Source of the DNA: Lachnospiraceae bacterium
GTDB taxonomy: Bacteria; Bacillota; Clostridia; Lachnospirales; Lachnospiraceae
Length of the DNA stretch: 64,000 nt
Assembly (NCBI GenBank): GCA_022790615.1
Contig: JAAVXK010000037.1
Location: 1 to 64,000, forward strand
Direction of reading: 5' to 3'
Within the stretch, counting starts at the first letter, position 1, and every line of letters begins with the position of its first letter. The translations under genes were made by a program, and so were the position numbers. The notes under the pieces were generated by a model, which made no database searches, was not told where the DNA came from, and saw only the letters and a program-made list of their open reading frames with translations. This document shows positions 1 through 64,000 of the stretch, in pieces.

Positions 1-576
1 ACCTATATCCCCAGACAAGTCTTTTATACAATCATTTACGTAAATTCCCTGATTACCTCCATTTATATAATAATAATTACCTTTTGTAGTATAACCGCCC
101 TTTATTGGTTTTTTTAGAAATAAAAGATAATTCTTACCCATTTTTAATATAGGTGAAAGTTCATTTATAACGCAAGTGTCACCCACTGTCCCTCCTTCAA
201 TTCGAATTGTAACAGACTCAGATTTATCCTCACCTCTTAACAAATACGTTATATCAAAATAATAATCTGTAAATATACTTTCCGTTCCTTTGACGGATTC
301 AATTATGAAAGGTTCTGATTTTCCATTAAAAGCACCATATACGATCATAGATGATGATTTTTTCAGTTCCTCCAAATCTATCTCCGCAAGCAAACCTGAT
401 TTTAAAATAACATTTTTATCTTTATATGCAGAAATAGAATTATTCTGCTTTTCCAAATCAATTTTATTATTTGCTATAGATTCGCTATCATTTACATTAA
501 CAGTACCTCCAACTAGCATTAATGACGTAAATAACACTGCAGTAATAATACCTTTAATGAATATTTTATATTTCAT
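1..576 (-). CDS. Exported hypothetical protein, 3' end beyond window start (partial)
   Basis: Reverse strand open from ATG at 576 to base 1 (MKYKIFIKGIITAVLFTSLMLVGGTVNVNDSESIANNK...), N-terminal signal-like hydrophobic segment, GGAGGGG-type RBS just upstream. Not in the ORF track because it runs off the edge. Confidence 0.75.
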   Translation of the reverse strand, partial: MKYKIFIKGIITAVLFTSLMLVGGTVNVNDSESIANNKIDLEKQNNSISAYKDKNVILKSGLLAEIDLEELKKSSSMIVYGAFNGKSEPFIIESVKGTESIFTDYYFDITYLLRGEDKSESVTIRIEGGTVGDTCVINELSPILKMGKNYLLFLKKPIKGGYTTKGNYYYINGGNQGIYVNDCIKDLSGDIG

Positions 577-589
577 AGTCCCCTCCCCC

Positions 590-1192
590 TTAATGATACA
601 GATTATACAAATACTGCTTTTCCAAAGCTGTAAATTTTCTTTTTATCTCTCCAGTTCCAATACTTTTATACATAACCGCCGACGTATTGTTTGTATCATG
701 GTCAAGCCCCATAACATGTCCTAATTCATGGGTTAATACAGACAATAAATCATACGAATTTTTATCACCTGAAATGGAAAAAGGATATCCCATATTAAAA
801 TTAATGTCCGCTTTTTTTATAACGCCCGCCTCAACTTTGTAACATACCTGTCCAAGATAATCCGCATTCGGGTCTGACATTGTATATATTTTATTATAAT
901 TGTCTTCAAGGCATGGATAATTAGTATCGGAATGTGTCAGTTCAGTCCATAAGGCAAGACCGTAATAACCCGCAGCTCCATTGCATTCCAGCAAACAATT
1001 GTTCATCTCCGTAAATATATTGGGATAAATTTGCAAGCCATAATAAGGACATAAACCCATTGTTCCATTTACACGGTGCTGCAGATATTTTGGCTGAGCG
1101 AATATTTTAGCTTTATTTACCCAAAACCCTAAACTCAGTGTCAGAATCACGGCCATCAAAATAGATGTAACCCTTATATTTTTTTTGTTCAT
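590..1192 (-). CDS. Secreted matrixin/metzincin-type zinc metalloprotease
   Basis: HELGHVMGLDHD matches HExxHxxGxxH; N-terminal signal/TM segment. GAGGAGAGG RBS favours the internal ATG at 1192 over 1219. Confidence 0.8.
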   Translation of the reverse strand: MNKKNIRVTSILMAVILTLSLGFWVNKAKIFAQPKYLQHRVNGTMGLCPYYGLQIYPNIFTEMNNCLLECNGAAGYYGLALWTELTHSDTNYPCLEDNYNKIYTMSDPNADYLGQVCYKVEAGVIKKADINFNMGYPFSISGDKNSYDLLSVLTHELGHVMGLDHDTNNTSAVMYKSIGTGEIKRKFTALEKQYLYNLYH

Positions 1193-1404
1193 TTTAATCC
1201 TCTCCTCTTTATTTTTCATAATAATAACATTTTATGTTATTATTATCCATAAATATTATATGATATATTATTAAAATCCTGTAATATCACTATATCTATA
1301 ATAAATTCTTTTATAAAAAATTGGATAAAACACATGCTATTGACATGATTCTATAATAAGCACATACAATATTTATTTCTTGTATGTGGAAAGTTGGTGT
1401 CTGC

Positions 1405-1539
1405 TTGAATAAAAAAGAAATCACATAGAATATAATTGAAAATAACGGCGGCATTGCAAAAACCTTAGATTTTACCGATAAAGGGATAAATAAATACGAA
1501 GTGGCAGCTTTATGTAGACAAGGAGTTTTGGCGACCTAA
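1405..1539 (+). pseudogene. Remnant of an AbiEi-like (type IV toxin-antitoxin) antitoxin N-terminal domain
   Basis: Translation LNKKEIT*NIIENNGGIAKTLDFTDKGINKYEVAALCRQGVLAT*: resembles the AbiEi N-terminal winged-helix pattern (NGG..T..D....GI.KYE...L...G.L), with an in-frame TAG and early truncation. Confidence 0.4.
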
Positions 1540-1555
1540 AATACATACAGAAAAG

Positions 1556-1622
1556 AAAATACGAATTTCCCGCAAAAGGTCAGGTATTAAAAACACTGAT
1601 TTCTACGGGAGATTCGTATTTT
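1556..1622. terminator. 17-bp stem-loop
   Basis: AAAATACGAATTTCCCG ... CGGGAGATTCGTATTTT; the single mismatch is G.U on the + strand; TTTT at the 3' side. Confidence 0.5.
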
Positions 1623-1691
1623 AAGATTCAGAGCTTAAAAATCGGTATTAACCGACAATCCCTCTCTGCAAAATGCTATATCAAAAATATT

Positions 1692-4121
1692 TTACTTCAT
1701 TACAATATTTACAATCCTTCCCGGAACATATATCTCCTTGATTACATTTCCGGTAAGCTTATCCGCGATACTGTCCTTAGCCGCCGCAATAACGTCGTCT
1801 TTCGCAGCGTCCACCGCAACCATCAGCGTCCCCTTGGTCTTTCCGTTAATCTGGACTGCAATCTCAACCGAATTCTCAACGGTCTTTGACTCGTCATACT
1901 TAGGCCAGCTCTCGTTAAATATACTGCCCTCATGTCCGTACTGCTCCCAAATTTCCGAAGCGACATGAGGCGTAAACGGGGCGAGAAGAATCGTCATAGT
2001 TTCTATGAGTTCCCTGTCAATGCCGCCCTGTTTGTTCGCTATCTCGTACATTTTATTATTGTACTCCATGAAGCCGCTGACAACGGTATTGAGGCTGAAA
2101 GCTTCCAGTCTCTTTGTTATATCCATAATAAGCTTATGGCGGATTCTCTCGGTCTCCCCGGTAGGCTTGACGTCCTTATCCTTATTGTCCATCGCAAGTT
2201 TCCAGAAACGGTTGATGAATCTGTATATTCCGTCAATTCCTCTGTCGTCCCAGATGGAGTCAAGCTCAGGCGGTCCGATGAACAGCTCATAAAGTCTGAG
2301 GGAATCACAGCCGTAATCCCTGACAATATCATCCGGGCTTACTATATTGCCGAGCGATTTGCTCATCTTAGTCGCCGCGCCGGTTTCCTTGTCGCGCCCG
2401 CAGACCATTCCCTGGTTGAAGAGCTTAGTGAACGGCTCGTCAAAATCAACCACGCCTATATCGTGCAGGAATTTCGTATAAAACCTTGAATATAACAAAT
2501 GTAAAACGGCGTGCTCCACTCCGCCGATGTACATATCGACGGGAAGATACTTGGACGCTTTCTCTTTCGATACAAGCGCATCGCTGTTTTTGCTGTCAAC
2601 ATAACGCAGGAAATACCATGAGGAACCGGCCCACTGCGGCATTGTGTTCGTCTCGCGCTTTGCAGGCGCACCGCAGCATGGACATGTCGTGTTAACCCAC
2701 TCCTCTATATCCGCAAGCGGCGATTCTCCCGTACCCGTCGGCTGATAGCTGTCCACCTCAGGAAGAAGAAGCGGAAGTTCCTCCTCCGGAACCGGTACAG
2801 CGCCGCACTTCTCACAGTGTACAATCGGAATAGGCTCGCCCCAATAACGCTGTCTTGAGAATACCCAGTCCCTAAGCTTATAGTTGACCGTCTTGCGGCC
2901 AAATCCCATCTTCTCAATCATGGCGGGGGCTTCTTTCTTGAGTACGGCGGACTCCATGCCGTTCCAGTCGCCCGAATGAATCATTGTTCCCGATGCGTCG
3001 GTGTACGCCTCGGTCATATTCTCTATCTCTTTACCGTCTTTCGCTATAACCTGAATAATAGGAATGCCAAATTTCTTTGCAAACTCAAAGTCCCTGTCGT
3101 CATGCGCGGGAACACACATGATCGCGCCCGTTCCATAATCGGCGAGAACATAGTCCGAAAGCCAGATAGGCACTTTTTCATTGTTAAGCGGGTTAATCGC
3201 GTAACTTCCGGTGAATACTCCGGTCTTTTCCTTATCCTGAAGCCTGTCCACAGAAGATTTCATGGACGCCCTGTATATGTAATCTTCAACCTCCGCAAGC
3301 TTTTCAGGCGTGGCAAGAGCCTTTGCCATATCATGTTCAGGCGCCAGTACCATGAATGTAGCTCCGTAGAGCGTATCCGGCCTGGTTGTGTATACGGTTA
3401 TTGCATCGTCTTTTCCATCAATCTTAAAATCAACCTCGGCGCCGTAGCTTCTTCCTATCCAGTCCTTCTGCATCTTCTTAACCTTTTCCGGCCATTCGAG
3501 CTTATCAAGGTCTTCAAGAAGTCTGTCTGCATATTTCGTAATCCTTAACATCCACTGTTTCAGGTCTTTTTTTGTAACCTGCGCGCCGCAGCGCTCACAA
3601 CATCCGTTCACAACTTCTTCGTTTGCAAGGCCCGTCTTACAGGAAGGACACCAGTTAATCGGCATTTGCTTCTCATATGCAAGTCCCGCCTTAAACATCT
3701 TAACAAATATCCATTGCGTCCATTTATAAAATTCAGGGTCGGTCGTGTTAACTTCCATATCCCAGTCATATATAGCCGCTATCTCATTGATCTGCTTTTT
3801 AATGTTCGCTACATTCTCAGCCGTAGATTTTTTAGGATGAACACCCATTTTAATAGCATAATTCTCCGCAGGAAGACCAAACGCATCCCATCCCATCGGA
3901 TGAATCAGATAATATCCGTTAAGCATTTTATAACGGCTCCACACATCGGATATCACATATCCTCTCCAATGTCCGACATGAAGACCGTTTCCAGACGGAT
4001 ACGGAAACATATCAAGACAATAGTATTTTGGTTTTTTTCCATCGTCGACATTAACCGGGTTCTTCTCCCAGTTCTTACGCCACTTCTGCTCAATTTCCTT
4101 ATGATTATAGGATACTGCCAT
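1692..4121 (-). CDS. leuS: Leucyl-tRNA synthetase
   Basis: HVGHWRGY (HIGH-type) and KMSKS motifs; full-length 809 aa class Ia synthetase. Confidence 0.98.
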
Positions 4122-4323
4122 TACTTTTCTTCCTCCGTTATTATAATGTAAACGCCTATCGTATGCGTTCGTGCTATATTATATTTAACGAACTTCACTG
4201 TTTTGGCACAACCTCAGTACTGCTACATGTGAAGTTAAGCGAAAACGAGTGTTTCGTTGAAAAAATATACATTTGCCCGTATCGCGCCTGCAATTAAATA
4301 TTTATATAATAATATACCACCTT

Positions 4324-5784
4324 TTAATTCAATGTCAATGCCGAAGGCGACGCGTCCAAGCCCTGTACCGGATGAACCGTTATGCTCACACGGGTTACAA
4401 GACTGCCGCTCTTTGCCGCATTCGAGGCTGTGACAATGATTTCAGCGCTTCCCTCTCCCAATGCCGTAACATTACCCGATGCATCTACCGAAACAACCGC
4501 AGGGTTGGATGACGCATATGCGTATGACACATTCGACTTGCCTGTAGCTCCCGCCGGAAGAAGCGATGGGCGTACAACCGTCTGCTGTCCTATTGTCAAA
4601 ACTGCCTGGTCTGCAGACGCCGAGATGCCGCCCGCATATTTACCTACCGTAACCGTACAATACTGCCTGATATTAGAGCCGTCCTTTGTCTTCGCGCTTA
4701 TGACCGCGGTTCCTATTCCGACCGCCTTTACTTTTCCTTTTTCATCAACAGTTGCGACATTCGTGTCGGACGATGTGAACTTCAACTCCGTAATAGAAGC
4801 TTTGGACGGCACGTATGACTTCATCTTAAGCTTAAATGAAGAATCGGAAGCGCCTCCTCCGAGATAAAGTGATTTTGAAGTCCTGTTCAGCTTAAATGAT
4901 TTTATGAAAACCTGCCCAAGAACGTTATATTTTACCGAAAGCGAAGCCTTTCTTCCAATCTCGTCAGTCACCTTGAATTTTACTAAATATATACCGGTTC
5001 TACGCGTGTTAAGCTTTTTGACCTTTGTCGCTTTAGATTTCTTATTTTTCTTATATTTTATCGTATAAGTTACCTTTTTAGACACATCATATCCCGTCGT
5101 ATTTTTTGCCGTAATCGTTTTAAGTATATTTACGTTTGATGCAAAACCTATGTTAGTGTTGCCGCTTTTCCCTTTCTTCAATGTTATCGAAGGTTTTTTG
5201 TTATTATAGGGATTGGCAGGATTCGTGTCGTCCGTAGGGTCCCATCCCCAATATCCGGGTAATTTAATTGCCTCCGGTTTTCCGAGCGGCCCCGGGTCCT
5301 TCGCGTTATATACCTCGACTGGGGTACCGGACGGCACATTGTTATATATCCATTTTGCATCCCTGACACAGAGCCTTACACAGCCGTGTGAGGCAACCTG
5401 TCCCAGTTTATTGTACTGCGTGCACGACAAACTGGCAGGATTGTTGTTCTCATAATACCACACCGAATGAAACAGGATATGCCCTGTTATTCTTGTACAA
5501 TATTGTCCGTATACGGGACCATCCAATTCATGCCATCTTATCTTTTCTTTGAGCGGAAATGTTCCGAGCGGAGTGGCTGAGCCCACCGAACATACCATTG
5601 CCTTATAAGGCTTATATTCACCCTTTTCATTCACCTTATATATCGTCACACAGTTTTGCTGCTTATTAATACGAATCCTGTATGTAGACGCCGCCTGCGT
5701 ATCGGAACTAATAAAAATCAGTCCGAATCCAACTGCCAAGACAATATATAACGCCAACCCAAATTGTTTAATTTTCCCAAACAT
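4324..5784 (-). CDS. L,D-transpeptidase (YkuD) with C-terminal Big_2-type Ig-like repeats
   Basis: SHGCVRL catalytic motif; repeated 'SSDTNVATVDEKGKVKAVGIGTAVISAKT' Ig-like segments; N-terminal TM/signal. Confidence 0.9.
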   Translation of the reverse strand: MFGKIKQFGLALYIVLAVGFGLIFISSDTQAASTYRIRINKQQNCVTIYKVNEKGEYKPYKAMVCSVGSATPLGTFPLKEKIRWHELDGPVYGQYCTRITGHILFHSVWYYENNNPASLSCTQYNKLGQVASHGCVRLCVRDAKWIYNNVPSGTPVEVYNAKDPGPLGKPEAIKLPGYWGWDPTDDTNPANPYNNKKPSITLKKGKSGNTNIGFASNVNILKTITAKNTTGYDVSKKVTYTIKYKKNKKSKATKVKKLNTRRTGIYLVKFKVTDEIGRKASLSVKYNVLGQVFIKSFKLNRTSKSLYLGGGASDSSFKLKMKSYVPSKASITELKFTSSDTNVATVDEKGKVKAVGIGTAVISAKTKDGSNIRQYCTVTVGKYAGGISASADQAVLTIGQQTVVRPSLLPAGATGKSNVSYAYASSNPAVVSVDASGNVTALGEGSAEIIVTASNAAKSGSLVTRVSITVHPVQGLDASPSALTLN

Positions 5785-6006
5785 AATAGACCTCCCTTTT
5801 CTTCCTATTACAGATTCATACTATAACAACATGTTGAAAATGTGTCAAGCCTGTCACACATGCAATACATTTTTATCATATTCATAATCCGCCTTTTACC
5901 GCCAATATTTTATTCTCGCGTACGCAACGGTCCTGTGCTCCCCCAAGTCATAGCCGGAGACCGGACTTCATATAGTATAAAAACAGCTAAGGTACAGGAG
6001 AGCAGC

Positions 6007-8610
6007 ATGTACACAAAATCAGTAAAAGAAGTCCTAAGAATTACCGGAGTCAATCCTGAGAACGGACTTGATTCCGGAACATACGCAAAACAACTAAAAA
6101 AATATGGCCCGAATGTCCTTCCGGAAGCTAAAAAAGAATCTATTATTAAAAAATTCTTTATGCAGCTCAAAGACTTTATGATATATACCTTAATCGGCGC
6201 CGCCGTTATCTCGTACACCGTCTCTTACATTGATGGGGAACCCGATTACATTGAACCCTCGATTATTCTTTTAATTATAGTCATGAACGGAATTATAGGC
6301 GTAATACAGGAGGTTCGCGCTGAAAACTCCATTAACGCATTAAAAAAGATGTGCGCTCCGACGGCAACCGTACTAAGGGACGGCGTGTGGGCTAAGGATT
6401 CCGCGAAAAACCTCGTGCCCGGCGATATTATAATGCTTGAGACCGGCGCGCTTATACCCGCCGACGCACGAATTATAAAATGCGAAAACCTTATGACGGA
6501 CGAGGCGTCGCTTACCGGTGAGTCAGCGCCCGTTAACAAGACAACACAGGAGCTGCCGTCCGGCACGCCGGTAAACGACAGAGTGAATATGGTTTACTCG
6601 GGCTGCAGCATAAGCTATGGGCACGGCGTCGCTGTCGTTACGGCCACAGGCCAGTCTACGGAGCTTGGGCAGGTAGCAAGCATGCTCATAAACGAAATGA
6701 CCCCGGACACCCCGCTTACAAGACGGCTTTCAAAAACCGGAAAAATACTCAGCATAACGGCGCTTATAATCTGCATAATTATATTTTTTACCGGAATATT
6801 CAAAAACCGGCCCGTACTTGAAATGTTCATGACCGCGGTCAGTCTCGCCGTGGCCGCAATTCCTGAAGGACTTCCCGCAATCGTAACAATTATGCTAGCC
6901 AGGGGCGTGACAAAAATGGCCGCGCACAACGCCATAGTCAAACGTCTTCCGGCAGTTGAAACGCTGGGAAGCACAACCGTCATCTGCTCAGACAAGACCG
7001 GAACCCTCACCGAGAACAAAATGAGAGTAATCTCCGTCGCAAATTACTCCGACATACTGAAGGCGTCAGAGCCTCTATACAAAACCACTCTTGAATACGC
7101 CGCGCTCTGCAATAATTCAATCATACAAAAAAACGGCATAATCGGTGAACCAACGGAAAATGCCCTGCTGGCGGCCGCAAAAGATATAACCGACATCGAC
7201 TTGTTGAAAAGAAATTACAGACGTATAAAAGAATTTCCTTTCACATCAGACCGCAAGCTTATGAGTACAATACATTCAAACGGAATTAACGACAGCGCCT
7301 TTAGCGGCGGCAGCAGAAATATACTTATATGTAAAGGCGCGCCGGACGTTCTGCTTCCGCTCTGCACACACTATTACGACGACACATCCGCCCAAAAGCT
7401 GACTTCTTCGGTACGAAGCCGTATAATGAACCTCAACTCGGGCCTTGCACGCCAGGGACTGAGAATCATAGCAGTTGCATACCGGGAGCTGCACAGCCCA
7501 AAAGAGAAAAATCCTGAAAACAATCTCACGTTCATGGGACTTATATCTATAGTCGACCCGCCCCGGAAAGAGGCTGCAGCCGCAGTGCGCGAATGTAAAA
7601 AAGCCGGTATACATCCCGTAATGATAACCGGAGACCATGCGGCCACCGCTGCATATATCGCACGCGAACTTGGCATAGCAAAAAGCGAAAGCGAAGTCAT
7701 AACAGGCGACGCGCTTGACAAAATGTCTGAAACCACGCTTGCCGGAAGCGTACGAAGATATAATGTTTATGCGAGGGTAACTCCCGAACACAAGCTCCGG
7801 CTCGTAAAGGCCTTTCAAAATAACGGTGAAATTGTCGCTATGACCGGGGACGGCGTCAACGACGCTCCCGCGCTCAAAGCTGCCGATATAGGCTGCGCCA
7901 TGGGCATGAGCGGCACGGATGTTGCAAGGAATTCCGCCGACATCGTTCTAGAGGACGACAATTTTGCAACAATTACGAGCGCAATACGCGAGGGACGCAC
8001 GATATACGACAATATAAAAAAGGCAATACACTTTCTCATATCATGTAATATAGGCGAAATTATGACTATATTCATGGCTATTATACTCGGTTTTACCGCT
8101 CCGCTTTGCGCGGTCCAGCTATTATGGGTAAACCTCGTCACAGATTCCTTCCCCGCGTTATCGCTTGGCGTCGAGCCTCCTGATAAAAATGTAATGAACC
8201 GCCCGCCGGTATCCCCTGAAAAGGGATTATTTGCCGACGGTATGGCAATAAAGATACTGATAGAGGGCATGTTCATAGGCAGCATCTCCCTGGTAGCCTA
8301 CGCATTTGGAATGAAATACGGCCCGGATGTGGCAGGAACCATGTGCTTTGCAGTTCTCGGCATGTCGCAGATTGCACACTCATTCAACTCAAAGAGTGAG
8401 CATTCGCTCACAAAATCAGGCATATTTAACAACAAAAAGCTTGTGCTGTCAGCCATATTGTGTATTGCCCTTCAGGCCGTTGTAATATGTATACCTACGC
8501 TGAACGCGGTATTTTCAACCGTAATGCTTACGACAAACCAGTGGCTTACCGTAGTCATACTCTCACTTCTTCCAATACCGGTGGTGGAACTTCAGAAAGC
8601 GTTCAGGTGA
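6007..8610 (+). CDS. P-type cation (Ca2+-type) ATPase
   Basis: [33 protein letters not shown] motifs. ATG at 6007 has an AGGAG RBS; the longer ORF start at 5842 is probably spurious. Confidence 0.95.
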
Positions 8611-8649
8611 ATATCCTATCCGCTTCCATGACGCCTTATCTGAAACATA

Positions 8650-8687
8650 CACGTAAGGAAACACCGATTGAATTGTTTCCTTACGTG
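8650..8687. terminator. 13-bp perfect hairpin
   Basis: CACGTAAGGAAAC...GTTTCCTTACGTG, 12-nt loop, no clear T-tract. Confidence 0.45.
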
Positions 8688-8754
8688 CATTTGCGCCGCA
8701 GCCGCATAAACGGCGCTTTCATTTTTACGCGAGTGCGCATCCTTAGCGGAGCGC

Positions 8755-8801
8755 TTTTTATATAATAGGAAATTGCAAAGCAGTTTCCTATTATATAAAA
8801 A
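8755..8801. terminator. 18-bp perfect hairpin, bidirectional-terminator-like
   Basis: TTTTTATATAATAGGAAA...TTTCCTATTATATAAAAA between convergent genes. Confidence 0.65.
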
Positions 8802-8861
8802 AATACGCCCCCGGCAATGCTTGGGAGCGTACTTTTTTCATACTGTAAATATTACTTTCTA

Positions 8862-10748
8862 TTAATAAACTTTATCACCGCATTGAACTCCGCCAGCCTG
8901 CAATATAGCGAAAAATGCCGGTTTTGGCTGAAGCTTCAGGTTAGGGTCGTCTCCTTCATATTCCTCAAATACATAAGTTATGTTACCGCTGCCCCAGCTT
9001 CCGTCTCCGTCACATATTCCCCACTGCGTAACGGATGTAACGCCGATATAGTCATTACCTTGCTTCTTGCCATATTCACCTTTCTTGGAATAATCCTTGT
9101 ATATATTATAAAGCTTCTTCATCTTTACAGCCTGAGGTTCACCCGTAATTCCCTCATCGAGCTCGGTTATCTGAACCTCAAAGCCCGCGTCCGCTATATT
9201 CTTTATCATTCTCTCCTGTACATTTTCAGAAATACCGTGCGACTGAAGACCTATACCGTCACAGTAACTAACGCCCTGCGTTCCGTTAGCCAGATTACAC
9301 GCCTTGTTAATATACTTTGCAAGCGCAATATGGTCATTCTCCCTCGTGTTGTAATCATTGTAGATGAGGGAAGGCTTTGACTGGTAATTGAACTGTGTCT
9401 TATACTGTTCATAATATTTCTCAACCGCATTGTGCGCCGCAAGGAATGAGAGATAGAGGTAGTCAGGTCCCATCGTCGCATACCAGTAACTGTCGTTAGC
9501 AGGTACCCTTCCGTTTGCCAGCAGCATATCCTCAATCTCCGCAGGCGTGCTGTCCGTACTTACCGGCTTTTTGCTTTTTGTCCTGACGCCGCCGTTCGTC
9601 TGGAATTTCAGACCGCTTCCGCTTGTTGATAATATCTCGTCTATTGAAGATGCATCCTCATTAACATAATAATTTTTGATGTTTCCACCGTCACCGTTCG
9701 TTGCCTCGTTAATTACATCATACGCATATACCACGTCGCCGTATCCATGTGAATATATGTATTCAATGACCTGGTCAATATAATCGTTAAGCCTCTTCTT
9801 CATAGTTTCAGGGTCCGCAAGCTTATGATAGTTGCTTTCATCCCATCCGTTTTTCCTGTAATCCTCAAGTTCGTAGTCGGACCAGTTAAAATCCTGAAGG
9901 AAGAAGTACTCCCTTACCTGCGAATGCCATACAAATGCATGATAACGGAGCTTAATGCCGTTAGCCTTGCAGTAACTTAAAACTTTCTCAAGCGTAGTAT
10001 AGTCAAGTATAACTTTTCCCTGTCCTTTAGTAGCATAATAATTATTAACGTTAGCCTTTCCTAATCCTTCCGGATATAAGTCGGTTGCATCATCGTTAAC
10101 AATGCTCTCCATCTTGTTCTCATTGCCCATCGTAACGCTTCCGAAATGATACCTTACAAGAGCCGCTCTCTCTCCAAATCGTAAGCTTCCAAGGTCAGTA
10201 CTTATACCCGATACAAAATATTCACCAAACACTTCCTTAATCTTATCTCCCGGATTCTTCCATAAGCATCCCGCATAATTATCATAGTCGAACGCCGGCG
10301 TAGGCGAAGGAGTGGCATTAGGGTCAACCGTTACAGTTGCTGCCGGAGTAGGCGTTGCAGGTGCCGGCGTTGGAACATCAGGCGCCGGAGTAGCGACAGT
10401 CTTAGGATTAACCGTAACCTTGCATGTAAGTACTTTTTTCTTACCCGAAACCTTAACCGTGGCAGTTACCTTTGCCGAGCCTTTCTTTTTGGCCGTAACC
10501 TTAACCGACGTCTTTTTAACGGATGAAAGTTTGGCAACAGCCTTCTTCGATGTCTTCCACGTCACTTTCTTTTTATAATTCTTAACCTTTAGCGTCTTTG
10601 AAGAACCTACTGTCATAGTAAGCTTTGATTTGCTTAGCTTAGGCTTCTTAGCGGCGTCCACGGGCGTACTTCCCGAAAGCATCGGAGCTGCAACCGCAAC
10701 CGTGAGAAGCACTGACATTGCCGCACATAACTTTCTCATTTTTCTCAT
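8862..10748 (-). CDS. GH10 endo-1,4-beta-xylanase with N-terminal Ig-like domain and Pro/Thr linker
   Basis: YAYDVINEA (acid/base Glu region), ITELD (nucleophile), signal peptide, PTPAPATPTPAATVT linker. Confidence 0.93.
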   Translation of the reverse strand: MRKMRKLCAAMSVLLTVAVAAPMLSGSTPVDAAKKPKLSKSKLTMTVGSSKTLKVKNYKKKVTWKTSKKAVAKLSSVKKTSVKVTAKKKGSAKVTATVKVSGKKKVLTCKVTVNPKTVATPAPDVPTPAPATPTPAATVTVDPNATPSPTPAFDYDNYAGCLWKNPGDKIKEVFGEYFVSGISTDLGSLRFGERAALVRYHFGSVTMGNENKMESIVNDDATDLYPEGLGKANVNNYYATKGQGKVILDYTTLEKVLSYCKANGIKLRYHAFVWHSQVREYFFLQDFNWSDYELEDYRKNGWDESNYHKLADPETMKKRLNDYIDQVIEYIYSHGYGDVVYAYDVINEATNGDGGNIKNYYVNEDASSIDEILSTSGSGLKFQTNGGVRTKSKKPVSTDSTPAEIEDMLLANGRVPANDSYWYATMGPDYLYLSFLAAHNAVEKYYEQYKTQFNYQSKPSLIYNDYNTRENDHIALAKYINKACNLANGTQGVSYCDGIGLQSHGISENVQERMIKNIADAGFEVQITELDEGITGEPQAVKMKKLYNIYKDYSKKGEYGKKQGNDYIGVTSVTQWGICDGDGSWGSGNITYVFEEYEGDDPNLKLQPKPAFFAILQAGGVQCGDKVY

Positions 10749-10856
10749 TTAATAAACCTCCTATATTATATGTTTTTCTCCAAAACTGAAAATCAGTCCT
10801 ATTAAAATTATAATATCAAACGGCATGAAAATCAAGCTTTATCATGCCGTTTATGT

Positions 10857-11327
10857 TTATTTTATGTTCTTTTTGACAGTGTGCGGAACAAGCCACATCC
10901 TAACCGTGCATATCATTACCGCATATATGGAAAACGGAACAAGCGGAATCACCGCAAACCCCTGCGTTAACAAAAGAGAGATTATGCAGAGCACCGCGGC
11001 GGCACCTGCGGCATATCCAGCGAAACATGTAACCCTGACCGCCTTTTTTGATTTCTTTTTTAGTATTAGGGCAATTGCTATTATCTGAACCACAATTGTA
11101 ATAAATTCCAAAACAAATAATATTACCTGCCAGCTCATATCAAGCGAAAATATTATTTCCCCGCCTGATACGTATACCGTGTGAAACTCAAATAAAACTG
11201 CGGCTGTAAGCGTCAAAAGAGCATATACCGTGAACAGGGCCTCAAAAAATAAAAGCCGTCCCCTGTACGTACCCAAACTGTCTTTCTGTTGTTTTTTCTT
11301 ATTACCATTCACTTTATCCGACGCCAT
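10857..11327 (-). CDS. Hypothetical membrane protein
   Basis: 156 aa with several hydrophobic helices; good sigmaA-type promoter upstream (11450-11478). Confidence 0.65.
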   Translation of the reverse strand: MASDKVNGNKKKQQKDSLGTYRGRLLFFEALFTVYALLTLTAAVLFEFHTVYVSGGEIIFSLDMSWQVILFVLEFITIVVQIIAIALILKKKSKKAVRVTCFAGYAAGAAAVLCIISLLLTQGFAVIPLVPFSIYAVMICTVRMWLVPHTVKKNIK

Positions 11328-11449
11328 AATTACGTACCGCCCGCCCTTTCCCGGCTCATCTTTATTTCGTATACCGAGTCATTTCTTATATTCGACTATT
11401 CGATATAATCACAAATCTTTATAACGGAAGAATTGACTGCTATTTTTAT

Positions 11450-11478
11450 AATATACAACATTATCAACATCATGTCAA
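11450..11478 (-). promoter_or_regulatory. SigmaA-type promoter (TTGACA-17-TATATT)
   Basis: Exact -35, near-consensus -10, 17-bp spacer, directed at the 10857-11327 gene. Confidence 0.7.
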
Positions 11479-11493
11479 AATTCCTTTCTCAGA

Positions 11494-11635
11494 CAGGGCA
11501 GTCGCTTAATATTGTATTTACAGGCTCCGGGCCACTGTCTGGATTCATTCCGGGACCGCTCGCGCTTTAGCTGTGGACACTAGGGCCGGTATAAACTGCT
11601 ATTTTCAAGCGATTGCCCTGTTTTGTCCCGTTTTT
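11494..11635. ncRNA. Unassigned structured RNA candidate
   Basis: 14-bp closing stem CAGGGCAGTCGCTT/AAGCGATTGCCCTG around 99 nt; CGGGAC (11551-11556) complementary to GTCCCG (11625-11630), which is followed by TTTTT. Confidence 0.4.
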
Positions 11636-11647
11636 AGAGATTGCATA

Positions 11648-11676
11648 TTGACATTTACAACAATATGTATGATAAT
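11648..11676 (+). promoter_or_regulatory. SigmaA-type promoter (TTGACA-17-GATAAT) for pflB leader
   Basis: Consensus -35 and 17-bp spacing, about 25 nt before the ZTP aptamer. Confidence 0.7.
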
Positions 11677-11700
11677 GTGCATGTAAACAACACAATATAT

Positions 11701-11812
11701 ATTACCTGTGACTGACGGACACATAGAAAACTATGGGGGAGCAGGTTATTATATAGGCCGACCGTCTGGGCATTACATATCACCGGTATGTTGATATGTA
11801 TATGTCCTTTTT
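11701..11812 (+). promoter_or_regulatory. ZTP (pfl-motif) riboswitch with overlapping intrinsic terminator
   Basis: ACCTGTGACTGACGGACAC...GGGGGAGCAGGT...CCGACCGTCTGGGCA matches the pfl/ZTP core (GUGACUGrCGrACA...GGGGAGC...CCGyCUGGGC). GGGCATTACATATCA pairs with TGATATGTATATGTCC followed by TTTTT. Confidence 0.9.
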
Positions 11813-11845
11813 GTTTATACGGGAACATTAGAAAGGAGCATCACA

Positions 11846-14074
11846 ATGGGAAACGAATGGAGAGATTTTGCAGAAGGAGTCTGGCAGACAGAAATTAACG
11901 TAAGTAATTTTATAAAAAAGAACTATAAGGAGTACGGGGGCGATTCATCATTTCTTGAAGGCCCCACGGACAGGACAAAACGTGTAAACGGCATAGTGAA
12001 CGGCCTCCTTGTAAAAGAAAATGAAAAAGGCGGCGTGCTTGACGTCGATACCAAACGCGTATCATCCCTGCTTTCCTACGGGCCCGGGTATGTGAGCGAC
12101 GAAGATATAATAAAGGGCCTTCAGACAGAAAAACCGCTCTGCCGTGCGGTTAACCCGTTTGCCGGTTTCAGGAACGCCGAACAGGCATGCAAGGCTTACG
12201 GATATGAGATGAGCGAAAAAGTACGGGAGCACTTCGACTACAGAACCACGCACAATGACGGCGTATTCCGCGCATACACCGACACAATGAAAAAGGCGCG
12301 TCATGTCGGCCTTCTCACCGGTCTGCCGGACGCGTACGGACGCGGACGCATTGTCGGCGACTACAGAAGAATCGCACTGTACGGCATGAATTTTCTTATA
12401 GACGAAAAGAAGAAGGACAAGGCGGCCCTCGGCGAGCTCGACATGAGCGAAGAAAATATTCATCTTATAGAAGACGTTGCAAAACAGCTTGAATTCATGG
12501 GCCAGTTGATTCAGATGGCAAACGAATACGGCTGTGATATCACACGCCCGGCTTCCAATGCTTACGAGGCCGTACAGTGGCTTTATTTCGGCTATCTCGG
12601 CGCCGTAAAGGAACAGAACGGAGCGGCCAACAGCATAGGACGCATAACCGCATTTCTCGACATATATATAGAGCGCGACTTTGCGGAGGGAACGCTTACG
12701 GAAACCGGGGCGCAGGAGCTTATCGACGACCTTGTAATAAAACTAAGGCTTGTAAGGCATCTTCGCACGCCCGAATATAATGATTTGTTTGCGGGCGACC
12801 CTACATGGGTAACATGCTCGGAAGCCGGTATGACGACTGAGGGAAAGAGCATGGTGACAAAGACAAGTTACCGAATGCTTCAGACACTGTATAACCTCGG
12901 TTCTTCAGCCGAGCCAAACATTACTATACTCTGGTCTCAGAACCTTCCTAAGCCATACAAGGAATTTTGCGCAAAGGTTTCCATTGACACCGACTCTATA
13001 CAGTATGAAAACGACGACGTTATGCGCCGCATGTATGGCGACGACTATTGCATCGCGTGCTGCGTATCGGCTATGCAGGTGGGAAAACAGATGCAGTTTT
13101 TCGGAGCGCGCTGCAACCTGGCAAAAGTACTTCTCATGTCGTTAAACGGCGGTAAGGATGAGATATACGGCGAACAGATTGCGCCGGAAGGTAAGGTGTA
13201 TGACGAGGGAACGCCGCTTAACTACGACGAAGTAATCAAAAGCTTTAAAAGCTACGCCTCATGGATGGCAAGACTCTATGTCAACACAATGAACGTAATA
13301 CACTATATGCACGATAAATACGCGTACGAAAGGCTTATGATGTCTCTGCACGATACAAACGTAAAAAGGCTTATGGCATTCGGTATAAGCGGTCTGTCAG
13401 TATTAACCGACAGTCTTAGCGCAATAAAATACGCTAAGGTTACTCCAATTAAGGACGATCGCGGGATTATTGTCGACTATAAGACGGAGGGTGATTTCCC
13501 CAAATACGGCAATGACGACGACCGCGTGGACGATATAGCGCGGGACGTAACGGAATATTTCTATAACGAGCTGTGCAAAACGCCCGCTTACAGAAATGCA
13601 AAGCATACGCTTTCCATCCTCACGATAACATCAAACGTCATGTACGGAAGAAAGACAGGCGCAACGCCCGACGGCCGCGCGGCCGGAGAGCCTTTCGCGC
13701 CCGGCGCGAACCCTATGCACGGACGCGACTGCGAAGGCGCCCTTGCAAGTCTCAACTCCGTCGCAAAGCTTTCATATGCATGCTGTCAGGACGGAATATC
13801 AAACACCTTCTCCGTCACGCCGGAGACACTCGGCGCAGACATGGACGACAGGGTGAATAAGCTTGTGACAATGCTCGACGGTTACTTTGTGCAGGACGCG
13901 CACCATCTCAATGTAAATGTGCTGAACCGCGAGAAGTTAGTTGCCGCAATGGAAGACCCTGCGTTATATCCGAGCCTGACAATCCGCGTAAGCGGCTATG
14001 CGGTCAACTTCAACAAACTTACCCGTGAGAAACAGGAAGAAGTGATTAACAGAACGTTCCACTGTAAAATGTAA
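11846..14074 (+). CDS. pflB: Formate C-acetyltransferase (pyruvate formate-lyase)
   Basis: [27 protein letters not shown] (catalytic Cys pair) and C-terminal [26 protein letters not shown] glycyl radical region. Confidence 0.97.
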
Positions 14075-14205
14075 AGCAGACGATTGTTTGATGTCTTGGC
14101 GCCCGGAATGGCCGCCGGATTTTGTATGACTAAAGTACTAAAAGCAGGCGTAAGGAACGGGCATAATCTTTGGGGCTGTTACAAAAGTAGATAAGTAAAT
14201 TCAGG

Positions 14206-14245
14206 AAAACCGCTAAAGCCTTTAATTTGGTTCTAGCGGTTTTTG
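14206..14245. terminator. Intrinsic terminator downstream of pflB
   Basis: AAAACCGCTA...TAGCGGTTTTT. Confidence 0.75.
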
Positions 14246-14299
14246 ATTGTTTAAAAACGTACTATTTATTCAGTTCCTGCAAATTGTCTGCTGTAAGGC

Positions 14300-15769
14300 T
14301 TACATTTTGTTATAGAACAGTTTCATCTTTTCATATGCCGACCTATCCTCCTTTCCAGCGGCATCAATCAATTCCCCCAGTTTTTCCCGTATCATACGAT
14401 CACCAAAGTTCTTCTGCATTCTCTCAGCATCATTCCAATCTCCAATCAGGGATTTCATTTCACTGGCAATAGCACTGACCTTAATAAAAGAACCGGCAAT
14501 ATCCATGCATAAAGTTTTCTCTGAATCTTCATATTGATTTCCCAGTTCCTCAAAATATTTTGCAGCCCATTTTCTTCCGTCATGGAGACATGTCATAGCA
14601 TCATTTTGAACAAGAAGCTTAGAAAACAGATTGTCAAATGTACTGCCATTAACAAACCACGCTTCCTGCAAAAGCATATCCTTCCATGCATGATATGCCC
14701 CGATTCCCTTAGCGTAGGTGTTTTCTTCCCTTGCCTCCATGATTTTAAGCGCCATCTCTACAATCTCTTTATCAGTATATGGGGTGTCTTTTTTCTCTCC
14801 AATGTACATGACTGCCTGCGTATCTGTATTTTCCCACCACGCTTCACATCTGAAATACCCGTTATCCATTATGTCAACGGTAGCGGAAAATTCCGGGTCA
14901 TTCTGAAAGAAATTCCACCCCATGACAACATCACCATCAGCTTCAGATCCAGCAACAATACATGGTTCCGGCGGCCCGATGATTCCCAATGCAATAATAG
15001 GATACCCCTTTGCCACTGCCGTTTTTATATAAGCTGCAAATTCTCTTTTAGAAGTCCCTTCCTCTCGTCCCAGAAAAGAAAATTCCCTTCCCAATGCCTT
15101 CGCCCCATATTGATAAATATCATTTGATTCCTTTAGGGTATGATACATGTCAATGTTACTTAAATCCCACTCCTCCTGATTCCAAACGAAACGAAATGCC
15201 GCGCCTGTCGCAGCCATAATATAGGCATAAGAAACATCATCGCCCAGATATTCCGATACGGCTTTCACACAAATCGGAAACATAGTGTTACTACCATACG
15301 CACCATGTTCCATTTTCCGGATGCCATATAATATTGTACGGTTCTTGTTTTGTTCCATCATAATTCCATCGCTCCTTGTTGTTTTTCTGTCAAGTCGCTC
15401 CAATCCATACACACCTGCCTCCAACTGCTTTCTTCCAATCAACGGCCGTTCTGACCGGAAGCGGCTTGGGGTCATACCAAAAATTTTTCTAAAAGCCCTT
15501 GTATATGATTCCGGATTAGAAAATCCATTTTCCAGAGCAATCGTAAGGATTTTTTTATCAGAATGCAATAGCTCAAATGCAGACGCAATCATTCTTCTCC
15601 TCTTGCAATACTGCATAATCGGCATATTGACATTCCTATAAAATAGTTCCCTCAGATATATCTCTGAAAAACCAAAACTTTTTGCCATATCCCTTAAGTT
15701 CATATTCTCAAGATGACACTCCACATAATTGATAAGGGCATGTGTTATGGTTGAATAACTCATGTTCAT
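14300..15769 (-). CDS. AraC-family regulator with large C-terminal ligand-like domain (BtrH-like?)
   Basis: N-terminal double HTH (FGFSEIYLRELFYRNVNMPIMQYCKRRRM...ALENGFSNPESYTRAFRKIFGMTPSRFR), then ~370 aa resembling BtrH/papain-like-fold domains. Confidence 0.75.
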   Translation of the reverse strand: MNMSYSTITHALINYVECHLENMNLRDMAKSFGFSEIYLRELFYRNVNMPIMQYCKRRRMIASAFELLHSDKKILTIALENGFSNPESYTRAFRKIFGMTPSRFRSERPLIGRKQLEAGVYGLERLDRKTTRSDGIMMEQNKNRTILYGIRKMEHGAYGSNTMFPICVKAVSEYLGDDVSYAYIMAATGAAFRFVWNQEEWDLSNIDMYHTLKESNDIYQYGAKALGREFSFLGREEGTSKREFAAYIKTAVAKGYPIIALGIIGPPEPCIVAGSEADGDVVMGWNFFQNDPEFSATVDIMDNGYFRCEAWWENTDTQAVMYIGEKKDTPYTDKEIVEMALKIMEAREENTYAKGIGAYHAWKDMLLQEAWFVNGSTFDNLFSKLLVQNDAMTCLHDGRKWAAKYFEELGNQYEDSEKTLCMDIAGSFIKVSAIASEMKSLIGDWNDAERMQKNFGDRMIREKLGELIDAAGKEDRSAYEKMKLFYNKM

Positions 15770-16024
15770 ACCTGCTTTCCATCGCGATGTAATAACAGTA
15801 TATCAATTTTTTCTAATGTAGTCTTGACTATTTTATGGTTTATTTTTAATACCTGCAACTAACGACCCGCATCAGATGATTTTCAGGAATTCCTATCAGG
15901 AAAGGATCAGGAAAGAAATCATAAAAACAGTGGTAATTGTAACCGATTCATAGTATAATTTTTAAACGTAGGCGGGGCCGGTTGCACTGCATTTATTTCG
16001 GGCTATAGGAGAAACGCATCATAT

Positions 16025-16756
16025 ATGAAAATGGAATATAATTCAGAAAAATATTTATATGTACACTCATTTGAATCCATGGCTGCATTAGACGGCGAGG
16101 GAATACGCTACGGCGTATTCCTTACCGGCTGTCCGTTACGATGCGTATACTGCCACAATCCCGACACATGGGCTTTTCCGGGCACACCGTACACTCCTAA
16201 AAGCCTGGCAGACAAAATCAGCCGGTATAAGCCGTATTTTGGGGATAAGGGCGGCGTTACATTCAGCGGCGGCGAACCCCTTTTAAGCGCCGCCGGAATC
16301 AACGCGACGGCAATACATTTAAGAGAGTATGGAATCCAATACGCCCTCGATACGTCAGGATGCATACCGCTTTCTGACGATGTAAAAACTGTAGTCCGCG
16401 GCGCGGACATGATAATATGCGACCTTAAAATGTGGAACGACGAGGCATATATAAAATATACCGGAACGGATATGTCGCTTGTACTCGGTTTCCTAGGTTT
16501 TGCCGCCAAATCCGGCGTACGGCTCTGGATAAGAACCGTTATAGTTCCCGGCATAAACGACAGCGAAGATATAATGGACAAATATTTAACAATTGTATTG
16601 CAGTTTCACCCTGAAAAGTACGAGCTGCTCGGCTTTCACACAATGGGCTTTTATAAATATGATAACCTTGGAATTACAAATCCGCTTGCGGGCGCCAAGC
16701 CGCTTGACAACGATACCCTGCATAGGTTACAGTCTTACTGTAACGCAAAGCTTTGA
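16025..16756 (+). CDS. pflA: Pyruvate formate-lyase activating enzyme (radical SAM)
   Basis: GCPLRCVYCHNPDTW (CxxxCxxC) and TFSGGEPL motifs. Confidence 0.95.
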   Translation: MKMEYNSEKYLYVHSFESMAALDGEGIRYGVFLTGCPLRCVYCHNPDTWAFPGTPYTPKSLADKISRYKPYFGDKGGVTFSGGEPLLSAAGINATAIHLREYGIQYALDTSGCIPLSDDVKTVVRGADMIICDLKMWNDEAYIKYTGTDMSLVLGFLGFAAKSGVRLWIRTVIVPGINDSEDIMDKYLTIVLQFHPEKYELLGFHTMGFYKYDNLGITNPLAGAKPLDNDTLHRLQSYCNAKL

Positions 16757-16825
16757 AATTACAGCTCCTCTGCCTGCGGTATGTATACTATGATACCTGT
16801 TCAGAAAGTCATGCGTTCCATATAT

Positions 16826-16867
16826 GCACGGAAACAAATGACCTTAATCTGCACGGAAACAAATGAC
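16826..16867 (+). repeat. 17-bp direct repeat pair
   Basis: GCACGGAAACAAATGAC-CTTAATCT-GCACGGAAACAAATGAC. Confidence 0.9.
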
Positions 16868-16954
16868 GTTGAAGCGTTTTATAATGGCGGACGCATAAAG
16901 AGCGCGGCAGCTTGAAGGCATCGGATAGATAAATTTATAGAAGGAGTATTGATT

Positions 16955-17710
16955 ATGTACAACGAAATTCTCACAATCGGGCCGGTTACCATTCACGGCT
17001 ACGGGCTGATGATAGCAATCGGAATCGTTGCGGCGCTTGCCGCCGGAATCCGTCTTGCCAAAAGAAAGGACGTAGACCCCGACGAGCTGTATAACCTGAC
17101 GTTCATCGCCGTAATCGGCGGTTTCATGTGCGCCAAAGTATTATACTGCATTGTGGAATGGAAATCATTTATTGACGAACCGCTTAAAACCCTTGGCTCG
17201 GACGGATTTGTCGTATATGGCGGCATAATAGGCGGAACCCTTCTATGCGGATTGTACTGCAGGTTTAAAAAGCTGTCGTTCTTCAAATACTTTGACATCG
17301 TACTGCCGTCTGTCGCCATTGCGCAGGGATTTGGCAGAATCGGATGCTTTCTTGCCGGATGCTGCTACGGCAGGGAGACGGACTCATTTGTCGGTATAAC
17401 TTTCCACAATTCAAGCTATGCCCCTAACAATGTAAGTCTCATACCGACACAGTTGTTTTCAAGCGCGGGCTGCTTTCTTATGGCCGCGATATTGTTCATA
17501 TATGCGCGAAAGGAACACGCCGACGGACGCACCGGCGCGCTTTACCTTATAATGTACAGCATTGGGCGTTCCATTATCGAAATATTCAGAAACGACTTCC
17601 GCGGTGAAATAGGAATACTTTCGACCTCGCAGTTCATTTCCATATTCATTCTTCTGACGGGTATCGTTATTTATTTTCGTTCACGTACTTCTCCATCCTG
17701 TCCTGGATGA
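16955..17710 (+). CDS. lgt: Prolipoprotein diacylglyceryl transferase
   Basis: VYGGIIGG, IAQGFGRIGCFLAGCCYG signature; AAGGAG RBS before ATG 16955. Confidence 0.95.
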   Translation: MYNEILTIGPVTIHGYGLMIAIGIVAALAAGIRLAKRKDVDPDELYNLTFIAVIGGFMCAKVLYCIVEWKSFIDEPLKTLGSDGFVVYGGIIGGTLLCGLYCRFKKLSFFKYFDIVLPSVAIAQGFGRIGCFLAGCCYGRETDSFVGITFHNSSYAPNNVSLIPTQLFSSAGCFLMAAILFIYARKEHADGRTGALYLIMYSIGRSIIEIFRNDFRGEIGILSTSQFISIFILLTGIVIYFRSRTSPSCPG

Positions 17711-19955
17711 CCTTAACGGTCTCGTCAAGCCCTTTCTCACCCGCAAAATAACTATCGATATCACCTTTTATTATCTCATATTCTTCAAACACATACGGTC
17801 TGTACACAGCTTTCTTAAGAAGCTCTTTTACTACATCGGCGTCCTCTTTCTTTGCAGGTTCAGAGACTATTCCGTTCATTATGTGCGAACCGTCGCTGTG
17901 CGGAGCGCTCTCTTTTCTAAAAATCTTCTCAAACCCATCCTTTGACGCGTTCATCGATACAATATCAGAATCGTCATCTTCATCTGTAATTATTTGTTTT
18001 ATAAAATCCCATGCCTCATCCTTATACTCCGAAGACGAAAACACTCCGAGGCCCCCACCGGCAACATATACACCGCTATCGGAGTCTGACGGGTATCCTA
18101 TAAACATTTCATCATCACCAAACACCGTTCCATATATCTGTACGTCGGCTCCTGTGGATATATATGCTTTTTCAAGCAGAAGTTTTCCTTCCTTTATAGG
18201 CTGTATATGGTCTCCCATATCGTAGTCGTCAAACATGTCGCCGTTTTCAAAACCTGAACAGAACTCTAATAATTTCCTGAACTTATCGCTGTCAAACGAA
18301 CATCGACCTTCGTCCCAATCCATGTAGTTTCCCATATCCTGCCCCAAAAGCGTAAAACACAGTCCCTGTTTCGAAGTATTTGCAAATATCTTTGTACCCT
18401 CCGGTTTGGATTTGTAATATTCAATAAATTCATCAACGCTCCATCCGTCGTCAAATTCCGACAGGTCTGACTTTTTACCGACAAGGACGTCTATAGAAAA
18501 TGAATTGCTTATGAAATAATTTTTATTATTCACACTGACCGCGTCAAGATATCCGTCAAGGAAAAAGTCTTCATTCACAACATCATCATTTTTTATATAT
18601 GGGGACAAATCTTCTAATAATCCCCTTGCAATAAAATTATTAATTCCCATTGCATCATTAAGCAAAATAACATCCGGCACATTGCCTGAAATAATATCAT
18701 ACTTCATCTTATCAATTCCGTCAGCATACTTCCCGTATGAAACATATTCAACCTTGTATTTTTCATTACTGCGGTTTAACTTTATAATGGCTTTTTGCAG
18801 CATGTCGTTGTCATAGTAGCTTGCAACTTTAATGAGCGGCCTGTCATCATCTGACGCATCCTTTTTCTCTATAAAACCCGCCATAACATTTTCTAAATCT
18901 CCGATTGAATCCCCGTCATTGTACATGCAAAATATGTTTCCGTTTTTACACATGCACACAAATATTACATGACTGCCTAACAGGCCGCAATCCATCCATT
19001 CACAGATTTTGCTCTCAGTTCCAGTCGAACTGTCATAAGTTGACAACTCCCTGTTATCATTTATTAAAAATGAACTGCCGCCGGTATATAACGTATAATC
19101 TCTGTATATATCATCCGTTCCATTAACAATGCCGTCAATCTTCGGGCCCTGCGAACCTTTTTCCATATCAATGTACATTGCCGACGTATGAATATCCGTA
19201 TCCGTCGTACCATCCTCATACGTGACAATTGGCCTGTCGTCCGCATCAAGTGTAATATCTTTTACTCTCATATCCCTGAAATCATAGTTTGATGCGGCCG
19301 AACCGTCCGGATTGAATCTGTACAGCACAGCGCCTTCATTCTCAAAGGATTCATATAAAATATATATGTCGCCCTGACTTGCTATCCTGCAGTTTTTAAT
19401 CATACCGTTATCGGAAAGCTTACTTGTATCCATCTGAATATCGCATGTATCCTGTATTTGTCCGTCCGGCGCGTAAAGATATCTTTTTAAAGTACTTGCA
19501 AGCTCTCTTCCTCCGTCGTCTATAATACTGCTTCTAATAATAACGGATATGTTTCCGTTATCATCCGCACTCACAGCTTCTAACCACTCGGATTTGTACC
19601 GGTCGCTTTCAACATTGCCATTATCATCCGTATTTATCTGAAAAAGCTCGGTCACACTTCCATCAGCCAAATCACACATGCACATATAATTTTTGTTAAT
19701 ACCCTTAGAGTCATCATACTCCCCCTCGGTAACATAATACACTTTATCGTCCCGTACATAGATGCATCCCGCGTTACCAGGCGCCAATCGGTTATCTCCT
19801 AATGTAAAGCTCTCGCTAAATACGTATTTGTCGTCGTCATCCCTGCTTTCGACGTTATCATTTTTACTGCAGGCCGCAAGCGAAACTACGCATATCATTA
19901 CCAGAAAAACGAATATAGTCTTTGTAACAGATGTGTAAAAATTATTCTTCATCAT
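17667..19955 (-). CDS. Lipoprotein: propeller-like N-terminal region plus extracellular solute-binding domain
   Basis: Lipobox CVVSLAAC; C-terminal half family-1 SBP-like (VASYYDNDMLQKAIIKLNRSN...GVYVAGGGLGVFSSSEYKDEAWDFIKQ). GGAGG before ATG 19955. Confidence 0.8.
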   Translation of the reverse strand: MMKNNFYTSVTKTIFVFLVMICVVSLAACSKNDNVESRDDDDKYVFSESFTLGDNRLAPGNAGCIYVRDDKVYYVTEGEYDDSKGINKNYMCMCDLADGSVTELFQINTDDNGNVESDRYKSEWLEAVSADDNGNISVIIRSSIIDDGGRELASTLKRYLYAPDGQIQDTCDIQMDTSKLSDNGMIKNCRIASQGDIYILYESFENEGAVLYRFNPDGSAASNYDFRDMRVKDITLDADDRPIVTYEDGTTDTDIHTSAMYIDMEKGSQGPKIDGIVNGTDDIYRDYTLYTGGSSFLINDNRELSTYDSSTGTESKICEWMDCGLLGSHVIFVCMCKNGNIFCMYNDGDSIGDLENVMAGFIEKKDASDDDRPLIKVASYYDNDMLQKAIIKLNRSNEKYKVEYVSYGKYADGIDKMKYDIISGNVPDVILLNDAMGINNFIARGLLEDLSPYIKNDDVVNEDFFLDGYLDAVSVNNKNYFISNSFSIDVLVGKKSDLSEFDDGWSVDEFIEYYKSKPEGTKIFANTSKQGLCFTLLGQDMGNYMDWDEGRCSFDSDKFRKLLEFCSGFENGDMFDDYDMGDHIQPIKEGKLLLEKAYISTGADVQIYGTVFGDDEMFIGYPSDSDSGVYVAGGGLGVFSSSEYKDEAWDFIKQIITDEDDDSDIVSMNASKDGFEKIFRKESAPHSDGSHIMNGIVSEPAKKEDADVVKELLKKAVYRPYVFEEYEIIKGDIDSYFAGEKGLDETVKVIQDRMEKYVNENK

Positions 19956-20063
19956 ATTCCCAATACCTCCAAACATCAAATAATATTTTATTTGCCCGGA
20001 CTTCGTACATGTAACTTTATATAGAATACCTGGTTGCGCAATCAGGTACAAAGCTTTGTTTTA

Positions 20064-22385
20064 TTACCGGTTTTCATTGACATATTTGCCTACCCTGTCC
20101 TGCAGTACGCTTATAAGTTCGTCAAGTGTCTTACGTCCTTCAAAATAATCGTTCAGTCCGGATTCCACAATTAACAGTACCCCGCTGTTATCCGTTTTAA
20201 TAACTGAACTTTTAATAAGCTCGCGGATAAGCTGAATCACATCTTCACTGTACATACCCACGCTATACTCAAAACCGTTCATACTGCCGGTTCCCTTGAA
20301 AGGCTTTACAACCGTTCCGTCTTCCTCCGTATATTTTTCAGTTGCAGTCAGACGCTTTGCCAATTTGTCAAATTGTTTTTTCCCTGATGGTATTCCGGTA
20401 TCAAAATACTGAATTTCATTATCTGAATAATCTGTTATCACGCTTTTAACGAAATCCCACGCCGCATCCTTCTCTTTTGACGAAGAAGTTATCGCCAGCG
20501 AAGACGACAACGGTATTACACACGCTTTCTTTTTGTCCGTCGAAGGATATCCAATAAATCTTATGTCATTATCAAACAATGCCATATTCATACTCAAATC
20601 ATCTAACTCTGAGGAAATCATTGTATTGTTAATCAAAATTTTGCCCTCATGAATCTGCTTGTTGACCTCACCGTAGTCATACCATTCTTCATAATTTGAA
20701 GAAAATTTGCCAAGGAACCCGGCCATCTCCCTGAATTCATCACTGTCAAAGCCTACCGTTCCGTTCTCCCAGTCTATATAATCATCAATAAAGGGTTCAA
20801 CCAATATTCTAAACAACTCATCTCTTGAATTCATAATATGGAAAATAGTTCCCTCGGGCTTGGAATTATAATATTCAATCATGTCATGTATTGTCCATCC
20901 ATCCTTATACTTCTCGGTATCCGACTCCTTTGCGACAATAGTGTCAAGTCTAAAGTTTTTTATCGCATAATACTGCTTTCCGTCCACCGCAATCGCATCA
21001 TACAGACCGTCTATATAATAATCCTTACTAAACACATCGTCTTTTTCCATATACGGCGCCAAATCCTCAAAAAAACCCTTATTGATATAATTCTTAACAT
21101 CAACACCCGATATATCCAGAACATCCGGAATGTTTCCGGCAATTACATCTTTGGCAAACGTGTCAATCGGATTGGTCGATTTGTCATAACTGACCAGTTC
21201 AACCCTGTAATCGGCGTTAGATTTATTATAATTGATTACATTTTGTTCCATTGTATGTCTGTAGTCATCCTCTGTGTTGAGCACGGCACACGTTATAACC
21301 TTTCTCCCTGTTCCTTCTTTTAATTTGTCCAATATGCCAAACTTTAAATTAATTAACCCCCTGTCCAAACATTCGCAAAACAATCTTCCGTCTTCCAACG
21401 GTATAATTTTGTCGACAAAACTTCCAATCATTCCGGTGTTAGTCCAGTCAAAGAGAAACGTCACGCTCTGTTCTTTGGCATTATATGCACACAGACCCGC
21501 CGTATCTTTTATATAACATGTAACATCTCCCCGGCCGTTGTATATTTTTGAAGTTACTCCGCCCCCATGCTCATCTGCGGAAAATTTGTATTCGCCCTCT
21601 AAATCATTAATTATGACGGTTTCACCACATACTCCTTTTTCAAAATCAATGTAAGTGTACGCAAGGCCGTCCGAACCGTTCGTCTCAACGGCCAATTGAT
21701 TCTCATTATCAAAAAACATGCCGTCTACATACCTATTTTCAAACTTAACGCTTGCATTCACATTGCAGTCGGAATCACATCTGGCAATATATGTTTCATG
21801 TCCTTCTTCTTTCTTACATGAAACATACACCTCGTCATCCTGCCCAATCCTGGTCCGTTCAATTTGGAATCCTTCCCCGAAAGCCGTTGTCATTTTATCT
21901 GTGAACGATATGGTGGATACATCTGTACCGTCCATCATTTTTGTGACCATTATATCGCTCACTCTACCTTCAATCGATTCACTATACAATACTTTTATTT
22001 GATTTTGTTTTGTAACAAAGAATTCCACAATGGATGTAGGATTTTGTATATCGCAAAGCATGATATCCTCGCCGCTGTCTGTTTTGTATTGGCGAAGCTG
22101 TCCTTTATCGTGTTCCCGCACCCATTCTTCATCATAAGATTCCTCATCTGCCATATCAGTCTCGGGATATGAATATGCGATATAATACAGGTCGCTGCCA
22201 TTTAAATATGATTTGTACACTTCACCGTTTTCACTATTCAGTTCAAACTCATTATATACATACATTTCTTTTTCCGTTATGTCACCACTGTTCGTCCCTT
22301 CTTTATTGCTGCCGCCGCAGCCTGACATGGTTATTACCCCCATAAACAGCACGATACACATAAGTGCCGAAATTATCTTTTTCAT
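20064..22385 (-). CDS. Lipoprotein: paralogue of 17667-19955
   Basis: Lipobox VITMSGC; same architecture and C-terminal ending (LISVLQDRVGKYVNENR vs VIQDRMEKYVNENK). GAGGAG before ATG 22385. Confidence 0.8.
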   Translation of the reverse strand: MKKIISALMCIVLFMGVITMSGCGGSNKEGTNSGDITEKEMYVYNEFELNSENGEVYKSYLNGSDLYYIAYSYPETDMADEESYDEEWVREHDKGQLRQYKTDSGEDIMLCDIQNPTSIVEFFVTKQNQIKVLYSESIEGRVSDIMVTKMMDGTDVSTISFTDKMTTAFGEGFQIERTRIGQDDEVYVSCKKEEGHETYIARCDSDCNVNASVKFENRYVDGMFFDNENQLAVETNGSDGLAYTYIDFEKGVCGETVIINDLEGEYKFSADEHGGGVTSKIYNGRGDVTCYIKDTAGLCAYNAKEQSVTFLFDWTNTGMIGSFVDKIIPLEDGRLFCECLDRGLINLKFGILDKLKEGTGRKVITCAVLNTEDDYRHTMEQNVINYNKSNADYRVELVSYDKSTNPIDTFAKDVIAGNIPDVLDISGVDVKNYINKGFFEDLAPYMEKDDVFSKDYYIDGLYDAIAVDGKQYYAIKNFRLDTIVAKESDTEKYKDGWTIHDMIEYYNSKPEGTIFHIMNSRDELFRILVEPFIDDYIDWENGTVGFDSDEFREMAGFLGKFSSNYEEWYDYGEVNKQIHEGKILINNTMISSELDDLSMNMALFDNDIRFIGYPSTDKKKACVIPLSSSLAITSSSKEKDAAWDFVKSVITDYSDNEIQYFDTGIPSGKKQFDKLAKRLTATEKYTEEDGTVVKPFKGTGSMNGFEYSVGMYSEDVIQLIRELIKSSVIKTDNSGVLLIVESGLNDYFEGRKTLDELISVLQDRVGKYVNENR

Positions 22386-22494
22386 ACAATCACTCCTCAT
22401 ACATTGGAATATATTATCTAAATATGGATTGACAAATTATAAATATAATGCCAATTAATATAATAATACTGCCATTTCAAGATTAAAATATTAA

Positions 22495-24363
22495 TTAGCA
22501 ATCAGAGTCTTGTTCCCGCACAACTTCAAAGGATACTTTTACCATAAACATATCCATGCATGTTTCTATTTTAAAGGTTCCTTTGCATGCCTCCGTAAAA
22601 CTTTTCGCTATCGAAAGTCCCAGTCCACTCCCGCCGTCCGAGCGCGAAGCATCGCCCCTTACAAATCTTTCAGTGAAGTCTATGGAATTCGATATACTGT
22701 TTTTAGATGTATTGGCGATACATGCCATTACAACATTATTTTGTTCTGACAAGGTTATATGCACCCTTGAGCCGGGCAATGAGTATAGCAGCGTATTCTG
22801 TATAAGATTCTGAATTACCCTGTACATCCTGTTGCCATCCGCCTCTATATATGATTTTTTTTCCGGTATATCCAGTATAATAGTAATTTCACTTTTATTA
22901 ATGGCTTCCTGCATATCCGCTACAGTCTGCGATATAAGCCTTCCAAAATCAATAACCTTCATATCTATTGGAAGCTGTCCGGACGATGCCTTGCTTATAT
23001 CAAACACATCGGCAACAATGCATTTTAACCGCTCTGATTTGTTGTCAATAATATTGACATAATCCACGGCGTAATCCGGAAGTTCTTCCTCTTTAAGAAG
23101 CTTTATATAACTGATTATAGATGTAAGCGGGGTCTTAATATCGTGCGAGACATTCGTCACCAGCTCAACCTTCATGCGCTCGTTTTTAAGGCTGTCTTCT
23201 ACAGCCGCCGACATATCCTTCGCCATTACCTTGATATACATATAGGCAAACAGACCAAGTATAAGAAATACAACGGCACATACCAAAATTCCAGAATATA
23301 TTTTCCACTGTCCCGTAGCCACCATCACCGATATTGCCATACAGGCAAGCAGCGCCATTATGTCCACAAACATAAATAAAAAGAAGTTTTTCTTATTCTT
23401 TGCAGTGTAACCGGAGCCAAAATCTTTTTGAAATATACGATAGAATATTCCGCCTATCAGACGCGCCATCCTTATATAAATACCGCTTACAAAAAAAGCC
23501 GCCGCACAAAATATAATACCCGCTACAAGAAACATACGCCTTGATACATTCGCATCGGTAACTTCCTCCACACCTTGGGCAATAAAATACGAAGCATTCA
23601 TATCAAACCATCCGTCGGAATCCGATAAAACACTGGCGTCACTAACATTTTTGTTGTAAAAATGCGCAATGGTGTTCGCGTTATATCTCGAAAGTATACT
23701 TTCATAATACTGCGGCTTCTTAATCGCATATATTACAACTTCTACCGTATCAAGTTTCTCTGTAACCTGAAAATTTTCGTAACCCGGTACATACCAGTCG
23801 TCCTCGCTATAGTAACCGTCGCCATATACGTCTGTTTCCACGCCCCCCTTAAATATGCTGACGCGCCCGTTTTTATATCTTAGCTCATAATTGTATCCGC
23901 TCGGACATCGAATTGCGGACGGCCTTGGCCAGTCATAATTACTGTATATGATACTTCCCTTGCTTATCACGGCATAGGCTATGTTCTTATCATACTTTAT
24001 GGCCTTATTATATATTTTTCCGACCATATGGTTAGTATTCTGATAGTTCTCTTCATAAGGCATGGAATTAAAATAATAAGAACTTACGTCTCCCGTATTG
24101 CCCTCGCTAAAAGAATATATGCTAAAGCACCTTCCGTTTACTCCCATCGACAGCAGCGTGGCAAGCCTTTTTTCCATAAATGTTTTGAATTCAATCGTGT
24201 CCTGATAATTGTAATCGAAATCTAATACGTCGAATCCATATTTATCGGACATATATAACTGCATATGTACAGACAGTCCGATACCGACTCCCACGCATAT
24301 TACTCCCAAGACTGTTAATAATATTGCTAACTTATTTTTCAACCTTCTCAATTTTGTAGCCAA
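22495..24363 (-). CDS. Membrane sensor histidine kinase
   Basis: NVSHDIKTPLTSI H-box, N-box and GGSGLGLSIAKS G-box; TM helices flanking an extracytoplasmic region. Confidence 0.92.
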   Translation of the reverse strand: MATKLRRLKNKLAILLTVLGVICVGVGIGLSVHMQLYMSDKYGFDVLDFDYNYQDTIEFKTFMEKRLATLLSMGVNGRCFSIYSFSEGNTGDVSSYYFNSMPYEENYQNTNHMVGKIYNKAIKYDKNIAYAVISKGSIIYSNYDWPRPSAIRCPSGYNYELRYKNGRVSIFKGGVETDVYGDGYYSEDDWYVPGYENFQVTEKLDTVEVVIYAIKKPQYYESILSRYNANTIAHFYNKNVSDASVLSDSDGWFDMNASYFIAQGVEEVTDANVSRRMFLVAGIIFCAAAFFVSGIYIRMARLIGGIFYRIFQKDFGSGYTAKNKKNFFLFMFVDIMALLACMAISVMVATGQWKIYSGILVCAVVFLILGLFAYMYIKVMAKDMSAAVEDSLKNERMKVELVTNVSHDIKTPLTSIISYIKLLKEEELPDYAVDYVNIIDNKSERLKCIVADVFDISKASSGQLPIDMKVIDFGRLISQTVADMQEAINKSEITIILDIPEKKSYIEADGNRMYRVIQNLIQNTLLYSLPGSRVHITLSEQNNVVMACIANTSKNSISNSIDFTERFVRGDASRSDGGSGLGLSIAKSFTEACKGTFKIETCMDMFMVKVSFEVVREQDSDC

Positions 24364-25036
24364 TACCCCACACCACCTTCAAATATTCCGGCTCCTTCGG
24401 ATTCAGTTCAATTTTTTCCCTAATTCGCCTGATGTGAACCATAACCGTATTTTCCGAAGCAAAACTATCTTCCTCCCATACCCTCTCAAATATTTCCTCC
24501 GCCGGAAATACTCTTCCAAGATTTTTCATGAGAAGCTCGATAATTTTAGTTTCCGTTGCGGTCAGTTTCACAGCTTCGCCGTCGACATAAAGCAATTTTT
24601 CCTCTTCCGAGTACGCAAGCCTTCCGTTCTTAATTGCCTTACTTCCAAATTCCGACTCCCTGCCCCCAAGCATCGTGTATCTTCTAAGCTGGCTTTTAAT
24701 TCTGGCGACAAGCTCCTGCGGGTTATATGGTTTGGTTATATAATCGTCCGCCCCTATGGATAACCCAAGTATTTTATCGCTGTCCTCGCTCTTTGCGCTT
24801 AAAAGTATGATAGGTATGTTGCGTCTTTCACGTATTCTCATTATTGCGGACAGGCCGTCCAATTTTGGCATCATTATATCCAGTAAAATAAGGTCAACCT
24901 TGTTTGCGGCAAGCATATCGAGCGCCTGCTCGCCGTCATATACTGTAAACACCCTATAGCCTTCTTTCTCTAAGAGAATTTTTATAGCTGACACAATCTC
25001 CCTGTCGTCATCAGCCACCAGAATACTGTCTGACAT
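24332..25036 (-). CDS. OmpR/PhoB-family response regulator
   Basis: Receiver domain (LVADDDREIV, ILLDIMMPKLDG) plus winged-helix (ENTVMVHIRRIREKIE); overlaps the kinase gene by 32 nt. Confidence 0.94.
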   Translation of the reverse strand: MSDSILVADDDREIVSAIKILLEKEGYRVFTVYDGEQALDMLAANKVDLILLDIMMPKLDGLSAIMRIRERRNIPIILLSAKSEDSDKILGLSIGADDYITKPYNPQELVARIKSQLRRYTMLGGRESEFGSKAIKNGRLAYSEEEKLLYVDGEAVKLTATETKIIELLMKNLGRVFPAEEIFERVWEEDSFASENTVMVHIRRIREKIELNPKEPEYLKVVWGIGYKIEKVEK

Positions 25037-25124
25037 AATATTGCCCATTGCCTCCTTGTCTTAAGACATCTATAATATATGTAATAATTTTTACAGAAAA
25101 GTAAATATAATTCTTACAATTTTC

Positions 25125-26513
25125 TTACAAAACCCTCCAGCCGGAATGATATTTGTTTTTAAGCATTCCGCCTGCAAGTTTTCCCCATCCGAGCGGAAAT
25201 CCGTCAACACAGAACAAACGCCATCCCTTTCCGTTTGCTTCCCCGGACGTAAGGCTGAGCGTCTCCCCCTTCAGATACTTTAATACACGCGCGTCATCAC
25301 CCGGAAGCGTAATACATTCTTTATATTCACCCCGCCTTATAGCCATCGCAAGCGCCTGGCTCGGCTCAAACCTCTTTTTCAGGCAGTCTCCCATATACAA
25401 ACCGTTTCTTAAAAATCGCATTCCTTTGAGACCAGCCGTTTTTTCAGGCATATAAAAAAGCCGTTCTCCCTGCAGTTCAAGTCTGCTCTCATCGATATCC
25501 CATTCAAGATTTTCCGCAAACTCAAAAAAATACGCAAGGCTTTTTAGCATATTTTTATCCGTTCTCCTGATACTGCCGTCAAGTCCGCGTCCGGAATCAC
25601 ATACGCCGTCTTTCTGTAATAGTGCAAGAAAATGGCCCTCCCCGTTCATTCTGTGCGGCCATATTCTTACGCATTTTTTCAAATTGGGATTGCCTGAGCC
25701 CCACTCGGGGCGTCCGGTGTCGAATCCTTCATATCCTTCTATATCTATCAGTTTCAGCTCTGGAAACCTGTCTATTATGTAATCTATCGAGCGCTCGTCC
25801 TCCTCCGGCGAAAACGTACACGTGGAGTACAGCATCTTTCCACCGGGCTTTAGCATATGCACGGCCGGAACAAGTATTTCCCTTTGAAGCTTCGCGTAAT
25901 AATCCACCCCGTTCGAGACGTAGCTCTTAATAACCGACGGCTCTTTTCTGAACATTCCTTCACCGGAACAGGGAGCGTCCAAAAGAATCCTGTCAAAGAA
26001 CTCCGGAAAATACTCTGCGAGCCTTGCAGGAGTCTCATTTACCACAAACGGATTGACAATCCCGAACAGTTCTATATTTTTGAGCAGCGCTTTCGCCCTG
26101 GAACTGCTTATGTCGTTGGCGACAAGCACTCCCTTCCCGCCAAGCTTAACGCCAAGCTCGGTGGCCTTTCCCCCGGGCGCCGCGCACAAATCAAGCACCG
26201 CGTCATACTCCCTTATATCGAGCCTGTCAGCGGGAGTCATCGCGCTCGGCTCCTGCAGATAATACAGTCCCGCATGGTAATACGGGTGCTTCGCGGGCGA
26301 TACGTTGTTCCCGTCATAATAATAACCGTTTCTTATCCACGGAATTTTTCGTATCGCAAACGGCGCAATCTTCTCAAATTCTTCACACGATATTTTTGAC
26401 GTATTGACTCTGAGCCCGTACATTCTCTCTTCATCATAGCTTCTTAAAAAAGCAGGGAACTCCTCAGTGAGAAGTTCCTTCATTTTCTCCATAAATTGTT
26501 CAGGCAGCTGCAT
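25125..26513 (-). CDS. RsmB/RsmF (NOP2/Sun) family rRNA m5C methyltransferase
   Basis: LDLCAAPGGKATELG, LDAPCSGEGMFRK, YSTCTFSPEEDE motifs. Confidence 0.93.
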   Translation of the reverse strand: MQLPEQFMEKMKELLTEEFPAFLRSYDEERMYGLRVNTSKISCEEFEKIAPFAIRKIPWIRNGYYYDGNNVSPAKHPYYHAGLYYLQEPSAMTPADRLDIREYDAVLDLCAAPGGKATELGVKLGGKGVLVANDISSSRAKALLKNIELFGIVNPFVVNETPARLAEYFPEFFDRILLDAPCSGEGMFRKEPSVIKSYVSNGVDYYAKLQREILVPAVHMLKPGGKMLYSTCTFSPEEDERSIDYIIDRFPELKLIDIEGYEGFDTGRPEWGSGNPNLKKCVRIWPHRMNGEGHFLALLQKDGVCDSGRGLDGSIRRTDKNMLKSLAYFFEFAENLEWDIDESRLELQGERLFYMPEKTAGLKGMRFLRNGLYMGDCLKKRFEPSQALAMAIRRGEYKECITLPGDDARVLKYLKGETLSLTSGEANGKGWRLFCVDGFPLGWGKLAGGMLKNKYHSGWRVL

Positions 26514-26562
26514 ATTGATCTCCTATTGTATTTACTCTTAAAATAAAATCAAACATTCGGTT

Positions 26563-27684
26563 TTAATCCGTCAGCGCCTCGGGATTCAGGCACTCCAGTT
26601 CCGGCAGAACGAATCTGCCGTCCTTTCTAACAAGCACGTCGTCAAAGTATATCTCCCCTCCTCCGTACTCGGGCGTCATGATAAGGACAAGGTCCCAGTG
26701 AATTGAAGAACTGTTGCCGTTCGGAGCCTCATCGTAACAGTTTCCCGGCGTAAAGTGAATGGAACCGCTTATTTTCTCATCAAACAATATATCTTTCATC
26801 GGTTTTGTCACATACGGATTAACGCCTATGGCAAATTCCCCGACATATCTTGCTCCCGCGTCCGTGTCAAATATCTCATTTATTTTATCAGTATGGTTGG
26901 CTGTTGCCTCGACTATCTTTCCATCCTCAAAACGCAGGCGCACGTCCTCAAATGTCACGCCCTGGTATAAGGACGGTGTGTTGTATTGTATTACTCCGTT
27001 TACTGAATCCCTGACAGGCGCAGTGAATACCTCGCCGTCCGGTATATTCATATGGCCCGCGCATGGTATTACCGGTACGTCCTTTATCGAAAATGACAGG
27101 TCTGTTCCGTTTTCACATACGAGTCTTACCCTGTCCGTCCTCTCCATCAGACTGACAAGAGGCTTCATGGCCTCCTCCATTACCGAATAATCAAGGTTGC
27201 ATACCTTAAAGTAATAGTCTTCAAACGACTCAAGACTCGTGTCCGAAAGCTGCGCCATCGCGCTGTTCGGGTATCTTAAAACAACCCATCTGGTCTTTGG
27301 AACACGTATATCCGTGTGTACGGGCTTTTTATAGTACAGGTCATAGAGTTTCATCTGCTCGGAAGGTACGTCCGCGTGCTCCGACACATTCTCTGCGCCC
27401 CTTACGCCGACATAGCAATCCATCTGCTCCATCTCGCGGCAGGAAAGCTCAGCCATTAATGTAAGCTGTTCTTTCGTACAGTTAAGAAGCACCTCGCGCA
27501 ATACACGCTGGTTCGTATAATGCGGAAACGGTATTCCCCCCGCCCTGTATACCTCTTTTATAATCTGTCTCGCAAGAGCCTCCGTTGCCTCTCCTATATA
27601 ATCAATATAAACTTTGTCGCCTTTCTTAACTCCCATTGAAAAATTAACCAGATTGTCCGCAAGTTTCTCAATTCTTGAATCCAT
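26563..27684 (-). CDS. M29-family aminopeptidase
   Basis: AmpS/AmpT-like sequence; EGTDLSF-type and EFAIGVNPYV, GSIHFTPGNCYDEAPNGNSSSIHWDL regions. Confidence 0.88.
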   Translation of the reverse strand: MDSRIEKLADNLVNFSMGVKKGDKVYIDYIGEATEALARQIIKEVYRAGGIPFPHYTNQRVLREVLLNCTKEQLTLMAELSCREMEQMDCYVGVRGAENVSEHADVPSEQMKLYDLYYKKPVHTDIRVPKTRWVVLRYPNSAMAQLSDTSLESFEDYYFKVCNLDYSVMEEAMKPLVSLMERTDRVRLVCENGTDLSFSIKDVPVIPCAGHMNIPDGEVFTAPVRDSVNGVIQYNTPSLYQGVTFEDVRLRFEDGKIVEATANHTDKINEIFDTDAGARYVGEFAIGVNPYVTKPMKDILFDEKISGSIHFTPGNCYDEAPNGNSSSIHWDLVLIMTPEYGGGEIYFDDVLVRKDGRFVLPELECLNPEALTD

Positions 27685-27777
27685 ATTCCGCACCAAACCT
27701 TTCTTTTTTCCATTTATGATTTAAATTTATAATATTTTTTTCTTTTCTGATTCTTTAGCCCTTCTTTTGCTTTGCTT

Positions 27778-30309
27778 TTACTTCTCTTTCATGTAACTTA
27801 CATATATATTTCCCGCATCCGCAAACATCTTATCCGCATTTGCATGGTACATTGTCTGGCTCTCCCCCGAAGCAGGGTCGTATATTGTCACGGTACTTGA
27901 GTTATACGCAGTTATAAGCACCGCATTTTTATTGTCCTTCATCGCTATTACCGGTTTTCCTGCGCTGACAAAATATAATATCTGGTCAAGATTACATCCC
28001 GTCAGATTCACAGGCTCTTTTATATATTCCCCTATCATTGCCAGCATTGATTTACCGCTTTTTTTAATATCAGACATGCTAACTCCCAGGTACTCGGAAT
28101 TCAAAAGCATATATACGCACGCGTCAATTGAAGTGACGCCTGAACCGGAACGCACATTTTCAATTCCTGATACTGTATTGCTTAAAAAACGGCCTCCTCT
28201 TTCCCACACCGTCTGATTCTTACTGCTTATTACAACGCCCTGTTCATTATCAGCATTGATAATTGCCTCGGCCGGACTCGAAAATGAATCCGTAATACCG
28301 CCCTTTGCATATACGTAATATTTCAGGGCTTCTTCCGTGTCGCCGAGATACAGCGCTTTCTCCTCCTTAACGACATACATTAACGCCGTCTCAACCTTCG
28401 GTACTTCCTCCATTACGAACGAAGATGGAAATGAGATATATTTTTCCGTCATCATTTTATCAGTAATTCTTTCCGTCACTTCCACTTTGCTCCTCACATC
28501 GTTCATTCTGTTTAATATGTTGTCATCCGAAATATTTTTATAAGTCTTTCCTTCCCTTTTTGCCCGCTTTAAATATACTATGTTTCCCGAGACGGAGGCG
28601 CCGGTTACATATACTTTCTTTTTATTGTACGACTTAATGACGGCGTTATCCTTATTCATTATCTCAACCGTTTTCATGGCGTATATTGCAGTACCTTCGG
28701 TCGTTGAAGCTATATCTTCCACCTTTCCTATCCCGTATACCACATTTGTCCCCATAACTCCTATAAGCCGAATATAATTGCCCTCACCAGACGGAATTAC
28801 AGTAGTGTCCGCAGTCTCCAGATTCATAACCGTAATCTCAGTTGCCAGTCCGTCTGTCTGCGCGCTCTCCCATACATATGAGCTTGACTCCGGAATTATT
28901 GTAAAATTTCTCTCGCCTATATTCTCTGCAAGAGACGTCAGCTTTTCAGAAACAAGGTTATACGAATATATTCTGTCGTCTATTGCAAAATAAAATATGT
29001 CGCTGCCGTTTAGGTAACTGTATTTCTCAAAGTTTTCCTTCAATATCTGATACGTGGTCTGGAATGGGATATATAGAAGCTCCTCTATGGCGTTGTCCGA
29101 CTTGTGAAAACGGTACAGAACAATCGCAACTTTCCCCTCGTATGCGCCATGAGCTATATACCCATACACTGCAAAACAGACGTTGCCCTCCTGGTCTATG
29201 GATATTATATGAACGTCCTGTTGTCTGTACATCTCGTGATTCAATTCTTCTTTATTTATATACTGTTCATATACATTATAGATTTTATTTTCGCTCAAGT
29301 CATACATATATACATTTCCGTTCCTCGAAAATGCCGTCTTGTTCGCCGTGTCGCTGGACACAAGCTGTATATCTGCATCATTCATTATGCCAAGCTTCAG
29401 CTCGCTCTTATTAACGCTTGCAAGCGCGGGGTCAAATTGGGCCTCGACAGTTCTCTCAAACCACAAAAGATACATTCTATCGTCCGAACGCCTTACTCTG
29501 TAGTACTCGCTGACATAATAAGTCTCTACACCGGTATCCGTATTCATGCTGACAAAATAATCAAGCACTATTGCTCCTGTTTCAATGTTGATTTCTTTAA
29601 TCGTCGGCATAAGCTCTGTGAGCTCGACAGGCGAAAGCTCCCCCCATACTATGTTTTCAAAGCTTGAAGTTATATCAACATGCGCAAGGGTGGAATTATT
29701 ATTCTCTGCGTCAGGCTCAATATATGTAGCCAGCTTCTCATCTTTTTTCATCGTCATTTTATGAAAGTTCTTCACAAAATCTATTTTTTCTTTTATATAG
29801 CATTCATTCGAATAATATTTGAGACGCGTATAATAGTTGACTTTTTTACTAACGTCGGTAATCAAAGTTATTTTTAGCGCATATTCGGTACTTGCCTGCA
29901 GTTCTGTGTCAAGCTTTATCTTTGCAATCCGTTTTCCATCCTCGTCTGCAAACGCTGTAACTGCGCCCGAATCCAGAAGTTCGTTATCTTTAACGGACCT
30001 GACCTCATAGTTCAGCTTGTTTATCTTTGTCTGATACTCGTCAATCTTTACATCTACCAGCTTTTCGTCGTCAATCACGGTTATAGATTCCCTTACGTTA
30101 TTCGCAGGGGTATTGCTAACATATCCGTACAGCCTGTTCGCCTCAACCCCATATGACTTAAGGCTTACTATCGGCAGGGTTTCTCCGTCCATCTGTACCA
30201 TGCTTTTGTCAACATGGACCTGTATAACTTCTATATTCCGTCCAAAGAAAAAGAGGGCTGCGGCAAATACTATCACGAGCCCTAACAATCTATATACATG
30301 TTTTAACAT
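27778..30309 (-). CDS. Large membrane-anchored protein with C-terminal C39-like (papain-fold) region
   Basis: N-terminal TM; C-terminal GSGVTSIDACVYMLLNSEYL...GKPVIAMKDNKNAVLITAYNSSTVTIYDPASGE resembles C39_2-type domains. Confidence 0.55.
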   Translation of the reverse strand: MLKHVYRLLGLVIVFAAALFFFGRNIEVIQVHVDKSMVQMDGETLPIVSLKSYGVEANRLYGYVSNTPANNVRESITVIDDEKLVDVKIDEYQTKINKLNYEVRSVKDNELLDSGAVTAFADEDGKRIAKIKLDTELQASTEYALKITLITDVSKKVNYYTRLKYYSNECYIKEKIDFVKNFHKMTMKKDEKLATYIEPDAENNNSTLAHVDITSSFENIVWGELSPVELTELMPTIKEINIETGAIVLDYFVSMNTDTGVETYYVSEYYRVRRSDDRMYLLWFERTVEAQFDPALASVNKSELKLGIMNDADIQLVSSDTANKTAFSRNGNVYMYDLSENKIYNVYEQYINKEELNHEMYRQQDVHIISIDQEGNVCFAVYGYIAHGAYEGKVAIVLYRFHKSDNAIEELLYIPFQTTYQILKENFEKYSYLNGSDIFYFAIDDRIYSYNLVSEKLTSLAENIGERNFTIIPESSSYVWESAQTDGLATEITVMNLETADTTVIPSGEGNYIRLIGVMGTNVVYGIGKVEDIASTTEGTAIYAMKTVEIMNKDNAVIKSYNKKKVYVTGASVSGNIVYLKRAKREGKTYKNISDDNILNRMNDVRSKVEVTERITDKMMTEKYISFPSSFVMEEVPKVETALMYVVKEEKALYLGDTEEALKYYVYAKGGITDSFSSPAEAIINADNEQGVVISSKNQTVWERGGRFLSNTVSGIENVRSGSGVTSIDACVYMLLNSEYLGVSMSDIKKSGKSMLAMIGEYIKEPVNLTGCNLDQILYFVSAGKPVIAMKDNKNAVLITAYNSSTVTIYDPASGESQTMYHANADKMFADAGNIYVSYMKEK

Positions 30310-30390
30310 CGTAAGCTCCTTATATATGACTTATTAATCTACGCATTTTATTGTACATATATTTTCATAAAAATACAATACCAATCCGCA

Positions 30391-31191
30391 CTAATCCGTA
30401 AGTATTGGAGTCCCAATGTTAATTTCCGTCTCATCCTGAATTTCATTATAGCAAAACATCACCTGGACATTCATCTTTTTCCTGTTTGAAACAACCGGCT
30501 TTGCAAGTCCGTCTGCATATCCGTATGATATATATTCGCCGTCTGAATGTTCATAAACTACGTCCGCCCCGATTCTGTCAAACAGATGATCCGTGTACTT
30601 CCTGCATTCTTCTTCTGACATTTTTCCGGCTGACACGGCTTCTGCCCTGCTGTACATAACTGTCTCCGCATTCTTTCCCTCAAGCAGGCCCATCGTCCGT
30701 TCACATCTTGAATAACATCCATCCGACATATATTCCGCATAAGGGGTTTTATTACTGCATATAATATAATGAAAATATGTATCGGCGGACCCCTCCGGTT
30801 TTGTCAGGGTCGCCGTAATCTTATATTCCTCAACAAAACCGGTCGCCTTATAACATATGCCTTTCGTATTTAACTTTCCGCTTATATCCTCAATCTCATA
30901 ATCGTAACACACGCTGCCCTCCATAACTTCGCCAAGCAGGTTTTTATCACATGCATTCAGCTTTGCAACTATCTCGTTACTGCATCTTTCAACAGCAATA
31001 TTATCCCCTGTTGCAAACGCTTCCGTTATAAGCACTCTTTCCTCAAAAATATTAGTAATTGCAATCTGCACAAAAACCATAACCCAAAGTAGAAGACCGG
31101 CAAATCCGGCTGCCTTTATCTTTGCCACATTGCACCACCCTTTCAAATTATTCATACAAATATTATTTCCTCGATATGAAATATTATACAT
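30391..31191 (-). CDS. Membrane-anchored hypothetical (possibly YwmB-like)
   Basis: One N-terminal TM, 266 aa; lies just upstream of 27778-30309 on the same strand. YwmB similarity is a weak impression only. Confidence 0.5.
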   Translation of the reverse strand: MYNISYRGNNICMNNLKGWCNVAKIKAAGFAGLLLWVMVFVQIAITNIFEERVLITEAFATGDNIAVERCSNEIVAKLNACDKNLLGEVMEGSVCYDYEIEDISGKLNTKGICYKATGFVEEYKITATLTKPEGSADTYFHYIICSNKTPYAEYMSDGCYSRCERTMGLLEGKNAETVMYSRAEAVSAGKMSEEECRKYTDHLFDRIGADVVYEHSDGEYISYGYADGLAKPVVSNRKKMNVQVMFCYNEIQDETEINIGTPILTD

Positions 31192-31329
31192 AGATGTAAT
31201 TTTTTAATTTTTGTATATCAGGATAGCGCCTCTCTAATACAAAGTAAAAATTGTATTGCCCGATTATAATTTTAATGTTAGAATATTATAAAATATTTGA
31301 ATTTATTATATAGGAAAGGACCATCCGTT

Positions 31330-32217
31330 ATGTCAAATTATGTTATCAGCTGTTGTTCTACCGCCGACCTGTCAGCAGAGCATTTTAACAGAAGGAATAT
31401 CCATTATACCTGTTTTCATTTTGAACTTGATGGAAAACAATATGATGACGACCTCGGAACATCAATATCATTTAATGACTTCTACGAAGCGATGAAAAAC
31501 GGGGCTGAAACAAAGACCTCCCAGATTAACGCAGATGAATTTATAGAAAGTTTTGAACCATTTTTAAGAGACGGAAAGGACATTCTTCATGTTTCCCTGT
31601 CGTCAGGTCTCTCGGGAGTATTTAACTCCGCGTCAATAGCGAAAGATATGCTTGAGGAAAAATATCCTGATAGAAAAATATATATTGTCGATTCTCTCGG
31701 CGCGTCGTCAGGCTACGGATTAATTATGGACACTCTCGCAACGCTTCGCGACGGAGGAATGCCGCTAAAAGAGTTGTATGACTGGATTACCGGCAACCGT
31801 TTAAAAATGCACCACTGGTTTTTCTCTACAGACCTGAGTTTTTATGTAAAAGGCGGCCGAATATCCAAAACGTCAGGCGCTATCGGCGGAATCCTCGGTA
31901 TATGCCCTCTTCTAAATATGGACAATGAGGGACATCTTGTGCCAAGGAATAAAATCAGGACGAAGGCAAAGGTCATTAAGGAAATTGTAAAATGTATGGA
32001 AGCCCATGCGGAAAACGGGCATGATTATAACAAAAAATGTTTTATCTCACATTCGGCATGCTATGACGACGCAAGACAGGTTGCCGAACTTGTCGAGGAT
32101 ACATTCCCACATCTTGACGGAAAAGTTGTAATCAATAATATAGGAACAACGATAGGCAGCCATACCGGGCCAGGAACCGTAGCCCTGTTTTTCTGGGGAG
32201 ACGAACGAAAAAACTGA
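31330..32217 (+). CDS. DegV family (fatty-acid binding) protein
   Basis: TSQINADEFIESFEPFLRDGKDILHVSLSSGLSGVFNSA signature; AGGAAAGGA RBS before ATG 31330. Confidence 0.93.
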   Translation: MSNYVISCCSTADLSAEHFNRRNIHYTCFHFELDGKQYDDDLGTSISFNDFYEAMKNGAETKTSQINADEFIESFEPFLRDGKDILHVSLSSGLSGVFNSASIAKDMLEEKYPDRKIYIVDSLGASSGYGLIMDTLATLRDGGMPLKELYDWITGNRLKMHHWFFSTDLSFYVKGGRISKTSGAIGGILGICPLLNMDNEGHLVPRNKIRTKAKVIKEIVKCMEAHAENGHDYNKKCFISHSACYDDARQVAELVEDTFPHLDGKVVINNIGTTIGSHTGPGTVALFFWGDERKN

Positions 32218-32242
32218 GAAAATATTCATTATGAAATATTTA

Positions 32243-32285
32243 AAGCCGGCCGATAGAGACATATCCATGTACTATCGGCTGGCTT
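32243..32285. terminator. 14-bp hairpin between convergent genes
   Basis: AAGCCGGCCGATAG...CTATCGGCTGGCTT. Confidence 0.6.
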
Positions 32286-32292
32286 GCATTAA

Positions 32293-34305
32293 TTATACCT
32301 TATATCTTCTTAAATTATTTTGCAGAACCTTAATCTGCTTATCAAGGTCAAGGCTTGCGTCCGCGCTTTCCTTTGCAGTAGCCGCAGTCATCTCAACAAC
32401 ATCGCCTATATCCTTCAGTCTGCGCGAGATATCACTCAGCTTATCTTTCTGCTGAACCGAAGCCTCGGCAATACCGCTCACCGATTTTTCAATTTCTGAC
32501 GTCTGTTCAACTACATTATACAGACATTCCGCGGTATCGTCTGTGAGTGAAGTTCCGACAGTGACAGCTTCTATCGTCTGCTCAATAAGGTTAAATGCAT
32601 CCTCAGCTGCAGAATTGGATTGTTCTGCAAGCGCCCTTATCTCGTTCGCTACTACCGCAAAACCTTTTCCATGTACGCCTGCCCTTGTCGCCTCAACGGT
32701 AGCGTTAAGCGCAAGAATCTGTGTCTGCTTTGCAATTCTCTCCATGTTAGCGTTAATTCCGACAATCTGGTTTGCAGTATCAGTAATACGCTCCATAGCT
32801 CCCATGAGCTCATCCATCTTATCCTTACTCTGAGCAACGACCGACGCGGCTTTTTCTGTTTGTTCTTTTGCCTGTACCGCATTGCTTGTTGAGTACGCAA
32901 CTTTTTCAGCTATATCTGAAACATTGGCGTCAATCTCAAACGTAAGACTCTTCTCATTATCTGCGGCGTCCGCAAGATTAGCAGCTCCCGACGATACGTT
33001 ATGCGAACTGGTTGATAGCTCAGCCGTAACATCTGCAATTTCTACAAATGACTTTCGAAGGGATTCCTGTATTAATTGGAGCGATTTATTAATAGTCTTA
33101 AACGCGCCAACATACTCTACATTGCTTTTTACGGTAAAATCTCCGTCTGACATGGCTGCCATCTGCCTGTCAATTTCAGTTATGTACACACGGAGCCGTT
33201 CCGCAGTATTGTTCAGAGTGGAACATATAATTCCAACCTCATCCCTTCTTCCAACATACTTCTTAATAGCACCGTCTTCCGACAAATCCATTCTTCCAAG
33301 CCTGCCAATTGATTTTTCAACCAGCTTAAGCTGTCTGCTCACCATTAACAGAACCGCAACCAAAACAAGCAGCAGACATACCGGAGCCAAAAAACATGCC
33401 ACGCCTGTTATTCTTCTGATTCCGGCTAGCGCCGCGTACACATTTTTCTCATCATCCTTTACGATAAATACCCATTTTCTTTCAGGAATATTTTTATATA
33501 CTACTATCGCATTATCACCGTTATCGCTCGTAACCTTTTTTATACCGGTCGTAATTTCAGGATTGTTTTTTATCTCCTCAAGAATCTCTAAGAATCCCTC
33601 ATCCTCAGTCTTCGTATTGAGCAGCTTCTCATCCTTATTATATAGATACGTACCTGTCTCAGAATTAAGGAATATGTACTCACTGTCCGGCAGTCCCTTT
33701 ATATCAAGCGACAGAAGCGAATCCATCAGATTACTTGCATAAACCGCCGAACCTACATATCCTATACAACGGTCTGACTCATCAAACAGCGGGTAGTACA
33801 TAGAGATAACCATATTGCCTGTTCCCGGGGATTTCATTATCCCGCTGTTGGTCACCTCTTTTTTAGTCATCATCGTTTCCTGCAGTTCTTTGAGGGCTTC
33901 TCCCTCCCTCGTGTGTATGCCTATCGCACCTTCCGAAGTATGCGTATATACTTCAGTGTCCGTACCTGCTATATATAATCCCTCAAATATACCTTTAACA
34001 TTGGCAAAATCAACGGTATACTGCTGTGCGCGTGCAATAATATCCGAATTGTCAGGATAAAGCAGGGCATTCCTTACTTCGTCGCTCTGTGCAAATGCAA
34101 CCATATACTCTTCTGCCGACGATACGTAATCGTTAATTATCGCAACCCTTGATTCTGCGGAATCCGTCATCTGGTTTGTTATGGAGTCGGTGACAATGTC
34201 TGTCGCATTGCCGTCAATAACAACCCATATAACAACAAATGTAAGCATCATTGCTAATCCAATATAAATTCCAATGCGCACTGCAAGTTTTTGATTCTTT
34301 AGCAT
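32293..34305 (-). CDS. Methyl-accepting chemotaxis protein (dCache-like sensor)
   Basis: Two TM helices, periplasmic Cache-like region, HAMP, and ALNATVEATRAGVHGKGFAVVANEIRALAEQS signalling hairpin. Confidence 0.94.
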   Translation of the reverse strand: MLKNQKLAVRIGIYIGLAMMLTFVVIWVVIDGNATDIVTDSITNQMTDSAESRVAIINDYVSSAEEYMVAFAQSDEVRNALLYPDNSDIIARAQQYTVDFANVKGIFEGLYIAGTDTEVYTHTSEGAIGIHTREGEALKELQETMMTKKEVTNSGIMKSPGTGNMVISMYYPLFDESDRCIGYVGSAVYASNLMDSLLSLDIKGLPDSEYIFLNSETGTYLYNKDEKLLNTKTEDEGFLEILEEIKNNPEITTGIKKVTSDNGDNAIVVYKNIPERKWVFIVKDDEKNVYAALAGIRRITGVACFLAPVCLLLVLVAVLLMVSRQLKLVEKSIGRLGRMDLSEDGAIKKYVGRRDEVGIICSTLNNTAERLRVYITEIDRQMAAMSDGDFTVKSNVEYVGAFKTINKSLQLIQESLRKSFVEIADVTAELSTSSHNVSSGAANLADAADNEKSLTFEIDANVSDIAEKVAYSTSNAVQAKEQTEKAASVVAQSKDKMDELMGAMERITDTANQIVGINANMERIAKQTQILALNATVEATRAGVHGKGFAVVANEIRALAEQSNSAAEDAFNLIEQTIEAVTVGTSLTDDTAECLYNVVEQTSEIEKSVSGIAEASVQQKDKLSDISRRLKDIGDVVEMTAATAKESADASLDLDKQIKVLQNNLRRYKV

Positions 34306-34326
34306 TGAAAACCTCCCCTTAAGGAT

Positions 34327-34740
34327 TTATTTATATTTTTCTGCAAGTCCAAGCCTTATGAGAGATTTTTTAAGTGCAAGCTCCGCCCTTATGAGGTTAA
34401 TTTCAGCCTCACCTGACTTAATACGGCGCTCCGCCCTGACACGCGCCTCCATTGCCCTATTGGCGTCAATCTCATCCGGCCACTCGCATGCCTCTGCGAG
34501 AATTGTGACGGAAGTCTTCTGGACTTCAACAAACCCGTCCAAAAGCGCCGCTTCTTTTTTCTCGCCGTCTTTTGATATTTTTAGTATTCCCGGCGCCACT
34601 ATCGTAGTCAACGGAATATGCTCCGGAAGTATACCAATCTCCCCTTCCGAAGTATTCAATTCTACCATATTCACATCTTCATCATAAAATATTCGCTCCG
34701 GAGCTATTATTTTTAATCGAAATGTACTACTCTCAGCCAT
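34327..34740 (-). CDS. atpC: ATP synthase F1 epsilon subunit
   Basis: Family sequence and operon position. Confidence 0.95.
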   Translation of the reverse strand: MAESSTFRLKIIAPERIFYDEDVNMVELNTSEGEIGILPEHIPLTTIVAPGILKISKDGEKKEAALLDGFVEVQKTSVTILAEACEWPDEIDANRAMEARVRAERRIKSGEAEINLIRAELALKKSLIRLGLAEKYK

Positions 34741-34757
34741 ACATTATACCTCCGGAA

Positions 34758-36185
<1,428 letters not shown>

Positions 36186-36191
36186 TTAATC

Positions 36192-37052
36192 TTACTCAAC
36201 TGTAGCGGAACCTGCAATAATCTCCGTAAGCTCCTGTGTAATCGCACTCTGTCTTGCGCGGTTATACTTGAGCTCCAATCCGGCTATCATGTCTTCGGCA
36301 TTGCTTGTTGCAGAATCCATAGCCTGCATTCTGGCCCCGTTTTCACTGGCCATTGCCTCAATAATCGCACCAAAAACCAAACTGTTAATATATTTTGGTA
36401 TAATCATCTCCAGCGCCTCTTCCGCTTCAGGCTCAAAATTCATTATTGCACCGTCATCCGGTTCGTGCTGCTCCTCACCGTCTTCATCAATCGGAAGAAG
36501 CTTCATCATAGTAGGAATATGTGTTACCGTATTCTTGAAAACGGTGTATGCAATATAGATTTCTCCAACCTCGCCGTTCAGATATGCGTCCATGACGCTC
36601 TTACCAATCACCGCCGCGTCATGGAACAGCGGGGCGTTAACCGCCTCGGAATAATCTTGCTTAATTTCGTAACCGTCCTTGGCAAGTCCCGCAGCCCCTT
36701 TTTTACCGACAGCGTACACAATAGTATTATCCGGCGTAAATGCTTCATTTTTCGTTATAAGCTTTATTACGTTCGCATTATAACCGCCTGCAAGCCCCCT
36801 GTTAGAGGTAATGACAATTACGGCCTTCTTACCGGAATCGTTTCCCGTCAAATACGGGTGAGAGATGCTTTCTGACTTTGCGAGTATTGACTTAACAGTA
36901 CCGTACATCTGGTTAAAATATGGCTTTGAATTCTCCGCACGCTGCTTTGCCTTCTGCATTTTAACCGTGGCAACAAGCTTCATGGCTTTTGTAATCTGCC
37001 CCGTGCTTGCAACGCTTTCCTTACGGCGTTTAATATCTCTCATTGTAGCCAT
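36192..37052 (-). CDS. atpG: ATP synthase F1 gamma subunit
   Basis: N- and C-terminal coiled-coil family sequence (ITKAMKLVATVKMQKAK; YNRARQSAITQELTEI). Confidence 0.97.
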   Translation of the reverse strand: MATMRDIKRRKESVASTGQITKAMKLVATVKMQKAKQRAENSKPYFNQMYGTVKSILAKSESISHPYLTGNDSGKKAVIVITSNRGLAGGYNANVIKLITKNEAFTPDNTIVYAVGKKGAAGLAKDGYEIKQDYSEAVNAPLFHDAAVIGKSVMDAYLNGEVGEIYIAYTVFKNTVTHIPTMMKLLPIDEDGEEQHEPDDGAIMNFEPEAEEALEMIIPKYINSLVFGAIIEAMASENGARMQAMDSATSNAEDMIAGLELKYNRARQSAITQELTEIIAGSATVE

Positions 37053-37079
37053 AATCTTCCTCCTGTCCCGGGCTTAATT

Positions 37080-38651
<1,572 letters not shown>

Positions 38652-38658
38652 TTACCAA

Positions 38659-39207
38659 TCAGCCTAACTGGATTTTTGAAAGCTCCCTGGACATCTTATC
38701 AAGGCAGTTTTTTACACTGCTGTCAAACACCCTGTCGCCTATACGTATTACAATGCCGCCGATAAGCTTTTCATCCACTCTGTAATCCATCTCATAAGAT
38801 ACATATTTTGTAGTATCAAGCAGTTTCTTCTCAATACTCTTTTTCTGTTCATCGGAAAGACCTGCCGCAGAAGTAACGCAGGCAACTCCTATATTTTTAT
38901 ACTCCCTGGCTTTCTCACTAAAATAATTAAGTATAGTCTCTATGTCCCCGGCGCGTCCCTTTTCAATAACAATCATAATAAATCCCATCGTTATATCGCT
39001 AAGCTGCCCGTCGAATATGTTTTTGACAAGAGTCTTTTTTTCATCCTCGCTGACTCTGGGATGAACCAAAAGCGAAGCAAACTCCCTGTTGGTACGGATG
39101 GTATCTCCCAAAAACTTAACCTCTTCCCATACCTCGTCAAGCTTTTCATCTTCAAGTGCAAGTTCAAACAACGCATCTCCATATGTTGCAGATACTAATT
39201 TTGCCAT
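38659..39207 (-). CDS. atpH: ATP synthase F1 delta subunit
   Basis: Family sequence (IGGIVIRIGDRVFDSSVKNCLDKM). Confidence 0.95.
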   Translation of the reverse strand: MAKLVSATYGDALFELALEDEKLDEVWEEVKFLGDTIRTNREFASLLVHPRVSEDEKKTLVKNIFDGQLSDITMGFIMIVIEKGRAGDIETILNYFSEKAREYKNIGVACVTSAAGLSDEQKKSIEKKLLDTTKYVSYEMDYRVDEKLIGGIVIRIGDRVFDSSVKNCLDKMSRELSKIQLG

Positions 39208-39764
39208 GTATCTTCACCCATTTCTTTTAATGCCGCCTCTAACAGCTCATTCTGCTTTGACTCATCCATTGTCTCTGAAACAACTTTCTGCGCCATGAGA
39301 GAGGCAACTGATATAATCTCCTGTTTCATGCCATCAACAGCCTTGCTCTTTTCAAGAGCGGCTTCTTTCTCCGCCCTCTTTACGATTCGGCCGGCTTCTT
39401 CCTTAGCTTCACTGATAATTTCAGATTCCTGCTTTCTGGCCCTGTTCTTAGCTTTGTCCATCAACTCACCGGCTTCAGCCGCAACATTTTTAAGCTTACT
39501 GTCATACTCAGCCTTATATGCGTCCGCTTCCTTTTTCTGATTCTCAGCTTCGCGCATCTGGTTTTCAATAAGCTCCTTACGTTTGTTTATAAGGTTTCTT
39601 GCAGGATTAAATAAAAAATATGATAAAAGCATAAACAGGACAAGCATGGCAGCCAATGTTATACATGTGTCAAACAATGTCTGTGCATCAAGCCCGAATA
39701 TTCTTTTCCATATATTCTCTTCAGAAAGCAATACAACTACTTTATCTGATAAAATGCCATCCAA
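39195..39764 (-). CDS. atpF: ATP synthase Fo b subunit
   Basis: N-terminal TM plus long charged helix; operon position. Confidence 0.94.
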   Translation of the reverse strand: MDGILSDKVVVLLSEENIWKRIFGLDAQTLFDTCITLAAMLVLFMLLSYFLFNPARNLINKRKELIENQMREAENQKKEADAYKAEYDSKLKNVAAEAGELMDKAKNRARKQESEIISEAKEEAGRIVKRAEKEAALEKSKAVDGMKQEIISVASLMAQKVVSETMDESKQNELLEAALKEMGEDTWQN

Positions 39765-39803
39765 GTTACAGGCCTCCTTTCATATTTTGTCCACTGTACC
39801 TCA

Positions 39804-40898
<1,095 letters not shown>

Positions 40899-40902
<4 letters not shown>

Positions 40903-41309
40903 TTCTCTTTCCTCCCTTTTTTTCTCTCTAAACTTTCGAATGCTCTGTGTACCGCCGCCTGCAGATACGCAGAAAATTTCAGTGTGGCCAGTCCGATAAG
41001 CGCCCCCCACGGACTGATATATTCCTCAAAATATACCGCAACGCACAGCATAAGCCCCATGACCGCCATTCGGGTTACGGACTGCCTTATTCCGTACCGT
41101 TTTGCTCTTTCAGGGTCCAGTTCAACGATTACCGTCACACTTTTCATCATGTTTGAAAGCAACCCTGCTGCCGCCGCACAACCAAATAAAACGCCTGCCG
41201 GAAATGTGATATACTGCTTTGTCAGAACCGCGCCGACAATACATATCACAGCGGCCTGCAGTGCAATTGCTATTATCATTTCATGATATGTCCGTCTTAA
41301 ATATCTCAT
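40899..41309 (-). CDS. ATP synthase subunit I (AtpI-like)
   Basis: Four-TM small protein at the operon head; overlaps atpB start. Confidence 0.75.
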
Positions 41310-41333
41310 AATATCCTTTCAGATAATGACAAA

Positions 41334-41672
41334 TTACCCGTCATTATCTTCATTCCTGGTTTTACTTTTATGAGCATTCCGTCTTTGTCTGTAAAGGTCG
41401 TCAAAATACTCCTGCTGCTTCTTCTCCCTTTCAAGGTCTTTTGCGTAAAATCCTTTCGTTATCATATAAGCGCTCCTGATGCCTGCGGCTATCCCTATAA
41501 ATATAAAGATTATGGTAAGATAACCTGTGCCAAGCCATCTATCCAGCTTATACCCGACAAACACGCACAGTGCAATCGGTACAATAACGGACAAACTCAA
41601 CTGAAAGACCATAGAAAGCGCCCCTACTACCTCAACATAATCTGAATTTTTACCGTTCTCATCATCAGACAT
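41334..41672 (-). CDS. AtpZ/AtpI family protein
   Basis: VVGALSMVFQLSLSVIVPIALCVFVGYKLDRWLGTG two-TM signature; GGAAG RBS before ATG 41672. Confidence 0.8.
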   Translation of the reverse strand: MSDDENGKNSDYVEVVGALSMVFQLSLSVIVPIALCVFVGYKLDRWLGTGYLTIIFIFIGIAAGIRSAYMITKGFYAKDLEREKKQQEYFDDLYRQRRNAHKSKTRNEDNDG

Positions 41673-41696
41673 ACCATCACTTCCCACGATTGCATT

Positions 41697-41725
41697 ATTA
41701 TAACAAATATTATCATATAAGTCTA
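41697..41725 (-). promoter_or_regulatory. Candidate atp operon promoter (TAGACT-17-TATAAT)
   Basis: Exact -10, 4/6 -35, 17-bp spacing, 25 nt before the atpZ start. Confidence 0.55.
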
Positions 41726-41785
41726 TATAAAAAAAAATATTATTCATTTTTTTTTTATATTTTTTTATAATCTTAGCTGTAACGT

Positions 41786-42580
41786 CTATAACTTTGAAGA
41801 CACTTCCGCACATGCTGTCATGGCTTCCATAATGGAGCTCCTGAATCCTGTCTCCTCTAAAACCCGCACGGCCTCTATAGTCGTTCCGGCCGGTGAACAA
41901 ACCATATCTTTAATCTCGGCAGGGTGTCTGCCAGTTTCCATTATCAGTTTCGCCGTTCCATATACCGCCTGAGCTGCAAATTTGTAAGCCTGGGAACGTG
42001 CCATTCCTTTCAGTACGGCCGCGTCCGCCATTGCTTCAATCATCATGGCAACATATGCGGGGGAACTCCCCGAGACTGCTACAACCGCATCCATAATATC
42101 CTCAGACACAGTCTCCACCTTACCGAAGCTGCCCAGTATCTTTGCCGCATATCCCGCCTCAAGTTCGGTGACGTTAGAACCGTAACACATGGCCGTCATC
42201 CCCTCCCCCACGAGCGCGGGAGTATTCGGCATTGTACGTACAATCTTAATATCCCTTCCGAACATTTTTTGTATATTCGCAATACTCTGACCGGCAACTA
42301 TCGATATGACAAGCTTCTGTTCCCCGACAGTATCGGCAATCTCAGAAATTACGCCCGATATGACCTGGGGTTTTACCGCCAGTAAAATCACCTCAGATTC
42401 AAGTACAAGCTCACTGTTATTCGTTGTAGTATGTATTCCGTATTTTTCTTTTGCCGCGGAAAGAGCGGCGCCGCTTTTGTCAGATGCTATTATCTCGTCC
42501 GGTCCAAACATTTTGTTATTCACCAGACCGGAGATAATAGCCTGCGCCATATTTCCGCAGCCTATAAATCCAATCTTCAT
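41786..42580 (-). CDS. proC: Pyrroline-5-carboxylate reductase
   Basis: IGFIGCGNMAQAII, RTMPNTPALVGEGMTA, SGSSPAYVAMMIEAMADAAV, SPAGTTIEAVRVLEE. Confidence 0.96.
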   Translation of the reverse strand: MKIGFIGCGNMAQAIISGLVNNKMFGPDEIIASDKSGAALSAAKEKYGIHTTTNNSELVLESEVILLAVKPQVISGVISEIADTVGEQKLVISIVAGQSIANIQKMFGRDIKIVRTMPNTPALVGEGMTAMCYGSNVTELEAGYAAKILGSFGKVETVSEDIMDAVVAVSGSSPAYVAMMIEAMADAAVLKGMARSQAYKFAAQAVYGTAKLIMETGRHPAEIKDMVCSPAGTTIEAVRVLEETGFRSSIMEAMTACAEVSSKL

Positions 42581-42605
42581 CTGTTTCCTCCAAATATGCG
42601 TATAA

Positions 42606-43037
42606 TTAATCTTCTTCCATCTGTCTTATTCTATTAACATGTCTCTCGTCATTGGAAAATTCCGTATTAAGAAACGTATCGACTATCTTGACGGCAAGCC
42701 CCGGACCGATTACCCTGGCTCCAAGCGTAACTATGTTAGCATCGTTATGCTCCCTCGTAGCCTGCGCGCTGAAAACATCATGGCAGAGCGCCGCCCTGAT
42801 TCCCTTTATTTTGTTGGCGGTTATACCGATTCCGATTCCCGTTCCGCATATGAGAATTCCTTTCTCACATTCCCCGTCAATAATCGCATGTGCAACCTTT
42901 TTCGCATACACCGGATAGTCGCACGAATCCGACGTGTATGTCCCGTAATCCTTGTACTCATATCCCTGTTCCTCAAGATACTTTATTATCTCTTTCTTAA
43001 GTTCCACTCCGCCGTGGTCGCATCCTATCGCTATCAT
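42606..43037 (-). CDS. rpiB: Ribose-5-phosphate isomerase B
   Basis: MIAIGCDHGGVELK, ILICGTGIGIGITANKIKGIRAAL. Confidence 0.96.
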   Translation of the reverse strand: MIAIGCDHGGVELKKEIIKYLEEQGYEYKDYGTYTSDSCDYPVYAKKVAHAIIDGECEKGILICGTGIGIGITANKIKGIRAALCHDVFSAQATREHNDANIVTLGARVIGPGLAVKIVDTFLNTEFSNDERHVNRIRQMEED

Positions 43038-43141
43038 CGCTTTACCTCCTGATTCTGTACGCATATTTATATGCTTTATCTTTTCAATTTAATCCAAGCC
43101 GGCTGATTTTAAAACCATGTCGCTTTAAATTCTTAACAATT

Positions 43142-43669
43142 TCAAGTATTATTATTCCCAATTATACCATCAGAAAATTCATTCTGTCCATTAACAGCGT
43201 CGTCATATTCCTTATTTTCCTTAACAAATAGCTTTTTTACCTCTCTTATGGCGGCGAACATATCCTGAAAACACGCCTCATATATGTCTATCTCCTCACC
43301 GTAAGGGTCAAGCAGTTCGTCATCATTACCTATATATTCTTTAAGGGTATATACGCTTCCCCCAAATCCGTAATCCTCAATTATTTTAAGCTTCTCAGGA
43401 AACGTCATGGTAAGTACAAGAACACGTTCCGCAAGTTCGGCGGCATCAAGCTGGACCGCCGATTTTGATACCGTTTCCATTCCATGATTATACAATATCA
43501 TCTCCGCTTTCTGGTTATAAGGCTCCTCAAAAAGGACCACAAGACCTCTTGACACTACCTCACAGCCAATCTTTTCATCACCAAAGGCATATCTGAAAAT
43601 TGTCTCCGCCATCGGACTTCTGCAGGTGTTATCTTCCCCCACAAAAATGACTTTATCATATTTCATCAA
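43142..43669 (-). CDS. YwlE/LMW-PTP family protein, predicted catalytically inactive
   Basis: FVGEDNTCRSPMAE at the P-loop (Gly replaces nucleophilic Cys); DPYGEE general-acid loop retained. Confidence 0.85.
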   Translation of the reverse strand: MMKYDKVIFVGEDNTCRSPMAETIFRYAFGDEKIGCEVVSRGLVVLFEEPYNQKAEMILYNHGMETVSKSAVQLDAAELAERVLVLTMTFPEKLKIIEDYGFGGSVYTLKEYIGNDDELLDPYGEEIDIYEACFQDMFAAIREVKKLFVKENKEYDDAVNGQNEFSDGIIGNNNT

Positions 43670-44734
43670 TTAATACCTTCCTTCCACATGTATAACCTTA
43701 TGACCGGCGGCTTTTAATAGCCTGTTCATAATCGCATCGCCTAACCTGTCGCTCTTAAAGCTTTCAACATATATATACTTTATATTGTATTCATCCATAC
43801 GCCTTAATACTGAATATAATTGTCTTGCCACCGATTGTTCATCCTGCCTTGTCCCCATACACACAACCCTGCATCCTGAGTATGCATGCCGGTTTTCTTC
43901 CGTCGTAATTACCGCCGTCTCGTGAGGGTCATGCCCGCGCGCAAGTTCATTTATCTTTTCAATGACATTGTCAGTATTTCCTGTAACGATTACCATGTCT
44001 CCCTTAGGGGCATAATGCCTGTACATCATTCCCGGAGCTTTTGGTTTCATCCCCTCAGAAACTCCCGCATCAAGCGTGGGATCTCTTTCAATCTCACCGA
44101 CAACTTCTTTTATCATCTCAGTAGTAATATATCCAGGCCTTAACAACACGGGCACCGCCGCGCTCAAATCAATTATAGTGGACTCAAGGCCGATATCAAC
44201 CGCACCGCCGTCTATAACGGCGTCTATCTTTCCATCCAGATCCTGAAGCACATGACCTGCCATAGTAGGACTCGGCCTTCCCGAAGAGTTGGCACTGGGC
44301 GCCGCGATTGGCACCCCAGAAGCATTTATCAGCCTTAATGCATCTTTGTGAGACGGCATCCTTACTGCAACCGTATCAAGCCCTCCCGTAGTCTCGTCCG
44401 GCACTATAGATTTTTTCTTAAGTATCATAGTAAGAGGCCCCGGCCAAAACCTGTCCGCCAGCTGAATCGCAGCGTCCGTAACTCCTTCTGCAACCTCATA
44501 CAATCCTTTCATATCGCATATATGGACAATAAGCGGATTGTCAGAAGGCCTTCCCTTTGCAGCATATATCTTTTTTGATACGTTGGCGTCAAGCGCGTTA
44601 CCTCCAAGTCCGTATACGGTTTCCGTAGGGAATGCAACAAGACCGCCCTTTTTTATAATTGCGGCGCATTCCTTAATAGCATCAAGTTCTTCCCGCCCTG
44701 TCAGTTCTTTCATGCTGAATACTTTTGTTTTCAT
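43670..44734 (-). CDS. L-threonylcarbamoyladenylate synthase (Sua5/YwlC)
   Basis: GLVAFPTETVYGLGGNALD, VAVRMPSH, PIAAPSANSSGRPSPT; C-terminal Sua5 domain. Confidence 0.95.
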   Translation of the reverse strand: MKTKVFSMKELTGREELDAIKECAAIIKKGGLVAFPTETVYGLGGNALDANVSKKIYAAKGRPSDNPLIVHICDMKGLYEVAEGVTDAAIQLADRFWPGPLTMILKKKSIVPDETTGGLDTVAVRMPSHKDALRLINASGVPIAAPSANSSGRPSPTMAGHVLQDLDGKIDAVIDGGAVDIGLESTIIDLSAAVPVLLRPGYITTEMIKEVVGEIERDPTLDAGVSEGMKPKAPGMMYRHYAPKGDMVIVTGNTDNVIEKINELARGHDPHETAVITTEENRHAYSGCRVVCMGTRQDEQSVARQLYSVLRRMDEYNIKYIYVESFKSDRLGDAIMNRLLKAAGHKVIHVEGRY

Positions 44735-44799
44735 AACGATATTACCCGGTCCTTACACAACACTGTGCATTATTAATATAACGTCATACTTAACACATT

Positions 44800-44834
44800 G
44801 TTTATAAAAGCGATTATAAAACGCTTTTATAAAC
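44800..44834. repeat. 13-bp perfect inverted repeat
   Basis: GTTTATAAAAGCG-ATTATAAAA-CGCTTTTATAAAC in the divergent ywlC/amidase intergenic region. Confidence 0.8.
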
Positions 44835-44929
44835 AAAATTATCTTTTTATTAAATATAACGTATCTTTTATAACATATAATACATCATTTTGCAGAATTC
44901 GTCTAGTGTGCTGTACCGCGCCCCAAACT

Positions 44930-44949
44930 AAAAAGGCCGCAAAACGGCC
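44930..44949 (-). terminator. Terminator-like hairpin on the - strand
   Basis: Reverse strand reads GGCCGTTTTGCGGCCTTTTT. Confidence 0.45.
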
Positions 44950-45020
44950 GAAAACGTGCATAAATATTATCCGGATTAATATTTATATAATAATAAACTA
45001 TTTTCCAGCAAGGCTAATCT

Positions 45021-45731
45021 ATGATTAAGGTTATCAGAAAACAAAAAACAATACTTCCACTTATAATCATCGCATTTTTACTGTCAATATGTATTTTCAA
45101 GGAACCCTATATTGCAATCCTGAACACATTACTGCCATCAAGAAACTCCGGAATTACTATTGCCATCGACCCCGGCCACGGAGGTTACGACCCCGGAAAA
45201 GTCGGAGTGAACGGTACTCTTGAAAAAGACGTTAACCTTGCCATATCGCTTCATCTGAAAGATTGTCTTGAACAGATGAATTACAAAGTCGTACTAACGC
45301 GTTCAACTGACACCCACTTATACACCGAAGGATGCAAAAGCAAAAAAACCGACGACCTTAACCACCGTATAAGCATAATAGAAGACGCTTCCCCGGTTGT
45401 CGCCGTAAGCATACACCAAAACAGTTTTCAGGACAGCACAGTATCAGGCGCACAGGTATTTTATTATAATGACGCCGGAACGTCAAAACTCCTTGCCGAC
45501 AGCATACAATCATCACTGATATTCGCACTGGACCCATCTAACAGCCGCGTGGCCAAGGCGAATTCAAGTTACTATATGCTGAAAAACACAAGCTGTCCCA
45601 CCGTAATTGTCGAATGCGGCTTTTTAAGCAACCCTGCGGAAGAGGTCCTGTTAACTACCGAACACTATCAAAAACAGACCGCGCAGGCCATATGCAACGG
45701 AATCATTACATATATCAGATCAAGCCATTAA
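45021..45731 (+). CDS. N-acetylmuramoyl-L-alanine amidase (Amidase_3, CwlD-like)
   Basis: IDPGHGGYDPGKVG, SIHQNSF, VECGFLSNPAEEVLL; N-terminal TM. Confidence 0.92.
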   Translation: MIKVIRKQKTILPLIIIAFLLSICIFKEPYIAILNTLLPSRNSGITIAIDPGHGGYDPGKVGVNGTLEKDVNLAISLHLKDCLEQMNYKVVLTRSTDTHLYTEGCKSKKTDDLNHRISIIEDASPVVAVSIHQNSFQDSTVSGAQVFYYNDAGTSKLLADSIQSSLIFALDPSNSRVAKANSSYYMLKNTSCPTVIVECGFLSNPAEEVLLTTEHYQKQTAQAICNGIITYIRSSH

Positions 45732-45764
45732 CTAGAGCGTGTTTGAAAATTGCTTTCTGCCAGA
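45732..45764 (+). repeat. Dispersed repeat copy 1
   Basis: CTAGAGCGTGTTTGAAAATTGCTTTCTGC, identical over 29 nt to 62287-62315. Confidence 0.9.
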
Positions 45765-45813
45765 TGCGTTTCACACTTTGTGGGAGATTTGTGCCAAATG
45801 AGGAAAGCGCTTA

Positions 45814-47529
45814 TCAAAGCGTTTCCCTGGCATTGATATAATTCGTTACAATGTTCCACACTTCGCTCTTTTCAAATCCGAGTCTCCAGAAAGATACGTT
45901 ACGTATGCCGCCGCCCGTTACCACCTTTAGTTTTTCCTCCAGGGAGCGCTCGTCCTCAAGCCATATTTTGTTCGTCGCGTCTCCCTCATTATATTGGGCA
46001 TAATATTGTCCGGTCACATCATCCCATACAGGTTCCAGTTTCCTGTCGCTAAGCAGACTGTCAGCGCCCGGCATACTGTACGCTGCCGTCTCAATAGTCT
46101 GTGCCTCGGTCCCCTCATTTTTTACAGTCCACAACCTGGTATAGAATGGAAGCGCCATAATAACCTGTTCAGGCGCGACCTTTTCAATTATGCCTGACAC
46201 AGCGTCTTTCACAAAACCTATAGACGAAACAGAACCTGCCTCCGGGCTGCCCGAATAATGTTCATCATACGCCATAATAACAACATAATCGGCTACCCTG
46301 CCCTGTTCTTCATAATCATAATACATCCTGTACTCTACCGGTACATAATTATTGATTGACAAAACAATACCGTTATTCCTGCATCTTACTGACATTTCCC
46401 TTACAAACTGAACAAAGTCCTCCCCTGCTTCTTTCGGTATGTTCTCAAAATCTATATTAATGCCGTCAAGGTCATACTCGATGGCAAGACTGACAAGCTT
46501 ACTTTGCAGCTTCTCTCTTGACGTCATATTGGAAAGTATGACGGACATGTCTATCTCTTTGCTAAAATCGTCGCAAAGCCCCCATACCTCTACTCCGGCC
46601 TTGTGGGCTCTCTGAACATATCGCTCGCTTGCCAGCGAGCTTATGCTGCCGTCGTTGTCGCTTATCTTGAACCAGGTCGGTGAAACCGTATTCACTCCCT
46701 TGCTATTGTTGAGAAGGGTAAGCAGGCCCTCATTCGCCTGGTTGTTCGTAACCTGATGCCACGCCATACATATATCATAATCCTTTTTTATATGCGTCCA
46801 CTGGGGTTCTGAATATTCTCTGTCGACAACTTCGTAATTACTCTCTTCAATTCTCTTGTTTGCGACATACCCTATAACCCCGTCAACTGTGATAACTTTC
46901 GTATACCCCCCGCTTATCTCCTCGTCCATTCCAATGCAGGTAAGCTTGTCACCCTTATTGAGATTAGCAATTATTGGACTTTTATTCGTATCCTCATATC
47001 GTAGCACCGTCTCTTTCCTGACATGTGTAACAAGCCTGTTAACACCCCAGTCATAAGTAATAACTATCCTGTTAGGATTTTCATATGCCGTATATTCTAT
47101 ATTACTGTATTCTTTCACGAACGGAACCGCCACATAAGGCTGTTCCCCAATTATACGTACGGGCACGTAATCCAAAGCCGTACTGTTCTTGTTAAATATG
47201 TACTCCATGCTCTCCGCCGCCGCCTTTACAACTCCGTCCGGCTTAGTATACAGCAGCATGGATGAAGACTTATCCCAATAAAAGCCTTTATTAAAGTTAT
47301 CCTTAACCATCGACAGGCTCAGATATGGGACTCCCTCAATATAATATCCCCTTTCTTCCGAATATCCGTCCTGCATAAGAACCGCCATCTCGTCACCGGA
47401 GACCGAAAAATATTCACCCAGCTCCATAACCTCTTTGCTGGGAGCATATTTATATGCCAAAAGCGCTGCAATCAACGCTATTACTATCACAATTACGCTC
47501 GCCGATATCAATTTCATTTGTCTAGTCAT
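45814..47529 (-). CDS. Membrane-anchored GH18 family protein with SH3-like region
   Basis: YDLDGINIDFENIP (DxxDxDxE-type motif), VADYVVIMAYDEHYSGSPEAGSVSS, VIMALPFYTRLW. Confidence 0.9.
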   Translation of the reverse strand: MTRQMKLISASVIVIVIALIAALLAYKYAPSKEVMELGEYFSVSGDEMAVLMQDGYSEERGYYIEGVPYLSLSMVKDNFNKGFYWDKSSSMLLYTKPDGVVKAAAESMEYIFNKNSTALDYVPVRIIGEQPYVAVPFVKEYSNIEYTAYENPNRIVITYDWGVNRLVTHVRKETVLRYEDTNKSPIIANLNKGDKLTCIGMDEEISGGYTKVITVDGVIGYVANKRIEESNYEVVDREYSEPQWTHIKKDYDICMAWHQVTNNQANEGLLTLLNNSKGVNTVSPTWFKISDNDGSISSLASERYVQRAHKAGVEVWGLCDDFSKEIDMSVILSNMTSREKLQSKLVSLAIEYDLDGINIDFENIPKEAGEDFVQFVREMSVRCRNNGIVLSINNYVPVEYRMYYDYEEQGRVADYVVIMAYDEHYSGSPEAGSVSSIGFVKDAVSGIIEKVAPEQVIMALPFYTRLWTVKNEGTEAQTIETAAYSMPGADSLLSDRKLEPVWDDVTGQYYAQYNEGDATNKIWLEDERSLEEKLKVVTGGGIRNVSFWRLGFEKSEVWNIVTNYINARETL

Positions 47530-48013
47530 CCATCATACCTCCGTCGTAAGATGATACTCTTAACCGTTAAGTCGGATTATAACATAATATCCCGAAAAAG
47601 TAAAACGCCGGACTGCGCCTGACATAAACTTTGCATATTTGCAACTTTTTTACAATCATGGGCGGCAGCCCGGCATATTCGTTATACGTTTTCAGGTACA
47701 TTGTTACTTTAATTATGGCATTACTAACACACTGTTTTTACAACAGTTACTTTAAATAACATTTTTGTGTTTCGTGTCCATGTTATTTATATTATAATAT
47801 TATAGATACAGTAATTTTATGTTACCCATGGCAAGGTACAAGCTGTGGTGTATACATTCCACGGGCCGTTTTCCACCCCCAATGCGTTATTATTAATACA
47901 AAAGTACCTGCAGACTAATGAACTTATCATGGCGAAAAAAATAAACAAATAATTAACCTGATTAATTTACAATTGCATACAATATACTATTCCCGTATTC
48001 CGGTTACAAATGC

Positions 48014-48186
48014 TGATTATCATGAAACAGTTTCATCGATTATCAGAAGAATTAAGATATACCCAAGGAAACGTTGACTAAAACATTTCCGTCGCCGGAT
48101 TTGTGCTGCCAAACGCAAGTTTTCTTACAAATCCGTGTGCATACGCTGCAGGCTCTTAGAAGCAGTAGTTAAATCAGCGCTTCTAA
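48014..48186. other. Cluster of four stem-loops (candidate structured RNA)
   Basis: Hairpins at 48014-48045, 48067-48090, 48096-48135 (CGGATTTGT/ACAAATCCG), 48156-48186 (TTAGAAGC/GCTTCTAA). Confidence 0.4.
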
Positions 48187-48427
48187 AAGATAAACTTCCC
48201 TCACGCCTCCTTTCAAAAGAAGCACTTTTGTATTACGATTTTATTATAACCTTAACGTTTTATTATTTCAATATACGATATTAACAAAATAATATATTTG
48301 TTTTTGTGTGACTGTCCAGTATTTATAAATTTTTTCTTATATTTGGATTGTTTAATGGTATTGACTTTATGCTAATAATAAATTATACTTTCATATATTT
48401 ATATAATAATAAAAAGGAGTGGCTGAA

Positions 48428-49231
48428 ATGAAAATAGAAAAAATTAGCGAAAATCAAATACGTTGTACATTAAGCCACCAGGATTTGGTTGACAGAGAAC
48501 TGAAAATCAGCGAGCTTGCATATGGAACCGAGAAAGCCAAAGCCCTTTTTCGAGACATGATGCAGCAGGCTTCATATGAATTCGGATTTGAGGCCGAAGA
48601 CATTCCTATAATGATAGAAGCCATCCCAATTTCACGCGAGACCCTGATTCTCATAATAACAAAGGTCGAAGACCCTGATGAACTTGATACAAGATTTTCA
48701 AAATTTTCGTCTGAAAAGAATGATGGCGAGGAGTATTATGATGATGCCGAAGATTTTACAGAGCAGCTTCTTGACCGTTTCAACGAACTTTCAGGTATAA
48801 TAGAAGATTCCGAAGACGAAAACACCGACGCTGAATCCTCAGCGCACACAGATTCCGAAGACGAAAAATTGTCCTTATCAGACTTGCTAAAATACCCTGA
48901 CAAGAACAAAAATGCTGCGGACAATAGTAACTCCGGAAAGCTTGTCAAAATCTTTTCATTCGATTCCTTAAATAATGTGACAAGGTTTGCGGCCAATGTT
49001 TCTAATATATATGATGGTAAAAACAGCGTTTACAAGAATCCTGTCAATTCAGCATACTATCTCGTAATGAAAAACACGTGTCTGACTCCCGAGGAATTTG
49101 CGTGTGTATGCAATCTTGCTTCAGAATTCGGTCATGCCGAGAGAACTACTTATGCAACGGCATTCCACTACAACGAACATCTGGAGCCCATCATAAAGAA
49201 TAATGCGCTTCAGATACTCGGTAATCTGTAA
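48428..49231 (+). CDS. mecA: MecA family adaptor protein
   Basis: MKIEKISENQIRCTLSHQDLVDRELKISELAYGTEKAKALFRDMMQQA...FGFEAED; acidic linker and C-terminal domain. GGAG before ATG 48428 (the ORF-track GTG start is less likely). Confidence 0.9.
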   Translation: MKIEKISENQIRCTLSHQDLVDRELKISELAYGTEKAKALFRDMMQQASYEFGFEAEDIPIMIEAIPISRETLILIITKVEDPDELDTRFSKFSSEKNDGEEYYDDAEDFTEQLLDRFNELSGIIEDSEDENTDAESSAHTDSEDEKLSLSDLLKYPDKNKNAADNSNSGKLVKIFSFDSLNNVTRFAANVSNIYDGKNSVYKNPVNSAYYLVMKNTCLTPEEFACVCNLASEFGHAERTTYATAFHYNEHLEPIIKNNALQILGNL

Positions 49232-49296
49232 GGGGTATTTCGAAATAGCGCAAAGTACATTTTCTATCTTCAAAATATAAGCGTATGTATAATTCA

Positions 49297-49320
49297 CGGG
49301 GCTGTCATCAGACAGCCCCG
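49297..49320. terminator. 10-bp GC-rich hairpin after mecA
   Basis: CGGGGCTGTC-ATCA-GACAGCCCCG. Confidence 0.65.
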
Positions 49321-49373
49321 CTTCATACACAGATTATTTTTTCATACAAGAATCATATATTTTCTGTAGTCGC

Positions 49374-49583
49374 TTATTTTTCCTTGTTTGCAAGATATTC
49401 ATTAATTCTTGTAACAAGCTCGTCCGAATCAAGACCATGAACCATTGCCGCCTGCTCAAGCGACTCACCCTGAGCGGAAGGGCATCCGATACAATGCATT
49501 CCCGCTGCCATAAGAATCGGCGCTATTGTCGCATCTACAGCAAGAATATCTGCAATAATCATATCTTTATTAACCTCTGTCAT
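49374..49583 (-). CDS. DUF1858 domain protein
   Basis: Short ScdA-N/DUF1858-like sequence with MAAGMHCIGCPSAQGESLEQAAMVHGLD. Confidence 0.88.
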   Translation of the reverse strand: MTEVNKDMIIADILAVDATIAPILMAAGMHCIGCPSAQGESLEQAAMVHGLDSDELVTRINEYLANKEK

Positions 49584-49666
49584 GTTTTTTACCTCCATAA
49601 TGTGTAATTCTATCAGAGTTACAGTATAAATCAATCATACCTGCAAGTCAAGCCTGAAAAACACTC

Positions 49667-50329
49667 TCAGCTATGCTGCATGCTTTTCGAACAGTCCCCG
49701 GAAGACGGAACTATGGCTCCCTCGTCTATCTCATATTTCCTGTCACAGATATACTCTATATCCTTTTCATTATGCGACGCCATTAAAATAGTTTTACCCT
49801 TTGATTTTTCACCGACAAAGATATCCCTCATTTTAAGCAGCATTTTTTTATCTATTCCATTGAAAGGCTCGTCAAGAATTAATATATCCGGGTCCTCCAT
49901 CAGTGCCTGTGCGAGCCCAAGCCGCTGTCTCATTCCCAGCGAATATTTCTTCACATTTTTTTTATTCTCCGGATCCAGACCGGCCAGATTCATATAATAG
50001 TATATCTGTTCTTTTGAAATTTTACTGCCGGACCCGGACAGTAATTTCAGGTTTTCATAACCGCTCATATACGGAATGAAGCCCGGTGTTTCAATAATGA
50101 TTCCCGTTTTTTCAGGAAATTCCATATCTTTTCCTATACGCTTTCCATTCACCTTTATCTCTCCGGTAAACATAGTGTTAAATCCACATATGCACTTCAT
50201 GAGCATTGTCTTACCGGAACCGTTTGCGCCTACCAGCCCGACAGCCTCGCCCTCTTTAATTTCAAGCGATACATTAGCAAGTATTTTATACTTATTAATT
50301 ATAAGCGACACATTTTTTACCTCTATCAT
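49667..50329 (-). CDS. ABC transporter ATP-binding protein
   Basis: GLVGANGSGKTMLMK Walker A, YSLGMRQRLGLAQAL signature, ILILDEPFNGID Walker B. Confidence 0.95.
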   Translation of the reverse strand: MIEVKNVSLIINKYKILANVSLEIKEGEAVGLVGANGSGKTMLMKCICGFNTMFTGEIKVNGKRIGKDMEFPEKTGIIIETPGFIPYMSGYENLKLLSGSGSKISKEQIYYYMNLAGLDPENKKNVKKYSLGMRQRLGLAQALMEDPDILILDEPFNGIDKKMLLKMRDIFVGEKSKGKTILMASHNEKDIEYICDRKYEIDEGAIVPSSGDCSKSMQHS

Positions 50330-51270
50330 TGCAGAATATCCCCCCCTATCATATCAATGCTTACTTTTGCTGCCTTCCTGTACATTACTATCCCCACAAT
50401 CAGCAATAATACCAAATATAAAAACAGGGATACCCATGGGGATAAAATATATTTTCGAAGATAACCGTTAAAATGAACCGCCAATATTGAATGGGACGCC
50501 GGCAGATACCATTTAAAACCACTATCTATTGATATAAGAATAAACCCTGCCAATATATGAAGCATCTGGATTATGAAAAATAAAAGCCTTTTCCGGTACA
50601 GGCATCCCGTCAAAAAAGTAATCCCGCATATAACCAAAAATAATGAAAATAATCCAAATGAATATATATACGACTCGAACGGCGCCATCTGATAATACAG
50701 GTTTGGAGAAATGATTCCGGACAGTCTGAATCCCGCCTCCAAACTATACATATCGTTAAACTCCGTCACAACAAGACTCCATCCGTTGGCAAAAAAACAT
50801 TTTTCATATACCTGAACCAGTGTTACGGCTGTTACTAAAATAACATAAGTGACGGCGCTAATAAACTGAAATAAAATCTCACCCAATATCCAGTTTCTTC
50901 TTCCCATCCGAAATATGTAAAACATTATATTTTCATTTGATGTCGGGAATGACGACATAAGAAATAAATAAACCATTCCAAGAAGCAATACTCCCATCTC
51001 CGAATTCAAAACAGCAATACACGGTTCCAATGCATTAACGGGACTGTCCATGTAAGAAGACGCTCTAAGAAGCGGGACTGTCTTTAGCTCATATAAAATC
51101 ATCAGCGCCACCAAAAATATAAAAAATTTTGGATTAACCAGCCATTTTCTATACTCATATTTCGCTACTGACACGATACATTTTATGTTAATCTTTTTTA
51201 TGCGTTTGCTATCATTATTTATGTATACATTTTTTCTATCACTCATATGCGTTCGCTCCTGAATTTCCAC
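50326..51270 (-). CDS. Polytopic membrane protein, probable ABC-2-like permease
   Basis: Multiple TM helices; 4-nt overlap with the ATPase gene. Confidence 0.7.
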   Translation of the reverse strand: MEIQERTHMSDRKNVYINNDSKRIKKINIKCIVSVAKYEYRKWLVNPKFFIFLVALMILYELKTVPLLRASSYMDSPVNALEPCIAVLNSEMGVLLLGMVYLFLMSSFPTSNENIMFYIFRMGRRNWILGEILFQFISAVTYVILVTAVTLVQVYEKCFFANGWSLVVTEFNDMYSLEAGFRLSGIISPNLYYQMAPFESYIYSFGLFSLFLVICGITFLTGCLYRKRLLFFIIQMLHILAGFILISIDSGFKWYLPASHSILAVHFNGYLRKYILSPWVSLFLYLVLLLIVGIVMYRKAAKVSIDMIGGDILQ

Positions 51271-51962
51271 ATGACGCCGTATAGCGCAGCCATTGTTATC
51301 AGTATCGCAAGCGGGGCGGTTATATTTCCCGTCATCGTTACATCCCTTAATATATGTGCAGTAATGTACATAAGGCTTATGTCAACATACAGGTTAGGGT
51401 AAAGATATATAATAAACGTAAGAAATGTTGACATCGCCATTGCATACAACGACATCCGCATAATTATTTTCAACATATACCACACAAAATCCCACACGCC
51501 GATAGGTGCAAGCCCTATTATTTCGGTGTCAGACATAATGTTTAACGGAAAGATACAGTAAATGGCCAAAGCATATGCCGCAAACCCCACAGATACGGTT
51601 ACAGCCGCGCTTACAGCCGAATAAATAAACCTTGCGTATATGTATCTGTATTTCCCCTTCCTTATCTCAACATACATATATATTCTGCTTTTTATTTCCT
51701 CATATATGTATGAAGCCGACGGAATCGATACGGCAATCGGAAAAAGCGTATACATCCACTGGGTCAGAGGCGCATCTAACGCATCCTGCGCACTCGATTC
51801 ATAAAGAACCTTTTTGGGAAGATGAATCAGCGCAGATATCACGGAAATCATTTCATTATTCATTCCTATCATACGCAGCGGGCTGCACATAGCCAATACA
51901 AGGAATGCAATCACCGCCAATACATAATACGGTATTTTTTTTCTTATAATCACCCGAATCAC
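51243..51962 (-). CDS. Polytopic membrane protein, probable ABC-2-like permease
   Basis: Multiple TM helices; overlaps both neighbours. Confidence 0.7.
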   Translation of the reverse strand: MIRVIIRKKIPYYVLAVIAFLVLAMCSPLRMIGMNNEMISVISALIHLPKKVLYESSAQDALDAPLTQWMYTLFPIAVSIPSASYIYEEIKSRIYMYVEIRKGKYRYIYARFIYSAVSAAVTVSVGFAAYALAIYCIFPLNIMSDTEIIGLAPIGVWDFVWYMLKIIMRMSLYAMAMSTFLTFIIYLYPNLYVDISLMYITAHILRDVTMTGNITAPLAILITMAALYGVMWKFRSERI

Positions 51963-53116
51963 TTCCGTTCCTCAGTCAAATCCGACGTAACCTCACCGGT
52001 AACCATGTCGACGAAAAAATAATGGTCGCATGAACTACTCTTAATAATTCCAATCGAACTGTCAGCGCCATTGTACGTAACCAAAAAAGCATATGACGGT
52101 CTTGCCTCTATTGCCGCTCCGGGACCTTCGGATTTATCAGTAAGTTTTAAAAGATACATGGGATATATTTTCGATATGTGAAATACCCCGAACCCTGACA
52201 TAGTCTCCTTAAGTATCCGGACCGCGCTGTCAAAATCAACCAGCTTTTGGACCTGCTCCGCCGATTTGACTCCCAGGTGGAAGTTCCTCGAAAAGAAACA
52301 AGGAGTTTCAAAACCATCATACTCCAAACTTGTCGATATGAATGTTGTGCATTTTTCCATATTATAATCATCATCTTCCACTATAATAGGCAGGGTATGA
52401 TTGTCAAGGCGCATTCCTTTGTGCATATATTCCGCACACATGGCAAGTCTTCTTGCATTGTCCCCATCCTGCATCTTTCTGACATATACGTCCGATACCC
52501 TATATTCTAAACCATCCATCGGCATGTTTTCAGAAAGCCATTTTTCCATGTCGGCACAGACATTTGCAACATTAACTTTTCTTTCCCCAAGCTCTGCCTC
52601 CACATCCGAAACATCATCATTGTCAATATCATACCTTTCTTCTATAACATATTCCCCGGGATTGTGCGCTCCCCTTGCCATGTACGCCATACCTCCATTT
52701 TCCATCATACTAAATGTTGGCGCATTCTCCCCGTCCGAATATGAAATTCTTTTTCCCCAACCGGAATTCCCACCGTCCGATTCCTCATATTGATTCTTAT
52801 CAACACCAAACAAAGCCGTATATTTATCTTTATTTGCATCCGATAGAAAATCCCTTTCAACAGTTAGATTCAAAACGTCTATTTCCTCTACGTTCGAAAA
52901 ATCTATTTTGCCGTCAAAGGCTATATTGCCCTCTATCTTATAATCCTCTAATTGCCACAACTCATCCAGGGAACAGTACGTAATATCGGAAGTGTCCATC
53001 TGTTTGTTTTCCCCATATTCACTCATATTGTTTTTTACTTCCTCCGGCGTTTCCTGACAGCCGCATAACAATGCAGCCAAAAACAATACCATAGCAGATA
53101 TTTTTATTTTTGACAT
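51959..53116 (-). CDS. Hypothetical lipoprotein
   Basis: Lipobox FLAALLCGC; 4-nt overlap with the next gene. Confidence 0.75.
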   Translation of the reverse strand: MSKIKISAMVLFLAALLCGCQETPEEVKNNMSEYGENKQMDTSDITYCSLDELWQLEDYKIEGNIAFDGKIDFSNVEEIDVLNLTVERDFLSDANKDKYTALFGVDKNQYEESDGGNSGWGKRISYSDGENAPTFSMMENGGMAYMARGAHNPGEYVIEERYDIDNDDVSDVEAELGERKVNVANVCADMEKWLSENMPMDGLEYRVSDVYVRKMQDGDNARRLAMCAEYMHKGMRLDNHTLPIIVEDDDYNMEKCTTFISTSLEYDGFETPCFFSRNFHLGVKSAEQVQKLVDFDSAVRILKETMSGFGVFHISKIYPMYLLKLTDKSEGPGAAIEARPSYAFLVTYNGADSSIGIIKSSSCDHYFFVDMVTGEVTSDLTEERK

Positions 53117-53473
53117 ATATTCATCCCCCAAAAAATATTAGCAAGGCCTAACTATAATCAGGACTCCTTAAATAGACGGCACCTATTTGAAACACTTATA
53201 ACATAATTGTAAATGCTTACAAAATAGTTGCTATAATTCTTACAATTATCTTACAAAAAGAATTTGTCATGCCGTAAAACCCGCTGTCAAATCATATAAA
53301 ACCAAGCAAATTTCAGACTGTAATTTCAGTATAATATATTTGAATATGCAATTAGGCTCTATGGTACGTTTCAGACATAACATTTAGGAACAGCACAGCA
53401 TTTAAAGCATTTAAACTTAAAAAATGCTTGTATTTTTCATATATGTGTATTAGAATAAATATATCTTTAATAA

Positions 53474-53659
<186 letters not shown>

Positions 53660-53729
53660 TGTACTGACCGGTTTCGGCCATTGACGAAATGTGAATGGTA
53701 CCATGCACTATGATAGAACATATATCTGA

Positions 53730-53752
53730 CACGGGTTTTAGAAAAACCCGTG
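53730..53752 (+). terminator. 10-bp hairpin downstream of ferredoxin
   Basis: CACGGGTTTT...AAAACCCGTG. Confidence 0.5.
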
Positions 53753-53810
53753 CAGAGCGCTTTTATAATCAGGCAATAGCATAACCGTTTATCTGATTAT
53801 ATATTTTCAT

Positions 53811-53861
53811 AAAAAAACATTATCGTACAACGCATTCCTGCAAGTCCGATAATGTTTTTTT
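53811..53861. terminator. Bidirectional terminator
   Basis: AAAAAAACATTATCG...CGATAATGTTTTTTT, 15-bp perfect stem. Confidence 0.8.
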
Positions 53862-53889
53862 ATATGTAATATAAAGCTTTTACTTCTTT

Positions 53890-54627
53890 TTATGTAAGAT
53901 ACTCTTCTAAAACATCCTTTAATATCCTCTCCTCATCAACACTCAGGCTAATCTCACTGCTCACAGAATCTGCGCTTATATCGCTGCTGTCGCTCTCGTT
54001 CATAAGCCTGAAAAGCTCACGTATGCCATCGTCAATCTCATCCGCAATTCCCGGCATAGCAGGCGTCGCACTGCTTCGGACTCTTTCCCCCGCGTCTTCT
54101 TCATTACTGTCTTCTATGCTGTTTTCAAGCATTGGCTTATATTCGTTTTCAAGATATTCACACATATTAACATGCAGATGCTCTATCTTGTTTTGTACAT
54201 TCGCAATAAGGTCGCTCAGTACAATCAAAAAACCAGCTATGAATCCATACAAAACATTCATAATTATGTACTGCTCATCATAGCCGTTTTCATAAGCCAA
54301 ATATGCTGTAATACCGCCTGCAGCGGCACATGCCAGTACATTAAATACACTTAGCACTTCCCATGATGAAACCTTAAGGCCCATTATCCTAATACCATAC
54401 ATGTGCTTACTTACAAACATATTAGTATTGTTAATGTATTTCATCCGTCTGTACTCTTTCTCAAATTCCTTCTTGATACCGCACACAAGCTTTGTTCTGG
54501 CATTAGACATATCGGATGAATCCCTGATAAGCCTTTTACAGTAACTGCTCTGAATCATTTTCATCAATATACTTAGAAAGCAGATTGCCACCTCGAAATA
54601 TATAACCATAAATATAACCTCCCGCAT
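53890..54627 (-). CDS. Hypothetical membrane protein
   Basis: 245 aa, several TM segments, acidic Ser-rich tail. Confidence 0.65.
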   Translation of the reverse strand: MREVIFMVIYFEVAICFLSILMKMIQSSYCKRLIRDSSDMSNARTKLVCGIKKEFEKEYRRMKYINNTNMFVSKHMYGIRIMGLKVSSWEVLSVFNVLACAAAGGITAYLAYENGYDEQYIIMNVLYGFIAGFLIVLSDLIANVQNKIEHLHVNMCEYLENEYKPMLENSIEDSNEEDAGERVRSSATPAMPGIADEIDDGIRELFRLMNESDSSDISADSVSSEISLSVDEERILKDVLEEYLT

Positions 54628-54749
54628 TAACTCCCATGTAGTATTTCATTACTACCAGTATAATGCATGAAGTTTGAAATTTCCACATATTTCCATATAC
54701 AATTTTCGACATAATGCGACATCATATTTTAAAATGATATAATAAAGAA

Positions 54750-55811
54750 TTATCTGCATGTTTCGTCAATCAAATCCGCTATTATCTTTACAGAATCTCC
54801 GCTGCTGTTTTCTTTCATTTTCGTTATATATTTTTCACGGTTATTATATAGTTTGTCGACCTCATCAATCAGGGTTCCGGTAGTGAGCTGTTCCTCCTTG
54901 ACTACAACGCTGAATCCCTGCCTTTCAAATGATTCCGCATTCAGCACCTGGTCTCCCCTGCTTGACGCGGCTGGAAGGGGAATTAGAAGGTTAGGCTTGT
55001 TAAGCGCAAGTATTTCGCATATGGCATTCGCTCCCGCACGCGATATTATTATATCGGCAGCTGTCATAAGGTCGCACATTTCTTTCTTTATATACTCAAA
55101 CTGAACATATCCCTCTACTCCGGAAAGGCTCTCGTCCACCTTTCCGTTACCGCACAGATGCACTATCTGATATCTCCTTAACAGTTCCGGCAGCGCGTCC
55201 CGCACCATATTGTTGACTGCGGCCGCGCCAAGGCTTCCGCCCACAACCATCAGCACCGGCTTATTGGCGGTGAATCCGAGAAAATCAAGTCCTGCAATTC
55301 TGTTTCCTGAAAACATCTCCTTTCGTATAGGCGTGCCTGTCACTACGGCCTTTTCCCCGATTCCCCTGGCCGCCTCCGGAAAATTAGTACAGACCCTGGC
55401 GGCATGCGGTATACATAGCTTGTTTGCAAGTCCCGGCGTCATATCTGATTCATGGATAATACAAGGTACTTTCTTTCTGTCAGCTGCGATTACAACCGGG
55501 ACAGTAACAAACCCACCTTTGGAAAATACAATATCAGGTTTGATTTCTTTAATAATGGAGGATGCCTCATGAAAACCTTTCATTACCCTGAATGGGTCCG
55601 TAAAGTTCTTTAAATCAAAATATCGTCTTAATTTTCCCGATGATATACCATAATACTTTACATTTTCCTCCTCAATAAGCTGCTTTTCTATCCCATTTTT
55701 TGAACCTATATAATATACTTCATAATTTCTTTTCCTAAGCTCAGGCAAAAGAGCAATATTCGGCGTAACGTGGCCTGCCGAGCCACCTCCGGTCAAAATT
55801 ATTTTTTTCAT
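54750..55811 (-). CDS. murG: UDP-GlcNAc:undecaprenyl-PP-MurNAc-pentapeptide GlcNAc transferase
   Basis: ILTGGGSAGHVTPNIALLPEL, VVGGSLGAAAVNNMV, ISRAGANAICEILALNKPNLLIPLP. Confidence 0.96.
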   Translation of the reverse strand: MKKIILTGGGSAGHVTPNIALLPELRKRNYEVYYIGSKNGIEKQLIEEENVKYYGISSGKLRRYFDLKNFTDPFRVMKGFHEASSIIKEIKPDIVFSKGGFVTVPVVIAADRKKVPCIIHESDMTPGLANKLCIPHAARVCTNFPEAARGIGEKAVVTGTPIRKEMFSGNRIAGLDFLGFTANKPVLMVVGGSLGAAAVNNMVRDALPELLRRYQIVHLCGNGKVDESLSGVEGYVQFEYIKKEMCDLMTAADIIISRAGANAICEILALNKPNLLIPLPAASSRGDQVLNAESFERQGFSVVVKEEQLTTGTLIDEVDKLYNNREKYITKMKENSSGDSVKIIADLIDETCR

Positions 55812-55854
55812 AACAAACTAATCCCTTACATATGTATTATTGATAGGTATTACA

Positions 55855-56283
55855 TTAATAATAATGCGTAATCTTTTTTATTTCCCTGCAAGCGGCGTCA
55901 ATATCCACATCATCCAGTTGTTCCCACTTAATATTGACAGTATCGTCCGCATATCTTGGTATTACGTGTACGTGAAAATGAAATACGGTCTGTCCTGCCG
56001 CCACTTCATTATTCTGCAGGATATTAACCCCGTCGCATCCAAACGCCTCTTTAACCGCCAAAGCTATCTTCTTTGCGACCACCATAATTCCCGCCGCAAC
56101 ATCATCGGGAATTTCATAAATATTAGCTACATGTGTCTTTGGCAGTATGATTACATGCCCCCTTGACGCAGGTGAAACATCCATTATCGCCTTATATGCG
56201 TCATCCTCATACACAGTCCTTGATGGTATTTCACCAGAAATAATTTTACAGAATATACAATCTGTCTGCGCTTTTCTTTCCAT
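55855..56283 (-). CDS. HIT family protein
   Basis: CIFCKIISGEIPSRTVYEDD, FHFHVHVIPRY (HxHxH); GGGAGG before ATG 56283. Confidence 0.94.
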   Translation of the reverse strand: MERKAQTDCIFCKIISGEIPSRTVYEDDAYKAIMDVSPASRGHVIILPKTHVANIYEIPDDVAAGIMVVAKKIALAVKEAFGCDGVNILQNNEVAAGQTVFHFHVHVIPRYADDTVNIKWEQLDDVDIDAACREIKKITHYY

Positions 56284-56348
56284 ATTATCCTCCCAATTTA
56301 ATATATTTATTCCATACAAAGCCTGAGCTATATGTTTCATCACGACTT

Positions 56349-57350
56349 CTATGACCTTTTAAAGTTAAATACATTATCCAGCATACGGAGCGTATTAAAA
56401 TTGCCTTTTGCAGTTATTTTTCCTGACATGAATGCTCCCTGAAAGTTCTTTTTTCCTAAAAAAATGTCCTGTAATATAGGAAAATCGGTTCTTATGTATA
56501 CATCCGCCTTATTGTTAATCCCATATTTACATTCTAACATTCCGCAATTAATATTTATATACAAATCCTTCTCGATATCTTCCAGCCTGATTATATAACT
56601 GGCCGAACACTCAACACTGCTGTCAAATGCATTGTGAAAAGTCGCAATTATATTATCACTTGAGTTATCCTGCTCGCCAAGCAGACCCTTGAATATCGAT
56701 GCAAGCTCCTCAATGTCCTCTTTTTGCTTTTTAACATAATTATCATCCGATATATATTCGGAAAGCTGTTCACTCTCCTGCGGCGTAAGCTTCGGCGCTT
56801 TTGTTTTAAGGACTTTTTTGCATATTTCGACAGAGCTGTTTGGAAACGCTATATTTTTCTGGCTTATGGCTCTGTACATTTCCTCCGTTTTCTTCTCTAT
56901 TTTTTTAAGGGCCGCCGTATTAGTTTCAAAAGCGGTAGTGTTCTCCACGTACGCACACAATCCGTCAAGCGGAATGCCGCCCAGAAGTTCCCATGATTTT
57001 ACAAGCGTATTTTCAGCGTCCCTTTCCCCATACGTAGAAGACATTACTACCGGCATCATATATATACGGCCCATCGCCTCTTTGTCGCCATACAGCCAGC
57101 ACGAATCAAGAAACTGCTGCATAAGGCCGCCGATACCCATCCACTCAACATGAACCGCAAGTATAATTCCATCCGCATCCTTAAGAGTTTTGGGCATTGC
57201 ACTTATACTGTTTTTTTCTTCATACAGGTTATATCTGTCAACTTTAACGCGAAGTTCCTCAAATACCCTGGTAATCGTATTGATTACAAACAAAGTCGGG
57301 TCCTCAATTACTCCGCGGCCGCCATAGTATATGTTAATCCTCATTAACAT
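56349..57350 (-). CDS. Flavodoxin-like (NADPH-dependent FMN reductase-type) protein fused to SCP2-like domain
   Basis: N-terminal flavodoxin-like fold sequence (INIYYGGRG..., ILAVHVEWMGIGGLMQQFLDSCW); C-terminal SCP2-like NKADVYIRTDFPILQDIFLGKKNFQGAFMSGKITAKGNFNTLRMLDNVF. Confidence 0.72.
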   Translation of the reverse strand: MLMRINIYYGGRGVIEDPTLFVINTITRVFEELRVKVDRYNLYEEKNSISAMPKTLKDADGIILAVHVEWMGIGGLMQQFLDSCWLYGDKEAMGRIYMMPVVMSSTYGERDAENTLVKSWELLGGIPLDGLCAYVENTTAFETNTAALKKIEKKTEEMYRAISQKNIAFPNSSVEICKKVLKTKAPKLTPQESEQLSEYISDDNYVKKQKEDIEELASIFKGLLGEQDNSSDNIIATFHNAFDSSVECSASYIIRLEDIEKDLYININCGMLECKYGINNKADVYIRTDFPILQDIFLGKKNFQGAFMSGKITAKGNFNTLRMLDNVFNFKRS

Positions 57351-57384
57351 CCGTCTCCTTTCTTAAAACAAAATGCTGTTAATA

Positions 57385-58446
57385 TTATGTCCCCGCCTTT
57401 TCATTCTTTTTTACATATTTTCTGTAAATGAGCAGCAAAAATGTTATTATAGCGCCAAGAACAAACCCCGTCACATGCGCTACATTGTCTATTCCCGAAT
57501 CGCCGAAACCGCTGCATAACGTGAGAATTAAAAACAGCACAATTCTTATAAAACCAATATCTTCAAACCTCTTCCTGTCCGAAAGAATATACGCAATCAT
57601 AACGCCGCACAGCCCGAATACAGCCCCTGAAGCCCCGACAGACCACACATCATTACCAAAATAGTTGTACCAGCATAAAGAAACCGTACCGGCTATTATT
57701 CCAGACAACATATATATTACAAGATATTGTATTTTTCCAAGCATATTTTCAAAGTAATATCCTATAAACGCAAGAAATACCATATTACTGAAAAGATGGT
57801 CTATACCGTCATGTATAAAAAAGTGCGTTATAATCCTATAATATTCTCCTTTTTCTACGACGGCACTATAATTCAGAGCCCCGCTCTCCATCATAAGAAT
57901 CGTCTCATCTAAAGAACGGGCAAAATCCATATAAAAAAATGCTACGGCGTTAATTAATATTATCAAGGCCGTTATGAACGGAAATCCGCGCTTAGCTCCG
58001 TTTTCCGTTCCACCGCCAAACCCATCGCTTAAAATATAGGATTTTCCATCTAACGTATCCTCTATAATAGAGGCCGCATCAGAAAATGAATCCGGCTGGT
58101 TTTCATATATCATAAGGTGCCCATTCTGTATATCCACTATCCAGTACGGATAAAACCCGGATATTATCTCCTGGCAGTTCTGCGCTTCATAAGTACATAC
58201 TATCTGAAGCAGCCTGAAATCAAGCTGCCCGGTATCCTGACAGTATACCCTGAATCTTCTTAACATATTATTATAATCTTCATAAGTAATTTTTTCAATT
58301 CCCACATAGTTAACGACGGACACTGCATATATTATATCGCGAACTCTTTTTGCCCCAAAAAATATCGAAGTCCCGCCCAAATTATCCGCATCGACAATCT
58401 CATAACCCATATATGAAAAATTATTCTTCAGCATTTCAAATATCAA
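57385..58446 (-). CDS. Rhomboid family intramembrane serine protease
   Basis: HFFIHDGIDHLFSNMVFL, GASGAVFGLCG (catalytic Ser), NVAHVTGFVLG (catalytic His). Confidence 0.92.
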   Translation of the reverse strand: MIFEMLKNNFSYMGYEIVDADNLGGTSIFFGAKRVRDIIYAVSVVNYVGIEKITYEDYNNMLRRFRVYCQDTGQLDFRLLQIVCTYEAQNCQEIISGFYPYWIVDIQNGHLMIYENQPDSFSDAASIIEDTLDGKSYILSDGFGGGTENGAKRGFPFITALIILINAVAFFYMDFARSLDETILMMESGALNYSAVVEKGEYYRIITHFFIHDGIDHLFSNMVFLAFIGYYFENMLGKIQYLVIYMLSGIIAGTVSLCWYNYFGNDVWSVGASGAVFGLCGVMIAYILSDRKRFEDIGFIRIVLFLILTLCSGFGDSGIDNVAHVTGFVLGAIITFLLLIYRKYVKKNEKAGT

Positions 58447-58538
58447 TTAACACACCTGCAAACCTTTCAAAACAGCCATATGGCTTAAAATACATTGTAT
58501 TATATATTATTATACCAATTAATGATATATAATTCAAC

Positions 58539-58567
58539 TTGACATGCGAATACTTTATAAGCATACT
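58539..58567 (+). promoter_or_regulatory. SigmaA-type promoter (TTGACA-17-CATACT)
   Basis: Exact -35, 17-bp spacer, upstream of the ASKHA-domain gene. Confidence 0.55.
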
Positions 58568-58632
58568 GAAAGCAGGCCTATTATCTGTTTATTATGTTAT
58601 ACAAGTGAGGGTCTAATAACAGGCGGAGGTAC

Positions 58633-60180
58633 ATGAATATGGCAATAATAACCGTCTCTTCAGGCGGCAATATATCCGTAATACAATACAACCCGGATAA
58701 CAATACTACGCTCGCAGACATCCTATATAATAATGGGTTTCCACTCAATACAGTATGCGGCGGAACCGGATTTTGCAAAAAATGTCTTGTCATCGTAGAT
58801 AATATTCCACAAAAAGCATGTTCATACATCCCATGCAAAGACATAACCGTAAGCATTCCAAAATCCTCGCTGCTGCAGGCAAACATACCGGGCACACATG
58901 TTACCAATACAACAGTTTCAAAACAATACATCGGCACAAACACCGAAACAGCTTCCGTATCGGACAAAACGGCTAACGTATTTGATTCAATATCCGTCGC
59001 AATAGATATAGGCTCAACTTCCGTTTCAACATCCCTTGTAGGTATGGGACGCAAAAAAGACGACTTTGCAGTCATTGATACGTCAACCATATTTAATCCG
59101 ACGGTCCGATACGGCTCAGATGTTATCGCAAGGGTTCAGGCGTCTGCCGGCGGCAGAAAGGATGCCATGTCTTCTATTCTTATAGATACGCTTGAATCCG
59201 AGGTAAAACGATTAATTACATCCAACCATCTTGAAGCAATTCCGGTAAACAGCATATATATATCCTGCAATACCATAATGCAGCATCTTCTTTTAGGTCT
59301 TGACTGCACCGGAATTCTTGCATATCCTTTCACTCCGGTACCATTTGACCATAACTTTGTATACAAGGAAATATCTGTCTTCATTATACCGTCATTTAGT
59401 ACATTTGTAGGCGGTGATATTGTATCCGGCCTGTATTATTTGGATAAACCGCAGTACAGACGTTACATATTGCTAGACCTGGGAACGAATGCAGAGATGG
59501 TTCTTGTCGACGGCGACAGGACGTTTTGCACCTCCGCCGCTGCAGGACCGGCATTTGAGGGGGCAGGAATTTCATGTGGATGCGCCTATATAAAAGGGGC
59601 TGTGAGGAATGTTACAATAAAACCAAAGCAAAACAAAACCACATTCTCCATATCGTACAAAACTATCGATAACAAGCTGCCTGTCGGAATATGCGGCAGC
59701 GGTATAATGGATATATATTCACAGTTTGTTACGAATCATATTATTGATGAGAATAAAACCTTCGTTGATAAATACATGGAGTCAGGATTTGAAATTACAA
59801 AATCTGCTGCCGGACCCATAGTAATAACACAGCAGGATATTAGACATATACAGCTTGCCGTTTCCGCAATTAAGACGGGAATTGACATTTTACTCCGGCG
59901 CTCCGGACTGTCTGCGTCCGATATTGAAAAAGTGTATATAGCCGGAAGCTTTGGCTCTTCCCTGCAGCCGGAAGCTATAAAAAACACAAATCTTTTACCG
60001 AAAGAATTCATCAACCGGCAGATTATACAATTTTCAGGAAACACCTCTTTATCAGGGGCAATAAAATGTGCCGTTGACAGATGCTGCACCGACAGTTTTA
60101 ATGAAATCATGGGTGCATATACCGAGATAGAACTTGCAAACGATTCAGAGTTCAACAGCCTTTTTATAGGCAATTTATAA
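58633..60180 (+). CDS. RACo/RamA-like corrinoid-protein reductive activator (2Fe-2S ferredoxin plus ASKHA/DUF4445)
   Basis: CGGTGFCKKC 2Fe-2S motif; AIDIGSTSVSTSLV, LLDLGTNAEMVLVDGD, AGPAFEGAGISCG, VYIAGSFGSSLQPEA. Confidence 0.88.
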   Translation: MNMAIITVSSGGNISVIQYNPDNNTTLADILYNNGFPLNTVCGGTGFCKKCLVIVDNIPQKACSYIPCKDITVSIPKSSLLQANIPGTHVTNTTVSKQYIGTNTETASVSDKTANVFDSISVAIDIGSTSVSTSLVGMGRKKDDFAVIDTSTIFNPTVRYGSDVIARVQASAGGRKDAMSSILIDTLESEVKRLITSNHLEAIPVNSIYISCNTIMQHLLLGLDCTGILAYPFTPVPFDHNFVYKEISVFIIPSFSTFVGGDIVSGLYYLDKPQYRRYILLDLGTNAEMVLVDGDRTFCTSAAAGPAFEGAGISCGCAYIKGAVRNVTIKPKQNKTTFSISYKTIDNKLPVGICGSGIMDIYSQFVTNHIIDENKTFVDKYMESGFEITKSAAGPIVITQQDIRHIQLAVSAIKTGIDILLRRSGLSASDIEKVYIAGSFGSSLQPEAIKNTNLLPKEFINRQIIQFSGNTSLSGAIKCAVDRCCTDSFNEIMGAYTEIELANDSEFNSLFIGNL

Positions 60181-60183
60181 CCT

Positions 60184-60645
60184 CTAATAGAATTGTATGT
60201 TCATTGCAGACAAAAATATTACTTCATATACAACGATAGTAACGATACACAATAAGTATACCATTCTATTTTTAGTTCCCTGCCCCCCTTTTGGTACTAT
60301 ATATCTGTCCGCGGCGTCCATACATGCGTCAAACTCCTCCTTTTTTACATATGCATACAGTTCTTCCATAAACATGTCCGTTCCATCCCCTGCATGTCTG
60401 CATGCGCTGCACAACATTTTAAAAAAAGTATCCGCGCTTTCCTTATATTTTTCATTGGATAATGTTATACCCTGCTTAACCATATATACTTTCCCATTAT
60501 ATGCGTCATATAGTATATGTTCATTATCAAGCATTACCTGAACTCCGCTTTTCATCGACTTTATCACTGCCTTTACAATAACAGATATATCGTATCTACA
60601 TGGCCTGGCACATGTAAGAAATTCACTGAGCGTTATCTTTGACAA
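60184..60645 (-). CDS. Hypothetical protein with C-terminal TM (Tad locus associated)
   Basis: Overlaps the TadE-like gene by 23 nt; C-terminal hydrophobic helix. Confidence 0.6.
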   Translation of the reverse strand: MSKITLSEFLTCARPCRYDISVIVKAVIKSMKSGVQVMLDNEHILYDAYNGKVYMVKQGITLSNEKYKESADTFFKMLCSACRHAGDGTDMFMEELYAYVKKEEFDACMDAADRYIVPKGGQGTKNRMVYLLCIVTIVVYEVIFLSAMNIQFY

Positions 60646-61057
60646 TATCCATTCTCCTTACCGATACACATATATTTTCTATCTTTGCCTCCCTGCTTAT
60701 CCTATACTCGCCAAATGCTCCCCTGAATATGTATGCAATGCCAAATTTTACTTTGGGTACGGCGTACACGCTCAAAGTTATTTTATTCCTTTTAATTTCA
60801 CATTTCAGCTCATTCACAGAATATAGCATAATCCTCTTTGAAATCTCATCCCTTATTAATTCTGACAATTCCACCGTTTCGTTAGATTCATCATAACTTT
60901 TCCCCGATACGCAAGCCTCTTCTATCACCCTGTCGGCCGTCATGTTAATCACTCCCCTGTCACAGCCAAGCAGGGCTTCATATAAAAGTGCACATATAAT
61001 ACTGATTATAAGCGGAATAATCAATGACGCCTCAACCGTTATTTTAGCATCGGCCAT
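60623..61057 (-). CDS. TadE-like pseudopilin
   Basis: ADAKITVEASLIIPLIISIICALLYE; AAGGAGG before ATG 61057. Confidence 0.8.
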   Translation of the reverse strand: MADAKITVEASLIIPLIISIICALLYEALLGCDRGVINMTADRVIEEACVSGKSYDESNETVELSELIRDEISKRIMLYSVNELKCEIKRNKITLSVYAVPKVKFGIAYIFRGAFGEYRISREAKIENICVSVRRMDIVKDNAQ

Positions 61058-61131
61058 GTTCCACCTCCTTATCTGCAAACCATGCCGTTCCTATTATGAC
61101 ACAAACACAGTATTCAAAGTATCAATCGAAT

Positions 61132-61151
61132 GAATTTTCAGACACGCTCTA
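61132..61151 (-). repeat. Dispersed repeat copy 3 (shorter)
   Basis: Reverse strand TAGAGCGTGTCTGAAAATTC; one mismatch to copies 1 and 2 over TAGAGCGTGTTTGAAAATT. Confidence 0.7.
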
Positions 61152-61604
61152 CATAAACTTCTTACATAATAACGCTATATTAATTATTATGTAAGAAATT
61201 GCGGCAAATGGGACAAACGGAACCTCTGCCTCGGTCATGCGTCTGCTTTTTTCACCCGATATCATACGCGCCGCCATATATACGAATGCCGCAAACGACG
61301 CAAACATCATAACTATTACCGCCGTATAGATTCCTGAAACTACCCCCACCATACACATTATAATGCCGTCGCCGTAACCAATCTTTCCATGGCTTACGGC
61401 CGAATATAGTATGAGTCCCATTCCAAGAGCGATATCCCCGCACATTCTTATAACAGAATAATTATCATATATGCAGTATAACAGCGCCACGCCCGCACAT
61501 ACAGTACACGGCGCCAGAATATGTATCCTTTTATACTTTATATCTTCCACCGTTCCTATGACCAGTGCGGTTAATGCGGATATAATACTAATTGTCCTGT
61601 ACAT
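61149..61604 (-). CDS. A24 (TadV/CpaA-type) prepilin peptidase
   Basis: TVEDIKYKRI and GYGDGIIM aspartate motifs; polytopic. Confidence 0.85.
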   Translation of the reverse strand: MYRTISIISALTALVIGTVEDIKYKRIHILAPCTVCAGVALLYCIYDNYSVIRMCGDIALGMGLILYSAVSHGKIGYGDGIIMCMVGVVSGIYTAVIVMMFASFAAFVYMAARMISGEKSRRMTEAEVPFVPFAAISYIIINIALLCKKFM

Positions 61605-61606
61605 AG

Positions 61607-62260
61607 CTAATTTCCCCCACATTTTTTACACATTCTCATCCCATCCAATTCCTCCCTAAACACAGATATAACATTTCTCCTGATTGAGGAACATTCCTTA
61701 TTGCCATGATATCTGTTCCCATATGACGTCACGTAAACCATTTTACCATCAACATCTTTGCCGCACCTTTCGCACGGATAATACTTTCCGCCGGAATCAT
61801 TCCTTTCCCCGTCAATTCCTGATAATCTGACGGTATAGACCACCGTCTTTATATAGGAACATGTGCAGGACTCGTGATACACTCTGCCGTTTGGCGTTAT
61901 GTATACAATTTCATCTCTTTGCGCGTCCTCAATAGAGGTTATTCCCGAAAACGGACGGCTGACCACATGCTGCCTTACAATGGGTCGTATGAATTCCGGG
62001 ATGGGTACGTTATCGCAGGCAACATACATGTTCATCAAGTCAATATCTCCATCCTTATCCCTCAAAGGCAGAATATTCTCCGACATATATGAAACAGCCC
62101 GTACTTTACCGAGGTCTGCAGCAAGCTTTCTCTGTACATCTTCGGCCTCTCCAAACCATATAACTATATTAATAAGTGCAAGCATCGCAAACAGGAATAT
62201 CGGGCAGACTAAGGCTGCCTCCACAGTTATTGACGCCCTGGCATCTTTATTTGTTTTCAT
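61607..62260 (-). CDS. TadE-like pseudopilin with duplicated C-terminal Cys/His modules
   Basis: ARASITVEAALVCPIFLFAML; two VYxTxxGxxYHxxxxCSxI...CxxCG units. Confidence 0.82.
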   Translation of the reverse strand: MKTNKDARASITVEAALVCPIFLFAMLALINIVIWFGEAEDVQRKLAADLGKVRAVSYMSENILPLRDKDGDIDLMNMYVACDNVPIPEFIRPIVRQHVVSRPFSGITSIEDAQRDEIVYITPNGRVYHESCTCSYIKTVVYTVRLSGIDGERNDSGGKYYPCERCGKDVDGKMVYVTSYGNRYHGNKECSSIRRNVISVFREELDGMRMCKKCGGN

Positions 62261-62286
62261 AGCGCAACGCCTTCTTTCGTTTTATT

Positions 62287-62315
62287 CTAGAGCGTGTTTG
62301 AAAATTGCTTTCTGC
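62287..62315 (+). repeat. Dispersed repeat copy 2
   Basis: CTAGAGCGTGTTTGAAAATTGCTTTCTGC. Confidence 0.9.
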
Positions 62316-62360
62316 TAGACATACATGAATATTCTTATACAATCTCAAAAACTTTATATA

Positions 62361-62494
62361 TGCCTGTATATAACAGTCATATATGGACAGGAACAGTCTT
62401 TTTGGGTGGCTGCCAATGAAAATTCTATTATTCTTATAAAGATATGCTTTTATTTTTTTTGTTCCTGCCCATACATGACCGCTATATACAGACA
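62361..62494 (-). other. 35-bp long hairpin (64-nt loop)
   Basis: Arms 62361-62395 and 62460-62494; 30/35 Watson-Crick, and all 5 others are G.U in the - strand RNA. Confidence 0.85.
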
Positions 62495-62505
62495 CATCAC
62501 AATAT

Positions 62506-64000
62506 TTATTTGTATGAATAGGATACCGTCGCGCCGCTTTCATATGGCTCAACACAATTTATATTGACCGTCGCCCCATATAGCGCATCCTGAAAAGAAA
62601 ACCTCATGCTGTTATTCTGCTTAATGTTATATTGTATAATATCCATAATACGGCATGTCTTTAACTTTGTTTTTCCGGATAACAACAGCATTTTAATATA
62701 ATCGCCATAATCCATTCCACTATCACATCCCAATGCAGCGATTTTCTTTTTTATAAATTCCTTTCCAAATAGGGGTATCTCTGAAAAGCTTACATTCAAT
62801 GAAGCGTCCTTTTTTATGTAGGGAATCTTCTTTCCCGCAAGCAGTACGCCAACGTCAACACATGCGTCCTCATACGCCCATGCAGCAATAATTGAATACT
62901 GCACAATCCTCACCAGGGCATCCATGCCGGTAAATCCTACAATTGCAGCCGCCGCAATATAAGCCTTATTACGCTTTTCGGGGTCAGACAATATATGAAC
63001 CATTGATATACCAGTTCTTAACATAAGTATCTTTTCCGCAACTTTTTTTAGGTTCATTTCATCACCTGTTTTTCCGGCAATAATATATTCCATCTCATAA
63101 TCAAGAGCTTTATCAGGCACCCCAGCTGCTTCATCCGACAGAAAACATCCGAAAAACATATTAATATACATGCTCATTGCCACAATATCCGTTATTTTAC
63201 CGTCACTTTTTTTGAATCCCGCATCTCTGCATTCACCGACAAACTGCTCCAGTTTCTCCGTATCATCATCAAACATATACTCCTCGCTGCTTTTGGCATC
63301 CGTTTTGCCGCATTCATCTTCATCTAACAACCCATAATATATGTCGCACTCGGAAACGGCCTTTTTGGAAACGCTTTTTTCATCGTCTAGCAAAAGCTTT
63401 AGAATGCCTCCGGACATACGTCTGATTCCCTTTCTGGGGTCGGCCTGCCCGCCCAGGCTGAGCGTGGAGTAATCAAAGCGCAAATCCCTTACATGATATG
63501 TATCAAAAAAAGTAAGAATATCATCCGCCCTATGCATATAATCGCCCCACTCCTCTCTGTCTCCCGGGACCGGCAAATCCGCAAACGCAATAGCGCTGTC
63601 AAGAATCCGTATATTTTCATCCAGATTCTTTTCAAATATAACCGTATTGCAAATCAACTTTCCGTCATACCCCCCGCCAAGACTTTGGTTAATCTCTTTT
63701 GAAATGTCGCGTGCGCATACAGTCATCCTTCGAATCTCAGACAGCTTTTCCCTCCAACTTTTTATTTTTGCAGCAGGCAATGATACACTGTTGCCGGAAC
63801 CGCCTTTTTTCGCAAGTTTTTTTAGTTCTCTCGGGAGCAGGGATATATCCGTATATTTATCTTTTGTTTTTTTCCAGATTATATCGGAACCAACGCCGGC
63901 GTTGTCAGAAGTAACTTCTCCCGCAATTCCTTCTTTCACAAAACTTACCGGGCACCTGATATTACCTCCTGAAATGCTTACGCCTTCAACAGTCTTTAAA
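62506..64000 (-). CDS. DUF5702-like Tad-locus protein (5' end beyond window)
   Basis: Frame stays open from the ORF-track GTG (63939) to base 64000 (LKTVEGVSISGGNIRCPVSFVKEG...); C-terminal FQDALYGATVNINCVEPYESGATVSY typical of Tad-associated DUF5702 proteins. Confidence 0.7.
   Translation of the reverse strand, partial: LKTVEGVSISGGNIRCPVSFVKEGIAGEVTSDNAGVGSDIIWKKTKDKYTDISLLPRELKKLAKKGGSGNSVSLPAAKIKSWREKLSEIRRMTVCARDISKEINQSLGGGYDGKLICNTVIFEKNLDENIRILDSAIAFADLPVPGDREEWGDYMHRADDILTFFDTYHVRDLRFDYSTLSLGGQADPRKGIRRMSGGILKLLLDDEKSVSKKAVSECDIYYGLLDEDECGKTDAKSSEEYMFDDDTEKLEQFVGECRDAGFKKSDGKITDIVAMSMYINMFFGCFLSDEAAGVPDKALDYEMEYIIAGKTGDEMNLKKVAEKILMLRTGISMVHILSDPEKRNKAYIAAAAIVGFTGMDALVRIVQYSIIAAWAYEDACVDVGVLLAGKKIPYIKKDASLNVSFSEIPLFGKEFIKKKIAALGCDSGMDYGDYIKMLLLSGKTKLKTCRIMDIIQYNIKQNNSMRFSFQDALYGATVNINCVEPYESGATVSYSYK

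Follow-up and report, generated by a model that had tools for sequence, protein, structure and literature searches.

The window analysed here, a stretch of 64,000 nucleotides of Lachnospiraceae DNA, carries genes of a Tad operon on its minus strand, and a long inverted repeat lies in the gap between two of them. The question raised by this locus is whether the repeat is kept for the stem that it can form in the operon transcript, as the original prediction proposed, and what such a stem would do there; an RNase III site, a stabiliser for differential expression and a folded small RNA had been suggested.

The minus-strand gene order began with a T2SSE-family (TadA-type) ATPase, a 521-aa gene without Pfam match and the DUF5702 gene. 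After the gap, it continued with a gene for a TadE-like minor pilin (hereafter tadE), a prepilin-peptidase-like gene (A24) scoring slightly below the Pfam cut-off, and two further small genes (Table 1). The gap, predicted to span about 245 nt, was exactly 245 nt long (62261-62505). Neither a sigma-70-like promoter above chance nor a minus-strand terminator was found in the DUF5702-tadE gap of the window, and co-transcription of DUF5702 and tadE was inferred from the gene order, without transcript data. An intrinsic terminator was excluded as a reading of the repeat on the grounds of its 64-nt loop and the lack of a detectable minus-strand terminator. Past its pilin signal, the TadE-like protein contained two Cys/His-rich stretches (YHxxxC and CxxC), noted by eye, which are possibly metal-binding. 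At one other locus (L066:9322-14537), genes for FliS, flagellin and a DUF6240 protein were present on the same strand directly upstream of the Tad genes.

Table 1. Positions of the hairpin and of the neighbouring features in the window.
Feature	Coordinates	Strand	Remarks
Whole hairpin	62358..62497	minus	38 pairs in operon sense: 32 Watson-Crick, 6 G.U, 0 A.C
First arm in operon RNA	62460..62497	minus	starts 8 nt past the DUF5702 stop
Second arm in operon RNA	62358..62395	minus	
Hairpin loop, 64 nt	62396..62459	minus	
Loop stretch identical in G009, 47 nt	62405..62451	minus	coordinates derived from the loop sequence
Upstream gene, DUF5702 (PF18960), 678 aa	62506..64000	minus	extends to contig position 64542
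Downstream gene, TadE-like minor pilin, 217 aa	61607..62260	minus	signal ASITVEAAL; no Pfam match
Probable tadE Shine-Dalgarno, AAGAAGG	62270..62276	minus	outside the hairpin; AAGG precedes the ATG

The arms originally reported (62361-62395 and 62460-62494) paired over 35 positions as described, with 30 Watson-Crick and five non-Watson-Crick oppositions, all five of which form G.U in RNA from the minus strand but A.C in RNA from the plus strand, and the pairing was found to extend to 62358-62395 and 62460-62497. Minus-strand RNA of the observed hairpin had a folding energy of -61.7 kcal/mol (z -12.0), matched by none of 200 shuffles, compared with only -39.6 kcal/mol (z -4.1) for plus-strand RNA. 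When arms within about 200 nt of each other were considered, it was the sole inverted repeat of 35 positions with at least 27 Watson-Crick matches in the whole window. The five wobbles alone, expected once in 32 cases for one named strand, were only suggestive; such evidence for a strand is weak, and the case for strand bias therefore rests on comparative data.

The hairpin was present as a single copy in the source assembly (85% complete), and no further copy of an arm was detected in that genome with up to three mismatches allowed, as the prediction of a structure rather than a repeat required. A MITE or dispersed repeat, which would need several copies per genome, was rejected on this basis. 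A DNA similarity search against the genome itself, 98 relatives, and 397 family and 10 genus genomes recovered the element only in G009; the remaining matches were short and mostly AT-rich, and the 17 that were retrieved and folded did not contain it. No match to the element was found in phages and plasmids. The exact loop pattern was found in G009 and in one stray match among GTDB contigs, and in a single stray match among viral contigs, the nature of both stray matches being unexamined. In G009, the element occupied the same gap with a near-identical loop, and its stem bases were changed with pairing retained. The loops shared an identical run of 47 nt, although the flanking genes were 72-74% identical in DNA and unbroken identity in the neighbouring genes reached at most 17 and 21 nt; this identity remains unexplained, with strong selection on the loop or recent exchange as candidates. 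In Rfam (release 15), no family reached its curated gathering score for 20 loci, and the window itself gave only sub-threshold matches, the best being microRNA precursor hairpins.

All ten genomes of the window's genus shared the DUF5702-gap-TadE order, and each gap contained a long stem-loop, the arms being mostly quite different. With G.U and A.C weighted equally, these stems scored 13.5-29, whereas no shuffle exceeded 12.5. The margin was narrow for three genomes with mutually similar arms (G001, G003 and G004; 13.5-14.5, with their own shuffles peaking at 10-11.5), whose stems comprised only 15-17 positions. The ten best stems together held 226 Watson-Crick pairs, 24 G.U, no A.C and two other oppositions. 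They were aligned poorly by MAFFT, and nine of them were anchored by script on CAGG/CCTG, with G006 excluded; in this arrangement, 207 of 208 cells paired, and most columns contained at least two kinds of pair.

The TadE-like protein was present in 143 of 150 sampled family genomes. The family survey covered 99 loci, including ten from the window's genus, and both gene boundaries were readable in 88. A stem score of at least 14 was reached at 79 of these 88 junctions (25 kb searched), compared with five cases in 272 kb of flanks. Two loci (L057 and L117) looked non-homologous and were dropped, so that the hairpin was observed at 77 of the 88 junctions and in about nine-tenths of the sampled genera. 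The 77 stems were 16-39 bp long (median 27, lower tenth 23) with a median loop of 104 nt, and the first arm began a median of 10 nt past the DUF5702 stop. In the other families examined, DUF5702 was often encoded closely before a TadE-like pilin without a long stem, and some short-gap members of the family also lacked the stem; this distribution suggests that the hairpin arose in the family and can be lost.

The loops of the family were enriched in AGAAAGGA and CTCTCTCC. This enrichment, together with the 47-nt run shared with G009, would suit a small RNA, or the precursor of one, that acts elsewhere and has the loop as its active part. Such a role was judged very unlikely, since the loops differ widely among genera, the gap has no promoter above chance and the hairpin always lies beside tadE. 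Often, as in L063, L099 and L109, a purine stretch AGAAAGGAG accompanied the pyrimidine stretch CTCTCTCC in the loop; the purine stretch might act as an additional ribosome-binding site to which the pyrimidine stretch could pair.

Covariation in related Tad operons, proposed as a check of the original prediction, was observed on a massive scale. In an alignment of 39 family hairpins, a helix of 29 pairs was recovered, 28 of which had double-sided changes. Pairing was possible in 96.2% of its cells, compared with 68.8% in shuffles and only 47-54% when the partner was slid, and the covariation score was 0.772 against 0.264. Strong stems and resemblance to GATGCCCTTTC were the criteria by which the 39 hairpins were picked, and trimming at the stem ends made the register easier to keep; the slide control is therefore biased toward structure, and the shuffle control ignores relatedness. 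A covariance model built from them matched 66 of 150 whole genomes, including genomes outside the training set (among them G028, G042, G055, G166, G194 and G196), and by coordinate comparison the strong matches were located just upstream of tadE. This search was run with stricter filters and missed divergent cases, the window among them (18.8 bits). A weak plus-strand match in the window (1489-1628; 16.6 bits, E 0.018), whose stem of 22 positions lies within about 1556-1622, is probably due to chance.

Over 245 genomes of the class, the model matched six, one in the family and five outside it. In the three out-of-family matches examined (L159, L160 and L161), no adjacent pilin-like gene was found by the motif used, and none was accepted as the Tad element: L160 had a short stem, and L159 and L161 carried other long inverted repeats. 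The latter two, from other Clostridia families, were MITE-like with arms of about 39-40 bp, and L161 had several arm copies.

The strand bias of the wobbles, observed in the window in only five positions, was upheld in independent samples. In the genus it was absolute (24:0 for G.U against A.C). In the family, G.U and A.C stood at 206:31 on the operon strand over three classes, with G.U in excess at 66 loci and the reverse at one, compared with 600:426 in weak chance stems of the flanks. Folding energy favoured the sense over the antisense strand in only 45 of the 77 loci, which makes energy less telling than the count of wobbles. Some G.U oppositions could arise by cytosine deamination on the non-template strand, and the terminal inverted repeats with their loop do resemble a MITE. 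On the reading as a DNA element, the repeat would be MITE-like, mediate recombination or be the palindrome bound by a transcription factor, and strand-biased mutation would have left the G.U excess. Such an element would nevertheless have to account for a single genomic copy, a fixed position across genera with unrelated arms, the excess of G.U over that in weak nearby stems, the occurrence of G.U without any A.C in the genus and the absence of plasmid or phage matches, and this reading was considered extremely improbable. The original prediction of a stem maintained at the RNA level in the operon message is thus supported by the single copy, the covariation and the wobble bias, all of them tests on sequence, and we regard it as almost certain that this is a cis-acting hairpin of Tad operon mRNA selected for base pairing in operon-sense RNA. 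The window hairpin represents an RNA element that is spread across the family and was not recovered in the Rfam searches. Its pairing is conserved rather than its sequence, and homology searches therefore miss it.

The role of the hairpin has to be inferred, and the position of the tadE start is informative here. In 43 of the 77 loci (class A), the first arm contained an in-frame tadE start, usually behind a Shine-Dalgarno sequence, often GGAGG, and the start codon with its flank GATGCCCTTTC was kept inside the stem in many genera. The first usable start lay in the loop in 18 loci, and the only starts were beyond the stem in about 16, the window included. This tally spans 79 loci, with L057 and L117 included; under a stricter reading-frame count, the tadE frame opened only beyond the stem in 10 loci. 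The genus itself was mixed, as G007 and G005 have an in-frame start in the loop. These classes rest on predicted starts rather than on established tadE start codons, and no transcript or protein data are available.

A stem that holds the tadE start in its first arm should block tadE initiation, a role that had not been among those originally suggested. For the stretch from Shine-Dalgarno to start, the median unpaired probability was predicted to be 0.07 in the full hairpin against 0.42 before the second arm, and the stretch was more open before the second arm in all 41 first-arm cases, which supports gating as the common role. In class A, the arm directly after the DUF5702 stop carries a start in the tadE frame, usually with a Shine-Dalgarno sequence, and its partner arm, about 100 nt further on, would close the duplex shortly before the mature-pilin codons. 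Initiation at tadE would then be confined to the time until the second arm is transcribed, unless a ribosome terminating on DUF5702 opens the stem, and the gate would limit the minor pilin and tie its synthesis to ongoing transcription or upstream translation. Such a kinetic window would correspond to the transcription of the roughly 100-130 nt between the arms. That the element is an undescribed family-wide cis-regulatory RNA that times or limits the minor pilin through this kinetic window remains a tentative proposal, and the duplex may be so stable that ribosomes never open it. Gating is also not universal: 16 loci have only beyond-stem starts, and the role of the hairpin may have changed. 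The window is one of these loci, and there the hairpin cannot hide the start, which is about as open (unpaired probability 0.33) as in the other beyond-stem loci (median 0.39).

Intercistronic hairpins that hide the downstream Shine-Dalgarno sequence and start are known from translational coupling. A review on the topic is available (PMC12548453). The class A loci resemble it in hiding the downstream start in a stem beside the upstream stop, and pairing of both the downstream ribosome-binding site and the start in the hairpin was seen in the 43 loci of that class but not in the window. The Tad element differs in that its stem greatly exceeds the length such control needs, its loop measures about 100 nt, and one class of loci, the window among them, has the start outside the stem.

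RNase III cuts long near-perfect duplexes of free sequence, and its sites occur in mRNA leaders and intercistronic regions. The Tad hairpin is similar to such sites in that its duplex is near-perfect, exceeds 20 bp and is free in sequence, as the family stem lengths indicate, and the 38 pairs of the window satisfy the substrate requirement of a near-perfect duplex of about two helical turns. Cleavage of this duplex to split the transcript between the cistrons was nonetheless considered unlikely: in class A the cut would part tadE from its start codon, the stems of G001, G003 and G004 are short, and cleavage data are lacking.

Selective RNA processing and stabilisation (SRPS) stem-loops have been described between the genes of Clostridium operons such as cip-cel (PMC4423207, PMC8219983, PMC10311766). 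Like these, the Tad hairpin is a stable intra-operon stem-loop located right past the upstream stop, without a U-run terminator, and its position is kept between species as its sequence changes. It differs in occurring at one site per operon with a longer near-perfect stem, in its retention at about 77 of the 88 junctions of the family, and in enclosing the downstream start in most genera. The requirement for a stable stem-loop between operon genes was met in the window by its folding energy, with co-transcription inferred as above. Under a purely processing role, the hairpin would mark the 3' end of DUF5702 or the 5' end of tadE after endonuclease cleavage, resistance to exonucleases would set the ratio of the two parts, and the hidden tadE start would be incidental. 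Operon stem-loops of Clostridium cellulolyticum act in this way (PMC4423207, PMC10311766), and the position directly past the stop codon is a steady feature that fits every start-site class, the window included. Processing alone leaves unexplained why the start codon and its flank are kept in the stem in many genera, and it was regarded as less likely than the gating reading. Our analysis suggests that for the window itself an SRPS-like role in stability or processing fits better than gating, with the hairpin perhaps setting the DUF5702:TadE ratio via mRNA processing or stability. The best explanation available, held with somewhat less than even confidence and with its mechanism inferred, is a cis-acting hairpin that commonly gates tadE translation and serves processing or stability in the window.

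In a literature search, no paper naming DUF5702 or a hairpin in Tad operons was found, and little was found on the Tad (Flp) pilus in this Clostridia family. The hairpin probably controls the amount of the second pilus protein made, by a mechanism that is inferred, and would offer a handle on Tad (Flp) pilus subunit ratios in gut-type Clostridia. Because the start lies inside the stem in one natural architecture and beyond it in the other, the mechanism can be tested by comparing the two. If it is a cis-acting RNA, kept across scores of genera, the element would be a clear example of how selection on pairing alone escapes sequence search.
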